The notes under the pieces: generated by a model | Seen by the model: only the letters and a program-made list of their open reading frames with translations | What the model was told of the DNA's origin: nothing | Databases searched by the model: none | Made by a program: the position numbers and the translations under genes | Part shown: positions 1-64,000 of the stretch, piece by piece | Position numbering within the stretch: position 1 is the first letter of the stretch | Layout of the letters: the number at the start of each line of letters is the position of its first letter | DNA from: Pseudodesulfovibrio aespoeensis Aspo-2 | GTDB taxonomy: Bacteria > Desulfobacterota > Desulfovibrionia > Desulfovibrionales > Desulfovibrionaceae | Assembly: GCF_000176915.2 (NCBI RefSeq) | Contig: NC_014844.1 | Location: 1,736,001 to 1,800,000 of the forward strand | Reading direction: 5' to 3' | Length of the DNA: 64,000 nt

Positions 1-413
1 GTGTGCCCCATGACCACCAGCACCGGCGTGTGCACATGGGCCAGCCCGTACTCGATGGACCCGGCCTCGTCGGTTTTCACCACATTGCCCGCCACCCGGA
101 CCACGAACAGGTCTATGAATCCGGCGTCGAAAATCCGCTCCACCGGCACGCGGGAATCCGCGCAGGAAAGCACGGTGGCAAAGGCATGATCGGCCTGGCT
201 CTCGTTCCCGGCCTGGGCCAGCCGCTCCGCGTCGGTGTTTTCATGGAGCGCCTTCCCGGCGACGAACCGCTCGTTGCCTTCCTTGAGCATGGCCATGACC
301 TCGTCGGGTGAGGCTTTGCCCACCACCAGCTCGGCCTGGGCCAAGGCCACCAGGACAGTGGCAAACACAACGTTCGCGCAGATGATGGCCAGGGAATGGA
401 ATTTACGGTCCAT
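1..413 (-). CDS. Beta-class carbonic anhydrase, exported (3' end beyond window)
   Basis: The reading frame from ATG at 413 runs off the left edge, so the C-terminus is missing. The product would hydrate CO2 to bicarbonate with a zinc centre. The first ~27 residues form a hydrophobic signal peptide ending near ALAQA, so it is likely periplasmic. Family hallmarks are visible: the CADSRVP motif, which carries a zinc-ligand Cys and the catalytic Asp-Arg pair, and a later MGH motif with the next zinc-ligand His. A GGGAGGAGAG ribosome site sits just upstream of the ATG. No neighbour to the left can be seen. Family assignment is firm; the precise subtype is not. Confidence 0.85.
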   Translation of the reverse strand, partial: MDRKFHSLAIICANVVFATVLVALAQAELVVGKASPDEVMAMLKEGNERFVAGKALHENTDAERLAQAGNESQADHAFATVLSCADSRVPVERIFDAGFIDLFVVRVAGNVVKTDEAGSIEYGLAHVHTPVLVVMGH

Positions 414-625
414 GCTCTCCTCCCGATTTAGGTGCATGAGTGACACGATGAAAGACAAGATCATAGGACATTATAATGACATGCTGGCATATAAGTATCA
501 TTCACACAACCCGAATTGAGGAAATACGTGCTGCTGTCCTTCGGAGGACGACTGAACATAGGCATGAGCATACGGCGTATGGGATGCACCCGTGAGTAAA
601 AGGATACTGGACGCACCAAAAGAGG

Positions 626-658
626 AAGGGTTGCAGCTTGTTAGCCGCAACCCTTTTT
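626..658. terminator. Hairpin terminator downstream of tRNA-Leu
   Basis: A 10-bp inverted repeat (GGGTTGCAGC / GCCGCAACCC, one G-U pair, 6-nt loop) occupies 628-653. A T run follows on the + strand and a T-rich stretch on the - strand. It lies about 10 bp beyond the 3' end of the leftward tRNA-Leu and probably ends the pgk-tpiA-secG-tRNA transcript. Confidence 0.6.
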
Positions 659-664
659 CATTCG

Positions 665-751
665 TGGTGCCGAGGGGGGGATTCGAACCCCCACGGAATT
701 TCTTCCACTGCCCCCTCAAGACAGCGTGTCTACCAATTCCACCACCTCGGC
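665..751 (-). tRNA. tRNA-Leu (anticodon GAG), CCA encoded
   Basis: On the - strand the gene begins GCCGAGG and ends CCTCGGC-A-CCA, which gives a perfect acceptor stem. The anticodon arm CTGTC-TTGAGGG-GGCAG places GAG at positions 34-36. The long variable arm and the GGTTCGAATCC T-loop are those of a class II leucine tRNA. It lies 13 bp after the secG stop on the same strand and is probably transcribed with it. Confidence 0.95.
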
Positions 752-764
752 TTTATGCTTTGAG

Positions 765-1112
765 CTATTCGCTCTTGGCTTTGTCGCCGGTGTCCATGAA
801 CTTCACGCCGGGCTTCTGCTGATCAGCCGGGACGATCGGTTGGACGATGCCGTCACCCTTGAGCATGAGGGAATCCTGCGTAGATACCTTGTTGCCGGTG
901 ATGACGTTGTAGGTCAGAGAGGTGATCAGGAAAACCGTTGCCAAGCCTGCCGTGATCTTCACCAGGATGCCGCCCGCGCCGGTGCTGCCGAACATGGTGC
1001 TGCTCCCGCCGCCGAAGATGACGCCCATCCCCTCGTGACCGGATTGAAGCATTACTGCGCCGATCAAAAAGATGCAAGCCAAAACATGGATGACAATGAC
1101 TAAATTATCCAC
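765..1112 (-). CDS. secG: Preprotein translocase subunit SecG
   Basis: 115-aa small membrane subunit of the SecYEG channel, which helps SecA-driven protein export across the inner membrane. Two hydrophobic segments (about residues 2-22 and 50-72) flank a Gly/Ser-rich loop with GVIFGGGSSTMFGSTGAGG, the diagnostic SecG segment. The start is GTG because no ATG precedes the first membrane segment; an AAGG element lies just upstream. It follows tpiA in a pgk-tpiA-secG-tRNA-Leu arrangement, and secG after tpiA is a common bacterial order. The C-terminal tail is polar and variable, as usual. Confidence 0.95.
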   Translation of the reverse strand: MDNLVIVIHVLACIFLIGAVMLQSGHEGMGVIFGGGSSTMFGSTGAGGILVKITAGLATVFLITSLTYNVITGNKVSTQDSLMLKGDGIVQPIVPADQQKPGVKFMDTGDKAKSE

Positions 1113-1152
1113 AATCTTACCTTATACTCCCTCGTTACAATCCGCTTGCTCA

Positions 1153-1908
1153 TCAGGCCAGAACGATCTGAGAAAAGCTTTCGCTCTGCAAGCTCGCGCC
1201 TCCTACCAAGACACCGTCGACATTGTCAAGCGCAATAATCTCGGCGCAGTTGGAAGGCTTGACGCTGCCTCCGTACAATATGCGCATTTCATTGGCTTTT
1301 TTGCCAAGGATGGCGGCCATGGTTTTTCGGGTAAAGGCGTGGGCCGCAAGAATCTCCTCAGGCCCGGCCACCTCGCCGGTGCCGATGGCCCAGACAGGCT
1401 CGTAGGCCACGCTGATTCTTTCGGGCGAGACATCCAGGGGCACGTCCTTCAGGCCCAGGCGCAGCTGGCGCTCCAGGACCTCTTCCACGCGGCCCGCCCT
1501 GCGTTCATCGATGAGTTCGCCGATGCACAGGATGACGCGCAACCCGGCGGACAGGCCAAACGCGGTCTTCTGGCCAATATAGGCGTCATCCTCACCCAGG
1601 ACATGGCGACGCTCCGAGTGGCCTGTCAGGCCGTATGCCGCCCCAACATCGCGGAGCATGGCGGGCGATATCTCGCCGGTGAACGCGCCCTCTTCCCTGA
1701 AATAGAAATCCTGGCCGCCCGTGGCAAAACCAGGCACTCCCGAAAACGCGTCCGAGACCGCCTTGAGACAGGTGAACGGCGGGCAGACAAGCACTTCGCG
1801 ATCCTGGGGGAGTTTTGCCGCAGCAAGCTCGACCAGTCCGCGGGCCGTGGCCTGCGCCTCGTCCCAAGTCTTGAACATCTTCCAGTTGGCGGCCATCAAT
1901 TTCTTCAT
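1153..1908 (-). CDS. tpiA: Triose-phosphate isomerase
   Basis: Interconverts dihydroxyacetone phosphate and glyceraldehyde 3-phosphate in glycolysis and gluconeogenesis. The ~251-aa barrel shows AANWKM at the N-terminus (catalytic Lys), the TGHSERR segment, AYEPVWAIGTG with the catalytic Glu and the phosphate loop, and YGGSV near the C-terminus. The start chosen is the ATG at 1908, which overlaps the pgk stop as ATGA and gives the family-like MKKLMAANWKM. An alternative ATG at 1920 adds four residues and lies close behind an AAGGAG. Translational coupling to pgk is likely. Confidence 0.95.
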   Translation of the reverse strand: MKKLMAANWKMFKTWDEAQATARGLVELAAAKLPQDREVLVCPPFTCLKAVSDAFSGVPGFATGGQDFYFREEGAFTGEISPAMLRDVGAAYGLTGHSERRHVLGEDDAYIGQKTAFGLSAGLRVILCIGELIDERRAGRVEEVLERQLRLGLKDVPLDVSPERISVAYEPVWAIGTGEVAGPEEILAAHAFTRKTMAAILGKKANEMRILYGGSVKPSNCAEIIALDNVDGVLVGGASLQSESFSQIVLA

Positions 1909-3107
1909 TTCTTCATGCACTCCTTTAAGGCTTGAATCGCGGGCAGGTCCTTGCCCTCCAGGAACTGGAGGAAGGAGCCGCCGCCCGTGGATATGAAGCT
2001 GAATTCATTGGGAAGTCCAAGCATATGAACCACGGCGTCCGTGTCTCCTCCGCCGACGATGGTGGTTGCGTCGTCAAGGGCGGCGATGGCCCGACACACG
2101 GCGAAAGAGCCTTCGGCAAAGGCCGGGGTCTCGAAGAGTCCCATGGGGCCGTTCCAGACCACGGTCCTGGCCTTGGAGATCACTGTCACGAAGTTATTGA
2201 TTGTTTCAGGCCCGATGTCCAGCACAAGCGAATGATCCGGAATGGCGGTGGCTGCGCAGACACCCTCGGCCTCGGTGGCGGTGTGCGTTGCGGCGTAGAG
2301 AAAATCGACAGGCAGATGCAGCGTGGTGCCAAGCGTGCCCGCCTTGGCCATGATTGAGAGGGCCTCAGGGACGAGATCGGTCTCCACCAGGGATTTGCCG
2401 ACCGGGTGGCCCAGAGCGAGCAAAAAGGTGTTGGCCATGGCCCCGCCGATGACGATGTCGTTCACCTTGCCCAGCAGGTTGTTGAGAATGCCGATCTTGG
2501 TGGATATCTTGGCCCCGCCCGAGACGCAGACATAGGGCCTGTCCGGGCTGATCAGGATCTTGTCGAGATATTCGAGCTCGCGCTTGACCAGGAAACCGGC
2601 GCAACACATGGCGGCGTATCTCGGAGCGTCCACTACCGAGGCGTTGGCCCTGTGGGCCACGCCAAAGGCGTCGTTGACATAGATATCCGCCATGGAGGCG
2701 AGCTGCTTGCCGAAATCGCCCCGCTCCTCCTCCGTCCTTCCGATCTCTTCGGGATAGAAGCGGAGGTTTTCGAGCATCATGGCCTGTCCGGGCTTGAGTT
2801 CCGCTGCCATGCGCCGCGACTCCGGGCCAATACAGTCCGGCGCCAGGGGCACATCGATGCCCAGCATCTGGCCGAGACGCCGGGCAACGGGTGCCAGCGA
2901 GAGCGCAGACACGGCCTTGCCCTTGGGCTTGCCCAGGTGGGCACACAGAATGATGGCCGCGTTCTGCTCCAGCGCGTATCGCAGGGTCGGGAGGACCGCG
3001 ATCATTCGGTTCTCGTCGGTGATCACGCCCTCGTCCAGGGGGACGTTGAAATCCACACGGAAGAGCAGTTTCCTGCCCGCGATGTCAATCTGATCGATAA
3101 ATTTCAT
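1905..3107 (-). CDS. pgk: Phosphoglycerate kinase
   Basis: 400-aa cytoplasmic enzyme that transfers phosphate between 1,3-bisphosphoglycerate and ADP, the first ATP-yielding step of glycolysis. Seen: the N-terminal substrate segment RVDFNVPL, the loop AHLGKPKG, the nucleotide-domain segment VGGGDTDA and the C-terminal STGGGSFLQFLEG. The length is normal. It is the first gene of the leftward pgk-tpiA-secG group, and its stop overlaps the tpiA start. rimI, 27 bp upstream on the same strand, may be part of the same transcript. Confidence 0.97.
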   Translation of the reverse strand: MKFIDQIDIAGRKLLFRVDFNVPLDEGVITDENRMIAVLPTLRYALEQNAAIILCAHLGKPKGKAVSALSLAPVARRLGQMLGIDVPLAPDCIGPESRRMAAELKPGQAMMLENLRFYPEEIGRTEEERGDFGKQLASMADIYVNDAFGVAHRANASVVDAPRYAAMCCAGFLVKRELEYLDKILISPDRPYVCVSGGAKISTKIGILNNLLGKVNDIVIGGAMANTFLLALGHPVGKSLVETDLVPEALSIMAKAGTLGTTLHLPVDFLYAATHTATEAEGVCAATAIPDHSLVLDIGPETINNFVTVISKARTVVWNGPMGLFETPAFAEGSFAVCRAIAALDDATTIVGGGDTDAVVHMLGLPNEFSFISTGGGSFLQFLEGKDLPAIQALKECMKK

Positions 3108-3134
3108 ATCGTTGCCTTTGATGGTTTTTTGGAG

Positions 3135-3584
3135 TCAATCCCGCTTGAAGTCATGCCTGAACAACAAGGCGTCTTCCTTGGTGTCAGGATAATACCGTTT
3201 CCTGACCCCTATCTGCTCATACCCGAATTTCCGATACAAATCGATGGCTGCGGTGTTGGATACCTTGACATCGAGAAAACTCTTCGCAATCCCCTTCCCG
3301 GTGCAGATGTCAAAGGCCCCGGCCAGCAGCGACTGGCCCAGGCCGCGCCGTCTCAAGCCGGGATGCACGGCCAGGTTCAGGATCTCCATCTCGTCCTCGA
3401 TCAGGGAGAAGGCGATGTACCCGGCCAGCAGGCCCTGGCTGCGGACGCCCAGTATCTTGTACACGCCCCGCTCAAGCCCCATGGCGAATTGCTCGCGCGT
3501 CCAGTGGTAGGCGAAGCACAGCCGTTCAAGCTCGATGAGCTCCTCCATGTCGGATTCGCCAAGCGGCACAACCCTCTCACCCAT
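3135..3584 (-). CDS. rimI: Ribosomal protein S18-alanine N-acetyltransferase RimI
   Basis: GNAT-family acetyltransferase, expected to acetylate the N-terminal Ala of ribosomal protein S18. The acetyl-CoA loop LRRRGLGQSLL (motif A, R/Q-x-x-G-x-G/A) follows the strand EILNLAVHP, and the C-terminal half carries FLDVKVSNTAAIDLYRKFGYEQIGVRKRYY, typical of RimI. The ATG at 3584 gives 149 aa, the usual RimI length, with a GGAGAG ribosome site. An upstream in-frame extension is possible but not family-like. It reads leftward into pgk. Confidence 0.88.
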   Translation of the reverse strand: MGERVVPLGESDMEELIELERLCFAYHWTREQFAMGLERGVYKILGVRSQGLLAGYIAFSLIEDEMEILNLAVHPGLRRRGLGQSLLAGAFDICTGKGIAKSFLDVKVSNTAAIDLYRKFGYEQIGVRKRYYPDTKEDALLFRHDFKRD

Positions 3585-3679
3585 GACGCTCTCCAGTCTC
3601 CCCTTCTGACCGCTGGAAAAACGCGGCCATTGCGTGTATATGTCCTGCACGAGCACACCAGAAAAACCGGGATCAGGAC

Positions 3680-4219
3680 ATGATATTCACCAAAAAATCA
3701 CCTGCCAGGATCGACGCCACCCGTTTTGTCGAGGTGGTGGACGACGCGAACCGGCCTCTGGCTGTCCTGGCCAAGGATATTGTCCACCGCCAATTGCTCA
3801 AACACCGCTCGGTCCAGGTCCTGGTCTTCAACGCGGACAAGAAAATCTACCTGCAGAAACGGAACATGGACAAGCGGTTCTTTCCGGGCCGCTGGGACGT
3901 TTCGGCCAGAACCCATCCCCATGTTGGTGAAGCCGTCCGCGACGCCGCCATGCGCACCCTCAGGGAAGAGTTGCACCTGGGAGCCGAGGCCCCCCAGTTC
4001 ATCAGGGCCCTGCCCGCCTGCCCGGAAACCGGGTTCGAGCATGTCTCGATCTTTGCCGTGAGCCGCAACACCCAGTCCATAAACCCGAACAGCGACGAGG
4101 TCTGTGAGGGATACTATTTCTCCCGCGAGGAGCTGACCTGCCTGGTCAAGGAGTTCCGCGAACTCCTGACCCCCAATCTGGTCACCCTTTGGGAAGCCGG
4201 TATGCTTGTAAGCGTTTAG
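3680..4219 (+). CDS. Nudix hydrolase, IPP-isomerase-like
   Basis: 179-aa Nudix-fold protein. The Nudix helix is recognisable around GEAVRDAAMRTLREELHLG (about residues 82-100), although the REUxEExGU signature is imperfect (RTLREELHLG). The segment YLQKRNMDKRFFPGRWDVSARTH resembles the isopentenyl-diphosphate isomerase and YfcD-type Nudix branch. The substrate cannot be read from the sequence. It converges with the inositol monophosphatase gene, sharing the 4 bp at 4216-4219. Confidence 0.75.
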   Translation: MIFTKKSPARIDATRFVEVVDDANRPLAVLAKDIVHRQLLKHRSVQVLVFNADKKIYLQKRNMDKRFFPGRWDVSARTHPHVGEAVRDAAMRTLREELHLGAEAPQFIRALPACPETGFEHVSIFAVSRNTQSINPNSDEVCEGYYFSREELTCLVKEFRELLTPNLVTLWEAGMLVSV

Positions 4220-5007
4220 CCCTCGCAAATCAACCGGCTCAGTGCATCATGGATGACCCCGTTGGTCGCCAGGATGGTCTTTGAGCGCAACGTATACTCC
4301 CTGCCCGCGTCATACTCGGTGACCTGGCCGCCCGCCTCGCGCACCAGCAGCCATCCTGCCGCCGTGTCCCACGGGTTGAGCGCGCTTTCAAAATACCCCT
4401 CGTAGCGGCCACAGGCCACATAGGCCAGATCAAGCGCAGCGGCCCCCACCCGGCGCACACCCTGAGCGCGAGGCAGGATCGTCCTGAGATTCCTGAGGAC
4501 CGTCTCCAGATGCTCATCAATGGCGTAGGGAAACCCGGTGGCCAGGAGCGATTGCTCCATGGTCCCCTCGGCAGACACGGCCACGGGTTTGCCGTTGAGC
4601 TTTGTCCCGCCGCCCAGGCGCGCGGAAAACATCTCTCCGAGCAAGGGCAGATTGACCACGCCAAGAACGACCCTGTCGCGCTGCCACAAGGCAATGGAAT
4701 TGGCCACGAACGGCAGCCCGTTGGCAAAATTGGTCGTGCCGTCCACCGGGTCTATGATCCAGGTCAGCTCGCCGGGTTCGGTATCGCTGGCCGATTCCTC
4801 AGCCAGAAAATCAGCTCCGGGCAGCAGGCCGGGCAACTCGCCCTTGAGCATCTCCTCCACGGCTATGTCGGTCTCGGTGACCAGATCGATGCGCCCCTTG
4901 TGGGTGATCTTCCTGGCCCTGGTCGAGGCTTGCACCACGATCTCCCCGGCCCGTGCGGCGATGCGTTCTAGCCCGGCCAGGACAGTCGGTCCGTCAACGT
5001 GGGTCAT
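4216..5007 (-). CDS. Inositol monophosphatase family protein
   Basis: 263-aa Mg-dependent sugar or inositol phosphatase of the SuhB/IMPase/CysQ fold. Seen: EE(SA) in the first metal site, the signature IDPVDGTTNFANGLP, and the second metal motif WDTAAGWLLVREAGG near the C-terminus. The ATG at 5007 has a GGAGATG ribosome site and matches the family N-terminus; a longer in-frame extension overlaps the next gene and is not conserved in type. Physiological substrate unknown; inositol-1-phosphate or related sugar phosphates are the family norm. Confidence 0.88.
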   Translation of the reverse strand: MTHVDGPTVLAGLERIAARAGEIVVQASTRARKITHKGRIDLVTETDIAVEEMLKGELPGLLPGADFLAEESASDTEPGELTWIIDPVDGTTNFANGLPFVANSIALWQRDRVVLGVVNLPLLGEMFSARLGGGTKLNGKPVAVSAEGTMEQSLLATGFPYAIDEHLETVLRNLRTILPRAQGVRRVGAAALDLAYVACGRYEGYFESALNPWDTAAGWLLVREAGGQVTEYDAGREYTLRSKTILATNGVIHDALSRLICEG

Positions 5008-5071
5008 CGGTTCATCTCCATAAAAAAAGGGCGGATAGCCCCGCCCGGTTCCTTGTACTGAAAACAGTGTC

Positions 5072-5275
5072 TCACGACCTGCGCTGAATGAAGAATTCCA
5101 CGGTCCGATTGTAGGTCTTCTCCTCCTCCAAAGTGAAGAAGCAGGCCGGAATCTCGCCGCGCTGCCTGTGATAGTGAAGACACTCGCAACAGATGCCGTG
5201 CTTGTCGCAGGACGCTGTGCAGGTACAGTATTGTTCATTGATCTTGGCCCGTGGGCACTGGTCTTTCTTTTTCAT
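5072..5275 (-). CDS. Small cysteine-rich DUF6485-type protein
   Basis: 67 aa with nine cysteines, including QYCTCTASCDKHGICCECLHYH, PACFF and a C-terminal TYNRTVEFFIQRR, a pattern shared by the DUF6485 family of anaerobes. The cysteines suggest zinc or Fe-S binding, but no function is known. The ATG at 5275 is preceded by GAGGTGGAG. It lies just upstream of the inositol monophosphatase gene on the same strand and may be co-transcribed. Confidence 0.7.
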   Translation of the reverse strand: MKKKDQCPRAKINEQYCTCTASCDKHGICCECLHYHRQRGEIPACFFTLEEEKTYNRTVEFFIQRRS

Positions 5276-5554
5276 CCGCTCCACCTCGCATGGCACCTTT
5301 CGCTGTTCGGGGTCAAACCTCGCGTATTCTAGCCAAATGGAGACATAGTGTCAATTATTCTGGACTATTGATAATCCGGCATTTGAAGCGCGAATGCGTA
5401 ATGCCTGGGGCCGAGCGCCCACTCCCCTCCACTTTCGGAATTCGTGTTGTTAAATCCGTTGAATTCACCCCTAAATATGTGTATGAATTGAGAGTCGCGC
5501 AAAAAGTGTGCGTGACGAGTTGGTATCATCACCTGATCACGGACACAGCCATCA

Positions 5555-7297
5555 ATGTGGAAAAATGCGTTCAGCCAAGCGCCTGGCTACGGGGAAACCG
5601 GGAGCAAGACGCCCTTCCGGGAACTGGAAACTCTTGAGGATATCAAGGTATTCCTCGACTATTCCCACATCAAGCATTGTCTGCTCAAGCCGTATTTCGA
5701 GAACGGGGACTACCCGCTCGTCGAGGCCAGGGAGCTGCTCCCCTCCTTTGAGGTGGACCTTTACGAGTACAAGAACCTCCCAGGCTTCAGCATGGTGGTC
5801 TTCGACCGCCCCCTCAACTCGTTTCAGGAAGTCTTTCAATACGATGCCCTGCACTCCCTTGCCGAATGGGAAGGCGTCCACCTCAAGGAGCACTCCTGCC
5901 AGCTTGAGGAATCCGTCATCGGCACCAATACCCGCACCTTCCAGAGCCGGCTGCCCAAGCGCCATCATGACGAGTTTCTGCGTCATTTTGAAAACAAGGA
6001 CATCTGCGCCATTGACAACTATGGAGAATTGCTTCCATTCCTGCTCGAACTCGAACGGGCGCATGTCGTGGCCCACGATGCCTCTGGCCGGTTCACCCTC
6101 CAGGGCATCTACGCCTCGCTGCCGTCAAATCTGGACAGCGAGCTCAAGCAGTTCGGGCTGAAGATCGGCAAGTTCAAGCCTGGCAACAGCATGCTCTACG
6201 AATGCAACCGGCTGTTCGTCTACCAGTTCATGATGGAACTGTACGGCTTTCCCATCGTCTCGGAACGGCGCACCTCGTCGGCCATGTTTGCCATCAGGCT
6301 GCTGCGTCAGAACCAGCGCTTCATCGTCCGCGTCCTGGGCCAGAGCGACCGGACCATCACCACGCTGATGTCCCGGCCCGTGGACGCCCCCGGCAAGATG
6401 CGCCGCTACCCCAGGGTGGAGAAGATCGGTCTGGTTCGCATCAACGAGGGGCAAAAGGAGGCCATCGAGCTGTTCGATGACCAGGGATTCTTCGTGGATC
6501 GCAAAAACCACGTCGTCATCCTGCGCGTCACCTACCAGCAGCACGAGTACAACTCCAAGAACGTGCGCGAGGACAGGGCGCTCTCGGTCCACCGGCAGGA
6601 GGTCATCCATCCCCTGACCGGACGGTCCATCGACAGCCTGAACATCATCCAGAACATCCAGAACATGCTCCTGCGTCTCAACGACATCGTGCGCGGTGAA
6701 TGCCGCGTGCCCATCAACTACAAGCGCTCCGAGGTCATCAACTCCACCGAAACCCACGAGAAACGGCTCAAGGTGCTGTTCATGTGGCTTTCAAAACACA
6801 TGTACCGGATCGTGGACTACTCGGACGAATACTACTCCCAACTGGTCAAGGTGCTCGACGGCTACCTGCTGGCCCCGGACAATTACGACATTTTCAGCGA
6901 GCACTACGAGTTGCACCAGGAGGTCTGGTCGCGATTCAGCCATATCCAGCAGGCGCGCAAGGTGCGCATCCTTGAAGAGCTGCGCTCCAGGCGCTATCGG
7001 GGCGAGCCGGTCTCCTACAAGGAGATGCTCGAACTCATGACTGACATCCTCGGCGATCTGAAATTCGAGATCGTCAACTATTTCGACAAGCTTGTTGCAA
7101 AAGTCCTGATCATTGGCGAGGATGTTGTGGCCGACCCGTACCTGCGCCGCAAGTATGTGGAAGTCAGGGAGGAGTCCCTGTCCCCCTATGGCCTTGAAAT
7201 CAGGAAGCACTACCAACGCCTCGTGGCCCTGCTCGACGAGTTCCGTTCCATCAGGAAATCCCGGACACTGAGCGCCTCGGGCAAGACACCCGTCTAG
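5555..7297 (+). CDS. Conserved-looking 580-aa protein of unknown function
   Basis: Long open frame with codon use like its neighbours, ending 22 bp before gcvT. I recognise no family. The protein is soluble, rich in charged residues and predicted to be mostly alpha-helical in the C-terminal half. No signal peptide, membrane segment, Walker motif or clear catalytic signature is visible. The ribosome site before ATG 5555 is weak, so the start is uncertain. Co-orientation and close spacing suggest transcription with gcvT. Confidence 0.65.
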   Translation: MWKNAFSQAPGYGETGSKTPFRELETLEDIKVFLDYSHIKHCLLKPYFENGDYPLVEARELLPSFEVDLYEYKNLPGFSMVVFDRPLNSFQEVFQYDALHSLAEWEGVHLKEHSCQLEESVIGTNTRTFQSRLPKRHHDEFLRHFENKDICAIDNYGELLPFLLELERAHVVAHDASGRFTLQGIYASLPSNLDSELKQFGLKIGKFKPGNSMLYECNRLFVYQFMMELYGFPIVSERRTSSAMFAIRLLRQNQRFIVRVLGQSDRTITTLMSRPVDAPGKMRRYPRVEKIGLVRINEGQKEAIELFDDQGFFVDRKNHVVILRVTYQQHEYNSKNVREDRALSVHRQEVIHPLTGRSIDSLNIIQNIQNMLLRLNDIVRGECRVPINYKRSEVINSTETHEKRLKVLFMWLSKHMYRIVDYSDEYYSQLVKVLDGYLLAPDNYDIFSEHYELHQEVWSRFSHIQQARKVRILEELRSRRYRGEPVSYKEMLELMTDILGDLKFEIVNYFDKLVAKVLIIGEDVVADPYLRRKYVEVREESLSPYGLEIRKHYQRLVALLDEFRSIRKSRTLSASGKTPV

Positions 7298-7319
7298 ACA
7301 CATCCGCAAGGAGGAACCC

Positions 7320-8402
7320 TTGGAATCCCTGGCAATAACCCCAATCACCAAATGGCACCGCGAGCATGGCGCCAAGATGGCCCCTTTTGCCGGCTTTGAC
7401 ATGCCGGTGCAATACAAGGGCATCATCATCGAGCACAAGCACACCCGCTCCAAGGCAGGCATCTTCGACATCTGCCACATGGGCGAGTTCAAGCTGGCCG
7501 GTCCAGGTGCCATGAACGCCCTGAACACGGTCGTCAGCCACGACCTGACCACGCTGGGCCCTGGCAAGTGCCGTTACGGCTTCCTGCTCAACGCGTCCGG
7601 TGGCATCATCGACGACCTGATCATCTACTGCCTGGCCGAGGACGAGTACATGCTCGTGGTCAACGGCGCATGCCGCGACAAGGATTTCAGCCAGATCAAG
7701 GCCAACCTGCTAGGTGGGCTGTCCTTCACCGACATCAGCGACGAGACCGGCAAGATCGACGTGCAAGGCCCCGAAAGCCTGGACGTGATCAACGCCCTGA
7801 CCGGCAGGAAATGGAACGAATTGAAATACTTCAACTTCGAGGCCACAGACTGCCTCGGATTCCCCATGCTCATCAGCCGGACCGGGTACACGGGCGAGCT
7901 TGGCTATGAATTGTACCTGCCCGCAGACAAGGCGCTCGCAGTGTGGGAAAAGCTCGCGGCAGACACGCGTGTGGAGCCGGTGGGCCTGGGCGCGCGCGAC
8001 ACCCTGCGCCTTGAGATCGGCTATCCCCTCTACGGCCAGGATCTCGACGATGAACACACGCCGGTGGAGGCCGGGGCCGGGTTCTTCCTGAAAAAAGAGA
8101 CCGACTACATCGGCAGGGCCGGACTCGGCACAGTCCGCCAGATGCTGGTACCCCTGGCCATCGAAGGCCGCCGCACTGCCCGCCACTACGACGAGGTCTT
8201 CCTGCCGTCCGGCGAAAAGACCGGGGTTGTCACCAGCGGTTCCTTTGCCCCGAGCCTGGGCCACTGCGTGGCCCTGGCCTATGTCCGGGCTGAAGATGCA
8301 GAGAAAGACCTCTTTGTCATCAAGACGGCCCGGGTCGAGCTTGAGGCAAAGAGGACCGGGTTGCCCTTCTACAAGGACGGCACGGCCCGGATGAAAGTCT
8401 AG
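7320..8402 (+). CDS. gcvT: Glycine cleavage system T protein (aminomethyltransferase)
   Basis: 360-aa T protein, which moves the methylene group from the lipoyl-bound aminomethyl intermediate to tetrahydrofolate and releases ammonia. Seen: the N-terminal AGFDMPVQY, the segment IFDICHMGEFKLAGPGA, the folate-domain ISRTGYTGELGYELYLP, and the C-terminal GVVTSGSFAPSLGHCVALAYV. The start is TTG at 7320 after a perfect AAGGAGG six bases upstream; the first residues ITPITKWH are typical. No other gcv gene is in the window. Confidence 0.93.
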   Translation: MESLAITPITKWHREHGAKMAPFAGFDMPVQYKGIIIEHKHTRSKAGIFDICHMGEFKLAGPGAMNALNTVVSHDLTTLGPGKCRYGFLLNASGGIIDDLIIYCLAEDEYMLVVNGACRDKDFSQIKANLLGGLSFTDISDETGKIDVQGPESLDVINALTGRKWNELKYFNFEATDCLGFPMLISRTGYTGELGYELYLPADKALAVWEKLAADTRVEPVGLGARDTLRLEIGYPLYGQDLDDEHTPVEAGAGFFLKKETDYIGRAGLGTVRQMLVPLAIEGRRTARHYDEVFLPSGEKTGVVTSGSFAPSLGHCVALAYVRAEDAEKDLFVIKTARVELEAKRTGLPFYKDGTARMKV

Positions 8403-8414
8403 CAGACGAAAAAC

Positions 8415-8442
8415 ACAGAGGGACGCTGCGGCGTCCCTCTGT
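8415..8442. terminator. Strong hairpin between convergent gcvT and acyltransferase genes
   Basis: Perfect 12-bp inverted repeat (ACAGAGGGACGC / GCGTCCCTCTGT) with a 4-nt loop. On the - strand it is followed by GTTTTT, a classical intrinsic terminator for the leftward acyltransferase gene. On the + strand there is no T run, so its effect on gcvT is less certain. Confidence 0.8.
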
Positions 8443-9104
8443 CATTGCTGATCTTTCTCCGGACCCAGGGCGAGCATCGCCTTTTCCAGCCGTTCCTGCT
8501 CGCGAGCCAGCGTTTCTTCTGTCAGCTTTTCCGTGGTCACGGCCATGGGCTCTCCCACATAGATGTGGCAGCGCGTGAACGGCAGGGGCAGCGCAAACCG
8601 GTCCCATGACCTGTGAAACACCTTCTTGCGTACGGGATAGGCCCGCAGCGGAATTATGGCGGCCCCGGCCTTCTGGGCCAGGTAGATGACGCCGCCCTTG
8701 GCCTTGTGCCTTGGTCCGCGCGGGCCGTCCACGGTAAAGACGGCCATGCGGTTTTCTCTCACCATCACTCGGATGGCCTGGAGCAGCGCCCTGACACCGC
8801 CGCGCGTGCTCGACCCCCGGACCGTGGCGTGGCCGAGCTTTTCCAGCACCTGGGCGATGACCTCGCCGTCCTTGCTCTGGCTGACAAAGGTCACGACATC
8901 CGAACTGATGGAAGTATGACCGAACCCGGTCAAGGAGAAAAGCTCACCGTGCCAAAGGGCCAGCACCAGGGGATGACGCTGCTCGCGCTTGGCCAGGATG
9001 CATTGCAAATCGCCGTGCACCTCGAAACGGATGGTGGCGATCCACAGCCGATAGAGAGTGGCTAGGAATGGTGAAAGTCGGGTCGGATCAATGGGTATCT
9101 TCAT
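8442..9104 (-). CDS. Lysophospholipid acyltransferase-like protein (DUF374)
   Basis: 220-aa protein with LALWHGELF, which resembles the HX4D-region of the LPLAT superfamily, followed by SQSKDGEVIAQVLEKLGHATVRGSSTRGGVRALL and FTVDGPRGPRHKAKGGVIYLAQKAGAAIIPL. These are hallmarks of the DUF374 acyltransferases near LpxL-type enzymes. It probably acylates a lipid or lipid A intermediate at the inner membrane; the acyl donor and acceptor are not predictable. Its stop abuts the terminator hairpin at 8415-8442. Confidence 0.8.
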   Translation of the reverse strand: MKIPIDPTRLSPFLATLYRLWIATIRFEVHGDLQCILAKREQRHPLVLALWHGELFSLTGFGHTSISSDVVTFVSQSKDGEVIAQVLEKLGHATVRGSSTRGGVRALLQAIRVMVRENRMAVFTVDGPRGPRHKAKGGVIYLAQKAGAAIIPLRAYPVRKKVFHRSWDRFALPLPFTRCHIYVGEPMAVTTEKLTEETLAREQERLEKAMLALGPEKDQQ

Positions 9105-9266
9105 GGTCGAGTCCGGTATGCAGTTTTGTTACCCTTATAGACTGTTTCGCTCCAAGACAAGCCCACCGACTTTTCGACGACCCCCTGGTGCAAATCCAGG
9201 CATAAATCATATCTATTTGACCGAGCAGGCCGGTCTATGATTGATTCCGGTTTCAAGGAGGAATTC

Positions 9267-9884
9267 ATGTCTGAAACAACACTCGAATGCCAGGGACTCC
9301 CCTGCCCCCAGCCGGTGCTGCGCTGCAAGGACGCGGTGGAGCGTCTGAACCCGGAGCGGATCACCGTGGCCGTGGACAACGAGGCGGCCAAAGACAACGT
9401 CTCCCGCTTTCTCGGCACCAGGGGGTATCGGGTTGAGACCGCGCAATCGGACCGCCAATACCTCATCACCGGAACCAGGGCGCAGGACGATCAGGCGCAG
9501 CCCGCGACGGGCGGACAGTCGGCAACCTCGGATGCCGGGACCGCTCCCCAGAAGATTCTGGTCTTCATCAGTTCGGAGGTCATCGGCTCGGGCGACGATG
9601 GTCTCGGCGGCAGGCTGATGTTCAACTTCCTGGCCACCCTCAAGGAGATTGGAGGCGAGCTGTGGCGCATCATCCTGGTCAATGGCGGGGTACGGCTGGC
9701 CGTGCCCGGCAGCCCGTGCCTGAACCAGCTCGCGGCTCTGGAGCAGACTGGCGTGTCCATCCTTGTCTGCGGCACCTGCCTTGAGCACTTCGGCCTGACC
9801 GGCCAGCGGCAGGTCGGCCAGGTGACCAACATGCTCGACGTGGTCACCAGTTTCCAGCTTGCCACCAAGACGGTTCACGTCTAA
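9267..9884 (+). CDS. yedF: Sulfurtransferase-like selenium metabolism protein YedF
   Basis: 205 aa in two domains. Residues 1-70 are a TusA/SirA-like fold with the CPxP motif (CQGLPCPQPVLRCKDAV). Residues ~95-205 are a DsrE-like domain with FISSEVIGSGDDGLGGRLM and the conserved VCGTCLEHFGL segment. This architecture defines the YedF family associated with selenium metabolism; the chemical role is not settled. The ATG at 9267 follows AAGGAGGAATTC; ten upstream in-frame residues are not needed. Confidence 0.88.
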   Translation: MSETTLECQGLPCPQPVLRCKDAVERLNPERITVAVDNEAAKDNVSRFLGTRGYRVETAQSDRQYLITGTRAQDDQAQPATGGQSATSDAGTAPQKILVFISSEVIGSGDDGLGGRLMFNFLATLKEIGGELWRIILVNGGVRLAVPGSPCLNQLAALEQTGVSILVCGTCLEHFGLTGQRQVGQVTNMLDVVTSFQLATKTVHV

Positions 9885-9896
9885 TACTCTTTCGTG

Positions 9897-9929
9897 AGCG
9901 GCGGGACGGACCTCGTCCCGCCGCTGTTT
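9897..9929 (+). terminator. Hairpin after yedF
   Basis: Perfect 12-bp stem (AGCGGCGGGACG / CGTCCCGCCGCT) with a 5-nt loop, followed by GTTT. It starts 12 bp after the yedF stop and separates yedF from the pseudouridine synthase gene. Confidence 0.7.
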
Positions 9930-9976
9930 CATCCCCCATTGCACGCAAATCCGGCCTGGCCCGGTGTGGAAACCAC

Positions 9977-10732
9977 ATGTCCGACGACTCTTCCCTGATG
10001 CGCCTGAACAAGTTCATCGCCCAATGCGGCGTCACCTCGCGCCGCGGCGCGGACGATCTGGTCTTTGGCGGCAGGGTCGCGGTCAATGGTGAAAAGGCCG
10101 ACTCGCCGGGCATCAAGGTGGACCCGGCCCGCGATCATGTGACTGTGGACGGCAGGCCCGTGGTCCTGCCGGGCAGCGGCGGCGACATCACCATCATGCT
10201 CCACAAGCCGGTGGAAATCGTGACCACGGCCAGGGACCCCCAGGGGCGCACCACCGTGCTCGATCTGCTTCCGCCGGAGATCGTGGAACTTCGACCCTTC
10301 CCGGTGGGACGGCTCGACTATTATTCGGAAGGGTTACTGCTGCTGACCACGGACGGCGAACTCTGCCACCGGCTGACCCATCCCAAGTGGCATCTGCCCA
10401 AGGTGTACGAGGTGACCATCCGGGGTTCTGTGCCGGAAAAGGCGATCCGGACCATGCAGTCCGGGATGACCCTCAAGGCGGGCGACAGGCTGGCCCCTGC
10501 GGACGCGATCCTGCACCCGCCCGTGGCCGGGAGCCAGGTGCTCGAAATCACGCTCATTCAGGGGCTCAACCGGCAGATTCGGCGGATGTGCGAGGAGCTG
10601 GGGCTGACCATCCTGCGCCTGCACCGGGTCAAACAGGGGCCGATGGAACTGGGCAATCTCAAGCGCGGCCAATGGCGCGAGCTGACGGCTGCGGAACTGA
10701 CCGCCCTGAAAAAAGCGGTCAGTCTGGCCTGA
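9977..10732 (+). CDS. rluB: Pseudouridine synthase, RsuA/RluB/E/F family
   Basis: 251 aa. An N-terminal S4 RNA-binding domain (MRLNKFIAQCGVTSRRGADDLV) is joined to the catalytic domain, which carries GRLDYYSEGLLLLTTDGEL with the catalytic Asp of GRLD, then PKVYEVTIRG and the C-terminal GLNRQIRRMCEELGLTILRLHRV. It isomerises uridine in rRNA. RluB (23S) is the likeliest member by length and S4 domain, but RsuA- or RluF-type substrates are not excluded. It converges with lolA, leaving 41 bp between them. Confidence 0.85.
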   Translation: MSDDSSLMRLNKFIAQCGVTSRRGADDLVFGGRVAVNGEKADSPGIKVDPARDHVTVDGRPVVLPGSGGDITIMLHKPVEIVTTARDPQGRTTVLDLLPPEIVELRPFPVGRLDYYSEGLLLLTTDGELCHRLTHPKWHLPKVYEVTIRGSVPEKAIRTMQSGMTLKAGDRLAPADAILHPPVAGSQVLEITLIQGLNRQIRRMCEELGLTILRLHRVKQGPMELGNLKRGQWRELTAAELTALKKAVSLA

Positions 10733-10773
10733 CATTTCGGGCCTGGCAACCACTCGCCAAGCCATTCAATCTC

Positions 10774-11466
10774 CTAGAATCCTTGGGTGTTGTCCTCAAC
10801 CTGAACGCCTTCGGGCGGGACAAAGGTGAACATGTCGGCAGACAGCTTGATGTCCTGCTTGACATTGGACAGGCGGACCTCGTTGCCGTTGCCGTAGAAA
10901 TCCACGATCATCACCTGCCGCAGCAGCCCTGTGTCAGGCTCCACGCCGACATAGGCCAGGACCATGCCCGGTTCTGGTTCCTTGGGCAGCAGTTGCAACA
11001 CGGTGAAGCCCTTGCCCCACCGCTCGCGGACCTCATCAGCTCCCTGCCACTCGGTCTTGATCACGAAATCCTCCTTGAGATTGGCCCGCCCGGAGATGAA
11101 GCGCAGGATGGTCTTGGAATCGAGCAGCGCCTCGACCCCATACTTCAGCGCCAGCTGTTCGGCTTCGATGTAATCCCAGGCGTAATCCGGCCCGACCACG
11201 AGCAGTTCCTTCTCCGGCTCCAGGGTCTCCCAGCGGACCTGGGAGGGCTGGCGGAACCAGATGCGGCCCCGGCGTTCCTCGACATCCCCGCTGGCCACAT
11301 TGGTCAGCTCCTGGACAAAGTCGCACCTGAAGGTCTTGAGGGTTTCGTAGCGTTTCTGGATGAGATCGGGCATGTCCTCGGGCGCCACGGCCTTGCCTGC
11401 ATGGGCAAGGCCGGCGAAAACCAGACAGACGGACAGGGAAACCAGGGCCATATATTGTCTAGACAT
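10774..11466 (-). CDS. lolA: Outer-membrane lipoprotein carrier protein LolA
   Basis: 230-aa periplasmic chaperone, expected to shuttle lipoproteins from the LolCDE complex to the outer membrane. A signal peptide (about residues 1-23, ending near GLAHA) is followed by the LolA beta-barrel pattern YETLKTFRCDFVQE, GRIWFRQPSQVRWETLEPEKELLVVG and VWDY-like YAWDYIEAEQL. The ATG at 11466 lies 8 nt after AAGGAG. It directly follows ftsK (14-bp gap), an order also seen in other proteobacteria. Confidence 0.88.
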   Translation of the reverse strand: MSRQYMALVSLSVCLVFAGLAHAGKAVAPEDMPDLIQKRYETLKTFRCDFVQELTNVASGDVEERRGRIWFRQPSQVRWETLEPEKELLVVGPDYAWDYIEAEQLALKYGVEALLDSKTILRFISGRANLKEDFVIKTEWQGADEVRERWGKGFTVLQLLPKEPEPGMVLAYVGVEPDTGLLRQVMIVDFYGNGNEVRLSNVKQDIKLSADMFTFVPPEGVQVEDNTQGF

Positions 11467-11480
11467 TTTCAAGTCTCCTT

Positions 11481-13730
11481 TTATTCCGGTGAGATAACTT
11501 TTCTCGGCTTGCTTCCGTCCTGCGGGCCGAGAATCCCGTCCATTTCCATCTGTTCGATGTATCGGGCCGCCCTGTTGAAACCGATCCTGAAGCGACGCTG
11601 CAACAGCGAGATGGACGCCTTGCCCTGGCTCAGCACAAACTGTACCGCCTCGCCGTAGACCGGGTCGTCGGACTCGTTGACCAACTCGGAACCATCGCCG
11701 CCCGGAGCATCCTTCTTCCAGTCCGTGAAATCAAGCTCAAACTCCTGGGGCTGACTGTCGCGCCAGAAGTTGACCACGTGCGCAATTTCCGTCTCATCGA
11801 CGTACGCGCCGTGCATCCGCGTGAGCTTGCCGCCGCTGGGCTTGAAGAGCATGTCGCCCTTGCCCAGCAGGCGTTCCGCGCCCACACCGTCGAGAATGGT
11901 GCGCGAATCGAACTTGGAGGTGACGAAAAACGAGATGCGCGTCGGGAAGTTGGCCTTGATCAGGCCGGTGACCACGTCCACGCTCGGCCTTTGGGTGGCC
12001 AGCACCAGATGGATGCCCGCGGCCCGCGCCAGTTGGGCCAGCCGGACGATGCACTGCTCCACTTCCTTGGCCGCGGTCATCATCAGGTCCGCCAGCTCAT
12101 CGATGACGATGACAAGGTACGGCATGTGCTTCATATGCTCGAATTCTTCCGGCACAGTGTCGCCCATGTCCTCAAGCTTCTTGTTGTATCCCTCGATGTT
12201 GCGCACGCCGAGCTTGGCCATCTTCTGGTAGCGGCAGTCCATTTCGAACACGGCCCAGTCCAGGGCGCTCTTGGCCAGGCTCATCTCGGTGACCACCGGG
12301 TGCACCAGATGCGGCAGGGCCGCATACGGGGCCAGCTCGATGCGCTTGGGGTCCACCAGGAGCAGCTTCACCTTGTCCGGCCCGGCCTTGTAGAGCAGGC
12401 TCAGGAGAAAGCCGTTGATGCCCACCGACTTGCCCGCGCCCGTGGCTCCGGCCACCAGCAGGTGTGGCATCTTGGCCAGGTCGGCCACCCGCGTGGCTCC
12501 GTGGATGTCCTTGCCCAGGGCCAGGGTCAGGGGCGATGTGCTGCCCGTGAATTCCTTGGACTCAATGACCTCGCGCAGATAGACCGTCTGGCGGTCCACG
12601 TTGGGGATCTCGATGCCCACGCTGTCCTTGCCCGGAATCGGGGCCTCGATGCGCACGGATTCGGCCTTGAGGGCCAGGGCGATGTCGTCGGTCAGGTTCT
12701 CGATCTTGCTGACCTTGATGCCCGGCGCAGGCTTGAACTCGAACATGGTCACCACAGGGCCGGGCACCACCCGCTGAATCTCACCCTGCACATTGAAATC
12801 GTTGAGGCATTCCTTGAGCCGATCAGCCAGGGGCTGGAGCACCGCCTGGGTCTGGCTGGTGGCCTGCGGCGGTGGCTGCGTGAGCAGTTCGATGCTCGGC
12901 AGACCATTGACGCCAGTCGGAGCGACAGCACCCGGAGTCTTGACAGGCTTGGCCGGTTTCGGCTTTTGCGGTGCGGCCTGGGGTTCCTTTCGCTTGTTCT
13001 TGTCACCGTCGTCCAGGTCGATATAATGGATGTCGCAATCCTCTTCGTCCACCATATCGAATCCAACGATCTCGTCCCTGCCCAGCTTCACTTCTGATGC
13101 CCTGGCCTTTTTGCGCGCCCGGTACTGAGCCATGCGCGCGTCGATCTTCTCCTGAAGTATGGCCCGCCACAGGAGCAGCCTGTTCCAGACCGAGGCCCAA
13201 CTGTAGCCGAAAAAGGCCTGAAAGGAGATGATGCTGATGAAAACCCACAGCAGAAACGCTCCAGCCGGGCGCAGATAGGTCAGAGTCAGCCGGGAGACGA
13301 TTTCGCGGCCAAAGAATCCGCCGCCCACAAGGCCGTAAGCGTCAGCCGGGAGGTCCACCAGCCAGGGATGCGTGGCCCAGGCCTCAAAAGCCACGAACAG
13401 ACCGGCCAACCCGAGCCAGCGGATCTTGGAAATGCGGATGCGGCTGACAAACCGGGACAGCCCGAGATACAGGAAGTAAAACGGCCAGAACATGGCCCCG
13501 AACCCGAAAAGCTCCACAAGGAAACCGGCGCAATAGGCACCGGCCACGCCAGCAACGTTGCGCACCCGCCACCCCTCGCTGACCGCCTGGTTGAAGCTGG
13601 GGTCGGCAGGGCTGAACGAGAGCAGGCTCAGGAAGGTGAAGGCCGAAACGAAAAGAAAAAACAGGCCGGTGAATTCCCTGCCATGCCCTGTCCGCCTGGA
13701 TTGAGCCGATGTGATCTGCCGTCGCGCCAT
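11481..13730 (-). CDS. ftsK: DNA translocase FtsK
   Basis: 749-aa septum-anchored DNA pump that clears and aligns chromosome termini during division. The N-terminal ~190 residues contain about four membrane segments. A charged and Pro-rich linker follows, then the alpha/beta motor domain with Walker A ATGAGKS and Walker B LVIVIDELADL. The C-terminal gamma winged helix is recognisable as ASISLLQRRFRIGFNRAARYIEQMEMDGILGP. The ATG at 13730 is used because upstream in-frame residues belong to the intergenic terminator. It is first of a leftward ftsK-lolA pair. Confidence 0.95.
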   Translation of the reverse strand: MARRQITSAQSRRTGHGREFTGLFFLFVSAFTFLSLLSFSPADPSFNQAVSEGWRVRNVAGVAGAYCAGFLVELFGFGAMFWPFYFLYLGLSRFVSRIRISKIRWLGLAGLFVAFEAWATHPWLVDLPADAYGLVGGGFFGREIVSRLTLTYLRPAGAFLLWVFISIISFQAFFGYSWASVWNRLLLWRAILQEKIDARMAQYRARKKARASEVKLGRDEIVGFDMVDEEDCDIHYIDLDDGDKNKRKEPQAAPQKPKPAKPVKTPGAVAPTGVNGLPSIELLTQPPPQATSQTQAVLQPLADRLKECLNDFNVQGEIQRVVPGPVVTMFEFKPAPGIKVSKIENLTDDIALALKAESVRIEAPIPGKDSVGIEIPNVDRQTVYLREVIESKEFTGSTSPLTLALGKDIHGATRVADLAKMPHLLVAGATGAGKSVGINGFLLSLLYKAGPDKVKLLLVDPKRIELAPYAALPHLVHPVVTEMSLAKSALDWAVFEMDCRYQKMAKLGVRNIEGYNKKLEDMGDTVPEEFEHMKHMPYLVIVIDELADLMMTAAKEVEQCIVRLAQLARAAGIHLVLATQRPSVDVVTGLIKANFPTRISFFVTSKFDSRTILDGVGAERLLGKGDMLFKPSGGKLTRMHGAYVDETEIAHVVNFWRDSQPQEFELDFTDWKKDAPGGDGSELVNESDDPVYGEAVQFVLSQGKASISLLQRRFRIGFNRAARYIEQMEMDGILGPQDGSKPRKVISPE

Positions 13731-13745
13731 TCGTCCCCGCTTTTG

Positions 13746-13785
13746 AAAAAAGGTCCTGGACAGCGAACCGTCCACGACCTTTTTT
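13746..13785 (-). terminator. Intrinsic terminator after efp
   Basis: A 10-bp interrupted stem (GGTCGTGGAC / GTCCAGGACC, one mismatch) with a TTTTTT tail on the - strand and A tracts on the other side. It lies between the efp stop and ftsK, so the two are separate transcripts. Confidence 0.8.
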
Positions 13786-13817
13786 ACGCAATTTTCACAA
13801 CGTGTTGCAAGTCGAGT

Positions 13818-14375
13818 CTATTCGCGCCCGAGGTATTCGCCGCTGCGCGTGTCCACCTTGATGAGGTCGCCCTCGTTGATGAAGAGCGGAACGTTCACCT
13901 GAATACCGGTCTCCAGCGTGGCGGACTTGGTGGCGTTGCTCACGCGGTCGCCCTGCACGCCCGGATCGGTCTGGGCCACCTTCAGGTTGACGTTGGCCGG
14001 GAGATCGACCCCGATCAGCTCCCCGTTGTACAGAAGCACCTTCACGGTGTCGCCTTCCTTCACGTAGCCGCCAGCCTCGCCCATGTTGGCTCCAGGCACG
14101 TTCATCTGCTCGTAGCTTTCGAGATCCATGAACACGAAGTCCGTGCCTTCCTTGTAGATGAACTGCATGGAAACCACGGCCATGTCCGGTTTCTTGACCT
14201 TTTCGCCGGAGCGGAAGGTCTTGTCCAGCACCTGGCCGGTTTTCATGTGGCGCAACTTGGTGCGCATCATGGCACCGCCCTTGCCGGGCTTGAAATGCTG
14301 AAATTCAATGATTTCGAACGGTTTGCCGTCAATCTCGATTTTCAGGCCTGTCCTGAAATCCTTGGTCGATATCAT
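13818..14375 (-). CDS. efp: Translation elongation factor P
   Basis: 185-aa tRNA-shaped factor that rescues ribosomes stalled at polyproline. The three beta-barrel domains are present: the KOW-like N-terminus with [19 protein letters not shown], in which the Lys of PGKGG is the usual modification site; the middle domain [15 protein letters not shown]; and the C-terminal [28 protein letters not shown]. The ATG at 14375 gives the standard length. aroQ lies 58 bp upstream on the same strand, a common pairing. Confidence 0.96.
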
Positions 14376-14433
14376 GCTTTCTCCGAAATGGCAGACCCCG
14401 GAACGCAGCCGGGGCGGTTGTCGTTTTTTCCGA

Positions 14434-14892
14434 TTATCCCTTGAGACGCTCGTAGAGCGCCTGGACAGCAAGCCCATACCCCAGAATCCCGAAACCGGCA
14501 ATAACGCCGATGCACTGTCCCCCCATGAGGCTCTGCTGGCGCAAGGGCTGGTCTGTGCGCGCCCAGATGTTGCTGATATGCACCTCGACACACGGGATGT
14601 TGATCCAGGCGAGGCAGTCGGCAATGGCCAGACTGGTATGGGTGTAGGCCCCGGCGTTGAAAACCACGCCGTTGGTCCCGTCGCCCCTGGCTCGCTCCAG
14701 CCGGTCCACCAGCCCCCCCTCGGAGTTGGACTGGAAATGGTGCACGACGATCCCGTCCGCCCGCTCGCCCATGATCCGGCGCAGGATGTCCGGCATATCG
14801 TCCATGGTCTGAGAGCCGTATATCTCGGGCTGGCGGGTACCGATGTGGCCCAGATTGGGGCCGTTGAGTATCAGGATATCGAGTTTTTTCAT
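14434..14892 (-). CDS. aroQ: Type II 3-dehydroquinate dehydratase
   Basis: 152-aa shikimate-pathway enzyme that dehydrates 3-dehydroquinate to 3-dehydroshikimate. Seen: [19 protein letters not shown] with the catalytic Arg and Tyr, [30 protein letters not shown] and [11 protein letters not shown]. It is slightly longer than most type II enzymes. The ATG at 14892 has a GGGGGAAG ribosome site. It sits immediately upstream of efp. Confidence 0.94.
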
Positions 14893-15015
14893 GCCGCTTC
14901 CCCCCTTGGGTGGCCTCATGGCTGTTCAGGCCCGTCACGCGCCTTGACGCGACTGCGCAAAAAGAGAACATTGGGCTCTCCACACGCACATCAACACGGA
15001 CACGGTGCCCCTTTT

Positions 15016-15654
15016 ATGAACCGAACCATCGAGTTAGTCAAAACAATATACGAAATCAAGCAGCTTGAGAGCCTGGATGAGCCTCAGATCGCCCTGGCCG
15101 GGAGATCGAACGTGGGCAAATCGTCGCTGGTTAACAGACTGGCCGGGCGCAAAAGCCTGGCCAAGATCAGCTCCAAGCCGGGCAAGACGCGCAGCCTCAA
15201 CTACTACCGGGTCAACCCGGACGGTTTCTATCTCGTGGACCTGCCCGGCTACGGCTACGCCAGGTGCTCGCAATCAGAGCGGGAGAAATGGGGCAAGCTC
15301 ATCGAGGCGTACATGACCGCCAACCCTGGCCTGAAGGCTGTGGTGGTCCTTCTTGACGCCCGCCTGACCCCACAAAAGCTTGACCTTGAGCTGACGTCCT
15401 ATCTCAGGGGGCTGGGCATCCCGGTCATTCCGGTGCTGACCAAGTCCGACAAGCCCAAGCAGCGTGAGCGGGCCGCGCTCCAGAACCAGTGGAAGGACAT
15501 CCTGCAACAGCCGCGCCTGCCGCTCCTCTTCTCCAGCAAGACAGGCATGGGCGAGGACAAGCTCTGGAATGTCCTGGCCGAATACGCGATCAACGCCGTG
15601 CCCGCCTCCCCTGCCGAAACCCCTGACGACACCCAGGAGCCCCTGGCCGATTAG
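15016..15654 (+). CDS. engB: Ribosome biogenesis GTP-binding protein YihA/YsxC
   Basis: 212-aa GTPase of the TrmE-Era-EngA superfamily, needed for large-subunit maturation. G1 is GRSNVGKSS, G2 lies around KPGKTRSLNYY, G3 is DLPGYGYA, G4 is TKSDK and G5 lies near FSSKTG. The ATG at 15016 gives the family length; a much longer upstream in-frame extension runs over aroQ on the other strand and is not real. It converges end to end with lptG. Confidence 0.94.
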   Translation: MNRTIELVKTIYEIKQLESLDEPQIALAGRSNVGKSSLVNRLAGRKSLAKISSKPGKTRSLNYYRVNPDGFYLVDLPGYGYARCSQSEREKWGKLIEAYMTANPGLKAVVVLLDARLTPQKLDLELTSYLRGLGIPVIPVLTKSDKPKQRERAALQNQWKDILQQPRLPLLFSSKTGMGEDKLWNVLAEYAINAVPASPAETPDDTQEPLAD

Positions 15655-16797
15655 CTAGGGTCTTGCCGTCTTCAAAGCGGTTCCCCAGGTTCTGACAAAG
15701 GCCTGAAAGCCGGGCACGGTCACCCAGGCCAGCCGCATCCCCGCCAGGGCGGCCATGACGAAGTTGCCCAGCCAGGCGGCCACGAACGGCGGCAGCACGG
15801 CCTGCTCGCCCGCAGTGGCCCCGACAGCGTGGACCCCGTACTGCACAAAGATCAGGATCAGCGAAAAGCCGATGTTGGCGTAGATGTTCTCCGAGAAAGT
15901 CACCAGGGCCAGGGCCAGCAGGGCCATGACCGCGATAGAAAAGGCATAGGACCACTTGGTATGCCAGATGGTCCTGAGAATCTCCACGTTGGAGCCGGAT
16001 TCCTCAAGCTTCTCGATAGCCCTTGAGAGTTCCAGCAGGGGCAGCTGCGCGGTGTCGCCCTTGAGCTCCACTGCGGCATAGGCCTTGAGGTTCTGGCGGA
16101 CCGAGAGGAATTGCGAGAGCCGCGTGACCGAGACAAAGGTGCGGGTGTCCAGTTCGTGCACGTCGAGCAGCCCCCACCCGTTGTCGTCGATCATGGCCTT
16201 CTTGGCCGTGAGGATGCGGATGAGCTCCTGGTTGTCCGTGGCGAATTCGTAGACCACCACATCCGAGGCCCGGCTCTTGCCCGGATACGCCTCCCTGGCC
16301 AGCACGATGAACGGGCCGTCGCGGAACCAGAGGTCGGTGATGGTCAGTTCGTCGAGCTGCTTTTTCCTGACATCCTCCTTCCATATCCGGTTGGCCTCGT
16401 ACTCCCCAAACACGCCGAGGAACTGGGAAAAGGCCAGCTGCCCCAGACTCCAGAACATGGCGTAGATCAAAAAGAACTTGATGAACCAGGCAAACGAGAC
16501 GCCTCCGGCGCGCAGGGCCAGCATCTCCTTGCTCCGCGTCAGGATGCCGAGCTGGAGGACCAGGGCCAGCAAAAAGATCGCGGGCATGAGCTGCGAGACG
16601 ATGAGTGGAATCTTGACGAAGAAATAGAAGAGGATCGTCTCTGCGCCCAGCCCCGCCTTGATGAAGTCGTCCAGCCGGTCGAAGACATCCGAGAGCAGAT
16701 AGATGCAGGTGCCGACAGTCAGGCAGATGGACATCAGATAGAGGTTCTGCTGGATCAGATACCGGCCCAGCACGCCGATGCCGAAAACGGACCTCAT
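15655..16797 (-). CDS. lptG: LPS export ABC transporter permease LptG
   Basis: 380-aa inner-membrane permease of the LptB2FG machine that extracts lipopolysaccharide from the inner membrane. Hydrophobic segments lie in the first ~110 residues and the last ~100, with a periplasmic beta-jellyroll domain between. The N-terminus GRYLIQQNLYLMSICLTVGTCIYLLSDVFDRLDDFIKAG is typical. The ATG at 16797 overlaps the lptF stop (ATGA). LptF and LptG assignment rests on gene order and similarity between the pair. Confidence 0.88.
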   Translation of the reverse strand: MRSVFGIGVLGRYLIQQNLYLMSICLTVGTCIYLLSDVFDRLDDFIKAGLGAETILFYFFVKIPLIVSQLMPAIFLLALVLQLGILTRSKEMLALRAGGVSFAWFIKFFLIYAMFWSLGQLAFSQFLGVFGEYEANRIWKEDVRKKQLDELTITDLWFRDGPFIVLAREAYPGKSRASDVVVYEFATDNQELIRILTAKKAMIDDNGWGLLDVHELDTRTFVSVTRLSQFLSVRQNLKAYAAVELKGDTAQLPLLELSRAIEKLEESGSNVEILRTIWHTKWSYAFSIAVMALLALALVTFSENIYANIGFSLILIFVQYGVHAVGATAGEQAVLPPFVAAWLGNFVMAALAGMRLAWVTVPGFQAFVRTWGTALKTARP

Positions 16798-17960
16798 GCC
16801 GTCACCCTCCACCGTCCGCGCAGATGGCCCAGCCACTGGATCACCGGCAGGCTGCGTTCCTGGTTGGCGAACCGGATGCCGAACACGGCCACCAGCACAT
16901 ACAGGATGTTCGGAGCCCACAGGCCGTAGACAGGTGCGATGGCCCCGGCTTCGCCCAGACTGACGCTCAGGGAGAACATGCTGTAATAAAGAAGGAAAAG
17001 TCCCATGGACAAGAGCAGGCCGTACTGCTGCCTGAGACCCCGGAAGACATAGGCGATGGGGATGGCAAACATGCCGAGGATGAGACAGCCAAGCGGGAGG
17101 GTCAGCCGCTTGTAATACTCGGTGTCCACCTTGCGCAGGAATTGCGCGGTCTGCTGCGGCGCGATGGACGGATCGTTCCTGATCTCCCTGAGAGCGGCAA
17201 AGGTCATGTCCTTGGCCTTCTCCTCGCTGAAGCTGAAGTCGCCCAGGAGCTTGCCCAGGTCAAGCCGGACAGAGTAGCTTCCGAAACGCAGGATATTGAT
17301 ATCCTCGCCGCTCTGCCGGTATATCCTGCCCTTGTTGAAGACGATGTGCACCTCGGCGGTCTTGGGGCTGGATACGATCCGGGCCTCGGGGGCCACGACC
17401 ACCACCGAGGCGCCGCTAATGGACTGGTCGCGGACAAAGACGAACTTCAACTCGCCGGTGTCGTTGTCCACCTGATGGGCGTAGAAGGTGATGCCCGGAA
17501 ACTCCTTGTTGAACACGCCCGGCTGGAGCGCGAACCGCGAATGGGACCGGGCGAACTGGTAGAGGCTCGTCTTGAACATGTCCATGCCCCAGGCCAGCCC
17601 CCACATGGAGATGAAAAAGGTGAACAGCGTGCACAGGACGCAAAAAGCGATGGGCGCGGGGAGCATCCTGTACAAACTGACGCCATTGGCCTTCAGCGCG
17701 GTCAGCTCGTTGTCCGTGCTCATGCGCAGAAATGTCAGGAACACGCTGAGCATGGTGGCGATGGGCGTGATGAGCAGCAAAAAGAACGGCGTGAGATAGA
17801 AGAACAATTGCAGGATGTTGAAAAAGCCGATGTTCTGCGAGAGAAAGAGCGAACGCAACTGGAGCATCCGACCAATGAGGATCAGCCCCAGCAGGCAGGC
17901 GACCGTCAGGCCGAAAAGCTTCAGCAGTTCCTTGAATATTTGACGATGGAGCAGTTTCAC
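16794..17960 (-). CDS. lptF: LPS export ABC transporter permease LptF
   Basis: 388-aa partner permease of LptG, with the same architecture of three N-terminal and three C-terminal membrane segments around a periplasmic domain. MKLLHRQIFKELLKLFGLTVACLLGLILIGR and TDNELTALKANGVSLYRMLPAPI are LptF-like. It overlaps lptG by 4 bp and its own start overlaps the stop of the small gene upstream, so the three are translationally coupled. Confidence 0.9.
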   Translation of the reverse strand: MKLLHRQIFKELLKLFGLTVACLLGLILIGRMLQLRSLFLSQNIGFFNILQLFFYLTPFFLLLITPIATMLSVFLTFLRMSTDNELTALKANGVSLYRMLPAPIAFCVLCTLFTFFISMWGLAWGMDMFKTSLYQFARSHSRFALQPGVFNKEFPGITFYAHQVDNDTGELKFVFVRDQSISGASVVVVAPEARIVSSPKTAEVHIVFNKGRIYRQSGEDINILRFGSYSVRLDLGKLLGDFSFSEEKAKDMTFAALREIRNDPSIAPQQTAQFLRKVDTEYYKRLTLPLGCLILGMFAIPIAYVFRGLRQQYGLLLSMGLFLLYYSMFSLSVSLGEAGAIAPVYGLWAPNILYVLVAVFGIRFANQERSLPVIQWLGHLRGRWRVTA

Positions 17961-18151
17961 CGGGCTGGGCAGTCTTGTTTTTCCCTATAAAATCTCTGGA
18001 GAAATTCCACATCCAGCGGACTCAGGTTGAAGCGCACCGCCGCCTCCTCGATCAGGGCGGCCAGGGGTTTGGGAGCGCTTGCCTCCTGCTTCTCGCAGAT
18101 CCAGGTGATCGCCTTGCGGGTCAGTTCGCTGCCGGGCATTATGGTGGTCAT
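17957..18151 (-). CDS. Small protein of unknown function upstream of lptF
   Basis: 64 aa (MTTIMPGSELTRKAITWICE..., broken here). No family recognised; it is soluble, with a predicted helical C-terminus. The ATG at 18151 lies 6 nt after AGGAG; an earlier ATG at 18157 is too close to that site. Its stop overlaps the lptF start as ATGA, which argues that it is translated as the first gene of the lptFG operon. Confidence 0.65.
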   Translation of the reverse strand: MTTIMPGSELTRKAITWICEKQEASAPKPLAALIEEAAVRFNLSPLDVEFLQRFYREKQDCPAR

Positions 18152-18295
18152 GGTCATCTCCTGGAGTGTTGCTGGCTAGATCATGCAAATACACCAGCTT
18201 CCAAGGGGTTGCAAGCGCGTGTTTCTTGGGCTAGGCCTCATCGGAACGTTCCGTGCTCTCGGCAGGCAGCACTTCAACCGGCAAAAGGGGTTTTC

Positions 18296-19087
18296 ATGGC
18301 ATCCTGGTATGTGGCGGTCATTCTCGGCATTGTCGAGGGGCTGACCGAGTTTCTCCCGGTCTCCAGCACCGGCCATCTCATCCTGACGAGCCACCTGCTC
18401 GGCTTCACCGGGCCAAAGGCCGAGACCTTCACGATCGTCATCCAGCTCGGCGCCATCCTGGCCGTGCTCACCCTCTACCTGGACCGCTTCATCGGCCTGC
18501 TCAGGTTTGATCCGCAAAAAAACTTCTCCGGCCCGCGCGGGCTGTGGCTCCTGTTCCTGACCTCCCTGCCCGCCTCCCTTCTGGGGCTGGCAGCCCACAA
18601 ATACATCAAGGCGTACCTGTTCAGCCCCTTCACCGTGGCCTGCGCCCTGGCCGCGGGCGCGGTCATGATCCTGGTGGTGGAGTCGGTGGACAAGCAGGAA
18701 AAGGCCGCGACTCTGGACGAGATCACCCCCTGGCAGGCCCTTGGCATCGGCCTGTTCCAATGCCTTGCCCTGTGGCCCGGATTCTCCAGGTCGGCGGCCA
18801 CCATCATGGGCGGCATGCTCCTGGGGCTGCGGCGCACCGTTGCCGCCGAATACTCGTTCATCGCCGCCGTGCCCATCATGGTTGCGGCCACGGGCTATGA
18901 TTTCCTCAAGAACTACGAGCTGTTCGTTGCCGACGACCTGTTTTTCCTGGCCGTGGGCTTCGGGGTTTCCTTCATTGCCGCCTGGGCGGCCATCAAGGGG
19001 TTCATCTATCTGCTTGGCCGCCTCACCCTGCGCCCCTTTGCGGTGTACCGGCTGACTCTGGTTCCGCTCATTTTCCTGTTTTTGTAA
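18296..19087 (+). CDS. uppP: Undecaprenyl-diphosphate phosphatase
   Basis: 263-aa BacA-type inner-membrane phosphatase that recycles undecaprenyl pyrophosphate for peptidoglycan and LPS synthesis. Diagnostic motifs are the (E/Q)XXXE region GIVEGLTEFLPVSSTGHLIL near the N-terminus and PGFSRSAATIMGGMLLGL with the catalytic PGxSR in the second half. About seven to eight hydrophobic segments are visible. The ATG at 18296 is chosen because the upstream in-frame stretch overlaps lptF and is unrelated. Confidence 0.94.
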   Translation: MASWYVAVILGIVEGLTEFLPVSSTGHLILTSHLLGFTGPKAETFTIVIQLGAILAVLTLYLDRFIGLLRFDPQKNFSGPRGLWLLFLTSLPASLLGLAAHKYIKAYLFSPFTVACALAAGAVMILVVESVDKQEKAATLDEITPWQALGIGLFQCLALWPGFSRSAATIMGGMLLGLRRTVAAEYSFIAAVPIMVAATGYDFLKNYELFVADDLFFLAVGFGVSFIAAWAAIKGFIYLLGRLTLRPFAVYRLTLVPLIFLFL

Positions 19088-19124
19088 ATGATTTCATAAA
19101 AATGCAATCCATCCACTTTTCCCC

Positions 19125-19153
19125 TTGCCAAGCCGTGGAAGACGGTCTATAGA
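19125..19153 (+). promoter_or_regulatory. Sigma-70-type promoter for tRNA-Met
   Basis: TTGCCA (19125-19130), 17-bp spacer, TATAGA (19148-19153), ending about 28 bp before the mature tRNA 5' end. Confidence 0.65.
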
Positions 19154-19180
19154 CATTTTCCGCTTCGGCAAAACAAACGT

Positions 19181-19257
19181 GGCGAGGTAGCTCAGTAGGT
19201 TAGAGCATGCGGCTCATATCCGCAGAGTCGGAGGTTCAAGTCCTCTCCTCGCTACCA
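19181..19257 (+). tRNA. tRNA-Met (anticodon CAT), CCA encoded
   Basis: Acceptor stem GGCGAGG / CCTCGCT, D-arm TAGCTCAGTAGGTTAGAGCA, anticodon loop CTCATAT with CAT, and T-arm GGAGGTTCAAGTCCTCT. The T-arm stem and first acceptor pairs suit elongator Met. A lysidine-modified Ile-CAT tRNA cannot be fully excluded from sequence alone. Confidence 0.9.
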
Positions 19258-19267
19258 GCGATCAAAG

Positions 19268-19300
19268 GCCCGCAAGGATTCACCTTGCGGGCTTTTTTTT
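19268..19300 (+). terminator. Intrinsic terminator after tRNA-Met
   Basis: Perfect 10-bp stem GCCCGCAAGG / CCTTGCGGGC with a 5-nt loop, followed by eight T residues. Confidence 0.93.
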
Positions 19301-19308
19301 GCGTCCTG

Positions 19309-19707
19309 CTAGACCGTGAATCTGGTCAGCCAGAAGTCGTGCAGGTTGCAGAAGCTGGTGGCGTAGTATTCCCCTTTTTCCTTGATGGTGTAGGTGGATT
19401 GCGGCTTGCTCTCAGGGGTGAACACCTGGGAGCCGATCACGACGCCGCCCGCGCTGACCACCGTGTGCCGGACGATGAAGTGATCCTCGCTCATGGAGTG
19501 GTCGGTCAGCAGGGTCACGCTGTCGCCCTCCACGGTCACGATGGGCACGTGGATGGCCACCTTGGCCGCCCACATGCCGGGATCGTCCGCCGTATAGACG
19601 ATGCCCGTGGGATACGGTCCGCTGGCGGCCTCGGCCCGGCCAGCCCCAAGGGTCAACCCTGCCGCCAGGGCCAGGGCCGATTTCAGAAAAACCCGTCTGT
19701 CGTTCAT
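19309..19707 (-). CDS. Superoxide reductase-like (class II, neelaredoxin-type) protein with Tat signal
   Basis: 132 aa. The N-terminus NDRRVFLKSALALAAG is a twin-arginine-type leader ending near AEA, so it is likely exported folded. The mature part has the iron-site pattern of desulfoferrodoxin/neelaredoxin: a His in AAKVAIHVPIV, His residues in DHFIVRHTVV and the Cys-x-x-His of FCNLHDFW. It would reduce superoxide in the periplasm of an anaerobe. The usual Glu-Lys loop is altered (DDPGMWAAK), so activity is inferred. Confidence 0.75.
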   Translation of the reverse strand: MNDRRVFLKSALALAAGLTLGAGRAEAASGPYPTGIVYTADDPGMWAAKVAIHVPIVTVEGDSVTLLTDHSMSEDHFIVRHTVVSAGGVVIGSQVFTPESKPQSTYTIKEKGEYYATSFCNLHDFWLTRFTV

Positions 19708-19844
19708 GGTTCCTCCTGATGGATGATGACTGCATCCACAATAGCACTTTCACGCTTCCTGGCAACGCTTGCCATCATTTTTCGGTTGCATGCAGACAAT
19801 CCGGCATCCCCCCCTGCACTTGCGGGGATTTCGTCACAAATGCC

Positions 19845-19872
19845 TTGCCAACGGCCTGGGAGGCCTTATATA
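19845..19872 (+). promoter_or_regulatory. Sigma-70-type promoter for ssrA
   Basis: TTGCCA (19845-19850), 16-bp spacer, TATATA (19867-19872), about 28 bp before the mature tmRNA 5' end, as in the tRNA-Met promoter. Confidence 0.65.
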
Positions 19873-19899
19873 GCTTGTGTCCGTCCGGTTTTTTGAAAT

Positions 19900-20290
19900 G
19901 GGGGCGCACTGGTTTCGACGGGGATAGCAGAAGCCAAGGTTGCAGGTCGAGGTTGGTCGATGGCCTCGTAAAAATCGACCTAGCACACAAGTGCCAACAA
20001 TGACTACGACTACGCTATAGCTGCCTAGTTTCTAGGTGACTGTAGTTCCAGGACATGATCCTGGCGGCTCCCTGGGCCTACGCCCGATAAACCAGGGACG
20101 TCGACGACACCCCTTGGGCTAGCCCTGCGCGGCCACCTGTCCCGCACAAGGCGAAACTTTAGGCAGGCATGTCATGCAGCCGCCCGGTCAGGGGCAATCC
20201 GCATGCCGAGAACTGAAACCTGACCTAAACCTGTAGATGCCTTGAGCTGATCGTTCTCGGACGGGGGTTCGACTCCCCCCGCCTCCACCA
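19900..20290 (+). ncRNA. ssrA: Transfer-messenger RNA (tmRNA)
   Basis: The 5' end GGGGGCGCACTGGTTTCGAC pairs with the 3' end ...CGCCTCC-A-CCA to form the tRNA-like acceptor; the T-arm GGGTTCGACTCCC precedes it. The open reading frame resumes at GCC 19993 and ends at TAG 20026-20028, giving the degradation tag ANNDYDYAIAA, close to tags of Desulfovibrio-type bacteria. Functions in ribosome rescue and tagging of stalled products. The gene is intact although foreign DNA begins just after it, consistent with integration that rebuilds the 3' end. Confidence 0.97.
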
Positions 20291-20302
20291 TTTAGAAAAG
20301 AC

Positions 20303-20350
20303 AAACCCGTCTCTCTGGGGTCATTCTCCGGGGTGACGGGTTTTCTTTTT
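20303..20350 (+). terminator. Terminator-like hairpin after ssrA
   Basis: AAACCCGTC (20303-20311) pairs with GACGGGTTT (20335-20343), with inner partly paired CTCTGGGG/CTCCGGGG-type sequence, followed by TTTTCTTTTT. Confidence 0.7.
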
Positions 20351-20708
20351 CCCCTTGTTTCTAAAGGGTTTGCGCCTGTTTTACATCTTTCCGAAGCACC
20401 TCTCCGCACCATCGATTCTCCCCATCCTCGAGCCTTTCTTTCTCTGTTTGGCCCCTGATTCTCTGTTTTCTCCGGACCAAGTCCGAAGCTCGTCCGGAAA
20501 GCTACATCCTTGATTGATATGGGTTTGCGGATGGTTGCCGTTTTTGGCGGTTGTCTTAGGTCATCGTTCGACGCCGCAACCGGACGTTTTTTTCGAAATC
20601 ACCTGCATCGGCCGTGAAAAGAAGTGTGGTCAACTCCGGTTTCCTGACCCCAAAGTAGAAAAGCCGACGCTGATGGTCGGCTCTCTGGCGTGGTCTCCGG
20701 TCCGGTCG
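20351..20708. other. Gene-free junction between chromosome and integrated element
   Basis: No convincing gene on either strand. The left attachment site of the prophage should lie between the ssrA 3' end (20290) and the first phage-type gene (stop at 20709). No duplicate of the ssrA 3' sequence is found inside the window, so the matching right end must be beyond 64000. Confidence 0.4.
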
Positions 20709-21131
20709 TCAGTCGGTGGTGAAGCCGAACTGGCGGCGCTGCTCGGCCCAGTCCTCGGGAAAGGTCTGGGTCAGCTTGGCCAGAGAGAGCCCGTTGGGTT
20801 CCTCACCGTTGATCAGGGCTTCGACGATGTCGGGGGCCAGAGTCGTCAGCTTGAGGATGCGGGCCACATACGAGCCATCGACGTCGAGGGTACGGGCAAG
20901 CTCGCTGATGGACTTGATCTGGCCGGATTCGAGGATGTCGGCCCAGGAAAAGGCCCTTGCCAGAGCCTGGAGGACGGCGGACTGTACCGGCTCCTGCGCC
21001 CCGGGGATATCTCCATCCAGGGCCTGGGGAGCGATGACCGTCTTGCGGCCGCGCATGCGCCGGATCAGCATCGGGATGTGGATCTGCAGGTTGCCGTTGT
21101 CGGCTACGGTAATGGTCGGCTTCATTTTCAT
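20709..21131 (-). CDS. HTH protein of KorB/ParB type, recombinase-associated
   Basis: 140 aa. Residues ~75-125 read IKSISELARTLDVDGSYVARILKLTTLAPDIVEALINGEEPNGLSLAKLTQTFPEDW (broken family pattern), a helix-turn-helix of the KorB/ParB class. The N-terminus is a short beta-rich segment. The ATG at 21131 overlaps the recombinase stop (ATGA), so the two are coupled. It is probably an accessory DNA-binding factor or directionality partner of the recombinase; this role is inferred from position only. Confidence 0.65.
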   Translation of the reverse strand: MKMKPTITVADNGNLQIHIPMLIRRMRGRKTVIAPQALDGDIPGAQEPVQSAVLQALARAFSWADILESGQIKSISELARTLDVDGSYVARILKLTTLAPDIVEALINGEEPNGLSLAKLTQTFPEDWAEQRRQFGFTTD

Positions 21132-22714
21132 CGGCTTACCCTCCGTTCGGTGACTTCGCATGCCAGACCAGCCAGCTCGGCGATGAGTGTTGTCAGCCCG
21201 TTGGTGCGCAGCTCCATATCGATTCCGGTCTCCCGGATCTCCACCTTATCCACCAGGAGGCGGATGAGCCGGTTTCGCTCCACCGGGAAAAGGTCTTCCC
21301 AGAAGCCCTCGACATTCTGGAAGGCCTCCGAGACATCCTGTTCCGTGATGCTGTTCCCCCGGTAGGCTCTGCAGCGCTCGCTCACATGGGTCAGTTGTTT
21401 CGAGAGCTCAACCGCCTGGCGATTGACCGTCGTCAGCATCTCAGTCTTGCCCGGCTGATCGCTGCCGGGTTTCATTAATTCGAGAGCCTGCTCCCGCGCC
21501 TGCGACAGCTCCATCTCGAGTTGGGCTTTCTGCTTGAACAACCGCTCCCGCTCTGCCTGCTCGATGTCCCGGGCCGCGAAGTAGGTCTTGGCCACCAGCG
21601 TCGGTGTGCGGAACACGGCGCTCAACTGCTCAATCACGGCCTGCTCGATGTCCCCGGCGGGAATCCGTTTGAGCGGGCACCGGCTCACGGTCCGCTTGCT
21701 GTCCTTCTGACAGATGTAATAGGTGTAATGGCGGCCGTTCTTGCGGGCGTAGGTCGGCCCCATCGAGCAGCCGCAGTGGCCGCAGCGGATGACGCCTTTC
21801 AGCGGGGCGACCATTTTGGTTCTGGCCATGGAAACCTTGACCGGTTTGTTGTCCTCCAGGATGGCCTTAACCTTGTCCCAGGTCGCCCGGTCGATGATCC
21901 CTTCGTGCTCACCAGGGTAGCTGCGATCCTTGTGGGCGATCTCGCCGATATAGATCCGGTTGTTCAGCAGCCGGTAGATATGGGCGGTGTTCCATTCGGA
22001 GCCCTCGCGCACTTTGCCTTTCTTGGTGGTCCAGGCCTTGGTGCGGTAACCCTGTTCGTTCAGCTCTTGGCCCAGCTTCTTGGCCGAGCCGATCTGGATG
22101 AATCGGCGGAAGATGTACTGCACCGTTCTGGCTTCATCGGGGTTGATCAGCAGCTTCTTATTTTCCCGGTCGACGTCGTATCCGATGATGGGCACGCCGC
22201 CGCAGTATTTCCCCCGGCGCTTGGCTGCCGCCACCTTGTCCCGGATACGTTCGGCGATGACCTCCCGCTCGTACTGGGCGAAGGTAATCAGGATGCCGAG
22301 AAACATCCGGCCGGTGGGATCGGTGGTGCTGAAGTGCTGGGTGACCGAGACGAAGCTGACACCCTTCTCGTTGAAGAGGTCGATCATCTTCATGAAGTCC
22401 AGCAGCGAGCGGGACAGCCGGTCGACCTTGTAGACGACGATCACATCGATCTTCCCGGCGTCGATGTCCGCCAGCAGGCGGCGTAGCCCCGGACGCTCCA
22501 TGTTCCCGCCCGAGAAACCACCATCGTCGTAGCGATCCGGCAGAGCCGTCCAGCCACGCATTCTCTGGGCTTCGATATAGTGTTCCGCCGATTCCCGTTG
22601 CGCATCCAACGAGTTGAACTCCTGTTCGAGACCTTCCTCGTGGCTCTTGCGGGTGTAGATGGCACAGCGCAGCGTCTTGTTCTTTCCCGGCGCGACATTG
22701 CTGTTATCAAGCAT
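21128..22714 (-). CDS. Large serine recombinase (putative prophage integrase)
   Basis: 528 aa. The N-terminal resolvase domain has the nucleophile motif AIYTRKS and RLSRSLLDFMKMIDLF, followed by the recombinase domain (GYDVDRENKKLLINPDEARTV pattern). Then comes a zinc ribbon CGHCGCSM...YYIC...C, a coiled coil around residues 385-440 and a C-terminal arm. Large serine recombinases integrate and excise temperate phages and mobile elements. It sits at the left end beside ssrA, the expected place for an integrase. It overlaps both neighbours (DUF2924 gene, HTH gene), forming one leftward operon. Confidence 0.88.
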   Translation of the reverse strand: MLDNSNVAPGKNKTLRCAIYTRKSHEEGLEQEFNSLDAQRESAEHYIEAQRMRGWTALPDRYDDGGFSGGNMERPGLRRLLADIDAGKIDVIVVYKVDRLSRSLLDFMKMIDLFNEKGVSFVSVTQHFSTTDPTGRMFLGILITFAQYEREVIAERIRDKVAAAKRRGKYCGGVPIIGYDVDRENKKLLINPDEARTVQYIFRRFIQIGSAKKLGQELNEQGYRTKAWTTKKGKVREGSEWNTAHIYRLLNNRIYIGEIAHKDRSYPGEHEGIIDRATWDKVKAILEDNKPVKVSMARTKMVAPLKGVIRCGHCGCSMGPTYARKNGRHYTYYICQKDSKRTVSRCPLKRIPAGDIEQAVIEQLSAVFRTPTLVAKTYFAARDIEQAERERLFKQKAQLEMELSQAREQALELMKPGSDQPGKTEMLTTVNRQAVELSKQLTHVSERCRAYRGNSITEQDVSEAFQNVEGFWEDLFPVERNRLIRLLVDKVEIRETGIDMELRTNGLTTLIAELAGLACEVTERRVSR

Positions 22715-23231
22715 CTGAACCTCCCTCGGCTTTTCTGCCGTAAACCTTCTTCAGCCCGAAAAAGACCTTGCCGTTCCAGCGCGTCCCGGTGATCTCCCTG
22801 GCCACCGCGCTGAGCGACCGGAAGGTGCGGCCTTCGAACTCGTAGCCATCGGCAAGGACGGTCACCTCATATCGCCGGTCGTTCCAGACCCGCACCAGTC
22901 TGGTCCCGGGCAGGATGGCCTCGTTCGATTTCCGCTCTTCTGGGATGCGTCGATTGACAGTGGCGACCGGGTCCTCCTTGGCGTCCTGCTGAAGATGGAC
23001 CTTGGCCTGCTCGGACAGCCCGCCGTAGAAAAGCTCCTGGATGCGATAAGCCAGCCGCTTGATGAGGAATTGCTTTTTGTACTGGGGCGGCTCTTCTCCG
23101 TAGAGATCGAGCCATTTTTCCCGGAGCTGCTCCAGGGACATGGATTGCAGCAGAGCCATCTGCCGAAGGACTGAGTTTCGGGTTCGGTCCTGATTCTTGC
23201 CGCCCGTGGCGGCGTTGTGTAACTCATTCAT
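22707..23231 (-). CDS. DUF2924 family protein
   Basis: 174 aa. Contains the DUF2924 pattern: a helical N-terminal part (LRQMALLQSMSLEQLREKWLDLYGEEP..., with FLIKRLAYRIQELFYGGL) and a C-terminal small domain GTRLVRVWNDRRYEVTVLADGYEFEGRTFRSLSAVAREITGTRWNGKVFFGL. The C-terminal piece often accompanies phage or plasmid recombinases; function is unknown. The ATG at 23231 follows AAGGAG. Its stop overlaps the recombinase start. Confidence 0.8.
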   Translation of the reverse strand: MNELHNAATGGKNQDRTRNSVLRQMALLQSMSLEQLREKWLDLYGEEPPQYKKQFLIKRLAYRIQELFYGGLSEQAKVHLQQDAKEDPVATVNRRIPEERKSNEAILPGTRLVRVWNDRRYEVTVLADGYEFEGRTFRSLSAVAREITGTRWNGKVFFGLKKVYGRKAEGGSDA

Positions 23232-23265
23232 TTTCAACTCCTTATTTTGGTTTCCGGACGAGTTG

Positions 23266-23508
23266 TCATGAATGAATGCTCTGTTCCGGCAATGAATCAA
23301 GTCCTTCTCCGAGCACAGGGGAAGAATCTTCGAAAACCTCTAACTCATTGCCCACACATGCGTTTTTTGCCTTTCGGCGCAGGACCGCCGTGGCCAGAAT
23401 GGAGGCGGCTGACTGGAGCCTCGCCTCACCCGACAGGCGGCCGGGTTTGCCGTTTTCGCCAAGGTCATCCGTCCCCGGCCCATCATTCATTTCCTGTACA
23501 TCCAACAT
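23266..23508 (-). CDS. Small acidic protein of unknown function, first gene of the recombinase operon
   Basis: 80 aa with a strong GGAGGTG ribosome site 5 nt before the ATG at 23508. There are two disordered acidic ends around a helical, basic centre (SILATAVLRRKAKN). No family recognised. It is placed 34 bp before the DUF2924 gene and 151 bp after the phage-type promoter motif at 23660-23691, so it is plausibly the first cistron. Confidence 0.55.
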   Translation of the reverse strand: MLDVQEMNDGPGTDDLGENGKPGRLSGEARLQSAASILATAVLRRKAKNACVGNELEVFEDSSPVLGEGLDSLPEQSIHS

Positions 23509-23659
23509 CGAACACCTCCGGTGGGACCGGGGGCTGGATGGTGTGGATGCCAGAAAACGGTGGCGGTCGGGATGCGCGTTCTATGGCACCCACAACCGCC
23601 TCAGCTCCGCCTCTGGTCGGTTATCTGGTTACATCCGGCTTGAACCGGACTTGCGTTCG

Positions 23660-23691
23660 TTACCTACCGGAGGGACGTGCAAGATGACGGA
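23660..23691 (-). promoter_or_regulatory. Phage two-block promoter-like motif, copy S8 (leftward, two mismatches)
   Basis: On the - strand: TCCGTC, 14 bp, TCCGGTAGGTAA. It differs from the consensus (T/A)CCGAC-N14-TCCGGTAAGTAA at one base in each block and keeps the exact 20-bp offset. It faces the recombinase operon. Confidence 0.6.
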
Positions 23692-23720
23692 ATCAGACGA
23701 GAAGTCCTGTTTTTTTGATT

Positions 23721-23740
23721 GACCTGATGTTCATCAGGTC
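23721..23740. promoter_or_regulatory. Perfect inverted repeat, probable operator
   Basis: GACCTGATG-TT-CATCAGGTC, two 9-bp arms around 2 bp, immediately followed by a TATATT (-10-like) element at 23742. It lies 64 bp upstream of the LexA-type HTH gene and between the divergent recombinase and QueC-like operons. It is probably the binding site of that HTH protein or another repressor. Confidence 0.65.
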
Positions 23741-23803
23741 GTATATTTTGTGGTCATAAATTGGGCTTAATCCGCTCAGTGGCTACGACACGGAGCAATC
23801 GCC

Positions 23804-24037
23804 ATGGGAAAGAAAAAGGTATCGGAAATAACCGACCCACAAGCAAACACGCTGAGGGTCATTTGCCAAATCATCGATGAAAAGGGGTTGCCGCCAACGG
23901 TGAAAGAATTGTCGGAAGTCCTTGGTATCAGCCACGCGAGCGCCCACGAGCAGATCGCTCAACTGGTACGGAAAGGCTATCTGAAGAAAGAAGCTCGTAA
24001 GGCCCGAAGCATCGTCGTCATCAGGAGGCCCGAATAA
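23804..24037 (+). CDS. LexA-type winged-helix regulator lacking the peptidase domain
   Basis: 77 aa. It matches the LexA DNA-binding domain: TDPQANTLRVICQIIDEKGLPPTVKELSEVLGISHASAHEQIAQLVRKGYLKKEARKARSI (family pattern). The C-terminal serine-lysine peptidase of LexA is absent, so RecA-triggered self-cleavage is not expected. It is first in a three-gene operon with the 262-aa and QueC-like genes, and probably controls it through the inverted repeat at 23721-23740. Confidence 0.8.
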   Translation: MGKKKVSEITDPQANTLRVICQIIDEKGLPPTVKELSEVLGISHASAHEQIAQLVRKGYLKKEARKARSIVVIRRPE

Positions 24038-24070
24038 CGATGCTGGGTCGCGAAAAATAAGGAGATCGAC

Positions 24071-24859
24071 ATGGGGCACGTCAGACTTGGAAGCCTTCCG
24101 AGGTCGAGGGCATGGAAAGAGGTGGTCGGCCTGATCACGGCCGGTGCCGACGTGTCCCAAATCGCAAACGCAACAATCCGGGCAGCCGATAAAGCATTCA
24201 CCTTCGTGCTCAACGATGAGGGGTTCACCGAGGCGGTCTGGTTGATGACGCAACTCGCCATTGCCGCAAAAAAGGAGAACCTCGGCGAGCATCTCCAATC
24301 CCTCGGCGTCAACCTGCCGCAGGATACATCCCTTCCCGATCTTGCAGCCGCAGTCTCCGAGGCCCTGGATAACAAATTGGAGTCCAACGGTGGCCGATCC
24401 GACCTCGGTGAAATGTCTCAGCGTGCATTGGTCGGAGCCCTGGTAGAGCACATCTCACCAAAACTGCCGTCTCTCTTCGCCCCCGGGCCAGATGATGTTC
24501 GGGCCGCACTGGCAGCGCTCGGGAAAAAGCGGGAGTTCGGAGAGCTGTCGCGGACTTTCTTCGCCAAGCTGACCAACGAGAGCATGAACTACTTCCTCTC
24601 AAAAACGCTGGCTACCCATCTGGGCGAGGGCCAGCGCTTTGCCACCATGAATGAAATGGGACAATTCGAGAAGGCTCTGAACACGCACTGTAAAGAGGCG
24701 TCCCTGATCGTCGAGCAGTTTTCAGCAGATTGGTTTTCGAAGCACAGGTACGAAGAAGGTGGTGACATCTCCAGGGAGTCTTCCAATGGCTTCGCCTCTT
24801 ACGCGCTGAAAAAGATGAAGGACGAGCTAAAAGAAGGAGCGCGAGCCGATGCAAGATAA
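24071..24859 (+). CDS. 262-aa protein with N-terminal Met-Gly, partner of the QueC-like enzyme
   Basis: No family recognised with certainty. It begins MGHVRLGSLPRSRAWKEVV; methionine removal would expose glycine. It is mostly helical and soluble, with no catalytic signature visible. A clear AAGGAG lies 5 nt before the ATG, and its end overlaps the QueC-like gene by 11 bp, so the two are translationally coupled. In Qat systems a QueC-like protein (QatC) works with an unrelated partner (QatB), and this gene occupies the equivalent position. Whether it is a conjugation substrate or effector is inference. Confidence 0.6.
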   Translation: MGHVRLGSLPRSRAWKEVVGLITAGADVSQIANATIRAADKAFTFVLNDEGFTEAVWLMTQLAIAAKKENLGEHLQSLGVNLPQDTSLPDLAAAVSEALDNKLESNGGRSDLGEMSQRALVGALVEHISPKLPSLFAPGPDDVRAALAALGKKREFGELSRTFFAKLTNESMNYFLSKTLATHLGEGQRFATMNEMGQFEKALNTHCKEASLIVEQFSADWFSKHRYEEGGDISRESSNGFASYALKKMKDELKEGARADAR

Positions 24860-26951
24860 ACGATATATCATCTGTGGGAACGCACCGACCGATGGGATTG
24901 AAGAAAATCCTGACCGTGATCTGCGCCTGCGCCTTTGGGGCAAGGATGGGCTGGACAAGATCACCCTACGCATTGAAGACATCCACAAAAAGATGAGCAA
25001 GGACGTGCCTGATTCTTTCCAGGACCTGCTCGAAATCGCCACCTACGTTTACAGTGCCGATCAGGCCATCCCACGAGGGGCCGACGACGTCGATTCTTTT
25101 GGCCATGGCTGGCGCAGGGATCTGCACTTCATCATCCCGGTGCGGAAGCCAGATTTTTGGAACGGAGACGATATCCACCAGGCGCTGCGCTCCACGCTTG
25201 GTTTCTTGTCTGACGACAACTATCACTTCGAGTTCGTCAAACTGAAAGAGGCTCAGGCATTCCAGGGATATCTGAAATTTGATGATGACGGACGGCTCTT
25301 CGGCTATCCGGAACAGGTAGTGATGTTTTCAGGTGGGCTGGACTCGCTGGCGGGAGCCATCGATGAAGTTCTAAATGAAAAACACAAGGTCGTCCTTGTT
25401 ACCCACAAGTCGACACCGAAGCTCAACACGCGCCACCGGCGACTGGAAAAGATGATTGCCGACAAGGCTGGGGAAAATGCCCCGCTACACATCGGCGTCC
25501 GGGTCAACAAGAACAAGGGGCTGAACTACGAGTACACCCAGCGCAGCCGATCTTTCCTCTATGTGTCTATCGGGGCGACCATCGCAAAAATGCTCAATCT
25601 GAAAAGCGTCCGTTTTTACGAAAACGGGGTCATCAGTTTGAATCTGCCGGTCTGCGCTCAGGTAGTCGGAGGCCGGGCAACACGCACCACCCACCCCAGG
25701 GTGATCCGAGGCTTTCAGGAAATCATCAGCCTGGTGGCTGGCGAACCGTTCACGATTGAGAATCCCTACATCTGGAAAACCAAGGCCGGTGTTATCGAGG
25801 TGATCACCAAGGCCGGATGCCAGGACATGATCGCGGCATCGACCACCTGCACCCATACCTGGGAGATGACCAATCACCATACGCATTGCGGAACGTGTTC
25901 GCAGTGCATCGACAGGCGTTTTGCCATGATTGCGGCAAAAGCGGATCAGCATGACCCCGTGGAAGCCTATAAGGCCGATATCTTCACCCAAAGTCGAAGC
26001 AAGGACGAGGACAAGATCATGGCTGCCGCGTACCTGGAGCGAGCCAACCAGGTCCGTGACCAGGATGACATCACCCAGTTTATCGCTCGATTCAGCGAGG
26101 TAAGTCGGGTCTTCCGCTACTTGAATGGGAACCCCGGAAGCGTGGCCCAAAAGGTCTATGACCTTTACAAGCGCCACGCCAAGGAGGTCTGCGATGCTAT
26201 GGACACCATGGTTGGCCGTAACATCACCGCCATCCGCCAACGCACCTTGCCGGGAGACTGCCTGCTCAGGACGGTCTATGAATCGGGATCGGTGATCTCT
26301 GTCCCAGCTATTCCGGTCGAGCAGAAGCAGCCGGACAACTACTTCAGGAAGCGCGGGGGTGTCTGGGCCGCACGCTTTAACGGCAACGCCGAGGTGCTTG
26401 TGACGGGTGTCGACAAAGGAGCCGAGTACATCAACTTCCTCCTGGCGAGGCCTAACAAGGAAACCTCGGTCTACGAGATCGTCTGCGGGTTTGCCATCGA
26501 TAGCTGCAACGCGGTCCTGAACTCCAATGAGACCGACGAAGGTTTTCAGGTCACCCAGGGGGTTCCGTTGGGTGATACCGGCTTCGTTGCCGATCGCAAG
26601 GCCGTCGAGCAATACCGGGAGACGGCTCACGAGCTTCTTCGAGAAATTGAAGAAGCCCGGGCAGAAAACAACGATGCCGAAATCCAGCGGCTTGAGAACG
26701 AAATGACCCAGATCACCGCCGCAATCAACGAGGCGGTTGGTCTGGGTGGCAAACTCCGGAAATCCAACGACAAGCGGAAGAACATCCGCGACGCCTTCCG
26801 GAGTGCCGTGAACCGGGCCATCACGTATCTGGACAAGTATGACAAGCCGCTGGCCGCCCACCTGAAGGAGTCCATCAAGTGCGGCAACGAACCGGTCTAC
26901 CGGACCGAAGAGGAGATCGTTTGGGAGGTCCGCCCGATAGTCAACGAATGA
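24849..26951 (+). CDS. QueC-like PP-loop ATPase, putative anti-phage defence protein
   Basis: 700 aa. Residues ~1-155 are a unique N-terminal domain. The ATP-pyrophosphatase PP-loop SGGLDS is at 161-166. A QueC-type zinc site is formed by C334, C347, C350 and C353 (CTHTWEM then CGTCSQC). The rest, ~360-700, is an extra C-terminal region with a coiled coil near 600-640 and a helical end domain. QueC makes the deazaguanine preQ0. This much longer form without other queuosine genes resembles the QueC homologues of defence systems (QatC, CBASS Cap9). No TatD nuclease, QatA ATPase or nucleotidyltransferase gene is adjacent. Confidence 0.75.
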   Translation: MQDKRYIICGNAPTDGIEENPDRDLRLRLWGKDGLDKITLRIEDIHKKMSKDVPDSFQDLLEIATYVYSADQAIPRGADDVDSFGHGWRRDLHFIIPVRKPDFWNGDDIHQALRSTLGFLSDDNYHFEFVKLKEAQAFQGYLKFDDDGRLFGYPEQVVMFSGGLDSLAGAIDEVLNEKHKVVLVTHKSTPKLNTRHRRLEKMIADKAGENAPLHIGVRVNKNKGLNYEYTQRSRSFLYVSIGATIAKMLNLKSVRFYENGVISLNLPVCAQVVGGRATRTTHPRVIRGFQEIISLVAGEPFTIENPYIWKTKAGVIEVITKAGCQDMIAASTTCTHTWEMTNHHTHCGTCSQCIDRRFAMIAAKADQHDPVEAYKADIFTQSRSKDEDKIMAAAYLERANQVRDQDDITQFIARFSEVSRVFRYLNGNPGSVAQKVYDLYKRHAKEVCDAMDTMVGRNITAIRQRTLPGDCLLRTVYESGSVISVPAIPVEQKQPDNYFRKRGGVWAARFNGNAEVLVTGVDKGAEYINFLLARPNKETSVYEIVCGFAIDSCNAVLNSNETDEGFQVTQGVPLGDTGFVADRKAVEQYRETAHELLREIEEARAENNDAEIQRLENEMTQITAAINEAVGLGGKLRKSNDKRKNIRDAFRSAVNRAITYLDKYDKPLAAHLKESIKCGNEPVYRTEEEIVWEVRPIVNE

Positions 26952-27014
26952 CCCGGGACCACCCAGGAAGAAAAAACTAAAAAAATTTCCGCTACGCCAA
27001 ATGTAGCCATTGCG

Positions 27015-27063
27015 ACGCCGGATGTAGCGCCTTCCCCAATGAAGGCGCGATCCGGCGTTTTTT
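27015..27063 (+). terminator. Strong terminator after the QueC-like operon
   Basis: A long stem: ACGCCGGAT/ATCCGGCGT outside and GCGCCTTC/GAAGGCGC inside, 6-nt loop, followed by TTTTTT. It isolates the defence-like operon from the phage early genes. Confidence 0.92.
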
Positions 27064-27123
27064 ATTGGTCAGCATAGGGTTGGCCACCGGGCGTGCCAGA
27101 ACTTCCGAACAAGGAGACTGGCA

Positions 27124-27450
27124 GTGGCACAAGTCAACAAAGCACACCTCACCCCACCGAAGCGGCGACTCATCGAGTTGATGCAGGACATCAACTTCGG
27201 CCGCATCACCAACATTCCGGTCCGCGACGGCGAACCGGAACTCACCCCTGACACGGTCATCGAGCGCGAGATCAAGCTGGGCGGACAGAGCGGTCCCCGG
27301 CCCGAGCGCGACCAGGATGACTTCATCCTCAAGCAAGAGGTCGTGGCGCTGCTGGAGCACCTCGCGCAGATGGGCAGCGGAAAAGTCTGCCTGCTCGAGA
27401 TCAAGCACGGTCTCCCGTTCCTGATGCGCATCGAGGAACGGGCAGCCTGA
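27124..27450 (+). CDS. Phage protein of unknown function
   Basis: 108 aa with ATG 27124 and an AAGGAG upstream. Small alpha/beta protein ending in GKVCLLEIKHGLPFLMRIEERAA. No known family recognised. It is the first gene after the terminator at 27015-27063 and may be an early phage gene. The ~195 bp that follow up to 27645 hold no convincing gene. Confidence 0.6.
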   Translation: MAQVNKAHLTPPKRRLIELMQDINFGRITNIPVRDGEPELTPDTVIEREIKLGGQSGPRPERDQDDFILKQEVVALLEHLAQMGSGKVCLLEIKHGLPFLMRIEERAA

Positions 27451-27645
27451 ACACGTAACGACCTAAACCCTTAGACACTGGACAACAAGCTGGACGCATG
27501 GCGGAGGCTGTTGTGGGTGTCGCCGAGCCGAATACGGCAATTGGCGGCGTACCTGCGACCCCTTCGCCCACGCGACAGCTTTGTCCTGTGATCTGGCCCG
27601 TGCCGACACCCACGCGGACCTCCTCCTCGCTCCGAGGAGGCCCCG

Positions 27646-28230
27646 ATGGTTTCACAGAATTCTTACGACGGCATCGACAAGTATGCCGCCGACCTCATTC
27701 GGCACAAAGCACGTCAACTCGTAGGCAAGGCCGGATTCACCGAGGACGACAGACCCGACCTCGAACAGGAACTGATGATCGATCTGCTGCAGCGGATGCG
27801 GCATTTCAATCCAGCCAAAGCCAAGAAGACCACCTTCATGGCCCGAATCGTCGAACGTCACATCTCCACCATCCTGGAGGCCCGTTTCGCCCAATGCCGG
27901 GACTGGCGGCTCTGCCAAACCTCACTCAACGAACCCCTCGACAACGGCGAAGGCGACACCACCGAACGGATCGACTTCCTGGACAGCGAGGGCTCCCTGG
28001 GAGGCGGCACCCGCGAAACAAGGGAGCGTCTCGCCCATGAGATCCGCATGGATCTCGACCGAGCCATCGCCTTGTTGCCGGAAGAGCTCCGGGATCTGTG
28101 CGTGCGCCTGCACGACAGCACCATGGCCGAAGTCGCCCGGGAGATGGGCATTCCCAGAACCACCCTCTACGACCGGCTGAGCAAGCTCCGGGACGCGTTC
28201 CGCGAGGCCGGGCTCGAGGACTACCTGTGA
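27646..28230 (+). CDS. Phage-encoded sigma-70-family (ECF-like) RNA polymerase sigma factor
   Basis: 194 aa. Residues ~10-75 show the region 2 pattern (LIRHKARQLVG..., RPDLEQELMIDLLQRM, KKTTFMARIVERHISTIL). A variable linker follows, and residues ~140-190 form a region 4 helix-turn-helix (ALLPEELRDLCVRLHDSTMAEVAREMGIPRTTLYDRLSKLR). It has no regions 1 or 3, like ECF sigma factors. A GAGGAGG site precedes ATG 27646. The two-block motif that recurs through the prophage begins 3 bp after its stop, so it is the leading candidate to read those sites. DNA-binding antiterminator or transposon-type regulator are alternatives. Confidence 0.75.
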   Translation: MVSQNSYDGIDKYAADLIRHKARQLVGKAGFTEDDRPDLEQELMIDLLQRMRHFNPAKAKKTTFMARIVERHISTILEARFAQCRDWRLCQTSLNEPLDNGEGDTTERIDFLDSEGSLGGGTRETRERLAHEIRMDLDRAIALLPEELRDLCVRLHDSTMAEVAREMGIPRTTLYDRLSKLRDAFREAGLEDYL

Positions 28231-28232
28231 TC

Positions 28233-28264
28233 TCCGACGCATCAGCTCTGGCTCCGGTAAGTAA
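28233..28264 (+). promoter_or_regulatory. Phage two-block promoter-like motif, copy S1
   Basis: TCCGAC, 14 bp, TCCGGTAAGTAA. Starts 3 bp after the sigma-like gene stop and 70 bp before the gene at 28335, ahead of the recombination/replication block. Confidence 0.75.
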
Positions 28265-28334
28265 GCACCGTGCCGCATGGTGCGGCTATCCGGGGCCTCG
28301 GAAATCAGAACCTGAACAAAAGAGGAGTTCAACC

Positions 28335-28667
28335 ATGACTCACGACACTTACAAGTACCGTTTTGACGAGTCGGTCCCGGCCCAGGAACTGGAAGACACT
28401 TTCATGCTGGCGATGCTGGCCGTCGAAAGCCTGCATGGCCGTTCCCGTGTGCGGATGGAGAGCCGGTTCAATCTGGACAAGGCCCGACGCACCTGCGTGA
28501 TCGACGCCTCCACCGATGTCGGCAGCGACCTCGCCCGCATTTTCACCGGCTTCGCCACCAAGGAATACGGCGAACGCTCGGTCTTGATCGAACGATCCCA
28601 GCCGTCGGGCTGCGCCTGTGCCTCCAAGCATCGCGCAGCGCCAACCGAAGCGGGGGTGGCGGTATGA
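28335..28667 (+). CDS. Phage protein of unknown function
   Basis: 110 aa from ATG 28335, 7 nt after AGAGGAG. The middle part ASTDVGSDLARIFTGFATKEYGERSVLIER looks like a small alpha/beta domain; the Cys-rich tail (GCACASKH) is unusual. A longer upstream in-frame extension overlaps the sigma gene and is not supported. It is the first gene after motif S1, and its stop overlaps the start of the nuclease gene (ATGA). Confidence 0.6.
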   Translation: MTHDTYKYRFDESVPAQELEDTFMLAMLAVESLHGRSRVRMESRFNLDKARRTCVIDASTDVGSDLARIFTGFATKEYGERSVLIERSQPSGCACASKHRAAPTEAGVAV

Positions 28668-29680
28668 GCGAGCTGATGACCACCACCTATTCCATGTGGC
28701 GGCTATTCCGCAACTGCCGCATGGCCTGCAAATGGCGCTACATCGATGAGCTGGTGCCGCTCGAGCGCGATCCCAATCTGGCCTTCGGCTCGGTCATTCA
28801 CGATTGCCTGGAGTGCTGGCACGGCGAGCGGAATCTGGCCAAGGTCCTCGACCACATCGACCGGACCTATCCGAACCGGGCGCAGGACGACCATCAACAG
28901 GCCGACTGGCATCTCGCCCGGGCCATGATGAGCGCCTATGCGGAACACTACCCGGCCGAAGAGTTCGAGGTCGTCGCGCTCGAGAAAACCTTCGAAGGTC
29001 CCATCGTCAACCCGGCGACCGGGGCGACCTCGCGCAGTTTCATTATCGCCGGGAAGGTGGACGGCATCGTCCGTCAGGATGGCCAGTATTTCCTACTGGA
29101 ACACAAAACCGCCTCGCAGATCGACGCCAGCTACCTGGAGCGGCTGTGGACCGATTTCCAGATCATCCTCTACGCCTGGTACCTGGAGCAGACCCTCGGC
29201 ATCACGGTCAGCGGCATCATCTACAACGTCCTGGTCAAGGCCAAGCTGCGCCAGGGCAAGGGTGAGACCGAAGCCGAGTTCGAGGCCCGCCGGGCGGAGC
29301 TGATCGCCAAGTCGAAAACCGGCAAGAGCAGCGCCAAGCGCAAGCTGCCGGAGGACGACGACACCTTCCAGCAACGGCTCCAGGAGAAGTACCTCGAGCC
29401 GGGAATGTTCCATCGCGAGGTGCTCTACATCTCCCGCGACCAGTTCGAGGAACTGCGGGCGGAGCTGTGGGAACTCTCCAAGGCCATGCTCGACGCCCGT
29501 CGGCGCGACACCTTCTACCGCAACACCAGCTACTGCTTCCAGTACGGAAGGCCCTGCGCCTACTTCCGGCTCTGCCGCTCGGGCGGCAACCCCAACGTCA
29601 TTGAAAACCATTTCCAACGGATCGCCCCGCACGAAGAGCTGCGGGACGGAGCCGGTGAAGACGCCGCTCCGGTGTTTTGA
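28664..29680 (+). CDS. PD-(D/E)XK nuclease, Cas4/AddB-like with iron-sulfur cysteines
   Basis: 338 aa. The nuclease core is visible as GSVIHDCLE (His helix), then GKVDGIVRQDGQYFLLEHKTA with the D...ExK catalytic residues, then a QIILYAWYLE helix. A Cys near the N-terminus (NCRMACKWRY) and a C-terminal cluster CFQYGRPCAYFRLC match the [4Fe-4S] clasp of Cas4/AddB-type nucleases. It probably processes DNA ends for phage recombination with the downstream Sak4-like, SSB-like and RecD-like proteins. Confidence 0.82.
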   Translation: MSELMTTTYSMWRLFRNCRMACKWRYIDELVPLERDPNLAFGSVIHDCLECWHGERNLAKVLDHIDRTYPNRAQDDHQQADWHLARAMMSAYAEHYPAEEFEVVALEKTFEGPIVNPATGATSRSFIIAGKVDGIVRQDGQYFLLEHKTASQIDASYLERLWTDFQIILYAWYLEQTLGITVSGIIYNVLVKAKLRQGKGETEAEFEARRAELIAKSKTGKSSAKRKLPEDDDTFQQRLQEKYLEPGMFHREVLYISRDQFEELRAELWELSKAMLDARRRDTFYRNTSYCFQYGRPCAYFRLCRSGGNPNVIENHFQRIAPHEELRDGAGEDAAPVF

Positions 29681-29706
29681 AATCCCAACCATAAGGAGAC
29701 GAAGCC

Positions 29707-30477
29707 ATGCTTCCCAAGACCAAAAGCAAACCCAAACACACGCTCTCGGACCTCACCGCCCTGGTGTACGGCCCGAGCAAGATCGGCAAGAGCACCTGGT
29801 GCTCCAAGGCCGATGACGCACTGTTCCTGGCGACCGAGCCGGGCCTGAACGCCCTGGAGGTGTTCCAGACCCCGATCACCTGCTGGGACGACCTTCTGCA
29901 GGCCTGCGCCGAAATCGCCGAGGGCAAGCACGAATTCAAGACCATCGTCGTCGACACGGTGGATAACGCCTACAAGATGTGCTCGGACTACGTCTGCAAG
30001 AAATTCAAGATCGAGCACGAATCCGACCTGGGCTACGGCAAGGGCTACGCGCTGATCAACAACGAGTTCCAGCGCGTCATCAACAAGCTCGCGTTCCTGC
30101 CCTACGGGCTGATCCTGATTTCCCACTCCCAGGAGCGGGACATCGAGACCCGGACCGGCAAACACACCCGCATCGTGCCGACGCTGCCGGAAAAGGCGCG
30201 AAAGCTGGTCACCGGTCTGGTGGACCTGATCCTGTTCTGCGACCTGGACATGAAAACCGGCGAGGACGGCAAGCCGGTCTGGCAACGCGTGATGCGCACC
30301 AAGCCCAGTCCCAACTACGACGCCGGTGACCGCACCGGCCGACTCCCCGAAGTCATCCCACTCGATTTTCCGAGCTTCATGAAAGCGTTCAACAACACGG
30401 CAGCCGGAGCTGCGGCGAGTGCCGCCCGGCCGAAGCCGGAGCCGACCGTGAGTGCGGCGGCGAAACCCCAACAGTAA
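29707..30477 (+). CDS. RecA-fold phage ATPase, Sak4-like
   Basis: 256 aa. Walker A GPSKIGKST is at about residues 24-32. TIVVDTVDNAY forms the Walker B-like strand and LILISHSQERDIETRTGKHTRIVPTLPEKARKLV the later core. This is the short single-domain RecA-like family (Sak4 or phage nucleotide-binding protein) that supports single-strand annealing. The C-terminal 35 residues are Ala/Pro-rich and disordered. It is in the replication/recombination operon between the Cas4-like nuclease and DUF669 genes, the usual context. Confidence 0.8.
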   Translation: MLPKTKSKPKHTLSDLTALVYGPSKIGKSTWCSKADDALFLATEPGLNALEVFQTPITCWDDLLQACAEIAEGKHEFKTIVVDTVDNAYKMCSDYVCKKFKIEHESDLGYGKGYALINNEFQRVINKLAFLPYGLILISHSQERDIETRTGKHTRIVPTLPEKARKLVTGLVDLILFCDLDMKTGEDGKPVWQRVMRTKPSPNYDAGDRTGRLPEVIPLDFPSFMKAFNNTAAGAAASAARPKPEPTVSAAAKPQQ

Positions 30478-30489
30478 GGAGATCCGACC

Positions 30490-30963
30490 ATGGAACACTA
30501 CGAGAACCAATCCAACAGCAGCCTCGATCTGGCGCAGTTCGACGACGCCTTCGAAACCGCCGAAGTCGAGGAACGTGAGTTCGAGGCCGTCCCCGACGGT
30601 AAATACCAGGTCAACGTCGACCGGGTCGAACTGACCCGCGCCCAGACTTCCGGCAATCCCATGCTCAAGTGGACCCTGCGCATTCTCGCGCCGACCCACA
30701 AGGGCCGTCTGCTCTGGCGCAACAACGTCATGGCCAGCAACGAGAACATCAAGTGGCTCAAGCAGGACCTCTACACCTGCGGGCTGCAGCTTCAGAAGCT
30801 CTCCGACCTGCCGGGCCACCTCGAGCAGCTTCTCAACATCAAGCTGGAGGTGACCAAGCGCACTCGCGGTGAAAACGAGAACATCTACTTCAACCGTCGC
30901 ATTGTCATGGCCGACGATGCCGGGGCTCCCGGTGCGGCGATGGACGACATGATCCCGTTCTGA
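30490..30963 (+). CDS. DUF669 family, probable single-stranded-DNA-binding protein
   Basis: 157 aa. The DUF669 core is a beta-rich, OB-like domain (PDGKYQVNVDRVELTRAQTSGNPMLKWTLRIL pattern). The C-terminus ends DDMIPF, which copies the acidic DDDIPF tail by which bacterial SSB proteins recruit partners. DUF669 genes typically follow Sak4-like genes in phages and are thought to replace SSB. The stop overlaps the next start. Confidence 0.75.
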   Translation: MEHYENQSNSSLDLAQFDDAFETAEVEEREFEAVPDGKYQVNVDRVELTRAQTSGNPMLKWTLRILAPTHKGRLLWRNNVMASNENIKWLKQDLYTCGLQLQKLSDLPGHLEQLLNIKLEVTKRTRGENENIYFNRRIVMADDAGAPGAAMDDMIPF

Positions 30964-31445
30964 TGATGGACCGGATCACCGTTGTCGTCGATACACGCGA
31001 ACAGGAGCCCTACAGCTTCGATACAGACAAGGTTTCGACGGTTCGCAAGGCGCTGCTCGCCGGTGATTACTCACTGGTCGGCCTCGAGGAACGGGTGGCG
31101 GTGGAGCGCAAATCCCTGACGGATTTTGTCTCCACCGTCATCCGGGGGCGAAAGCGGTTCCACCGCGAACTGGAAAAGCTCTCCGCCTACGAATCCGCCT
31201 GTGTGGTTGTCGAATGCAACTTTCGCGATCTGGTCGATGGCCGCTACCGCAGCGATGCCCACCCGCACGCGCTGATCGGAACGGTCGCCTCCATCGTCGT
31301 CGACTTCGGTGTCCCCGTCTACTTCTGCTCGGACCGGCAGGCCGCCTGCCGTTTTGTCGAGGAGTACCTGACACGTTTTCACCGGAGGATCGCGAGATGC
31401 CAAAAAGAAATGAGAGTAACCCGGCGCGACTCCGGGGAAGAATAG
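30963..31445 (+). CDS. ERCC4-domain nuclease
   Basis: 160 aa. The XPF/ERCC4 nuclease motif is seen as VVVDTREQEPY (metal Asp, Arg-Glu) and VAVERKSLTDFVSTVIRGRKRF (ERKx3D), with later helices of the same fold. Cuts branched or flap DNA structures in related proteins. It starts one base before the DUF669 stop and its end overlaps the RecD2-like gene by about 49 bp, so it is part of the replication operon. Confidence 0.85.
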   Translation: MMDRITVVVDTREQEPYSFDTDKVSTVRKALLAGDYSLVGLEERVAVERKSLTDFVSTVIRGRKRFHRELEKLSAYESACVVVECNFRDLVDGRYRSDAHPHALIGTVASIVVDFGVPVYFCSDRQAACRFVEEYLTRFHRRIARCQKEMRVTRRDSGEE

Positions 31446-33625
31446 AGCGCGTTTACTATGCCGGACCCAAGTTCTCCGCAGGCCGACTGCTCACCCCGAC
31501 CGGTGAGGAAGTCCAGTTCGCGGGCAATTTGTTCGCCCGGGAAAATCAGCCTGTGGTCCTGCTCGGAGCGTGGGCCACCCATCCCAAATACGGCCGTCAG
31601 TTCAAGGTCGACGGGATGGAGCACGACCTCGAACTCGATCCGGAGGGGCTGATCCATTATTTGGCTAACCATCCGGAGATCAAGGGCATTGGTCCGGCCA
31701 AGGCCAGATTGATCGTCGAGAGTTTCGGAGACGCCTTTGAAGAAACCCTTCTGAACGACCCCGAGCGCATTGCGCTCAAGGCCCGACTGCCCCTGGATGC
31801 GGCCAAGCGGCTGCGTGACGAATGGTTGAAGAACCGTAGCGTCAACACCGTCATGGCCTGGCTGTCGGCATTCGGCCTGACCCATCATCAGGTCACCACC
31901 CTGGTCGAAAGACTCGGCGGCAACTGCCTCGATATCCTGAAGGAAGACCCGTACATCCTCATTCGGGAGATCCGGGGATTCGGCTTCAAGAAGGTCGACA
32001 AGATTGCCCGCAAGCTGGGAACCCCCAAGGACCATACCCCTCGTATCCGGGCCGGGTTGAATTTCTGCGTCCGTGAAGCCCTGGACAATGGCAACTGCTG
32101 GATCGAATACGAGGATCTGGTCGACCAGGTCAATCTACTGCTGGTTATGGATGCCCTGGATAGCCGGGTTCGTATCGAGAGCGCCCTCGACGCGCTCATC
32201 GAAGAACGGGCGCTTTCCTGCGATTCCCACGGCGGGCGTTTCGTGGTCGCTCTGCCGGAGATCGTCCGAATGGAGCGGGAGTTGGCCTCGCTGTTCGGCC
32301 ATGCCGAAACACCCAACCCGCATTTCCAGTCCGTCAAGAAACTCGATGCCCTGATTCGGCGCTGCGCGGCGACGCTGAACGAGAAGCAGCTCGACGCAGT
32401 GCGCTCGGCACTCAATCACAGCATCAGCCTGATCTCGGGTGGAGCCGGTTCGGGCAAGAGCTACACCATCTCGGTCATCAACACCATCTGCGAGGAGAGC
32501 GATCTGGAGGTCGTGCTTGCCGCGCCGACCGGCAAGGCCGCCAAACGCCTGGAGGAAGTCAGCGGCCGTAGCGGCACCACCATCCACCGTCTGCTCGGCT
32601 ATGACGGCAAGGGTTTCTCGCGCAGCAAGGAGAACCCCATCGATGCCGATGTCCTGGTGGTAGACGAGTTTTCGATGGTGGACGTGCCGTTGGCTTGGCA
32701 CCTGTTCGAGGCGGTCGATTTTTCGCGGACCACGGTGCTGCTGGTCGGGGACCACAACCAGCTTCCGCCGGTGGGACCAGGGAACATCCTGCGCGATCTG
32801 ATCCAGACACGCGCCATCCCCACGGTCATCCTCGACAAGGTCGTGCGCCAGGCTGGCGTCCTCAAGGAGAACTGCACCGCCGTTCTCAAGGGCGAGGTGC
32901 GCAAGACCAGCGAGGCGTCGGTGGGCGGATGCCGGGATTGGTATCTGGTGGATCAGTTCACCGACCCGATGGCGGCACGCTCGTTCCTGCTGGAGTTGTT
33001 TCAGGAGCGGCTCGACGCCCTGGGTTTCGACATCATCAAGGACGTGCAGGTGCTGACGCCGACCCACAAGGGACCGCTCGGCACCAAGGAATTGAACGAG
33101 GAACTGCAGCGGCTCATCCAGCGCAAACTCTGGAACACCGAAGTGCCGCCGGTCGCCATGGGCCGCCGCGCTCCGTTTCTCAAGCACGACAAGGTCATCC
33201 AGACCCGGAACAATTACGACCTGAACGTGATGAACGGTGCCATAGGCTATGTGGTCGATGTTCTCGCGAACGGCACCCTGGTCATCGACTTCGACGGCAT
33301 GCCGGTGGAGATGGAAAAGGGTTCGCCCGACCTTCAGGACCTGCAGCTCGCCTATGCGCTCACCATCCACAAAACCCAGGGTTCCGAATTCCCCTGCGTC
33401 GTGGTGGTGGTCCACAAAGCGCATTCCTTCATGCACCACCGCAATCTGCTCTACACCGGGGTGACCCGCGCCCGGCGCACCGCCATTGTCCTGGGCGACC
33501 ATTGGGGCATCCAGAATTGCGCCAAGCGTTGCCAGGTGGATGACCGTCGGACCTTTCTGCCCCTGTTTCTGGACGCCGCCCAGCACGCGGAGGCCGATTT
33601 CGCCCGTGTCGCGGAGGCCGAATGA
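31397..33625 (+). CDS. RecD2-like superfamily 1B helicase
   Basis: 742 aa. An N-terminal OB-like domain (RGRIERVYYAGPKFSAGRLL) and helix-hairpin-helix segments (EIKGIGPAKARLIVESFG; EIRGFGFKKVDKIARKLG) precede the motor. The motor has Walker A GGAGSGKSYT, motif II VVDEFSMVD, motif III VGDHNQLPPVGPGN and motif VI LYTGVTRARR. This order matches RecD2/TraA 5'-3' helicases. The ATG at 31397 has GGAGG and lies inside the end of the ERCC4 gene. Probably acts in phage replication or recombination. Confidence 0.9.
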   Translation: MPKRNESNPARLRGRIERVYYAGPKFSAGRLLTPTGEEVQFAGNLFARENQPVVLLGAWATHPKYGRQFKVDGMEHDLELDPEGLIHYLANHPEIKGIGPAKARLIVESFGDAFEETLLNDPERIALKARLPLDAAKRLRDEWLKNRSVNTVMAWLSAFGLTHHQVTTLVERLGGNCLDILKEDPYILIREIRGFGFKKVDKIARKLGTPKDHTPRIRAGLNFCVREALDNGNCWIEYEDLVDQVNLLLVMDALDSRVRIESALDALIEERALSCDSHGGRFVVALPEIVRMERELASLFGHAETPNPHFQSVKKLDALIRRCAATLNEKQLDAVRSALNHSISLISGGAGSGKSYTISVINTICEESDLEVVLAAPTGKAAKRLEEVSGRSGTTIHRLLGYDGKGFSRSKENPIDADVLVVDEFSMVDVPLAWHLFEAVDFSRTTVLLVGDHNQLPPVGPGNILRDLIQTRAIPTVILDKVVRQAGVLKENCTAVLKGEVRKTSEASVGGCRDWYLVDQFTDPMAARSFLLELFQERLDALGFDIIKDVQVLTPTHKGPLGTKELNEELQRLIQRKLWNTEVPPVAMGRRAPFLKHDKVIQTRNNYDLNVMNGAIGYVVDVLANGTLVIDFDGMPVEMEKGSPDLQDLQLAYALTIHKTQGSEFPCVVVVVHKAHSFMHHRNLLYTGVTRARRTAIVLGDHWGIQNCAKRCQVDDRRTFLPLFLDAAQHAEADFARVAEAE

Positions 33626-36600
33626 GTATGGGCGGAACGGATAACGTCAGGGAGTATTACCGGCACGTCACCGAGATGGACATCGGTGACGTGGCCCGGG
33701 AACTCCTGCCGGGACGGATCACCCAGGAGACCGGCCAGCGCTTGATGTGCGACTGCCCCAACCATCAGAGCCAGTCGCGTCTGTCGCTGCACGTGATGCT
33801 CGACAAGCAGGGCTGGTACTGCTTCGGCTGCGGAGTCGGCGGTGATGTGCTGCAGCTCGTTGAGTTCATTCAGACGGGCTCGGTCACCGCCGGGCAATCC
33901 GGTCCGATGCCGGACAGCCACCGTCAGGCCCGGGACTATCTCGCCAAGAAGGCGGGCTTGCCGCCGCTGTCGCGCTATGGCCTCAGCCAGGAGCGTCTCG
34001 CCCAGACGGAGGCCGACCGCGCCTTCGAACTGCGGGTCAAGGACGCGCTGACCTCGCTGGCCAGGCTTTACCACGCCAGACTCAAAGAGTCGCCGGAGGT
34101 CCTCGACTGGCTGAAATCCAAATACGCCCTGAGCGAGGAGACCATCGACGATCTCCTGATCGGCTACGCGGACAACGCGTCCGGCGCGGTCGCCCAACTG
34201 ACCGGGGGTGAGGACGGTTTCTCCAAGCGGGAGCTCGCCGCCACCGGCGCTTTCCGTCCCACCAGCCAGGACGGCCTGACGCCATTTTTCGAGCGCCGGA
34301 TCGTCTTTCCCTACTGGAGCCGTGGCCGGGTGGTGTTCATGATCGGCCGCAAGACGCCGTGGACCCCGGACGTTGGCTGGGAGCAAGGGAAATACAAGAA
34401 ACTGCCGGTTCACGACGAACACCAACGGCCTTACGTCGCCGACTTCATCAACAACGCGCTGCTGTTCAACGAGGACTGCCTGCTGGCGAGGCCCGGCAAG
34501 GTGATCATCACCGAGGGGGTGACCGATTGCTTGGCGCTGATGCAACTGGGCCTGCCCACCGTATCTCCGGTCACCGTCCGCATCCGGGCCGCCGATTGGG
34601 AGCGCCTGATCCCCAAGCTGCGCGGCGTCGAAACTGTCTACATCTGCCAGGACAACGAACTCTCCCAGGCCGGTCTCAAAGGGGCGCTGCAAACCGCTCA
34701 CACCCTGGCCGAACACAAAATCGACACCCGCCTGGTGACGCTGCCCTTGTCGGAGACACAGCTCTCGGCCCGGCAGGAGCTGACCGAACGCTTCGGCCTG
34801 ACGGCAAGCGTGGGGCCGAAGGAGCTGGCCAAGCTACTGGCGGGACGTCCCGCCGAGGAAATCCAGGCGGCCGAGGCGCTTCTCGCCATCGCCAAGATCG
34901 ACGTCAACGATTACATTGCCGCCGGGCATACCCTGGAGGATTTCGAACGCCTGCTCGCCGAGGCCAGCACGCCCATCGAGTTCGGCGTGCGCTCGCTGCC
35001 CGAGGGCGCTGAAGAGGAAGAACGCAACCGCCTGCTCGAACCGATTCTGGGGGAGATTTCCGAACAGTCGCCGCTGGAACAGGCACGCCTGCTGAAGCTG
35101 GTGCAGGAGCGCATCGGCGGTGGTGTTTCCATGGCCACCCTGAAGGAACAGATCCGCGCCATCCAGAAGGACCGCAAGGTCGAGTTCCGCAACGAAAAGA
35201 AAAAGGCCAAGCGGATGTCCGGCGCAATGCCCGGATCATGCCGCGCCCGGGTCGACGAGGTGCTGATCGACACGGAGCTGGAGAACGGCGCTCCCGACTA
35301 CACACTGGCAGCCGAGGCGGCCTACGACTGGTTTACCGCCAACGGTGCCCAGTTCTTTCATACCCTGCAGGGTGAGCCGTTCATGTATTTCGACAACGCC
35401 ATCTACTGGATGGATTCGCCAGACCGGGGCCGAAAGCGCCACTACGCGGCCATGCTCTACAAGCACACGGGCATGGTGCCGACATCCAACGGCGGACGAA
35501 CATTTTTCGAGGTGTTACCCAGCCTGGCCATGATCCGTGGCCAGGTGCGCGACCATTTCTCCTGGCTGCATACCGATGTGGCTTCCTACACCGTCTATTT
35601 CAACCTGAACAATCCGGAGCACGAGATCGCCAAGATCACCCCGGACGAAATTCAGATCATGAAGAATGGCGGCAACGAGGACGGCATCATCCTGGACGGC
35701 TCGCGCAAGATGAAGCCGCTGAAATTCCTGCCCGACGCCGACCTCGAAGAGGCGGACCGGCTCCTGGTCGATCTGCTGGTGGGCAACATGACCTGTCCAC
35801 AAGGAGATCGCTTTCTCATCCTTTCCTGGCTCTCCTGTTTCTTGCTGATCGACTTCGCCGGGACGCGGCCCATGACCCGCTTCGAGGGCTCGGCCGGATC
35901 GGGCAAGACCACTGCCAGCAAGATCACGTCGACGCTGCTTTACGGCGAGCCCCAGCACAAGAAGGCCACCGACGCGGCGAACTACACCGACGGCTCGCAG
36001 AACCCGCTCATCGTCCTCGACAACATCGAGGTCAAGCAGATGACCGAGGATCTGACCACCTTCATGCTGACCAGCATCACCGGCATCGCCAAGGAGAAAC
36101 GCAAGAGCGGCACAGACAGCGAGACCATCACCGAGCGGACCAAATGCCTGCTGAACACCACCGGCATCGAGCCGCTGTGCGGGGAGCTTTCGGAGATACT
36201 GTCGAGGTCCTTCGTTATCAACTTCGACCTCGCCAACCAGGCCAGCGACTGCTTTCTGGAATCGGAGGTCATCTCCGCCATCCAGCAGAACCGGGATCTG
36301 ATCATTTCGGCCATCATGAAGCGGACCAGCCATGTGTTGGCGATGATTCGGGACGGAGCTCAGAAACAGGTCATGCGTCTGCTGCACCGAACCATGCCGA
36401 CTCATGGCAAGCGCCGGTGCAACGACTATCTGAGCCTGATGTATCTGATGATGCTGGCCGGGTCCGAGGAGCACGAGGTGACCACCGGACTCGAGGAGCT
36501 GAGCCCGCTGTTCATCGAGCAGATCCATTCCATCAACGACACCAGCCAGGAAATGGCCCGGGAGTCGAACCCCATTGCCACGGCGCTGGCGTCGCTCTTC

Positions 36601-36936
36601 CATGCCTACCGGAACGCGGTGGAACTGGACGAGAAGGCCCGCTACGGTGAGGACGACCGGGCAAACCACGTGGTGGGGTTCATCGAACGCTATCAGGTGA
36701 GGTTCGAGAACGAGAACACCATGGAACCGGTGTCGGCGGGACGGCTGCTCGCGGCGCTGCGCAGGGTCGGCCGGGAATTCAACCTCGAATTCGAATACAA
36801 GAAGCCCGCCCAGCTCGGTCGGCGCATCAGCAACGACCTGGACGTCATCCGGGACGCCGGGTTCGACATCGACCGGCAGCGCAACGCCCACACCAAGAAC
36901 TTCGAGTACCGGATTGCCAAGACCGCCAATTTCTAA
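33622..36936 (+). CDS. Primase-helicase fusion (CHC2 zinc finger, Toprim, P-loop ATPase)
   Basis: 1104 aa. A CHC2-type zinc finger (CDCPNH...WYCFGCGVGGDVLQLVEF) lies at about residues 43-82. It is followed by a primase core with a Toprim segment (KVIITEGVTDCLALMQLG; VYICQDNELSQ). A later ATPase domain has Walker A GSAGSGKTTAS near residue 755 and Walker B-like PLIVLDNIEV. The domain set indicates a self-contained replication initiator with primer synthesis plus unwinding. It overlaps the RecD2-like gene by 4 bp, and directly after its stop comes an array of short repeats that could be the origin. Confidence 0.88.
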   Translation: MSMGGTDNVREYYRHVTEMDIGDVARELLPGRITQETGQRLMCDCPNHQSQSRLSLHVMLDKQGWYCFGCGVGGDVLQLVEFIQTGSVTAGQSGPMPDSHRQARDYLAKKAGLPPLSRYGLSQERLAQTEADRAFELRVKDALTSLARLYHARLKESPEVLDWLKSKYALSEETIDDLLIGYADNASGAVAQLTGGEDGFSKRELAATGAFRPTSQDGLTPFFERRIVFPYWSRGRVVFMIGRKTPWTPDVGWEQGKYKKLPVHDEHQRPYVADFINNALLFNEDCLLARPGKVIITEGVTDCLALMQLGLPTVSPVTVRIRAADWERLIPKLRGVETVYICQDNELSQAGLKGALQTAHTLAEHKIDTRLVTLPLSETQLSARQELTERFGLTASVGPKELAKLLAGRPAEEIQAAEALLAIAKIDVNDYIAAGHTLEDFERLLAEASTPIEFGVRSLPEGAEEEERNRLLEPILGEISEQSPLEQARLLKLVQERIGGGVSMATLKEQIRAIQKDRKVEFRNEKKKAKRMSGAMPGSCRARVDEVLIDTELENGAPDYTLAAEAAYDWFTANGAQFFHTLQGEPFMYFDNAIYWMDSPDRGRKRHYAAMLYKHTGMVPTSNGGRTFFEVLPSLAMIRGQVRDHFSWLHTDVASYTVYFNLNNPEHEIAKITPDEIQIMKNGGNEDGIILDGSRKMKPLKFLPDADLEEADRLLVDLLVGNMTCPQGDRFLILSWLSCFLLIDFAGTRPMTRFEGSAGSGKTTASKITSTLLYGEPQHKKATDAANYTDGSQNPLIVLDNIEVKQMTEDLTTFMLTSITGIAKEKRKSGTDSETITERTKCLLNTTGIEPLCGELSEILSRSFVINFDLANQASDCFLESEVISAIQQNRDLIISAIMKRTSHVLAMIRDGAQKQVMRLLHRTMPTHGKRRCNDYLSLMYLMMLAGSEEHEVTTGLEELSPLFIEQIHSINDTSQEMARESNPIATALASLFHAYRNAVELDEKARYGEDDRANHVVGFIERYQVRFENENTMEPVSAGRLLAALRRVGREFNLEFEYKKPAQLGRRISNDLDVIRDAGFDIDRQRNAHTKNFEYRIAKTANF

Positions 36937-36989
36937 TTTCACCCACACTGCCCAAATCATCCAGGACGCTCTCGGGCGTCCTTTTCTTT

Positions 36990-37518
36990 TGCGGTGGTGC
37001 GGTGAACACCGCTGTCCCTTGCGGTGGATGACCACCGCACGCCAAACCATTGCCAGACAAGGCTTTCATGGCCTTTGCGGTGGTTGCGGTGGTAAATCCA
37101 GAGGTCTCACCCCCTATGGGCTGAAATATTTTTTCTACCTACCAACCCGATATCCCACACCAGAGAAATTCCGGCCCAGCGTGAAAGACATTCCCCAAAT
37201 ACCACCGCAACCACCGCACTCTCTCTTCTCTTTCTTCATAACTATCGAAAAACAATAAACAAACAACGCACCACTCCCTGCGGTGGGACGAGAAAACCTT
37301 CCACCGCACGACCACCGCAGCCACCGCACATATCCACCGCAGCTATTGGTCACCGACGGTTTCAGGGCCGCTCCGGTAAGTAACGGGAAAAGCGATTAAC
37401 CCGTATTTCTGGAGCCTGAAACCATGAGCCTTCTGAAAACCATGATCAAGCACACCGCCGGAGGGCAGGAAGCCTCGGCCGGATGTGAAACCCCATTATT
37501 ACCACCGCAACCACCGCA
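36990..37518. repeat. Array of CCACCGCA / TGCGGTGG octamers, candidate phage replication origin
   Basis: Exact CCACCGCA starts at 37032, 37202, 37211, 37301, 37312, 37321, 37334, 37502 and 37511. Exact TGCGGTGG starts at 36990, 37020, 37076, 37085 and 37279, with a one-base variant at 36998. That is fourteen exact copies in ~530 bp, in both orientations; four pairs are spaced exactly 9 bp. Most of the array fills the 487-bp gap between the primase-helicase gene and the next gene; the last pair lies inside that gene and encodes PQPPQP. No other gene is seen in the gap apart from motif S2. Confidence 0.8.
37352..37383 (+). promoter_or_regulatory. Phage two-block promoter-like motif, copy S2
   Basis: ACCGAC, 14 bp, TCCGGTAAGTAA. 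Ends 40 bp before the gene at 37424, right after the octamer array. Confidence 0.75.
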
Positions 37519-38194
37519 GCCCGCCATCTATGTCTCCACCGGGCTCGACATCCACGAGATCGAAGACGCCCGCGACTGGCCTGAAGACATGGAGATCGAC
37601 GGCACGCTGTGTCGCCGTCTGTCGCCTGAATACTTTGCCTGGCTACGTTCCCGCATGGTCACCGCCCAAACCGCGCACAAGGCCGGAAAGCTCCCCGAGG
37701 ATGCCTGGAATACGCTGCGGCAGCGATTCAACGCCATGCAGGAACTGTCCATCCGGGAGTTCTGCAAGGAACACTTGCAGGAGGTCCTGCAGTCCTTTTC
37801 CCCGAAGAACTACCAGCCACCCGCGCTTCGTCCCGAGTCCCAGAAGAAACCCGTCGAAGTTCCAAGAAAGGACTGGATTTATCCCGGGAACCAAGCTTGG
37901 AAATGTAAGCAGCCGGTGACTTCCCAGGCTGTCGCCAAGGTCGACGCCATCCGTGAGGAGGCCATGGCCAAGGGCTGGTCCGAGGCACGCCTCTTTCAGA
38001 ACCAGGGCCGATTTCGGTTTCCCTGCGGCGAGGACTACGGCCTGGTCTGTTTCGTCGATGGCGATCAGGAGATTGGCGAGGTCACCGAGCGTTCTATCGA
38101 AATTATCCACGGGCCGAAGTCCGGGCGTCCCAGCACGCTGCGGTTCTACAACCCGGACGTGCCGCAGCCGTGGATGAAGAAAGTGGAGGATTGA
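37424..38194 (+). CDS. Phage protein of unknown function
   Basis: 256 aa, ATG 37424. The N-terminal ~35 residues are low complexity (PLLPPQPPQP, encoded by two octamer repeats). The middle has TLCRRLSPEYFAWLRSRMVTAQTAHKAGKL, and the C-terminus is a beta-rich domain ending FYNPDVPQPWMKKVED. No family recognised. First gene after motif S2. Confidence 0.65.
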   Translation: MSLLKTMIKHTAGGQEASAGCETPLLPPQPPQPAIYVSTGLDIHEIEDARDWPEDMEIDGTLCRRLSPEYFAWLRSRMVTAQTAHKAGKLPEDAWNTLRQRFNAMQELSIREFCKEHLQEVLQSFSPKNYQPPALRPESQKKPVEVPRKDWIYPGNQAWKCKQPVTSQAVAKVDAIREEAMAKGWSEARLFQNQGRFRFPCGEDYGLVCFVDGDQEIGEVTERSIEIIHGPKSGRPSTLRFYNPDVPQPWMKKVED

Positions 38195-38197
38195 GCC

Positions 38198-38476
38198 GTG
38201 AAGAAAAAGAAGCGCTACGCCAACGCCAAGGATGTCCTGCCCGAGGAACTCTTCGAGCAGATCCAGAAGCACTACACCGGAATTCTCTGGGTTCCTGCAC
38301 CGAGCCGCTTCTACCAGGAACGCCGCGACCTAGTGCTTGCCCTTCATCTGCAGGGGATCAGCAGCCAGGAGATCTCCAACCTCGCCGGAGTGACCACTCG
38401 CCGGGTCAACCAGATCATCGCCGCCGAACGAAAACAGGACCGGGACCGACAGTTGGCCGCCGCTTCCGGTAAGTAA
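38198..38476 (+). CDS. Small HTH protein, CD3324-like
   Basis: 92 aa from GTG 38198. It starts with a YANAKDVLPEELFEQIQKHYTGILWVPAP segment resembling CD3324-type proteins and has a homeodomain-like helix-turn-helix (LVLALHLQGISSQEISNLAGVTTRRVNQIIAAER). Probably a DNA-binding regulator of late phage genes. Its last codons Ser-Gly-Lys-stop are encoded by the conserved block of motif S3. Confidence 0.65.
   Translation: MKKKKRYANAKDVLPEELFEQIQKHYTGILWVPAPSRFYQERRDLVLALHLQGISSQEISNLAGVTTRRVNQIIAAERKQDRDRQLAAASGK
38445..38476 (+). promoter_or_regulatory. Phage two-block promoter-like motif, copy S3
   Basis: ACCGAC, 14 bp, TCCGGTAAGTAA. It overlaps the end of the preceding gene, whose TAA stop is part of the motif, and lies 91 bp before the terminase small subunit gene. 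Confidence 0.75.
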
Positions 38477-38567
38477 CCACTGAACCGGCGGGAGCGCGTT
38501 TGGAGGCTAAATCGGCCTCCCGCCCCGCATCCCGGCTTGGGAAAACAATATTCGGCAGGATTTCCAC

Positions 38568-39068
38568 GTGGCACTGAACAAACCGGACAAAGAGACGCTG
38601 GACCGCTGGCACCGCAACGAGGGTAAGACCGAACCGCCCCGGCGCGGGCCTGGTGCGCCCGAGGGCAACCAGAACCGGCTGCGTCACGGCATCTTCGCCG
38701 ACCGCTGCCTGACTCCGGAAGAGAAGGTCATGTTCGACGCGATCATCGACCGCCTCAACCAGGACTTCGAGTTCAACAAGTCCAGCGACTTCCTGCAGGT
38801 GGAGTTGGTGGGCGTCTATTCGGTGAAGCTGGTCCGCGCCCAGATCGAGGGGAACACCGACGCCGCCGAAAAGCTCGACCGGATGATCCGCTGCCACATG
38901 AAGGATCTCAAGACCACCAAGATTGCCCGCGAGGGTGAGGAGCCGAAAGGCCCGCAGACCTCTCCGGCGGAATGGGCGGCGGCGCTGCTCGAGAAGGTGG
39001 CCGAGGCCGCCAACGCCCCGGCAACGAAAACCTCCGGCCGCAAGAAACGCGGAAAGAATTGCGGATAA
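38568..39068 (+). CDS. Terminase small subunit-like protein
   Basis: 166 aa from GTG 38568 (AGGA upstream). The N-terminal GPGAPEGNQNRLRHGIFADRCLTPEEKVMFDAII pattern, followed by a helical region and a basic C-terminus (SGRKKRGKNCG), resembles small proteins that precede large terminases in phage genomes. Expected to recognise phage DNA for packaging. Unusually, it is separated from the large subunit gene by a recombinase module of ~2 kb on the opposite strand. Confidence 0.6.
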   Translation: MALNKPDKETLDRWHRNEGKTEPPRRGPGAPEGNQNRLRHGIFADRCLTPEEKVMFDAIIDRLNQDFEFNKSSDFLQVELVGVYSVKLVRAQIEGNTDAAEKLDRMIRCHMKDLKTTKIAREGEEPKGPQTSPAEWAAALLEKVAEAANAPATKTSGRKKRGKNCG

Positions 39069-39144
39069 CACCATGGAGGGCTTTTCCGATGACCCCGTCA
39101 CACGGCGACTTGCAGCAGACAACTTCACGTGGAATTGCGGATAA
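39057..39144. repeat. 12-bp direct repeat AATTGCGGATAA flanking a short duplication
   Basis: Identical copies at 39057-39068 (the last codons of the terminase small gene) and 39133-39144, 76 bp apart. The second copy again would encode Asn-Cys-Gly-stop, as if the gene end had been duplicated when DNA was inserted here. It marks the left side of the 39.07-41.1 kb recombinase module. Confidence 0.55.
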
Positions 39145-39228
39145 GACGTGTTCCTTGCACTTTCAGAATCGGCGTTCCCCGGCCGCCGACCATCATTTCC
39201 ACTCATCACTACCCTCCAGCAGCTCTCA

Positions 39229-39282
39229 ATATCCGCTTGGCATGTGTGCGCATAAGCCGAGCCGCATAAGCCAAGCAGATAT
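39229..39282. other. Imperfect inverted repeat, possible recombination site, within a 420-bp gene-free stretch
   Basis: ATATCCGCTTGGC (39229-39241) faces GCCAAGCAGATAT (39270-39282), 12 of 13 bp, across a 28-bp centre. The direct repeat GCATAAGCC occurs at 39250 and 39264. This resembles the core layout of sites used by tyrosine recombinases, and the gene for one lies 210 bp away. No gene is seen between 39069 and 39491. Confidence 0.4.
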
Positions 39283-39491
39283 TGCTATGTGCGGCCGACA
39301 GACAGCGAAGGAGAAATTCCGGTCAATCGAAATTTCCCGACCCGCCTGGCAGGATGCAACCCACTGTCATGATCATTCATCATCGGCGGATGTGTTCTTC
39401 TGCGGGCACTGTCATTCACTGTCTTCGACACTGTCTCGCCCAACGAAAACAGGAGCAGCCGGAGCCGCTCCCATCATCGATTGCAAAAAGA

Positions 39492-40406
39492 TCAGAGACG
39501 TTCGAGGGCTTCCTCGAGCTGGCCGTCCACGAGGTGGGTGTAGATCTGGGTGGTGGACACGTCCCGGTGCCCCAAGGCCCGCTGCACCACGAGCAGGTCG
39601 TTGGTCGCGCCGTAGAGATGGGTGGCGAAAGTGTGCCGCATACCGTGCGGCGTCAGTTCCTTTTCGATCCCGGCTTTCCGCAGCCAGTGGGCGAGCCGGT
39701 TGGCGATCTGCCGCTGGCAGAGTCTGCTGTCCCGGTTCGACAGGAACAGGGCTTCCATTTCCGGGCGGCCGCGTCGACGGCGCTCGGCCAGGTAGCGGCG
39801 CAGCAACGTGCGGAGGTCGGTCTTGATGAACTTGACCTGCGGCACATTCCCCTTGGCCCACACCCGCAGATGCTTGGCGTCAAGGTCGATGTCATCCATG
39901 TCGAGCGCGGCCAGCTCGCCAAGCCTGATCCCGGTGCCAAGGAGCACCTCGATCATGGCGCGGTCGCGGAAGGCGGGAAAGTCGGTTCGGCCCTTGAGTT
40001 CCTTGAGCAGGCGTTTCTTTTCTCCGACGGTCAGGAACACCGGGAGTTTTCTTGGCAGACGGTGCATGCGGATGGACCGCGCCGGGTTGTCATCGACGAT
40101 GCCCACATCAATGGCCCAGGCAAAGAACGCCCGCAGAGCCGCCTTCATGCGATGGAGCGACGCGGCTGAGCGCGGACCTCTTTCACTGTCAGCCACCGCC
40201 TCGGAGGAGAACACCTGGTCGAGGAGCCCTGGCGTAATCTCCCTGCAGATAATCCCGGCAGCCAGTTTCTCCGCCACGCGGGCCAACAGGGCGAGATCCC
40301 TGCGGTATGCGGCTATGGTCGCTGGCGAGCGTCCTTCGGCCGACAGGCTGGCACAGAACGCCTCTGTCGCGCCCGCCAGATCGAGGTCAGCCGTTCGATT
40401 GCTCAT
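39492..40406 (-). CDS. Tyrosine recombinase (XerC/D-like)
   Basis: 304 aa. An N-terminal core-binding domain (residues ~8-100) precedes the catalytic domain with Arg I in GTGIRLGEL, HxxR in HGMRHTFATHL, His/Trp region LGHRDVSTTQIY and the nucleophile Tyr in IYTH. All catalytic residues appear present. It is in the opposite direction to the surrounding packaging genes. It could serve the phage, resolve genome multimers, or be the motor of a small inserted element. Confidence 0.88.
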   Translation of the reverse strand: MSNRTADLDLAGATEAFCASLSAEGRSPATIAAYRRDLALLARVAEKLAAGIICREITPGLLDQVFSSEAVADSERGPRSAASLHRMKAALRAFFAWAIDVGIVDDNPARSIRMHRLPRKLPVFLTVGEKKRLLKELKGRTDFPAFRDRAMIEVLLGTGIRLGELAALDMDDIDLDAKHLRVWAKGNVPQVKFIKTDLRTLLRRYLAERRRRGRPEMEALFLSNRDSRLCQRQIANRLAHWLRKAGIEKELTPHGMRHTFATHLYGATNDLLVVQRALGHRDVSTTQIYTHLVDGQLEEALERL

Positions 40407-40761
40407 CGCTGGACTCCTTCACCCTGCTGTGGCCCATGGGCGTGCTTTTGGGCAGCGGCAACTCCTCGATGCGACCCGACTCCTTGGCCCAGACCATCAT
40501 CATGCGGAACACCCGGACGGTCTTGGTGACGGTGCGCTCGGCCCGCTCCTTGCCGTCGGGGAGTTTAAGCAGCAGGTCGGACTTGTAGAACTTGCCGACC
40601 TGGGGAAGCCGGATCTCGGCGAGCTGGCGATCCGCGCCGAAGAAGGCCTCAACCACGTCGAGGTCCTTCCGGTAGGTGTAGAGGGTCCGCTCTTTCTTTC
40701 CAGATTCCCGCAAGTGGCCGATGAAGGCCTCGGCGGTCTGATGAACGGTGCAGTCAGTCAT
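40387..40761 (-). CDS. Stand-alone core-binding domain of a tyrosine recombinase
   Basis: 124 aa that resemble only the N-terminal SAM-like DNA-binding domain (TAEAFIGHLRESGKKERTLYTYRKDLDVVEAFF; KTVRVFRMMMVWAKESGRIEELPLP). No catalytic domain follows; the frame ends and the complete recombinase starts 20 bp inside it. Either a truncated relic or a functional accessory subunit that competes for or assists at recombination sites. The overlap and intact ribosome site favour a used gene. Confidence 0.65.
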   Translation of the reverse strand: MTDCTVHQTAEAFIGHLRESGKKERTLYTYRKDLDVVEAFFGADRQLAEIRLPQVGKFYKSDLLLKLPDGKERAERTVTKTVRVFRMMMVWAKESGRIEELPLPKSTPMGHSRVKESSDEQSNG

Positions 40762-40794
40762 GTCTATGTCTCCTTTCAGGGTGGCCCGGCGTGT

Positions 40795-40989
40795 TCAGGA
40801 CAAGAACTCGTCCAGCTCCCGCAGCAGCTCCTCGACGTGACCGAGGGAGCCGACGCTCGCCCAGGTGATGTCCGGCTGCTTCGCGTCCGCTTCGAGCTTG
40901 CTGCGAATGCCGTCGATCAGCCGGGCGATGCTCTCCTGTTTTTCTCGGTACGCCTTGAGTGCCTGCTGGCGGTTTCTGTCGTAGGTCAT
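40795..40989 (-). CDS. Small protein of unknown function in the tyrosine recombinase operon
   Basis: 64 aa from ATG 40989, with GGAGG 7 nt upstream. Helical, charged N-terminus (NRQQALKAYREKQESIARLIDGIRSKLEAD) and an acidic C-terminus. No family recognised. First gene of the leftward recombinase operon. Confidence 0.6.
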   Translation of the reverse strand: MTYDRNRQQALKAYREKQESIARLIDGIRSKLEADAKQPDITWASVGSLGHVEELLRELDEFLS

Positions 40990-41019
40990 GGCCTGCCTCC
41001 GGTTCCGGTTTTCGTGGAT

Positions 41020-41034
41020 GCGGGACCATCCCGC
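41020..41034. promoter_or_regulatory. Short perfect inverted repeat upstream of the recombinase operon
   Basis: GCGGGA-CCA-TCCCGC, two 6-bp arms around 3 bp, 30 bp before the start of the 64-aa gene. Possible operator. Confidence 0.35.
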
Positions 41035-41129
41035 GTCACATCCAATGACGCTTCTATTTCGTTGAAAATCAAGTGTTTGCAGAGATCTTTCTGCATGTAC
41101 CCCAAACCCATAACCCAAAGGAGATCAAC

Positions 41130-41402
41130 ATGTTGAAGAAGACCCTCGAATGGACTATCCCGCTGGTCCTGGCCGGGATCATGACCGGTTGCGCCACCTA
41201 CCGGCCTCCGGCCCAGATCCAGTCGGCGGTGGCCACCGTCAATCGCCACACACCCGAGTATGTGACCGAGGCCAACAAGGCGCTGCGCGAGGTCGGCCAC
41301 CCGGACGCTGAGCGCCTGACCGGTGTTGGCCTGCGCCTGCAGACCGCCGTGGACGCCCTTGACCAGTGGGCCAATGGTTCGAATCAGGAGGCAGGCCAAT
41401 GA
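41130..41402 (+). CDS. Small phage lipoprotein
   Basis: 90 aa from ATG 41130 after AAAGGAG. Hydrophobic N-terminus (TIPLVLAGIMTGC) with a lipobox-like MTGC, then a soluble helical region. Likely secreted and lipidated. Its position just before the large terminase is unusual for a spanin, so I do not assign one. Overlaps the next gene by 4 bp (ATGA). Confidence 0.65.
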   Translation: MLKKTLEWTIPLVLAGIMTGCATYRPPAQIQSAVATVNRHTPEYVTEANKALREVGHPDAERLTGVGLRLQTAVDALDQWANGSNQEAGQ

Positions 41403-41677
41403 AAGAGATCCTGCAGGAGAACAGCGATGCCGTTCGCCAGGCCGGTGAGGCCCTGGTCGAAATCGGTACCGAACTGGCGGCGGGACGGATCGAGAGCGCC
41501 CTCGGCCGTCTGGAAGTGGCCCAGCAGCAGTACCGGGTCTGGGCGGAACTGGACCAGGCCATCATCGACATTCAGGAAGCTGTCCACGATCAAAAGAACA
41601 CCCTGGCCGTGCAGCAGATCCTGACGGAACTGGTGGGCACCATCCTCGGCAATGCCTTGAGGACGGGATTGCACTGA
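41399..41677 (+). CDS. Phage protein of unknown function, helical
   Basis: 92 aa from ATG 41399 (AGGAGG upstream). Almost entirely amphipathic helix (NSDAVRQAGEALVEIGTELAAGRIESALGRLEVAQQQYRVW). No family recognised. Sandwiched with 4-bp and 1-bp overlaps between the lipoprotein and the large terminase. Confidence 0.6.
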   Translation: MKEILQENSDAVRQAGEALVEIGTELAAGRIESALGRLEVAQQQYRVWAELDQAIIDIQEAVHDQKNTLAVQQILTELVGTILGNALRTGLH

Positions 41678-43200
41678 TGGCAGTAACCGACAAGGAGCGC
41701 AAACTCGCGGCGACCCTGAGCGATCCCGTGTTGTGGGGGCAAGCCTACCTCTACAACCGGGATGGCTCAGGCCGCGACTACTGGCCGCATCAGGTGGAGG
41801 ACCTGCGCTGTCTGGCCAGGAACATCATTCACCTCGACGGCCGGGACGTGGGCAAGTCCATTGTGCTCTCGACCGACGCGCTCCATTACGCCTTCACCAC
41901 CCGGGGTGGCCAGGGCCTGATAGCGGCCCCGCACCAAGGGCACCTCGACAGCATTATCGAGGAGATCGAGTACCAGCTCGACACCAACCCGGATCTGATG
42001 AACAGCATCGCCGTGACCAAGTACGGCAAACCCAAGATCCATCGCAAACCCTATTTCCGGCTGGAGTTCACCAACGGTTCAGTGCTCTATTTCCGTCCGG
42101 CTGGGGCCTATGGCGATTCCTTTCGCTCCCTGCATGTGGGCCGCGTCTGGGTCGATGAGGGAGCCTGGCTGACGGAGCGGGCCTGGAAGGCGCTGCGCCA
42201 GTGCCTCAAGACGGGGGGAATTCTGCGCATCTACTCCACGCCCAACGGCCTGCGCGACACCACTTACTACCGGCTCACCTCGTCCGACCAGTTCCATGTG
42301 TTCCGCTGGCCGTCCTGGCTCAATCCGCTCTGGACCGAGGACCGCGAGTCTGAACTGCTGGAATTCTATGGCGGCCGGGACAGTTCCGGCTGGCAGCACG
42401 AGGTGGCCGGTGAACACGGCAAGCCCTCCTATGGGGCCTTCAATGTCGAGCAGTTCAACCTCTGTCGGCAGGATTTGCTGGAGTATCAGAAGATCGTCAT
42501 CACCGATTCCGAGCTGCGCGATTGCGACACCGAGGAAGCGGCCCACGACCGGATGGAGATGCTGCTCAATCTCACCCCCCGCAGCGGGCAGTTCTGGATC
42601 GGCGGTGACCTGGGCTACACCAACGATCCTACCGAGATCATAGTTTTCCAGGAAATGGAGGTCGGCGAGCGGACCCTGCTGAAGATGATCCTGCGCGTGC
42701 ATCTGGAACACGTTTCCTATCCGCATATCGCTCAGATCTTCGCCCTGCTGGAGCGGTACTACACCCCTGCAGGCATCGGCGTGGACAACGGCGGGAATGG
42801 ACTGGCCGTGGTGCAGGAACTGCTCACTCTGGACAAATACAGGGGGCTGGAGCTGGAAGGCAGGCTTAAGGGATACGACTTCGGCGGCATGACCCGACTG
42901 GCGGTGCGCGATGGCAAGGAAATTAAGAAGCGGACCAAGGAGCTGATGACCAGCCTCATCAACGGGGCACTGCAACGCAAGCAGCTCATTTTCCCCTCGG
43001 ACGACCTGGAGGTGGAAGACCAGTTCACCACCCACACCTACACCCTGCGTGACGGCAAGATCATCTATTCCAAGGGCAACGACCACATCATCGACGCGGT
43101 GCGCTGCGCCATGCTGATCCGGGAAGAAGGTAACCTCGACCCGGTCGGCGAAGAGGTGGTTTCGCTCAAACCCGTGCTCACCAATCCGGTCTTCATCTGA
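41677..43200 (+). CDS. Terminase large subunit
   Basis: 507-aa packaging motor. Walker A-like HLDGRDVGKSIVLS is near residue 60 and Walker B RVWVDEGAWL near residue 160, followed by the coupling segment ILRIYSTPNG. The C-terminal RNase H-fold nuclease shows GGDLGYTNDPTEIIVF, VDNGGNG and NDHIIDAVRCAML, each with an acidic metal ligand. Drives ATP-dependent DNA entry into the prohead and cuts concatemers. Starts one base before the upstream stop. Confidence 0.88.
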   Translation: MAVTDKERKLAATLSDPVLWGQAYLYNRDGSGRDYWPHQVEDLRCLARNIIHLDGRDVGKSIVLSTDALHYAFTTRGGQGLIAAPHQGHLDSIIEEIEYQLDTNPDLMNSIAVTKYGKPKIHRKPYFRLEFTNGSVLYFRPAGAYGDSFRSLHVGRVWVDEGAWLTERAWKALRQCLKTGGILRIYSTPNGLRDTTYYRLTSSDQFHVFRWPSWLNPLWTEDRESELLEFYGGRDSSGWQHEVAGEHGKPSYGAFNVEQFNLCRQDLLEYQKIVITDSELRDCDTEEAAHDRMEMLLNLTPRSGQFWIGGDLGYTNDPTEIIVFQEMEVGERTLLKMILRVHLEHVSYPHIAQIFALLERYYTPAGIGVDNGGNGLAVVQELLTLDKYRGLELEGRLKGYDFGGMTRLAVRDGKEIKKRTKELMTSLINGALQRKQLIFPSDDLEVEDQFTTHTYTLRDGKIIYSKGNDHIIDAVRCAMLIREEGNLDPVGEEVVSLKPVLTNPVFI

Positions 43201-43208
43201 TCGCATCC

Positions 43209-43240
43209 TCCGACGCTTTCCACCCCGCTCCGGTAAGTAA
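43209..43240 (+). promoter_or_regulatory. Phage two-block promoter-like motif, copy S4
   Basis: TCCGAC, 14 bp, TCCGGTAAGTAA, here extended to the palindrome CCGGT-AAGTA-ACCGG. It lies between the large terminase and the portal gene, 74 bp before the portal GTG. Confidence 0.75.
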
Positions 43241-43314
43241 CCGGCATCGAGCCGGGTTCGGCCCACACGGGCCGGATGTGCGGCTGTCATGGCCGAAACT
43301 ACCGAGAGGATCAC

Positions 43315-44823
43315 GTGGAAAGCACCGCCCATCAGGACGAACAACCCGAAAGCCTGGACACCACCGGCTTTGTCATCGCGCCGCTGGCCGCAGCGGCCGC
43401 GCTCGACTCGGCGGCCTTCAGCAAGGTCAACGCCGCCGAGGCTATTCCGGCCACCTGGGAAGAACGCGCCCGTAAGGCCTGGGAATACTACGTCGAGGAG
43501 CCGCTGGTGAAGAACTGCGTCAACTCCTGGCGCACCTTCGCCGTGGGCGACGAGATCAAGATCACCAGCGATGACGAGACCCTCAAGGAGCAGGCACTGG
43601 AGGCCGCCTGGCGGTTGAACATCACGCAATTCATCAAGGACATGGTTCTTCAGCTCCTGGTGAAAGGCGACGCCATCGGCTTCAAGCGCTTCACCAAGTC
43701 CGGCCAGGACATCGAGGAGCTGGTCTGCGTCAACCCGGTCTCGGTCAAGGTCAAATACGCCCAGGGCGAGCTGATCGAGGCCCGGCAATTTCCCGAAGAC
43801 ACCCCCGGCGGCGGGGAATCCATCCCGCTACCCGTCGAACAGGTGGTCCACCTCAAATGGGACGCACCGGCCTTCTCGCCCCGGGGCAACTCCCTCGTGC
43901 TTCCAGCCTTTCAAGCCATCGAACTGCTGCGCGATTACCGCCGGGCCGAACAGGCCATCGCCAAGCGCTGGGCCACGCCCTTTCGCCTGCTCAAGGTGGG
44001 CGGCGCGTTCGGCCAGAAGATGGTGATGCCGGACCAGCGGATGCTCGAACAGGTCCGCGACATGGTCAACAAGATGGACATGAAAAGCGGCTTGGTGGTC
44101 CCGTTCTACGTCAATGTCGAAACTCACGGCACCGACGGCCAGGTCCTCAACGTCGAGGACAAGGTCAAGGAGGTGAAGGAAGACATCGTGGTGGCCCTGG
44201 GTCTGTCACGCTCGCTGGTGACCGGCGATGGCCCTAATTTCGCCACCGCCTCGGTGAGCATGCAGAAGATGATGGTCATGATCCGCGAGATCAAACAGGC
44301 CGCACGCAAGCTCCTCGACTGGGTGTTCGATGACTGGATGGAGCTGAACGGCCATGGCGACAAGAGCATCCAGTTCATCTTCAACGACCTCGACCCCAGC
44401 GACGCGGTCGATTTCAAGAAGCTCCTCATCGAACTCTACGACCGCAAGCTCATCAGCCGCTCCAGCCTTCAACTCAAGATGGACCTGGACCCGGACATCG
44501 AGGCCGCCAACCGCGAGACCGAACGTAAGCAGATCGACCTGATGGACGAGAAGCAGGTGAAGCCGGTGGTGGATATGGTCGTCTCCGGCATCCTCAGCGT
44601 GCCTCGCGCCCGGAAGATGCTCGGGATTCCGGCCGAGGACGATGAACCCACGGCGGAGGCGGCTTTGGTCTGGTCGGGCGATCTGGAGTCCACCGGCGAT
44701 GCGGCCGTGTGCGACGAGTGCAGCCACTTCATTGCTGACACCAACCACTGCCGGGTCCACAACAGCGAGCGCACCTTCGACGCCCCGGCCTGTCGTTTCA
44801 TCGACCGCCGGGAGCCTCGCTGA
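43315..44823 (+). CDS. Phage portal protein with C-terminal zinc-binding tail
   Basis: 502 aa from GTG 43315, after GAGAGGATCAC; a start further upstream at 43276 has no ribosome site. The body matches SPP1/HK97-type portals: residues around GDAIGFKRFTKSGQDIEELVCVNPVSV, the long helix region and ALGLSRSLVTGDGPNFATASVSMQKM. Forms the dodecameric DNA entry ring of the capsid. The last ~40 residues contain CDECSHFIADTNHC...C, a four-cysteine cluster that looks like a zinc knuckle and is not general in portals. Confidence 0.85.
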   Translation: MESTAHQDEQPESLDTTGFVIAPLAAAAALDSAAFSKVNAAEAIPATWEERARKAWEYYVEEPLVKNCVNSWRTFAVGDEIKITSDDETLKEQALEAAWRLNITQFIKDMVLQLLVKGDAIGFKRFTKSGQDIEELVCVNPVSVKVKYAQGELIEARQFPEDTPGGGESIPLPVEQVVHLKWDAPAFSPRGNSLVLPAFQAIELLRDYRRAEQAIAKRWATPFRLLKVGGAFGQKMVMPDQRMLEQVRDMVNKMDMKSGLVVPFYVNVETHGTDGQVLNVEDKVKEVKEDIVVALGLSRSLVTGDGPNFATASVSMQKMMVMIREIKQAARKLLDWVFDDWMELNGHGDKSIQFIFNDLDPSDAVDFKKLLIELYDRKLISRSSLQLKMDLDPDIEAANRETERKQIDLMDEKQVKPVVDMVVSGILSVPRARKMLGIPAEDDEPTAEAALVWSGDLESTGDAAVCDECSHFIADTNHCRVHNSERTFDAPACRFIDRREPR

Positions 44824-45686
44824 TGCCATCGGACCTCAAGCAGCGCATCCAGGACACCACCCTGAAAAGCCTGACGGCCCGCAACCGCTATAACGACCAG
44901 GTCACGGCCCAGCTCACTCAGGCGCTGAAACAGGCCGAAGACGAGGTCGCCCGCGCCATTCTCCAGTACCGCTCCCTCGGCTCCCTGCCGGACAACAAGC
45001 TGGCTGCATTGAAAGGTCTGGAGAAACTGCAGGGCGAGCTGGACGATGTTCTGCGCCAGTTGAAACGGGATCAGACGCTTGTCTTCCGTAAAAGCACCAA
45101 GGATGCTTTCAAGGGCGGCATCGCTCAGGGTATTTCCGAGCTGACATCCGCATCGCTGCCTTTCTATGCCGACCTCAAGCCTGATAGCATCGACAAGCTG
45201 GCCACAAAGGTGTTCACCATCGTCGACACCAATGCCCTCGACTTCATGACGCAGTACAACCTCACGCTTGCCGGTGACGTAAACCGGGAACTGGCCGACG
45301 GAATAAAGCGCGTCATCATGCAGGGAATAATAGAAGGAAAAGGAACGGATGATATTGTCCGGGACCTCGGACGGGTTGTCATTTACAAAGACTCTTTCAA
45401 ACAGGCCGGAACAAAAGTCTTCAGCAAGGCGCAGTACCGAATGGAAATGATCGCCCGGACTGAGGTGTTGCGGGCACACAACATGGGGCGAATCAAGTTC
45501 CACCAGCATGTCGGAATTGAGAAGCTGGAGTGGATGACCATGGGGGACGAGCGAACCTGTCCGGTATGTGGTCCGCTCGATGGTAAAACCTTTCCAATTG
45601 ATAAATTCCCGGGGCAACCGGCACACCCATTCTGCAGGTGCACCAACCTTCCTGTGTTGAGTGATATCAAACTGAAAAATATTTGA
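44823..45686 (+). CDS. Head morphogenesis protein (SPP1 gp7 / Mu F-like)
   Basis: 287 aa. The C-terminal half carries the family signature: MIARTEVLRAHNMGRIKF, then MTMGDERTCPVCGPLDGKTFPID and HPFCRCTNLPV, which form a Cys/His metal site. Minor head protein needed for capsid assembly and DNA injection in relatives. Starts at the portal stop. Sequence composition becomes more AT-rich toward its end, which borders the inserted AT-rich cassette. Confidence 0.87.
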   Translation: MPSDLKQRIQDTTLKSLTARNRYNDQVTAQLTQALKQAEDEVARAILQYRSLGSLPDNKLAALKGLEKLQGELDDVLRQLKRDQTLVFRKSTKDAFKGGIAQGISELTSASLPFYADLKPDSIDKLATKVFTIVDTNALDFMTQYNLTLAGDVNRELADGIKRVIMQGIIEGKGTDDIVRDLGRVVIYKDSFKQAGTKVFSKAQYRMEMIARTEVLRAHNMGRIKFHQHVGIEKLEWMTMGDERTCPVCGPLDGKTFPIDKFPGQPAHPFCRCTNLPVLSDIKLKNI

Positions 45687-45694
45687 GACGCCAT

Positions 45695-45726
45695 TCCGAC
45701 ACATTTCAAAGCCTTCCGGTAAGTAA
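45695..45726 (+). promoter_or_regulatory. Phage two-block promoter-like motif, copy S5
   Basis: TCCGAC, 14 bp, TCCGGTAAGTAA. It begins 9 bp after the head morphogenesis stop and 27 bp before the small ORF at 45754, and marks the left edge of the AT-rich cassette. Confidence 0.75.
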
Positions 45727-45753
45727 TCGCTGAAACCATAATGAGGAAAGTCT

Positions 45754-45882
45754 ATGAATTACAAAAACCACTTGATTGCAAACATGAAAGTCGCCATTAG
45801 ATGTTTTGTATTAATGGTGTTCCATACCTTGCACGGAATAATTCCCTGCAAATATACAAGCCATGATTATTGGGGGATTTGA
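45754..45882 (+). CDS. 42-aa small phage protein
   Basis: Begins MNYKNHLIANMKVAIRC and ends HTLHGIIPCKYTSHDYWGI, with a hydrophobic centre (FVLMVFH) and two Cys. The ribosome site GAGGAAAG lies 5 nt before ATG 45754. It directly follows motif S5 and is the only rightward gene before the leftward RiPP operon, whose last gene it overlaps by 16 bp at the 3' ends. Its codon use is AT-rich like the cassette. Function unknown. Confidence 0.6.
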   Translation: MNYKNHLIANMKVAIRCFVLMVFHTLHGIIPCKYTSHDYWGI

Positions 45883-47186
45883 CTGCTCAGGAAATAAGGA
45901 GTTCCGTTATCCTTAATTTTACGCAGCATTTTAATTCTTTTTAATTTTTGAAATTTTGAAACGAAATCACTCTTAAATGCCATGAGTTCACTTTTTGAAT
46001 ACTTGGATAACCCGTTTTCAGAGCAAGAAAATAGGTGAATTTTCCCTTCTTTCACTTTGTCCGGCAATCCTTCATATAGTTCCGAGCCTATCATGTAATC
46101 CAGCAACTTAACATTTACATCATCAAAACGACTATGGATTGCATAATTAAGTGATTCTTGAATCGTCTCTTCATCGTCATCAGGTGCACCTACAATGAAA
46201 TTACCGATTGTAAATACACCCACTCGGTCGGCTTCTTCTAAAATTTCATCCAACAATTTAAAATCAATACTTTTTTTATAATAGTCTAAGATGCTTCTAT
46301 TCTTGGATTCTACGCCAAAGCTGATGACTGAGACCCCGGCTTTTTGTGCTACAGATATGAACTCCTTGTCGATTTTTGCCCAAGAACTAATCGCAATTTT
46401 CAAGCTATGAGTTCCCTTCAATTCGGCAAATTTGTTCAAGATTTTTTTTGCTCGTCCAAGGTTCGCAGTGAAGTTTTCATCAGTGATCCAGATATTATTT
46501 ATCCCAGAGAAAATTAATTCCTGAAAATCAGTGTAAATCTTTTCTTCACTGAAAAACCTAAGCTTTTTGTCCCACCCTTTACGTTGGCAAAAAGAACAGC
46601 TTCCAGGGCAGCCTCTACTTGTTTCCAGTAATGCAGAAGGGGCTAAGTGTGCTTTTTTGTTTAATCGCTTACCCTTTATTTGTTCCTCATCCAATAGTTG
46701 CCTGTCTGCAAAAGGTACTCTTGATAAATCAGCTATTGTTCCCAGGCTGATAAAATTATTCTTTATTTCACCTCCTGCGAGAAATCCATTAATGATTCTT
46801 GGAAGTTCAACTTCTGGCTCACCGGAAACCGTGAGATCAAAGACCGGAATAGATTCATTAACAAGAGTACAATGTTTTCCTATTGCAACGGTTAAAACCT
46901 CATCTCTGTACTCTTTTGTTAATTGAGCAATCTGGAAGCCGTTGGATACATTTGCGGATCTTTTTAAAGGAAAAGCATCAAGCTCAACAATTACACAATC
47001 AATATTGTCGATACTTTCATGAAATTTTTGCTCGTCAAATTTCTCAACAGAATAGTCAACAAATTTTACCTTAAAATCCAAATCCTTAAGTGAAGAGGAT
47101 AGGTATAAAAGCTGCAGTGAGTAGCCAAACCGATGGTCTTTATCAAAATCGGGTTCGGGATAAACAAGAAGGATTGATTTATTCAT
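45867..47186 (-). CDS. Radical SAM enzyme with B12-binding-like N-terminal domain
   Basis: 439 aa. The first ~150 residues have the Rossmann-like layout of cobalamin-binding radical SAM proteins (SILLVYPEPD, VKFVDYSVEKF, VIVELDAFPL) but lack the DxHxxG cobalamin motif. The iron-sulfur motif RGCPGSCSFC has C193, C197 and C200. The SAM-fold follows, with WITDENFT, FGVESKNRSILDYYKK and GNFIVGAPDDDEETI. It is the last gene of the leftward RiPP operon and probably carries out a late modification (methylation, cyclisation or rearrangement). The reaction cannot be told from sequence. Confidence 0.82.
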   Translation of the reverse strand: MNKSILLVYPEPDFDKDHRFGYSLQLLYLSSSLKDLDFKVKFVDYSVEKFDEQKFHESIDNIDCVIVELDAFPLKRSANVSNGFQIAQLTKEYRDEVLTVAIGKHCTLVNESIPVFDLTVSGEPEVELPRIINGFLAGGEIKNNFISLGTIADLSRVPFADRQLLDEEQIKGKRLNKKAHLAPSALLETSRGCPGSCSFCQRKGWDKKLRFFSEEKIYTDFQELIFSGINNIWITDENFTANLGRAKKILNKFAELKGTHSLKIAISSWAKIDKEFISVAQKAGVSVISFGVESKNRSILDYYKKSIDFKLLDEILEEADRVGVFTIGNFIVGAPDDDEETIQESLNYAIHSRFDDVNVKLLDYMIGSELYEGLPDKVKEGKIHLFSCSENGLSKYSKSELMAFKSDFVSKFQKLKRIKMLRKIKDNGTPYFLSSQIPQ

Positions 47187-48003
47187 TTACAGTTCCAAGG
47201 TATTCATTGAGCCTTTTTAATGCATGTAAGCCCCAAGAAGCACCGTCCTCAATTTCATGAAATGCCCATATCCCATTCTTCAATTGATTGTCTTCCAGCC
47301 ATTTAAGTGTGTTTTTGAATAGATCAACTGGGACCATGTCTTTATGTCGCAACAATCCCAAGATGGCGATCGACGTACAAAAAACATCGCTTGCGACTGG
47401 GTGTTCTTTCCAAGGAGCAAAGCTTCCATCTTGTCTTTGATTCATGGAAAGCCATGAGACTGTATCGCTTATTATTTTGCTGTCCTGCGGAACATATTCA
47501 CTGGAAGAGAAAGCCATTAAAGTGTAAGCAGCTTTGTATGTAAGCGAGTTTATTTCTGATTTCCATAACTCTTCTAATTTTTGCAAATAACATTGTTTTT
47601 GAAGTTGGGGGATCATATCCAATAAAAGCCCCGATACCGGAATCCTTGACATATCCCTGGAAGACCGTCCCCATAAACCACTTTTGTTCGTGTTTGCTTC
47701 CAGATAATTTATTCCATTATCAATAATCTCTTGATGTGTATTTTTATCATAAAGAGATAGGAAAACGACGTTCCAGATAGTGTCTGTGATAGCAACCCAA
47801 CCCCCATCTTCATTCTGTTCATTCTTGCAACGATCAATAATCCACTTGGGTATACTACTGGGTGAAAGTCCAGACATTAATAACAGGCTGGCGGTCTTGG
47901 TAATTCGTCGTAACTCTAACTCTTTGGCCAACATTTCCTTGAGCATAGCTCGCAAAGAAGTAGTAGCCTTTAACACGGATAAATTTGGTAGTTTATTTCC
48001 CAT
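47179..48003 (-). CDS. Terpenoid cyclase/prenyltransferase-like alpha-toroid protein
   Basis: 274 aa with repeats of the alpha6-alpha6 toroid: NEDGGWVAITDTIWNVVFLSLY, NKSGLWGRSSRDMSRIPVSGLLLDM, RQDGSFAPWKEHPVASDVFCTSIAILGLL and LKNGIWAFHEIEDGASWGLHALKRL. These QxxDGxW-like repeats occur in squalene/hopene cyclases and prenyltransferase beta subunits. The catalytic DxDD of hopene cyclases is not seen. It could act on a prenyl group or serve as a peptide-binding scaffold. It overlaps both neighbours in the operon (8 and 11 bp). Confidence 0.75.
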   Translation of the reverse strand: MGNKLPNLSVLKATTSLRAMLKEMLAKELELRRITKTASLLLMSGLSPSSIPKWIIDRCKNEQNEDGGWVAITDTIWNVVFLSLYDKNTHQEIIDNGINYLEANTNKSGLWGRSSRDMSRIPVSGLLLDMIPQLQKQCYLQKLEELWKSEINSLTYKAAYTLMAFSSSEYVPQDSKIISDTVSWLSMNQRQDGSFAPWKEHPVASDVFCTSIAILGLLRHKDMVPVDLFKNTLKWLEDNQLKNGIWAFHEIEDGASWGLHALKRLNEYLGTVNE

Positions 48004-49102
48004 ATTTCATGGTCTCGCTAATGTTTTTGTCTCTATAAAAACAATTAATGGCTCGGATATTTGTTATGCCAAAAAGCCACATTGCTAATCGCTCAATTCC
48101 GAGTCCAAATGATAAGATCTTTATGTTTGGCAATGGATTGAGGTCTACATACCAATTTAGTTGGTCGCACAAATCAAGTTTTTCAAACTTGCAGCGCAAA
48201 AAAGATTCTCTTGTATCTCGTAGGCATCCTTCTGCAACTTCACCCACACCAGGTGCCAAAAAATTCAATGAATAAGTGTATTTGTCGTCAATTGGCAATG
48301 CAGACCAAGTAGAAATTTTCGAAGGAAAATGAATAACCGTAGTAGGGCCGTTTTTTGAAATTTCACGTTCATGCTTTCCAAGTCCTTTATTTAGAAGGCC
48401 GTACTTGCAATTCAAATCGGCATATGAAACGATAGGTATGTCTTCAAATGGCAACGCCTTTATTTGATCAGGAATTATTTTACTTACTCTATTAAAAATG
48501 TCTGAGATAAATTTCGATAATTCACAAATCAGATCTTCAAAGCAATGGCCTACAAATGACACTTCCAGCATGTCAAATTCAGAAAGGTGCTTGGAGGTTT
48601 TTGATGGTTCTGCCCTGTAACATCTCTGTATAGAATAAACTTTTCCCATATTGGCAGCCATTACCGTAGAATATAAAGCATTGCTGGATGACAACCGGGC
48701 TTTCTTTCCAAAGAAGTCAATCTCAAAAATATCACCTTTATTATTGCCGGGATGGATGCTGGGCAACCTGACTTCAAAAAAGTTGTTGTCATAAAAATAG
48801 TTTCTTATTTGATTCAGCAATATCGCATAGTTTTTTGCATTTGCTGATTCAGGAATAACGCCCTTGTTGCTTTTCTCTGCGCCAACTAATTCTTTGGCAT
48901 GAATCTCACCATTTTGCTGATTTGTATTTATTGTTATGTAGTCGTTTATTTTTAAGTTTTTAAGCTTATCATAGCCAACTGCTTGGCCGTGTGTCGCGAC
49001 AATATTGAATGTTTCGGCCCCATGAGAAACTGTTATAAAAGTTATCTTCCCCAAACATTTAATGTCTGTGACCATGCCGGATATGAATGATTCGTTTTTC
49101 AC
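47993..49102 (-). CDS. Class II aminoacyl-tRNA synthetase-like protein (Asx/Lys-RS type) in RiPP operon
   Basis: 369 aa, shorter than Asn-, Asp- or LysRS. An N-terminal OB-fold (residues ~5-72, SGMVTDIKCLGKITFITVSH) is followed by the class II core: motif 2 QRCYRAEPSKTSKHLSEFDMLEVSF and motif 3 FGLGIERLAMWLFGI with its Arg. Residues that line the substrate pocket in true AspRS/AsnRS (QSxQ) are replaced by SSSNALY. Two readings are possible: an aminoacyl- or amide-forming enzyme acting on the peptide, or a resistant synthetase copy giving self-immunity. Overlaps neighbours by 4 and 11 bp. Confidence 0.82.
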   Translation of the reverse strand: MKNESFISGMVTDIKCLGKITFITVSHGAETFNIVATHGQAVGYDKLKNLKINDYITINTNQQNGEIHAKELVGAEKSNKGVIPESANAKNYAILLNQIRNYFYDNNFFEVRLPSIHPGNNKGDIFEIDFFGKKARLSSSNALYSTVMAANMGKVYSIQRCYRAEPSKTSKHLSEFDMLEVSFVGHCFEDLICELSKFISDIFNRVSKIIPDQIKALPFEDIPIVSYADLNCKYGLLNKGLGKHEREISKNGPTTVIHFPSKISTWSALPIDDKYTYSLNFLAPGVGEVAEGCLRDTRESFLRCKFEKLDLCDQLNWYVDLNPLPNIKILSFGLGIERLAMWLFGITNIRAINCFYRDKNISETMKYGK

Positions 49103-50310
49103 CCCAATCTCCAGTTTATCATCGTCTTTTTAGGAGTGAACGTTGGCGTGAAGCCTAACTTTTTTGCAATATTGACCATCGGGTCATTGGACGAGTACGT
49201 TTTCATTTCAGCATAACTCAAGGCCTTTGTGACCGACTCAATCAGTAGTCGTCCGATTCCACTGCCACGGGAATTGGCTGGCACGTAGACTTCTTCAATG
49301 AGAGCACCATTCTCTGGCCTGTCACTTTTTCTCAGGAATCCAAGGATCTGTCCTTTGCTGTTCTCTGCTACAAAAACGTGTTTTGGCTTGCGGAGCATCT
49401 GCTTTAAGAACGATGACTTCGCACTTATGGCAAGCAATTTCCTTTCAGGCTCTGATATGCCTTCGAGCATGTTAATGAGAGTGTCGGAGTCATGGTCACA
49501 TGCGCGTCGTATCCAAATGTTATCTGCCTGAAAAAGATGCCGAAAATTTTCACTAAGGATCTTCTTTCTTGAGTCGTCTGAGAGTTTGGAAGATGAGATG
49601 AATTCACACTCGAGTTTGTAAACATCTTCATCCTTGTCTTTGTAAAACGGGAAATCCGATCCCCAAAGAACATGCTCATCTCCCACGAGATTTATTAACT
49701 CCGCAAGACTTGCTCCGTTCGTTCTGATTGTAGACGTCTCAAAGTAGAGATTGCTCCGATTCTTGCTTGCTGCGAGAATATCTTTAACATTGTCAACTAA
49801 GCCTTCATCTGAGAATGGTTGTTTCCGTGCACAATGGGCTATGATCACCTTAAGCTCTGGAAAGTTAGATGAAATTTCAGATATCTTTTTTCGCCATTCG
49901 TTCCTATGGGCATGAATAAGTAAAACTTTCCCTGTTTTCCGAAGGAGATCATAAATGGGAAACATTACGTCATTGGAGATTTCGAGGTAGAAGTGTTCCT
50001 TTATCCCATATATGTTGGTAATGTTGGCCTCTATACTTCTTATGTCATCAGGCAACAACAATGGTAAAATTAATGTCGGTTCCTTTTGTGCACATTCGAG
50101 TATATACTTATTGGCTGATTCCCTTTTTACTTCGTTAAAAGGGAATGGGAATGCAAGGCACTTTGTAACTCCCTTCGCACTACTGACCCTAAGGTAGTTG
50201 CTAAAAGTATTGGCTGTAGCATTATTGTAGGCCGGAAGCGAGCTGTGCCCTTCTTCAATATTTTTAATTTTCGCTACGCCTATATGAACATGGGAATCAA
50301 ATAAAAGCAT
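49099..50310 (-). CDS. Amidohydrolase-GNAT acetyltransferase fusion
   Basis: 403 aa. Residues 1-265 are an amidohydrolase-2/TatD-like TIM barrel with the metal motif FDSHVHIG, later LLIHAHRNEW, VIIAHCAR and LWGSDFPF (metal Asp). Residues ~270-403 are a GNAT domain with the acetyl-CoA loop VPANSRGSGIGRLLIESV. Fusion of these two activities is rare. In this operon it may trim or detoxify the product and acetylate it; both roles are inferred. Ribosome site AAGG before ATG 50310; it follows the precursor gene and its hairpin. Confidence 0.82.
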   Translation of the reverse strand: MLLFDSHVHIGVAKIKNIEEGHSSLPAYNNATANTFSNYLRVSSAKGVTKCLAFPFPFNEVKRESANKYILECAQKEPTLILPLLLPDDIRSIEANITNIYGIKEHFYLEISNDVMFPIYDLLRKTGKVLLIHAHRNEWRKKISEISSNFPELKVIIAHCARKQPFSDEGLVDNVKDILAASKNRSNLYFETSTIRTNGASLAELINLVGDEHVLWGSDFPFYKDKDEDVYKLECEFISSSKLSDDSRKKILSENFRHLFQADNIWIRRACDHDSDTLINMLEGISEPERKLLAISAKSSFLKQMLRKPKHVFVAENSKGQILGFLRKSDRPENGALIEEVYVPANSRGSGIGRLLIESVTKALSYAEMKTYSSNDPMVNIAKKLGFTPTFTPKKTMINWRLG

Positions 50311-50328
50311 TGCATATCCTTAAATGTT

Positions 50329-50364
50329 AACAACCAGCCTCCTTGTGCAAGGAGGCTGGTTGTT
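50329..50364. promoter_or_regulatory. Perfect 17-bp hairpin directly after the RiPP precursor gene
   Basis: Arms AACAACCAGCCTCCTTG (50329-50345) and CAAGGAGGCTGGTTGTT (50348-50364) around 2 bp. On the - strand it begins 7 nt after the precursor stop and has no U run. It is therefore more likely an mRNA stabiliser or partial terminator that raises precursor level relative to the downstream enzymes. Confidence 0.75.
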
Positions 50365-50371
50365 GTTGGTT

Positions 50372-50494
50372 TTAGTTGCAGTTACAGTTAGTGCAACCAA
50401 AACACCACTTACCCTGACAGAACTCAGCCCAAATCTCTTCGGGAAAAGTCATGCCATCGAGCTCTTCAAACACGGGTTCTTCATAAGTGACCAT
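50372..50494 (-). CDS. RiPP precursor peptide, 40 aa, Cys-rich core
   Basis: Leader residues 1-25 are acidic (VTYEEPVFEELDGM then TFPEEIWAE). The C-terminal core reads FCQGKWCFGCTNCNCN, with cysteines at 26, 31, 34, 37 and 39 and Asn at 36, 38 and 40. A perfect AAGGAGG lies 7 nt before ATG 50494. It sits between the PqqD-like recognition gene and the tailoring genes and is followed by a strong hairpin, the standard layout of precursor genes. Cys side chains are usual targets of SPASM radical SAM enzymes. The leader-core boundary is inferred. Confidence 0.85.
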   Translation of the reverse strand: MVTYEEPVFEELDGMTFPEEIWAEFCQGKWCFGCTNCNCN

Positions 50495-50570
50495 TATAAC
50501 CTCCTTGCATTAGGATGTTTTACAAAGGCGAACCTAACCATTAGGCTCTACCAACCCTGTAAACTGCTGC

Positions 50571-50867
50571 TTACTCATTTTCAACAAGAACGCCACTCTC
50601 TGTCCATTTTTCCATAAGACCAGAAAGATCATTGATTAAGATGCCTTTCTCAACCGAGAACTTTTTTGTCAGGTTGTCTACGACGGCAGAGAAGGATACG
50701 TTCTCGGAGAAACTTTCCAGAATGGTAAAGGACGTTTCGTTGAGCTTGAATATTTTCCCTGTTGAAACATTAAAAAGGAAAAAGTCCTTTTCTCCATCAT
50801 TACCCCGGTGCAACATATAGTCATCGGAGAGAATAAAGAATTTGTGCATTATGTCATCAAGGTTCAT
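50571..50867 (-). CDS. PqqD-like RiPP recognition element protein
   Basis: 98 aa. The winged-helix PqqD fold pattern is visible: DFFLFNVSTGKIFKLNETSFTILESFSENVSFSAVVDNLTKKFSVEKGILINDLSGLMEKWTESGVL (family pattern). Such proteins bind the precursor leader and present it to a radical SAM partner. The stop is 76 bp before the precursor start and its ATG overlaps the radical SAM stop, so it is coupled to that enzyme. Confidence 0.88.
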   Translation of the reverse strand: MNLDDIMHKFFILSDDYMLHRGNDGEKDFFLFNVSTGKIFKLNETSFTILESFSENVSFSAVVDNLTKKFSVEKGILINDLSGLMEKWTESGVLVENE

Positions 50868-51916
50868 TGTGATTCTCCTGTTTTATATTTCCAGCATAAT
50901 GGATCTTGCGCTAAATAATCCCCGTTCTCTGCATAAGCAGCAGCCCTGCAACCTCCGCAGCGGCCCAAGTCTTCACATGTGCCACATGAGGATGTCATTC
51001 GATTTTTTCGTCTTATATTCCACAGAATATCTGACTTGTACCAAATCTTAAAAATACCATCGTTAAGTACGTTGCCTATGGGGATAGGTAGCCGCCTGCA
51101 AGGATATGCCGTTCCATCATGCATAATGCATAAACTTGAATAACCGACTGGGCAGAATCCTCCGAGAGATTCATCAATCAGATGCCACAACGGTCGAGAT
51201 GTTCTGATCTTAAGTTTTCTCCCGCTGCTCTCGATCTGTTTTTTCTTCTGCTTAATCTGCTCATAAATTTCTTTTAATCTGTCTGCGGACAGCTTCAATT
51301 GATCAGAATCAGAATTCCCTAAGGGAGTGTAGCGCTCAATTGTTAACGCATCTATCCCCATTCTGTCTGCCAGATCAATGATGTCCGCTACAGATCCTGC
51401 ATTTTCTTGATTCAGAGTGAACATTACGGCAGTGGGAATGCCGACCAAGATAAGTTTTTCTAGACCATTAATTGCTTTGCTGAAACTCCCTTTCCCCCTC
51501 ATAAGGTCGTGAACCTGTTCAGTTCCACCATCAATGGAGATCTGCACCTCTTTCAGCTTCTTAAATTTTGTGAGCTTGGCAATTTTCTTGTCATCTATGA
51601 GAGTTCCATTTGATAAGATCCCAGCCCAGTAGAAAGCCTTATCCTTCTCGATCTTATTAAGGAGATGCAATAGCTTTTCAAATTCAAGAAAGGGCTCACC
51701 TCCTGTAAGTGAAATCCTTCCATTTTTTTTCCATGTTGAAATGGCCTTCGATAATTCAGCATATATTGCATCAAGCTGGGCAACAGGCACAGGTTGAGCC
51801 TTATAATCTTCTTGGTAGCAATGCCGACACCTCAAGTTGCATGATTCCAGAAAATGCCATTGGATATAAAATCCCGAATTCTCAACCTGTGAGGTGTCGT
51901 CAGTTATTTTAGTCAT
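50864..51916 (-). CDS. Radical SAM/SPASM peptide maturase
   Basis: 350 aa. The [4Fe-4S]-SAM motif CNLRCRHC has C26, C30 and C33, followed by SLTGGEPFLE and QISIDGG. The SPASM region holds auxiliary cluster cysteines: FCPVGYSSLCIMHDGTAYPCRRLP, then CGTCEDLGRCGGCRAAAY and DPLCW. This is the architecture of sactionine, ranthipeptide, thioether and related peptide maturases. It is coupled to the PqqD-like gene and acts most probably on the Cys-rich precursor at 50372-50494. Confidence 0.92.
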   Translation of the reverse strand: MTKITDDTSQVENSGFYIQWHFLESCNLRCRHCYQEDYKAQPVPVAQLDAIYAELSKAISTWKKNGRISLTGGEPFLEFEKLLHLLNKIEKDKAFYWAGILSNGTLIDDKKIAKLTKFKKLKEVQISIDGGTEQVHDLMRGKGSFSKAINGLEKLILVGIPTAVMFTLNQENAGSVADIIDLADRMGIDALTIERYTPLGNSDSDQLKLSADRLKEIYEQIKQKKKQIESSGRKLKIRTSRPLWHLIDESLGGFCPVGYSSLCIMHDGTAYPCRRLPIPIGNVLNDGIFKIWYKSDILWNIRRKNRMTSSCGTCEDLGRCGGCRAAAYAENGDYLAQDPLCWKYKTGESQ

Positions 51917-52101
51917 TGAAATTCCTTAAATTTCTTACTTTTAACCCAGACGTCAATCTCGTCCCGGTCAAACCTCCACTGGGTTCCGATCTTGGAACCG
52001 GGCAGCTCGCCTTTTTGGGCCATCTGATAGAGCTTGCTGCGGCTCATTTTCAGATAGCCGGAAAGCTCCTCGATGGTCAGCCATTTGTCTTGTGATTCCA
52101 T
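51913..52101 (-). CDS. Excisionase-type helix-turn-helix protein
   Basis: 62 aa from ATG 52101 (GTG 52110 is an alternative). It has the MerR/Xis-like winged helix WLTIEELSGYLKMSRSKLYQMAQKGELPGSKIGTQWRFDRDEIDVWV (family pattern). Usually a DNA-binding excisionase or repressor. Its stop overlaps the radical SAM start, so it heads the RiPP operon and may regulate it, or it may be a mobility factor carried with the cassette. Its codons are more GC-rich than the genes that follow. Confidence 0.75.
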   Translation of the reverse strand: MESQDKWLTIEELSGYLKMSRSKLYQMAQKGELPGSKIGTQWRFDRDEIDVWVKSKKFKEFQ

Positions 52102-52145
52102 GTTAGTCACCGCTCATCTGAATTCTTAGCAACAAATAATAACAT

Positions 52146-52174
52146 AAAATAACGAATGACAGGCATATTTTCAA
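52146..52174 (-). promoter_or_regulatory. Sigma-70-type promoter of the RiPP operon
   Basis: On the - strand TTGAAA (52174-52169), 17-bp spacer, TATTTT (52151-52146), about 45 bp before the HTH gene. It gives the cassette host-type expression independent of the rightward phage motif. Confidence 0.65.
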
Positions 52175-52240
52175 GCCAAATCTCGGAAACTTCGAGGAAA
52201 TTCCCGGCTGAACCCCGACCGCTGAAATTCACCGTCACCC

Positions 52241-52272
52241 TCCGACACATCGCCGACGCTTCCGGTAAGTAA
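52241..52272 (+). promoter_or_regulatory. Phage two-block promoter-like motif, copy S6
   Basis: TCCGAC, 14 bp, TCCGGTAAGTAA, 56 bp before the methyltransferase-protease gene. It shares flanking CACAT and CGCTGAA with S5 on the other side of the cassette. Confidence 0.75.
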
Positions 52273-52328
52273 CCGCTGAACGCTCCCCGCAGGTCGCGGA
52301 GAGCACAGCAAACTGACCGGAGACGTTG

Positions 52329-54725
52329 ATGGAACTGTTCGCCACAGACCTGGAAAGGCTGGCGTTTCTACTGGAGGCCGATGCGGCGCTGACTCTCGAT
52401 CCCGATGTGCTCGGGTCCGAAGCCGCCGAACAGTCCGCTCCTGAAGAGCTCCCTCCCGAGAAACGCCCCAAATACATCACCAACTACATCGGCAGTAAGC
52501 AGAAGCTCGTCGACTGGATCTGGAAGCATACCCCGGAAGGCACTGGCACGGTGCTGGATGCCTTTTCGGGGTCTGCGGTCGTGGCCTACATGTACAAGAC
52601 CAAGGGCCTCCAGGTCATCGCCAACGACCGGCTCCGCTACTGCCACCATGCCGCCAAGGCGATCATCGAGAACAACTCGGTTCGCCTGAGCGAGGACGAG
52701 ATCGAGGCGCTCCTGGCCGACAACGCCAAGGCGGGCAGCTTTGTTCAGGACAACTTCAAAGGCATCTTCTTCGCCAAGGGCGTCCACGCGCTGATCGACA
52801 CCATCCGCGCCAACTGCGACAAGCTCTCCGGCTTCAAGAAAGACATCGCCCTGTTCGGCCTCGGCAAGACCTGCATGAGCGGCAAGGGCGGCTTCGGCCA
52901 CTTCTCGTCGTCCACCGATTATGGCCGCCGTCAGGACACCCCCGACGAATTCAAGGATCGACTGCGCAAGAACCTGCAGCGTATCAACGCCCTGGTCTTC
53001 GACAACGACAAGGAGAACAAGGCATACCGGCAGGACATCAACGACCTGCTGCCGAAAGCCAAGGCGGATCTGGCCTACTTCGATCCGCCCTACGCCACCG
53101 AGTTTTCGACCACCAACTACGAGCGGGCCTACCACTTCGTGGAGGGGCTCATGACCTATTGGGAAGGGCTCGAAATCAAGGCCGACACCAAGGTCAAATA
53201 TTACGAGACCGACCACAAGACCGTCACCAAGGCCAACGCCAGCGAGTTCTTCCAGACCTTTCTCGGCAACGCCAAGCACATCCCGCACTGGCTGATCTCC
53301 TACCGCGATCACGCCTATCCCAACGAGCAGGAGATGAAGCGGATCATCGGCTCCTTCGGCAAACAGAGCCGGATGAAGTCCAAGGATCACCACTACGCCA
53401 TCACCTCCAAGCACGGCGAGGCTTCAAACGCCAAGGAGCGTCTGTTCGTCTGCGCCCCCGGGGCCAAGGCCAGCGCCGAGCGGGAGGAGAAACCCGTTCC
53501 GATGGCCGCCGCCGCGAACTTCCACACCAGCATCCCCGTGGATATCCGGCTGGGCGAAGGCGAACGCCTCACGACCGAGGCCATGGATGTCGGCTCGGCG
53601 GGCGACCCCCAATTCAGCTTCGTGCTCTGCCGCACCGGCACCAACAAGAACGGCGATCACTTCACCGCCGAGGAGTTGTCCGGTCGGCATATGACGGCCG
53701 TGAACAAGAAGGTCGATCTGCAGCATTCACAGGAGTTCAACGACATCGTGGGCGGCATCGTCGCCGCCGACTACCTGGAGGACGACAACGGCGGCCGCGT
53801 GGAATGCGTCGGTGAGCTGTACGTCCACGACACCCCGGCCGCCCGGCTGGCTTACAAGCTGATGAAGCGCGGGATCATCTCCCAGGTCTCCATGGAGTGC
53901 GACTACCAGGAGGGCGAATGCTCGGTCTGCCACAAGCGCTTCCAGAACAAGGCCGACTACTGCACCCACCTGCGTAAATTCAAGGGCCGTGATTTCAATG
54001 GCCAACCCGTTTTCGAGATTCTGCACGGCGTCACTTTCACCGGACTGGGACTGCTCGACCGCAAGGGCGCGGACGAGAACGCCAGGATTCTGCAGGTGGC
54101 GTCCCTTCAGAGCCAGCCCGACCAATCCCAACCCGAAGGAGATTCCACGATGGAAGACAAAACCAAACCTACCGATGAACCGGCCGTCGAAGCGGCCAAG
54201 AAGAAACCCGCCCAGCAGGAAGGCGATCCCGCTCGCGTTACCGACCTGGAAAAGGAAAACCGGCAGCTCAAGGCCCAGGTCGCCGAGCTGCAGAAACGCG
54301 TCCAGGAACTGGAAGCCGAACAAAAGGCGGCCGCCTGCCGCTCCCGGGCCAAGAAGCTGCTCATCCGGCTGGAGAAGCAAGGGCTCTCCTTTGCTTCCGA
54401 TGAGGACCGGGAAGCCGAGCTGAAACGCCTGGCCGAACTGTCCGACGAAGCCTTCGCCGCCACCGAGGCCGCTTACGAACGCCTGCCCAAATCGGCCAAA
54501 GCGGACAAGGACAAGGAAGAGAAACCCGCCGACAGCGACCAGGGCGGCAAGCCCGCCGCCAAGGCGTCGACGGAAACCCCGCTGCGCAGTGACGCTGGTG
54601 TCCGTCCCCACGATGTGGATGACCGCAAGGTGTCGCTCGAGGATCGTCTGCGCGACGGGTTCATGGCCGCTTACCGCAACCGTGTCGGCGAGGACTCTCC
54701 CGAACACTCGGAACACAACGCATAA
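52329..54725 (+). CDS. Fusion of adenine-N6 DNA methyltransferase, prohead protease and scaffold
   Basis: 798 aa, three parts. (1) Residues ~45-370: D12-class adenine methyltransferase with SAM motif VLDAFSGSAVVAY and catalytic DPPY in LAYFDPPYATEF (near 242-245). (2) ~395-590: capsid maturation protease-like domain (FVLCRTGTNKNGDHFTAEEL; VDLQHSQEFNDIVGGIV with a candidate catalytic His) containing a CSVCHKRF...CTHLRKF zinc finger. (3) ~600-798: charged, coiled-coil scaffold (TDLEKENRQLKAQVAELQKR). The frame is continuous with no stop or shift. The protease-scaffold part belongs with the head genes; the methyltransferase is an added N-terminal domain. Confidence 0.82.
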   Translation: MELFATDLERLAFLLEADAALTLDPDVLGSEAAEQSAPEELPPEKRPKYITNYIGSKQKLVDWIWKHTPEGTGTVLDAFSGSAVVAYMYKTKGLQVIANDRLRYCHHAAKAIIENNSVRLSEDEIEALLADNAKAGSFVQDNFKGIFFAKGVHALIDTIRANCDKLSGFKKDIALFGLGKTCMSGKGGFGHFSSSTDYGRRQDTPDEFKDRLRKNLQRINALVFDNDKENKAYRQDINDLLPKAKADLAYFDPPYATEFSTTNYERAYHFVEGLMTYWEGLEIKADTKVKYYETDHKTVTKANASEFFQTFLGNAKHIPHWLISYRDHAYPNEQEMKRIIGSFGKQSRMKSKDHHYAITSKHGEASNAKERLFVCAPGAKASAEREEKPVPMAAAANFHTSIPVDIRLGEGERLTTEAMDVGSAGDPQFSFVLCRTGTNKNGDHFTAEELSGRHMTAVNKKVDLQHSQEFNDIVGGIVAADYLEDDNGGRVECVGELYVHDTPAARLAYKLMKRGIISQVSMECDYQEGECSVCHKRFQNKADYCTHLRKFKGRDFNGQPVFEILHGVTFTGLGLLDRKGADENARILQVASLQSQPDQSQPEGDSTMEDKTKPTDEPAVEAAKKKPAQQEGDPARVTDLEKENRQLKAQVAELQKRVQELEAEQKAAACRSRAKKLLIRLEKQGLSFASDEDREAELKRLAELSDEAFAATEAAYERLPKSAKADKDKEEKPADSDQGGKPAAKASTETPLRSDAGVRPHDVDDRKVSLEDRLRDGFMAAYRNRVGEDSPEHSEHNA

Positions 54726-54737
54726 GGAGGAAACACC

Positions 54738-55100
54738 ATGTCATTCATTAATCCGTGTCACCGCAGCCTCGCCTACGGCGATGGCCACATCCAGGGCGAC
54801 GGGCAGCTCGGTCAGATGGTCCGCGTAGTCGGCAACGACCTGTTCGCCGTCAACACCGATCCCACCAAGCGCTCCTTCGGCATCCTGATCAAGGACTACG
54901 CCGGTGGAGAGATGCCCGGCATCTACTGCGACGGCGGCGTTTACGAGACCGACGTCTTCGAAGGGACTATCGCCGCCGGGGATGACCTGAAAGTCTCCGC
55001 CAACGGCCGACTGACCAACGGTATCGCAGCGGGAGAACGCCTGGTCGCCCACGCCATCTCCGTACAGAGCGGCGTTCTCAAATTCCGTCTGTTCGTCTAA
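54738..55100 (+). CDS. Capsid decoration-like protein (DUF2190-like)
   Basis: 120 aa, beta-rich. It contains AYGDGHIQGDGQLGQMVRVVGNDLFAVNTDPTKRSFGILIKDYAGGEMPGIYCDGGVYE and FEGTIAAGDDLKVSANGRL. Size, composition and location between the protease-scaffold and the major capsid gene fit a head-stabilising decoration protein. AAGGAGG precedes ATG 54738. Confidence 0.7.
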   Translation: MSFINPCHRSLAYGDGHIQGDGQLGQMVRVVGNDLFAVNTDPTKRSFGILIKDYAGGEMPGIYCDGGVYETDVFEGTIAAGDDLKVSANGRLTNGIAAGERLVAHAISVQSGVLKFRLFV

Positions 55101-55118
55101 CCCAAGGAGCCAACGCAC

Positions 55119-55982
55119 ATGAAAACCAATCAGTTGAAGATTCATTCCCAGGAATACATGGAAACCATGGCGCGGCTCATGAGCGAGGCTCTCGAGTCGC
55201 CGGAAGGCATGCGGGCATTGGCCGCCGCCATTGCCGCGCCTATCGAACAGGAGATCAAGCGCAAGGAGATCTCCTCGCTGTTGCTCACCAAGCACACGCT
55301 GCCCAAGGGCGAACGCCCGGTCTACCAGAAGAAACCGACCGTCAAGGCCCACTGGATCAGCAAGGATGGCGACGCCCAGGAGCAGGAGGTGGGCAAGGAC
55401 GAGGTCGAGTTCCCCACCAACCGTATCCACTCCAATCCGATGGTGGATGTTTCCGTCCTCAAGAATGGCAACATCGGCACGCTGATGGACATCCAGACCA
55501 GCGCCGCCGACGCCATCCGCAAGGAGATGGACCGCCGTACCATCTCGGTGTTGTCCTCGGCCATCCCGGCGTCCAACATCATCGAGGTCACCGGTGACGT
55601 GCTCACCGAAGAGGCGCTGAACGAGGCCATCTCGATCATCGAGGACCTGGAGCTTTCGGTGAAGTACATCGTCATGCGCGGCCGCCGGTTCAACGACATG
55701 CGCGGCTGGAATCTCGATCCCCAGACCAAGCTCGAGCTGCGTCAGAAGGGTGTCATCAAAAACTACGGCACCGGCGGCATTCTGCTGACCGCCTCCATGC
55801 CGTTGGACGAGATCATCATCGTCCCGGATGAAGAGGTCGGAAAGATGCCGGTTCGCGAGAACCTGAAGACGGAGTCCATCGACCAGAAGACCCGCTTCAA
55901 GACCGGCTGGTTGGTGTGGTCCGAGATCGGTCAGGGCATTACCCGCCCCGACATCATGGCCAAGGTCAAACTGGTTCCGTAA
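55119..55982 (+). CDS. Major capsid protein (HK97-fold type)
   Basis: 287 aa. It follows protease-scaffold and decoration genes as expected, with AAGGAG upstream. Segments such as HSNPMVDVSVLKNGNIGTLMDIQTSAADAIRKEMDRR and DEIIIVPDEEVGKMPVRENL fit the axial and peripheral domains of tailed-phage capsid proteins. The assignment rests on context and size; I cannot name a specific subfamily. Confidence 0.75.
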   Translation: MKTNQLKIHSQEYMETMARLMSEALESPEGMRALAAAIAAPIEQEIKRKEISSLLLTKHTLPKGERPVYQKKPTVKAHWISKDGDAQEQEVGKDEVEFPTNRIHSNPMVDVSVLKNGNIGTLMDIQTSAADAIRKEMDRRTISVLSSAIPASNIIEVTGDVLTEEALNEAISIIEDLELSVKYIVMRGRRFNDMRGWNLDPQTKLELRQKGVIKNYGTGGILLTASMPLDEIIIVPDEEVGKMPVRENLKTESIDQKTRFKTGWLVWSEIGQGITRPDIMAKVKLVP

Positions 55983-56001
55983 TCTTAGGAGGTGACGTGA
56001 G

Positions 56002-56361
56002 ATGAATCGAATCAAGAACATCCGTCCCGGCGTTCTGGTGATCCCCGACGCCGGGTTGAAACTCAAGCCCGGCCAGGTGGTCGAGGTGGAACGCCTCACC
56101 AAGCAGATCCAGGCGGCGCTCAAGAACGGCCGCCTGGCCATGGCCGACAAACCGAAGCAGGAACCGGTCGTGAGTCCCGAGCCCGACCAGGACGCGGAAC
56201 CGGTGGACCTGAGTAAGCTCTCCGCCACCGACGCCATCTCCAAGGTCAACGAGGAGGCCAATCCCGAGACCCTCAAGGGCTACATGGAAACCGAAAAACG
56301 CCGCACGGTGATCGACGCGCTCAAGAGCCGTCTGGAGGGCATGCAAGGTGCTGCTGAGTGA
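56002..56361 (+). CDS. Phage head-region protein of unknown function
   Basis: 119 aa. The N-terminus RIKNIRPGVLVIPDAGLKLKPGQVVEVERLTKQI is a small beta domain, and the C-terminal half is charged and helical. It resembles small proteins that lie between capsid and connector genes. Ends 14 bp inside the next gene. Confidence 0.6.
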   Translation: MNRIKNIRPGVLVIPDAGLKLKPGQVVEVERLTKQIQAALKNGRLAMADKPKQEPVVSPEPDQDAEPVDLSKLSATDAISKVNEEANPETLKGYMETEKRRTVIDALKSRLEGMQGAAE

Positions 56362-56812
56362 TCTGATCGCCGACCTGCGGCTCGATCTTTCCGATCCGGG
56401 CGCATCTCTCTTCGAGGACCAGACTCTGGATAGATGCGTCCGGAAGGCCGTTTTTCGAGTCGGCCGCGATCTTGACCAAACGCTGACGGTAACGGCCGGA
56501 GAGATCATCCCCGATCCCTCCGGAGAGGTTCGGGAGCTCTTGGTGATCATGGCACAGATCCACGCCTGCCAGGTCATGCGGTCGGCCACCGCCAACGCCT
56601 TTTCTTTTTCCAGCGGCGACAAGCGGGTGGACAAAACCGGCCAGCCTGGCCATTGGGCCAAGCTCGAGGCCGATCTGCTCGCGGACTACCGCCAGCGGCT
56701 CACCGAGTTGCGCCCGGCCACCCAGCTCGACCGGGAAGCCTACATCCTGACTCCGGGCGGCCTCACGCCGGTCATCTACGAACAAGGGATCGACCTCGAT
56801 GTTGTTGAATGA
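56348..56812 (+). CDS. Head-tail connector protein (adaptor-like)
   Basis: 154 aa from GTG 56348. Helical, with LIADLRLDLSDPGASLFEDQTLDRCVRKAVFRVGRDL, the pattern of gp6/gp15-type head-tail adaptors that dock below the portal. Overlaps the genes on both sides by 14 bp. Confidence 0.65.
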   Translation: MLLSDLIADLRLDLSDPGASLFEDQTLDRCVRKAVFRVGRDLDQTLTVTAGEIIPDPSGEVRELLVIMAQIHACQVMRSATANAFSFSSGDKRVDKTGQPGHWAKLEADLLADYRQRLTELRPATQLDREAYILTPGGLTPVIYEQGIDLDVVE

Positions 56813-57158
56813 CCGGGAACGCGCAGAAGCCGTGGCCGACGTCGCCCGGCTGATCCTCTCCTCGGGTCAGACCGCACGCATCCTGCGCGTAGTCCCCGGC
56901 GACCGGCTCTACGGCACCGACGACGCAGAATACGCGGAAGTCTCACTCATCCCCCTTGAACTGAACGAAACCCCGCCGGAGGAGCTGAGCGGCAAAATCG
57001 ACGCGCTCGCCTGCGTCCTTCCCGATGCCGACGTCCAGGGTGAAGACCGCCTGGCCACCGGTAGGGAAACCTATCGCATACAGAGTGTGGAAGAAGAACA
57101 CTTCTTCGGCACCGTCACCCACAAAAACCTGCAACTGGTGAAACTCAATGGGCGTTAG
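56799..57158 (+). CDS. Head completion/stopper-like protein
   Basis: 119 aa from ATG 56799. Mostly beta (RILRVVPGDRLYGTDDAEYAEVSLIPLELNETPPEEL; RETYRIQSVEEEHFFGTVTHKNLQLVKL). Size and order (adaptor, this gene, gp10-like gene) match head-tail joining stopper proteins. Inference mainly from synteny. Confidence 0.55.
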   Translation: MLLNDRERAEAVADVARLILSSGQTARILRVVPGDRLYGTDDAEYAEVSLIPLELNETPPEELSGKIDALACVLPDADVQGEDRLATGRETYRIQSVEEEHFFGTVTHKNLQLVKLNGR

Positions 57159-57633
57159 GCGGACCGGTGACTGGGACAAGGCCCGCGCCAAGCTGACCAC
57201 CGGCATGGGGCCGCGCCTGGCCACGGCCCTGCGTCAGGCCACGATCCGCAACGCTCTTTTTCTGGTGCGCGAGATCCAGCGGGGGATTCGCTCCCAGGCC
57301 CCGGGCGGACAAGCCTTCGTGAAACTCGCCGAGAGCACCATCGAGCGCAAAGGTTCCAGCAAGGCGCTCATCGACACCGGCTTTCTCGTCAACGCCATCA
57401 CCCAGAAGATCATGGCCGACAAGGCGTTCGTCGGCCTGCTGCGCGGCACCGTCAACAAGGATGGGGAAGACATGGTGAACATCGGTGCCGTCATGGAGTA
57501 CGGGGCCACCATCAAACATCCGAACGGCGCGACCATCATCATCCCCGCCAGACCCTTTCTGCATCCGGTGATGGAGAAGTACCGCGAGCAGATCCTCCAG
57601 AACTATCGCGAGGCGATCCGCTCCGCGCTTTGA
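57148..57633 (+). CDS. HK97 gp10-like / virion morphogenesis protein
   Basis: 161 aa. Basic helical start, then LIDTGFLVNAITQKIM and VGAVMEYGATIKHPNGATIIIPARPFLHPVMEKY-like segments (reads IGAVMEYGATI), typical of gp10/tail-completion proteins, in which MEYG and ARPFL recur. Functions at the head-tail or tail-completion interface. Overlaps the previous gene by 11 bp. Confidence 0.75.
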   Translation: MGVRRTGDWDKARAKLTTGMGPRLATALRQATIRNALFLVREIQRGIRSQAPGGQAFVKLAESTIERKGSSKALIDTGFLVNAITQKIMADKAFVGLLRGTVNKDGEDMVNIGAVMEYGATIKHPNGATIIIPARPFLHPVMEKYREQILQNYREAIRSAL

Positions 57634-57636
57634 GCC

Positions 57637-57668
57637 TCCGACACATCGCCAGCGCTTCCGGTAAGTAA
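57637..57668 (+). promoter_or_regulatory. Phage two-block promoter-like motif, copy S7
   Basis: TCCGAC, 14 bp, TCCGGTAAGTAA. Starts 3 bp after the gp10-like stop and ends 24 bp before the tail gene at 57693, so it marks the head/tail operon boundary. Confidence 0.75.
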
Positions 57669-57692
57669 CCAGGCAGAAAACGGAGGCGTCCT

Positions 57693-58241
57693 TTGAGCAC
57701 GATACAGACCGTCACAGAAACCCTGATCCGCCTGGCCAAGCAGGCCATCCACCCGGACACCGTGCTGGTGTTCCCGGATGACCTGTTCGAGGTCCAGCGC
57801 ACCCCCAGCGTCATCCTCCAGGGGCCGAAGCTGACGGAAGATCGTTTCCGCCGCAGCCAGAGCCGCCTGTTCGAGAAGAATGTCGCGGAGCTGAGTTTCG
57901 AGGAGTGCCGATTTCCCCGGCTCTATCACCTCGATTTCGATCTGGTGGTGACCGTGGACCGGGAGGCCGAACTGCTCGGTTTTCACGAGTCGGTTTCGCG
58001 GTTCCTCCAGCTTCACCCGGAGATCGCCATCGCCGACCAGGGCAGCCTGAACCTCACGGAACTGGTTCCTCTGGGCGGCCTGGCCCGGGTGAATCTCTCC
58101 AACCTCCGGCAGAGCTCCGGACGCATCCGCATCGAATCCTGCCCGGTGTACGACGGCGACCTGCGAGACGGTCGGCTGATCCGGGATCGGACCTTCCAGT
58201 TTCACGGCGACGTGACAGAGCAACGAACCATTCAACCGTAA
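57693..58241 (+). CDS. Tail terminator-like protein
   Basis: 182 aa from TTG 57693, 5 nt after GGAGG. Alpha/beta protein with FPDDLFEVQRTPSVILQGP and LDFDLVVTVDREAELLGFHESVSRFLQLHP. Located between gp10-like and sheath genes, where tail terminators lie in contractile phages. No catalytic motifs. Assignment by position and fold-like pattern. Confidence 0.55.
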   Translation: MSTIQTVTETLIRLAKQAIHPDTVLVFPDDLFEVQRTPSVILQGPKLTEDRFRRSQSRLFEKNVAELSFEECRFPRLYHLDFDLVVTVDREAELLGFHESVSRFLQLHPEIAIADQGSLNLTELVPLGGLARVNLSNLRQSSGRIRIESCPVYDGDLRDGRLIRDRTFQFHGDVTEQRTIQP

Positions 58242-58253
58242 AGGAGAACAACC

Positions 58254-58511
58254 GTGATCGAGATCAGAAACCTGCAGTTCCAACCCCTGACGTTCAACCT
58301 CTCCGGCCAGGGAACCCTCCACCTCGGGCCGCGAGAACGCAAGAGCATCGCCCGCAAGGATCTCTCAGCCGAGATCAAGACCGCCGGAAAACGCGGCCTG
58401 GTGCGCATCACCGACCTGACCGGCGGCGCGGCACCGGAACCGGAAACGCCTACTGCGACCGAGGACGCCGGAACCGATGAGGCCAAGACCACCAGCAAGC
58501 GGAGGAAATAA
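58254..58511 (+). CDS. Small phage protein preceding the tail sheath
   Basis: 85 aa from GTG 58254 (AAGGAG upstream). A short beta domain (NLQFQPLTFNLSGQGTLHLGPRERKSI) and a disordered Glu/Thr/Lys-rich tail. Function unknown; small ORFs like this commonly precede sheath genes. Confidence 0.6.
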   Translation: MIEIRNLQFQPLTFNLSGQGTLHLGPRERKSIARKDLSAEIKTAGKRGLVRITDLTGGAAPEPETPTATEDAGTDEAKTTSKRRK

Positions 58512-58513
58512 CC

Positions 58514-60043
58514 ATGCCGACCTATCTATCGCCCGGGATTTACACCCGGGAAACGGATTTCAGTTTCTATGTGAAGCAGATCTCGACCTCGTCGGCCGCC
58601 ATGGTCGGGGTGGCCGAGAAAGGCCCCATCAACAAGCCCGTGCTGGTGACGAGCTGGGAGCAGTTCATCAACCGTTTCGGCTCCTACATCAATGAGAGCT
58701 ATCTGGCCTACGCCGCCCGGGCGTTTTTCGACAACGGCGGCTCGGTCCTCTATGTCATCCGCATTGCCCATCTCACCGATCCCACCGACCGGGACACGCT
58801 GACAGCGCTCAAGTCTTTCATCGTCCTGCAGAACCGGGAGGCCACGCCCGCCGACGCCCTGCGAATCGAAGCCGTGAACGAAGGCGTATGGGGCGACCGG
58901 CTCTCCGTCTCCATCGAGGACGGCTCTCTCGATCCGGCCAACCATTTCAACCTGGTGGTCCGGCACAAAGGCGATGTGGTCGAGGTGTTCAAGGACCTGA
59001 GCATGGACGAGACGCTGCCCAACCATGTGGAGCTGGCGATCAACGACCGCTCGGATTTCATCCTGGTCCAGGATCTGGCAGCCGTGTCGGGAACGCCCGG
59101 CGACCGTCCGGCATTGGGCGTGTTCACACTCACCGGCGGTGACAACGGGCTGACCGACCTGGCCGATGCCGATTTCATCGGCGATCCCTCGCAACATACC
59201 GGCCTCTATGGCTTTGACGAGATCGACGCACTGAACCTGCTGATGGTCCCCGGCGTCACCACGGTGCCGGTCATCAACGCCGGAATCGCCTATGCCGAAG
59301 GGCGCAAGGACCTGCTGTTCATGGCCGACACGCCCATGCATCTGGAGCCGCTCGAAGCGGTCGACTTCCGCGAGGGACAAGGGATGTACAGCCACGCGGC
59401 CTTCAACTCCTCCTACGCGGCGCTCTATTACCCCTGGTTGGAGATCAGCGATCCGGTGAACTCGCGCAAGAAGCTGGTGCCGCCCTGCGGCGCGGTGGCG
59501 GGATGCATCGCCCGCAGCGACCAGAAGACCAACGTCTGGAACGCGCCCGCCGGTATCGACCGTGGCCGCATCTTCAACACGCTGTCCCTGGCCTACAAGA
59601 CCAGCCGAGGCGAACGCGATGTGCTCTATCCGGAGGGGGTCAACGTGATTGCAGTGTTCCCCGACACCGGCATTAACATCTGGGGGCAGAAGACGCTGCA
59701 GAGCCAGCCCTCGGCCGTGGACCGCATCAACGTCCGCCGTTTGATGATGTTCATGGAGGAAGCCATCTCGGAATCCTCCCGCTTCGTGGTGTTCGAGCCG
59801 AACCATCCCCAGACCTGGCGTGCCCTCGGCCGTCTGATCAACCCATTCCTGCAGGACATCAAGGACAAGGGTGGTCTCTACGACTTCGCCTTCCAATGCG
59901 ACGAGGAGACCAACACTCCGGCAGTCATCGACCGCAACGAAATGGTGGCCCGCGTGTTCGTCAAGCCGACCAAGACGGCGGAGTTCATTGAGTTGAACTT
60001 CATCCTGACCAGCACCGGCGCGGACTTCAAAGAAATCATCTAA
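58514..60043 (+). CDS. Tail sheath protein
   Basis: 509 aa. Typical sheath N-terminus YLSPGIYTRETDFSFYVKQISTSSAAMVGVAEKGPINKPVLVTSWEQFINRFG and C-terminus RVFVKPTKTAEFIELNFILTSTGADF. The central part has APAGIDRGRIFNT and GVNVIAVFPDTGINIWGQKTL, the conserved sheath core. Shows that the virion has a contractile tail. Confidence 0.95.
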   Translation: MPTYLSPGIYTRETDFSFYVKQISTSSAAMVGVAEKGPINKPVLVTSWEQFINRFGSYINESYLAYAARAFFDNGGSVLYVIRIAHLTDPTDRDTLTALKSFIVLQNREATPADALRIEAVNEGVWGDRLSVSIEDGSLDPANHFNLVVRHKGDVVEVFKDLSMDETLPNHVELAINDRSDFILVQDLAAVSGTPGDRPALGVFTLTGGDNGLTDLADADFIGDPSQHTGLYGFDEIDALNLLMVPGVTTVPVINAGIAYAEGRKDLLFMADTPMHLEPLEAVDFREGQGMYSHAAFNSSYAALYYPWLEISDPVNSRKKLVPPCGAVAGCIARSDQKTNVWNAPAGIDRGRIFNTLSLAYKTSRGERDVLYPEGVNVIAVFPDTGINIWGQKTLQSQPSAVDRINVRRLMMFMEEAISESSRFVVFEPNHPQTWRALGRLINPFLQDIKDKGGLYDFAFQCDEETNTPAVIDRNEMVARVFVKPTKTAEFIELNFILTSTGADFKEII

Positions 60044-60058
60044 CGGGAGAACAAGGCT

Positions 60059-60520
60059 ATGAGAAGCGGAAATATGCCCAAGAGCCTTTACCAGAACTGG
60101 CAGTTCGCCATCGAGGTAAACGGCTTCGACGTGGCCCTGTTCCACAAGGGACAGGAGCCCAAAACGGAATTCGAGGAAGTGGCCTTCGCCCCGGCCGGTT
60201 CGATGTTCGATCAGAAGGTGGCTGGCCGGGTCAAGTTCGAGGATATCACCCTCGAGAAAGGAAACCTGCAGGACGGCTCCGACGAGGCTGCCCGGGAATG
60301 GATCAAGAAACAGGTGGACGTGAATGCCGTCACCGGCGGCCTTCCGGCCGACTACATGCGCGATATCGACGTTGTCCGTTACGACCGTACCGGTAACGAG
60401 ACCCGCCGCTGGACCCTGCATGGAGCCTGGGTCAAGGCGCTTGAATACGATGAACTTGAAGGTGGCAACACCGAAAACACCATCGAGAAGCTGACCATCT
60501 GCTTCCAGTACTGGACCTAA
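60059..60520 (+). CDS. Tail tube protein
   Basis: 153 aa from ATG 60059. It matches the gp19/contractile-tail tube family: YQNWQFAIEVNGFDVALFHKGQEPKTEFEEVAFAPAGSMFDQKVAGRVKFEDITLEKG and VKALEYDELEGGNTENTIEKLTI. Forms the rigid inner tube directly after the sheath gene. Confidence 0.9.
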   Translation: MRSGNMPKSLYQNWQFAIEVNGFDVALFHKGQEPKTEFEEVAFAPAGSMFDQKVAGRVKFEDITLEKGNLQDGSDEAAREWIKKQVDVNAVTGGLPADYMRDIDVVRYDRTGNETRRWTLHGAWVKALEYDELEGGNTENTIEKLTICFQYWT

Positions 60521-60535
60521 ACCGGAGGATCAACC

Positions 60536-61213
60536 ATGTACAGCTTTGAACTGCCAAGCGGCATTGAACTTGAGCTCCGGGAGATGACCGGTGCCGAAGA
60601 AGAATTACTGACCAACCAGCGCCTGATCCGTTCCGGAGAGGCGATCAATCAGGTGCTTCGCAACTGTTTCGTGAAGCTAGGCGACAAGACCGATCCGGAT
60701 ATCGGCGAGGTGATGAACCTGTTGTCGGGAGACCGTCTTTTTGCCCTGGTCCGCCTGCGTCAGATCTCTCTCGGTGACGAGGTGGAGCTGGAGCTGAGCT
60801 GCCCCAACACCGCCTGCCGCATGACCAACTACGTGACCGTCAACCTCGAAGAGCTGAAGGTCACGCCTTACGGGGAACAGCGGGAGTTCGAATTCAAACT
60901 GCCCGGCTCGAAGAAAGCTGTTCGTTTCGGCTATCTCGATGGCAACAAGGAAAAACGCCTGGCCAGCCTGCGTGAGCCGAATATCACTTCGGCCATGCTG
61001 ATCCGGATTCTCGACATCGACGGCAAGGCACCCACCAAGAAAAGCCTGGCGGAAATGTCGATGCGCGACCGCAGCACCCTGCGCCAGGAGATGTCGCGGG
61101 TGGACGCCGGAATCGACACCTCGGTCGAGATGGAATGCGACGGCTGCGGCACCCGTATCCGTACCCGCCTGGAGGCGGAACCGGCTTTTTTGTTCCCCGG
61201 AGTTCGCTTGTAA
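60536..61213 (+). CDS. Tail assembly chaperone / T4 gp26-like protein with zinc-binding cysteines
   Basis: 225 aa. N-terminal LPSGIELELREMTGAEEELLTNQRLIRSG and the C-x4-C pair in LSCPNTACRMTNY with a later CDGCG make a probable zinc site. This family of gp26-like or tail chaperone proteins precedes tape-measure genes in contractile phages. A T TTT TTG slippery heptamer lies in frame at 61186-61192, so a fraction of ribosomes probably makes a longer product. Confidence 0.75.
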   Translation: MYSFELPSGIELELREMTGAEEELLTNQRLIRSGEAINQVLRNCFVKLGDKTDPDIGEVMNLLSGDRLFALVRLRQISLGDEVELELSCPNTACRMTNYVTVNLEELKVTPYGEQREFEFKLPGSKKAVRFGYLDGNKEKRLASLREPNITSAMLIRILDIDGKAPTKKSLAEMSMRDRSTLRQEMSRVDAGIDTSVEMECDGCGTRIRTRLEAEPAFLFPGVRL

Positions 61214-61236
61214 GCGACGTTTTTTTTCTCGCTTAC
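61186..61236 (+). promoter_or_regulatory. Candidate programmed -1 ribosomal frameshift signal
   Basis: The heptamer T-TTT-TTG (61186-61192) is in the X-XXY-YYZ register of the chaperone frame. Downstream, GTAAGCGA (61210-61217) pairs perfectly with TCGCTTAC (61229-61236), an 8-bp stem with an 11-nt loop, starting 17 nt after the heptamer. The zero-frame stop follows at 61211. Confidence 0.7.
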
Positions 61237-61359
61237 GGCGGACTGCACTGGGGCTATTCGGAAACCCGCTCACTGCCGCTCAGGGTCCGGCGACAGTTCG
61301 TCGAGGCTCTTGAGCGGCAGCTTGATTTTGAACGAGAGCAAACGGAACGGCATAAATGA
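61192..61359 (+). CDS. Frameshift-encoded C-terminal extension of the tail chaperone
   Basis: In the -1 frame, 55 residues follow the slip site (starting VPRSSLVSDVFFLAYGG, then LHWGYSETRSLPLRVRRQF) to TGA 61359. The fused product would be about 274 aa. The HWGYSETRSLPLRVRR pattern is like the small second chaperone ORF found before tape-measure genes. There is no ribosome site for independent initiation. Confidence 0.65.
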   Translation, partial: VPRSSLVSDVFFLAYGGLHWGYSETRSLPLRVRRQFVEALERQLDFEREQTERHK

Positions 61360-64000
61360 ACGGTGATCTCGGACTGGGCATAGTGGTATCGATGAAGGAT
61401 GCGTTTTCGCAGAACGCGCAGCGCGTCCGTGGTTCCATGATGGACCTCGATTCCACCGTGGCGGATGCCAGCGAGCGGATGACCCGCAACCTGGACCGCA
61501 TCCAGCAAGGGACCATGATGCTGGGGGCGGGACTGGCCCTGATGGCAGTACCCGCCGCCCTGTTCGCCTCCACCGCCGCGACTCAAAAGGCACTGGGCGA
61601 GCTGGCGTCCCTCGGCGTGCAGGACCTCCGGGCCATCGAAGATGCCGCCGAATCCTTCACCAACCAATGGTCCGGTGCCGATAAGGCCGCCTTTGTGGCC
61701 GCCACCTACGACGTGAAATCGGCCCTGTCCAACCTGAGCGACGGGGCCGTGGGTGTTTTCACTTCCATGGCCGCCATGACCGCAAAGGCAACCAAGGCCA
61801 CCACCCAGGAGATGGTGGGCACCTTCACCACGGCCTACGGGATTTTCAAACCCATCATGGCCGACATGACCGACATGGAATGGGCGACCGCCTTTTCCGG
61901 GGCCATGGCGCAGACCGTGGCCTCGTTCAAGACCAATGGCACTCAGATGGCGGACGCTATCAAAAACATCGGTGCGGTCGCGGCGGCGAGCAACATCCCT
62001 CTAAACGAGCAGCTCGCCGTGCTTGGTCAGCTTCAAACCACTATGCCCGGTTCCGAGGCGGGCACGCTGTACAAGGCGTTCATCATGAAGGCCGCCGAGG
62101 CGGGTGATGAACTCGGCCTGTCCTTCACCGACGCCAGCGGCCGCCTCAAGGGCGTGGTTCCCATCCTGCAGGAGATCAAGCGCCAGTTTCCCGATCTTTC
62201 CAACGCCGCCGCGCAGGTGAAACTGAAAAAAGCTTTCGGCTCCGACGAGGCGGTTAAATTCCTGTTGCAGATGTCGGCGGGAGTGAATTCCCTCGAAGGC
62301 AATATCCAGTCGGTGGGCCGAGCCATGAAGACCGGCACGGCGGTCACCGAACAGATGGCCGACGCCATGAACCAGGACATCGGAGCCCGGTTCCTGCTCC
62401 TGCGCCAGCAGATGGCCAACCTCAGCGAAATTCTGGGGCGCACCTTGCTGCCGGTGGTGACACCGGTCATCAACGGCGTCTCCCGCGTTATTCTCTTCCT
62501 GCAGCGCATGGCCAAATCGATGCCGGGCGTGACCCGGGCGATCCTGGGACTATCCATGGCCCTCGGCACCATTCTGGTCGTGGCCGGAGCCGTCACCGCC
62601 GCCGTGGGGATGGTGGGACTCATGCTTCCCGCTATCAAGGCCGGGTTCGTGGCCATCAGCGCCGCGCTGGCCGGGGTGGGTTCGGCGGTCGCGACCTATT
62701 TTCTGCCAGTTACCGCGATTATTGCTGGCGTGATCCTCTCGGTTTATTTGCTCAAACGCGCCTGGGAAACCAACTTCGGCGGCATCCAGGACGTCATCAC
62801 CGGGGCCTGGAACAAGGTCTCGCTGGTCTTCCGGGGGATCAGGGAGCTTGTGGGCTCGCTCAGCGGCGGTGTCGGACAGATGTCGGCCGAACTGGCCCAG
62901 AAGCTCCAATCCGCCGGTCTGCTGGGCTTCGTGGTCACCGTCTTCAAAGCCTATTACCGCGTTCGTGAGGCACTGGCCGGATTGTGGGGCGCTTTTTCCC
63001 ATGCCTTTGGTCGCATCCGCGCCATCCTCGAACCGACCGTCCGCACCCTGATGAGCGCCTATGCGGCGCTGGCCAGCGCGGTCTTTTCGGTGGTGGAGAT
63101 CTTCGGCGTGGCCGCCAGCGCCACCGACGGCTCGTCCTGGCGCACCTTCGGCACGGTTATCGGCACCGTCGCCGGTGTGCTTCTTCAGGGGTTGGCATTC
63201 GCGCTGAAGATCGTGGCCTGGAACCTGTCGCTCATCGTCCGAGCCCTGGCGGTGGTGGTGCGCAGCGTGGTCTGGGTCGGCAAGGTCATCGTCGGGTCCC
63301 TGGTCGGAGCGGCCAAGTTTATCTACAAGTTCCTGTTGCCCGTGCGCATGATCGGCGAGGCCTTCGTGGCCGCCGGAAAGATCGTCTATGCGGTCTGGCA
63401 GGTGCTGACCGGCGACATTTCCCTGCTGGACGGTCTCAAGGCCATCGGCGGCGCGGTCTACGATTTTGTTGCCACCCCGTTCCGCTGGGCGCGGGATGTG
63501 GTGGTCGGTGTCTGGAATTTCTTTTCCGGCATTTTCACCTCCATCGGCCGCCTGGTGGCCGACGCTGCCGGACAGATCGGCCAGGCGATTCTGAACCTGC
63601 CGATCATCAGCACTCTGCGCGATCTGTTTGCCACCGTGCGCTCCTTCTTCGCCGGGGACACGACCTTTTTCGAGGCGGGCAAAAAGCTGCTGATCACCCT
63701 GGGCGAAGGGATCTGGTCGGCGGTGACCTATCCCTTCACCATGCTCAAGAACGCCCTGGGCAAGCTGCGCAATCTGCTGCCGTTCTCCGACGCCCGCGAG
63801 GGACCGCTCGCCAACCTGACCGCCTCCGGTTCCGCGCTGCTCAAGACCCTCGCCGACGGCATGAGCCTTAGTCAGTCGCTGCCCGCGAAAGTGTTCGGCT
63901 TCGCCGCTCGCGGGATTCTCTCGATCGCTGCAGGAGCCTGGCAACAGATTAAATCGGCGGGCGGCAACCTTATGGACGCCGCCTCGGTTCCCTTCCGCAT
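61356..64000 (+). CDS. Tail tape measure protein (3' end beyond window)
   Basis: Starts at ATG 61356 overlapping the chaperone-extension stop (ATGA) and is open for 881 codons to the window end. The N-terminal ~330 residues match the TP901-type tape measure domain (GTFTTAYGIFKPI; LAVLGQLQTTMPGSEAGTLYKAFI; KKAFGSDEAVKFLLQM). Long helical and hydrophobic segments around residues 390-450 and 580-660 follow. Sets tail length and may cross the host membrane at DNA entry. Confidence 0.93.
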   Translation, partial: MNGDLGLGIVVSMKDAFSQNAQRVRGSMMDLDSTVADASERMTRNLDRIQQGTMMLGAGLALMAVPAALFASTAATQKALGELASLGVQDLRAIEDAAESFTNQWSGADKAAFVAATYDVKSALSNLSDGAVGVFTSMAAMTAKATKATTQEMVGTFTTAYGIFKPIMADMTDMEWATAFSGAMAQTVASFKTNGTQMADAIKNIGAVAAASNIPLNEQLAVLGQLQTTMPGSEAGTLYKAFIMKAAEAGDELGLSFTDASGRLKGVVPILQEIKRQFPDLSNAAAQVKLKKAFGSDEAVKFLLQMSAGVNSLEGNIQSVGRAMKTGTAVTEQMADAMNQDIGARFLLLRQQMANLSEILGRTLLPVVTPVINGVSRVILFLQRMAKSMPGVTRAILGLSMALGTILVVAGAVTAAVGMVGLMLPAIKAGFVAISAALAGVGSAVATYFLPVTAIIAGVILSVYLLKRAWETNFGGIQDVITGAWNKVSLVFRGIRELVGSLSGGVGQMSAELAQKLQSAGLLGFVVTVFKAYYRVREALAGLWGAFSHAFGRIRAILEPTVRTLMSAYAALASAVFSVVEIFGVAASATDGSSWRTFGTVIGTVAGVLLQGLAFALKIVAWNLSLIVRALAVVVRSVVWVGKVIVGSLVGAAKFIYKFLLPVRMIGEAFVAAGKIVYAVWQVLTGDISLLDGLKAIGGAVYDFVATPFRWARDVVVGVWNFFSGIFTSIGRLVADAAGQIGQAILNLPIISTLRDLFATVRSFFAGDTTFFEAGKKLLITLGEGIWSAVTYPFTMLKNALGKLRNLLPFSDAREGPLANLTASGSALLKTLADGMSLSQSLPAKVFGFAARGILSIAAGAWQQIKSAGGNLMDAASVPFR

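What the first reader, a model, noticed from the sequence alone, without database searches (positions are those of the whole stretch)
50372..50494. Unannotated 40-aa precursor with a C-terminal CxxCxxCxC-type core
The ORF is short and easy to miss but has an optimal AAGGAGG, an acidic leader and five cysteines in the last 15 residues, alternating with Asn at the end (TNCNCN). The pattern predicts thioether (Cys-to-alpha-carbon or beta-carbon) crosslinks. The alternating Asn/Cys tail is interesting beside an Asx-type synthetase-like enzyme.
Basis: partly seen in the sequence, partly recalled or inferred. Interest (0 to 1): 0.75.

Follow-up and report, generated by a model that had tools for sequence, protein, structure and literature searches.

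The report
Phage-borne cysteine-rich modified-peptide precursor
A tiny gene inside a bacterial virus genome really does encode a cysteine-rich peptide that its neighbouring enzymes probably remodel chemically, and it belongs to a family whose peptide gene also turns up alone, with no such enzymes found nearby, in dozens of other viral sequences.

Summary
The ORF is real (minus strand, 40 aa, AAGGAGG, C31xxC34xxC37xC39) and conserved at the same operon position in Desulfamplus (97.5% identity), Ca. Hydrogenedens (58%) and a 133-kb viral contig. The operon (HTH, radical SAM/SPASM, PqqD-type RRE, precursor, amidohydrolase-GNAT, AsnRS paralogue, terpene-cyclase-fold toroid, B12-type radical SAM) is AT-rich cargo in a variable prophage slot; three of twelve sibling loci hold a restriction-modification system there behind an 88%-identical HTH. 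A sister branch has precursors ending CRQCSSCHGCR beside rSAM/RRE/toroid/AsnB genes in bacterial genomes, and alone in viral contigs: 67 of 75 pattern hits end a short ORF, and 60 of the 67 carry the published RRE-binding motif [YW]xxPx[LVIAFY], against 4.2% of other small ORFs there. No rSAM was found in the 28 long CHGC records searched whole. Inference: a new RiPP family; the rSAM modifies the cysteines; the AsnRS paralogue, whose substrate pocket is changed, activates the C-terminal carboxylate (no Asp/Glu in the core). Phages may supply precursors to host maturases, or jam them. Chemistry and function are untested.

The parts
50372..50494 (-). RiPP precursor, 40 aa: leader with YEEPVF RRE-binding motif; core WCFGCTNCNCN
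50329..50364 (-). strong hairpin directly after the precursor (fold of a 61-base stretch -28.3 kcal/mol), possibly setting precursor excess over downstream enzymes
   Evidence: single folds, no shuffle control; Desulfamplus -23.1, L050 only -3.0; self-complementary BLAST hit
50571..50867 (-). PqqD-family protein, likely leader-binding RRE
   Evidence: Pfam PF05402 34.7 bits against cut-off 23.4; relatives
50864..51916 (-). radical SAM/SPASM protein, likely peptide maturase
   Evidence: PF04055, PF13186 above cut-off; best NCBIfam ACGX 154.9 bits, cut-off 400; relatives
51913..52110 (-). HTH_17 / MAD1-like small regulator; probably belongs to the cargo slot rather than to the RiPP genes
   Evidence: 88% identical HTH in three sibling prophage loci with an R-M system; no hit in L049
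49099..50310 (-). amidohydrolase (PF04909) fused to a GNAT domain; possible leader peptidase or tailoring enzyme plus acyltransferase
47993..49102 (-). AsnRS paralogue: adenylate-side residues kept, amino-acid-side residues replaced; proposed activator of the C-terminal carboxylate
47179..48003 (-). single-domain alpha/alpha toroid with squalene-hopene/class II terpene cyclase fold, linked to this family
   Evidence: co-occurrence with precursor
45867..47186 (-). B12-type radical SAM protein (B12-binding domain match weak, E 0.037), possible C-methyltransferase
   Evidence: PADLOC PDC-M51A E 1.5e-14
45647..52202 (.). variable cargo slot of the prophage, holding the AT-rich RiPP cassette
   Evidence: GC drop; homology to 12 sibling loci stops near 45,647 (45,735 in one) and resumes at 52,203-52,205 (51,953 in three)

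Best explanation
The ORF is the precursor of a RiPP family, not found described in the searches made, carried here as cargo by a temperate phage. Proposed pathway: the PqqD-type RRE binds the YEEPVF leader and hands the peptide to the radical SAM/SPASM enzyme, which oxidatively modifies the conserved CxxCxxC(x)C cysteines (thioether crosslinks most likely). The B12-type radical SAM enzyme (possible C-methylation), the amidohydrolase-GNAT (leader removal and/or acylation) and the toroid protein act on the same peptide. The AsnRS paralogue adenylates the C-terminal Asn carboxylate, the only carboxylate of the core, for amidation, ligation or ring closure. Shown: ORF, conservation, operon, prophage slot, relatives, residue replacements. 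Inferred: every enzymatic step, and a role in competition or defence suggested by an R-M system in the same slot of sibling prophages. Rough step probabilities: true RiPP precursor 0.95; rSAM acts on its Cys 0.7; thioether product 0.5; AsnRS paralogue acts on the C-terminus 0.4; competition/defence role 0.35.
For: Same-position precursor in Desulfamplus, Ca. Hydrogenedens and viral L137. dN/dS 0.10-0.28 between window and Desulfamplus over seven genes or gene parts. In 48 aligned precursors Y, P and four Cys are invariant; Y and P were not in the search patterns. Co-occurrence: all 5 toroid-bearing genomes of 242 in the order of Desulfamplus have a strong precursor hit, which 6 of 242 have in all (4 more weak hits). 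AsnRS paralogue: R163/E165 kept (HsAsnRS R322 contacts the phosphate and E324 the adenylate), K122 in place of HsAsnRS E279, which contacts the Asn moiety (PMC10831071, passages; correspondence read by me from the alignments); Q->A142 and E->T146 in all 3 paralogues against residues invariant in 20 canonical enzymes. 0 of 48 cores, counted from the first conserved Cys, contain Asp/Glu. Slot.
Against: No product or chemistry was seen. The rSAM falls below curated cut-offs of the known maturases shown; its PADLOC match is only to viperins, at superfamily level. L050 has the operon without the AsnRS paralogue, so that step is not universal. The AsnRS/C-terminal-Asn correlation rests on 4 operons, two of them near-identical. 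The amidohydrolase-GNAT model was poor (pLDDT 67.9) and gave no fold evidence. R-M in the slot is guilt by position: 8 of 12 sibling loci hold a shared 4.6-kb segment of untested function and 1 holds LysR/metE/SHMT genes. No PADLOC model at E 0.001 matched the toroid, AsnRS paralogue or amidohydrolase.
Confidence: 0.6

Rival explanations
1. The matured peptide is a metal- or cluster-binding metallopeptide or redox cofactor, with free thiols or Cys-derived ligands rather than thioether rings.
For: Nearly invariant short core with 4 Cys plus His in the sister branch (CRQCSSCHGCR; C, Q, C, C, H, G, C in 44 of 44 rows, although the search pattern imposed those letters on 39 of them). Invariance is unusual for an arms-race toxin.
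Against: The window core has no His; the rSAM/SPASM, RRE and tailoring enzymes suggest covalent modification.
Confidence: 0.2
2. The AsnRS paralogue is a self-resistance copy of the target of an AsnRS-poisoning product, not a tailoring enzyme.
For: Host has a canonical-type AsnRS besides the paralogue; motif-2 and motif-3 residues are kept.
Against: 115 of 165 positions invariant in 20 canonical enzymes are not kept in all three paralogues (the count includes deleted positions), among them Q->A142, E->T146 and E->K122 on the amino-acid side; an Asn-tRNA-forming spare should keep them.
Confidence: 0.12
3. The solitary CHGCR genes in viral contigs are decoys that bind the host RRE and block a host RiPP system, rather than substrates that the host matures for the phage.
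For: RRE-binding motif kept in 60 of 67; leaders up to 23 of 27 positions identical to a host-cluster precursor; no rSAM in 28 long CHGC records searched whole.
Against: A decoy would need only the leader, yet the core runs on to the terminal Arg (42 of 44 rows; terminal letter not in the pattern).
Confidence: 0.3
4. The small ORF is a chance Cys-rich reading frame.
For: Short ORF; no family model matches it in NCBIfam, Pfam or PHROGs.
Against: Conservation in distant bacteria and a viral contig, leader motif, position, Shine-Dalgarno; unique among 677 small ORFs of the window.
Confidence: 0.01

Closest known systems
ACGX-system rSAM (NCBIfam TIGR04340) and the thio(seleno)oxazole maturase SbtM (TIGR04082)
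   Same: among the nearest curated rSAM/SPASM models (window 154.9 and 140.6 bits; L174 rSAM 193.1 and 154 bits)
   Different: scores far below cut-offs of 400 and 350; partners of those systems were not compared
Ranthipeptides / sactipeptides (PapB, AlbA, SkfB, ThnB systems)
   Same: rSAM/SPASM plus Cys-rich core next to an RRE (class features recalled; model matches)
   Different: rSAM below cut-offs; no crosslink shown; extra toroid, AsnRS paralogue and B12-type rSAM; phage slot
Lasso peptides
   Same: discrete PqqD-like RRE and leader motif [Y/W]xxPx[L/V/I/A/F/Y] (PMC13381572, passages); the sister cluster G1218 contains an AsnB-type enzyme (131.9 bits to the lasso cyclase model, cut-off 525)
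   Different: Cys-rich core without Asp/Glu for an isopeptide; rSAM present; the AsnB-type enzyme matches asparagine synthase TIGR01536 above cut-off (331 against 267.1)
Microcin C (MccB) and EpmA (recalled, no call)
   Same: adenylation of a peptide-terminal Asn (MccB) and a class II synthetase paralogue acting on a protein (EpmA)
   Different: MccB is an E1-like enzyme; EpmA derives from LysRS; activity here not shown
Prophage-borne RiPP clusters such as sublancin in SPbeta (recalled, no call)
   Same: RiPP genes as prophage cargo
   Different: different enzymes; here precursors also occur alone in viral contigs

Membership tests
RiPP (general) | gene-encoded precursor with leader and core beside likely modifying enzymes | tested here: met
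RiPP (general) | post-translationally modified product demonstrated | not testable with these tools
   needs mass spectrometry
RRE-dependent RiPP | PqqD-family RRE and [Y/W]xxPx[LVIAFY] leader motif | tested here: met
   PF05402 above cut-off; YEEPVF fits the consensus seen in PMC13381572; binding itself not tested
Ranthipeptide / sactipeptide | rSAM above curated cut-off of a known maturase family | tested here: not met
   PapB 96.2 against 340; StsB 91 against 625; SkfB 76.7 against 300 (25 best of 86 families shown)
Ranthipeptide / sactipeptide | thioether bond from Cys sulfur to a carbon of another residue | not testable with these tools
   needs mass spectrometry/NMR
ACGX system | rSAM above TIGR04340 cut-off | tested here: not met
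   154.9 against 400
Lasso peptide | core Asp/Glu for the isopeptide ring and lasso cyclase | tested here: not met
   no Asp/Glu in 48 of 48 cores counted from the first conserved Cys; none of the eight window operon genes is AsnB-type
Asparaginyl-tRNA synthetase | score above AsnRS cut-off and amino-acid-side active-site residues | tested here: not met
   133.5 bits against 342.6; residue changes
Class II terpene cyclase | fold | tested here: met
   Z 24.9, rmsd 2.9, 256 aligned to 2sqc_A; model pLDDT 91.2
Class II terpene cyclase | DxDD-type general acid and isoprenoid substrate | not tested
   motif recalled, not examined; NCBIfam cyclase models matched far below cut-off
Anti-phage defence system | protects against phage | not testable with these tools
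   position and PADLOC matches only

The most novel reading that the evidence does not exclude
Many phages carry a solitary RiPP precursor without its enzymes and have it matured in trans by the chromosomal rSAM/RRE/toroid/AsnB machinery of the host (or use it to jam that machinery), while a few phages, such as this prophage and the 133-kb viral contig, carry the entire pathway. The pathway would be a phage-host battleground or shared weapon, with C-terminal carboxylate activation done by an AsnB-type enzyme in one branch and by a retooled AsnRS paralogue in the other.
Probability: 0.5. Interest if true: 0.9.

Novelty: new variant of a known kind. Interest (0 to 1): 0.78.

Why it matters
It gives a testable new RiPP family with unusual partners: a terpene-cyclase-fold protein and an asparaginyl-tRNA synthetase paralogue. 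The same leader-plus-core gene, alone, in dozens of viral contigs raises a question that can be tested directly: do phages feed, exploit or block host peptide-maturation enzymes? Seven paper searches aimed at the system and three for background listed no paper that, by title and abstract start, describes it; the library lacks most subscription journals.

Tried and rejected
Chance ORF: rejected (conservation). A single-sequence rSAM viral scan and the two-row toroid viral scan found nothing; a five-row rSAM viral scan gave 14 distant relatives (best 30%, not pursued); the precursor DNA patterns succeeded. Phage and plasmid tblastn with AsnRS paralogue, rSAM and toroid gave only distant or no hits; tblastn of one viral precursor in the phage collection found none; the prophage region has no near match there. 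Other rSAM relatives at 27-39% identity (L025-L042, L044-L047, L052-L128) have no toroid hit in the held DNA; L044-L047 and L052-L128 also show no fitting small YxxP/CxxCxxC ORF. I do not count them as members.

Positional preference of the solitary genes for terminase/portal genes: looked likely from 18 length-selected proteins of these loci but not supported by a control: terminase family phrog_2 matched 5 of 76 immediate neighbours and 4 of 76 other genes of the same loci (one search got 76 of 280 background proteins; both tables show only the first 25 families). Control for the pattern approach: a WCFGCxxCxC pattern gave 103 viral stretches; of the 102 loci other than L137, 2 had the motif in frame and neither was a YxxP precursor; L301 is a low-complexity Cys-rich frame. 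Fold of amidohydrolase-GNAT: too poor to search. LanC-type enzymes did not show in the 50 rows; that excludes nothing.

Misses and rows dropped: 8 of the 75 CHGC stretches have no fitting ORF: L190 (frame closed by stops) and 7 of the 20 later loci. The 67 are not independent: the first 54 dereplicate to 42, and some of the 13 later ones are near-identical to each other. Alignment A8 holds 39 of the 42; L145 (short ORF without leader), L178 (YEKA instead of YxxP) and L217 (insertion) were left out; one search counts L145, L150 and L178 as misses and L217 as a hit. Four weak precursor-profile hits (E 1e-3 to 7e-3) were treated as chance after a look.

Full report
OBSERVATION. The ORF is present as described, on the minus strand. 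It reads MVTYEEPVFEELDGMTFPEEIWAEFCQGKWCFGCTNCNCN, with AAGGAGG five bases before ATG; it is the only one of 677 small ORFs (20-120 aa) of the window with five or more Cys in its last 15 residues. No NCBIfam, Pfam or PHROGs model matches it.

OPERON. Upstream to downstream on the minus strand: HTH_17 protein, radical SAM/SPASM protein, PqqD-family protein, precursor, amidohydrolase-GNAT fusion, AsnRS paralogue, toroid, B12-type radical SAM protein. Its genes have 36-48% GC against 56-62% in the two flanking phage genes (profile). No transporter family matched the operon proteins. A strong hairpin follows the precursor in window and Desulfamplus, not in L050.

PROPHAGE SLOT. Flanks are phage: integrase at 21131-22714, primase, terminase, portal, MuF-like head protein, then the island, then a DNA methyltransferase fusion protein, major head protein, tail sheath and tail tube. 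The methyltransferase protein recurs in 13 of 148 related genomes, own included. In the 12 sibling loci fetched, from 10 other genomes, homology stops near 45,647 (45,735 in one) and resumes at 52,203-52,205, or at 51,953 in three. Between lies other DNA: a shared 4.6-kb segment in 8 of 12 (in L243 it extends the MuF ORF to 1,525 aa); in 3 of 12 a 3.7-kb segment whose Pfam matches in L248 are an Eco57I-type methylase and a BsuBI/PstI endonuclease, behind an HTH 88% identical to that of the window; LysR/metE/SHMT genes in 1 of 12. The toroid is found only in the own genome among 347 class genomes. The operon is thus an exchanged cargo cassette, and the HTH probably belongs to the slot.

RELATIVES OF THE OPERON. 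G386, found through a phylum search, and four genomes of the order of Desulfamplus (5 of 242 with a toroid including Desulfamplus) have a sister cluster: rSAM, PqqD, precursor, toroid, AsnB-type enzyme and glycosyltransferase are all seen in G386 and G1043, and in G1085 split over two contigs; in G1140 and G1218 the contig ends cut it. No further toroid in 295 genomes of the phylum of the Thermodesulfovibrionales contig or 68 of that of Hydrogenedens beyond the known one each. All five toroid genomes of the 242 have a strong precursor hit; one more genome has the precursor on a 5.7-kb contig without rSAM, RRE or toroid. Seven genes or parts compared between window and Desulfamplus show dN/dS 0.10-0.28.

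VIRAL CONTIGS. The WCFGCTNC pattern hit one IMG/VR contig: L137, a 133-kb record holding the whole operon, AsnRS paralogue included (44.5% identical), about 10 kb from a baseplate gene. The pattern CxQCxxCHGC hit 75 stretches; in 67 of 75 it ends a short ORF (27-140 aa), and 60 of these 67 carry [YW]xxPx[LVIAFY], against 179 of 4,256 other mechanical small ORFs (4.2%) of the same loci. That motif is the published lasso RRE-binding consensus (PMC13381572; abstract, outline and passages seen). The hits are partly redundant: the first 54 dereplicate to 42. Since the pattern fixed most core letters, only the leader (Y and P 44 of 44, F 43 of 44 among the rows of alignment A8), the Ser after the second Cys (41 of 44) and the terminal Arg (42 of 44) are independent evidence. 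No rSAM was found in the 28 long CHGC records searched whole (L190, which has no ORF, is one of them; the 29th record, L137, had one), and no rSAM, toroid or PqqD in the held part of the 55 first loci or of the 20 later ones. Records may be fragments. Neighbours include terminase, portal, baseplate hub and tail sheath genes, so at least those contigs are phage sequence, but with no positional enrichment beside terminase. Leaders match host-cluster precursors by up to 23 of 27 positions (L138 with G1218), and each of the three leader classes seen in clusters occurs among the 39 solitary genes compared. Members such as L364 (EIWKKFAGGRFCMQC) resemble the window junction EIWAEFCQGKWCFGC, linking the two core types.

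MECHANISM. RRE and rSAM/SPASM suggest leader-guided oxidative chemistry on the core; thioethers are the likeliest product but untested. The toroid model (pLDDT 91.2) has the class II terpene cyclase fold (2sqc_A, Z 24.9, rmsd 2.9, 256 aligned) and also resembles complement thioester domains; its role is unknown, and its link to precursors suggests a peptide-handling role. The AsnRS paralogue keeps R163, E165, H172, E180, E288, R295 and R338, but has lost the loop TGxDCEGAGE and has Q->A142 and E->T146, relative to 20 canonical enzymes. HsAsnRS R322 contacts the phosphate, E324 the adenylate and E279 the Asn moiety (PMC10831071, passages); by my reading of the alignment, R163/E165 correspond to R322/E324, and K122 to E279. 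So adenylation is probably kept and free-Asn recognition changed. The core has no Asp/Glu (0 of 48), so its only carboxylate is the C-terminus. The three operons with the paralogue end in Asn, the one without it ends in Tyr. I therefore propose C-terminal activation, and the same for the AsnB-type enzyme of the sister clusters (precedents MccB and thiopeptide AsnB-like amidation recalled only). For function, the lack of an exporter match and the phage context suggest an intracellular or lysis-released product; competition or defence is my leading guess, weakly supported by the R-M system in the same slot and by PADLOC matches of HTH (MAD1) and B12-type rSAM (PDC-M51A) (the rSAM matches viperin models there, which I take as superfamily-level).

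NOVELTY. The rSAM is below the cut-offs of the 25 families shown of 86, and no precursor model was matched in the libraries searched. Seven paper searches aimed at the system and three for background listed no description of it (104, 105, 127). I file it as a new variant of a known kind (RRE/rSAM RiPPs), with the solitary viral precursors as the part that could be categorically new. Papers: PMC10831071, PMC9062424 and PMC5067487 passages only; PMC13381572 as stated; the rest search listings only.

Noticed in passing
window 45647-52202; L243-L254: Variable cargo slot between MuF and methyltransferase genes of a prophage whose methyltransferase protein is 92-99% identical in most matching genomes of several genera (G078 more diverged): 4.6-kb MuF extension, R-M system, metE/SHMT or RiPP operon.
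   Followed up: partly
L243:4243-8820: MuF-domain protein of 1,525 aa in a sibling prophage; in the window it is 287 aa and ends where the RiPP cassette begins.
   Followed up: partly
L138-L150, L176-L217, L357-L376: Solitary CHGCR precursor genes in 67 of 75 viral contig stretches, without maturases in the DNA searched.
   Followed up: partly
L173:677-3856, L171:6939-10094: A protein of about 1,050 aa sits between precursor and toroid in two sister clusters (metallo-beta-lactamase domain matched in L173); in L172 two ORFs stand in that place. Role unknown.
   Followed up: no
L137:1027-2339: B12-type radical SAM gene of the viral operon appears as two overlapping ORFs, perhaps broken or mis-assembled; described only.
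   Followed up: no
L174:3133-5823: dGTPase-like protein (anti-phage dGTPase model matched below cut-off) near a sister cluster.
   Followed up: no
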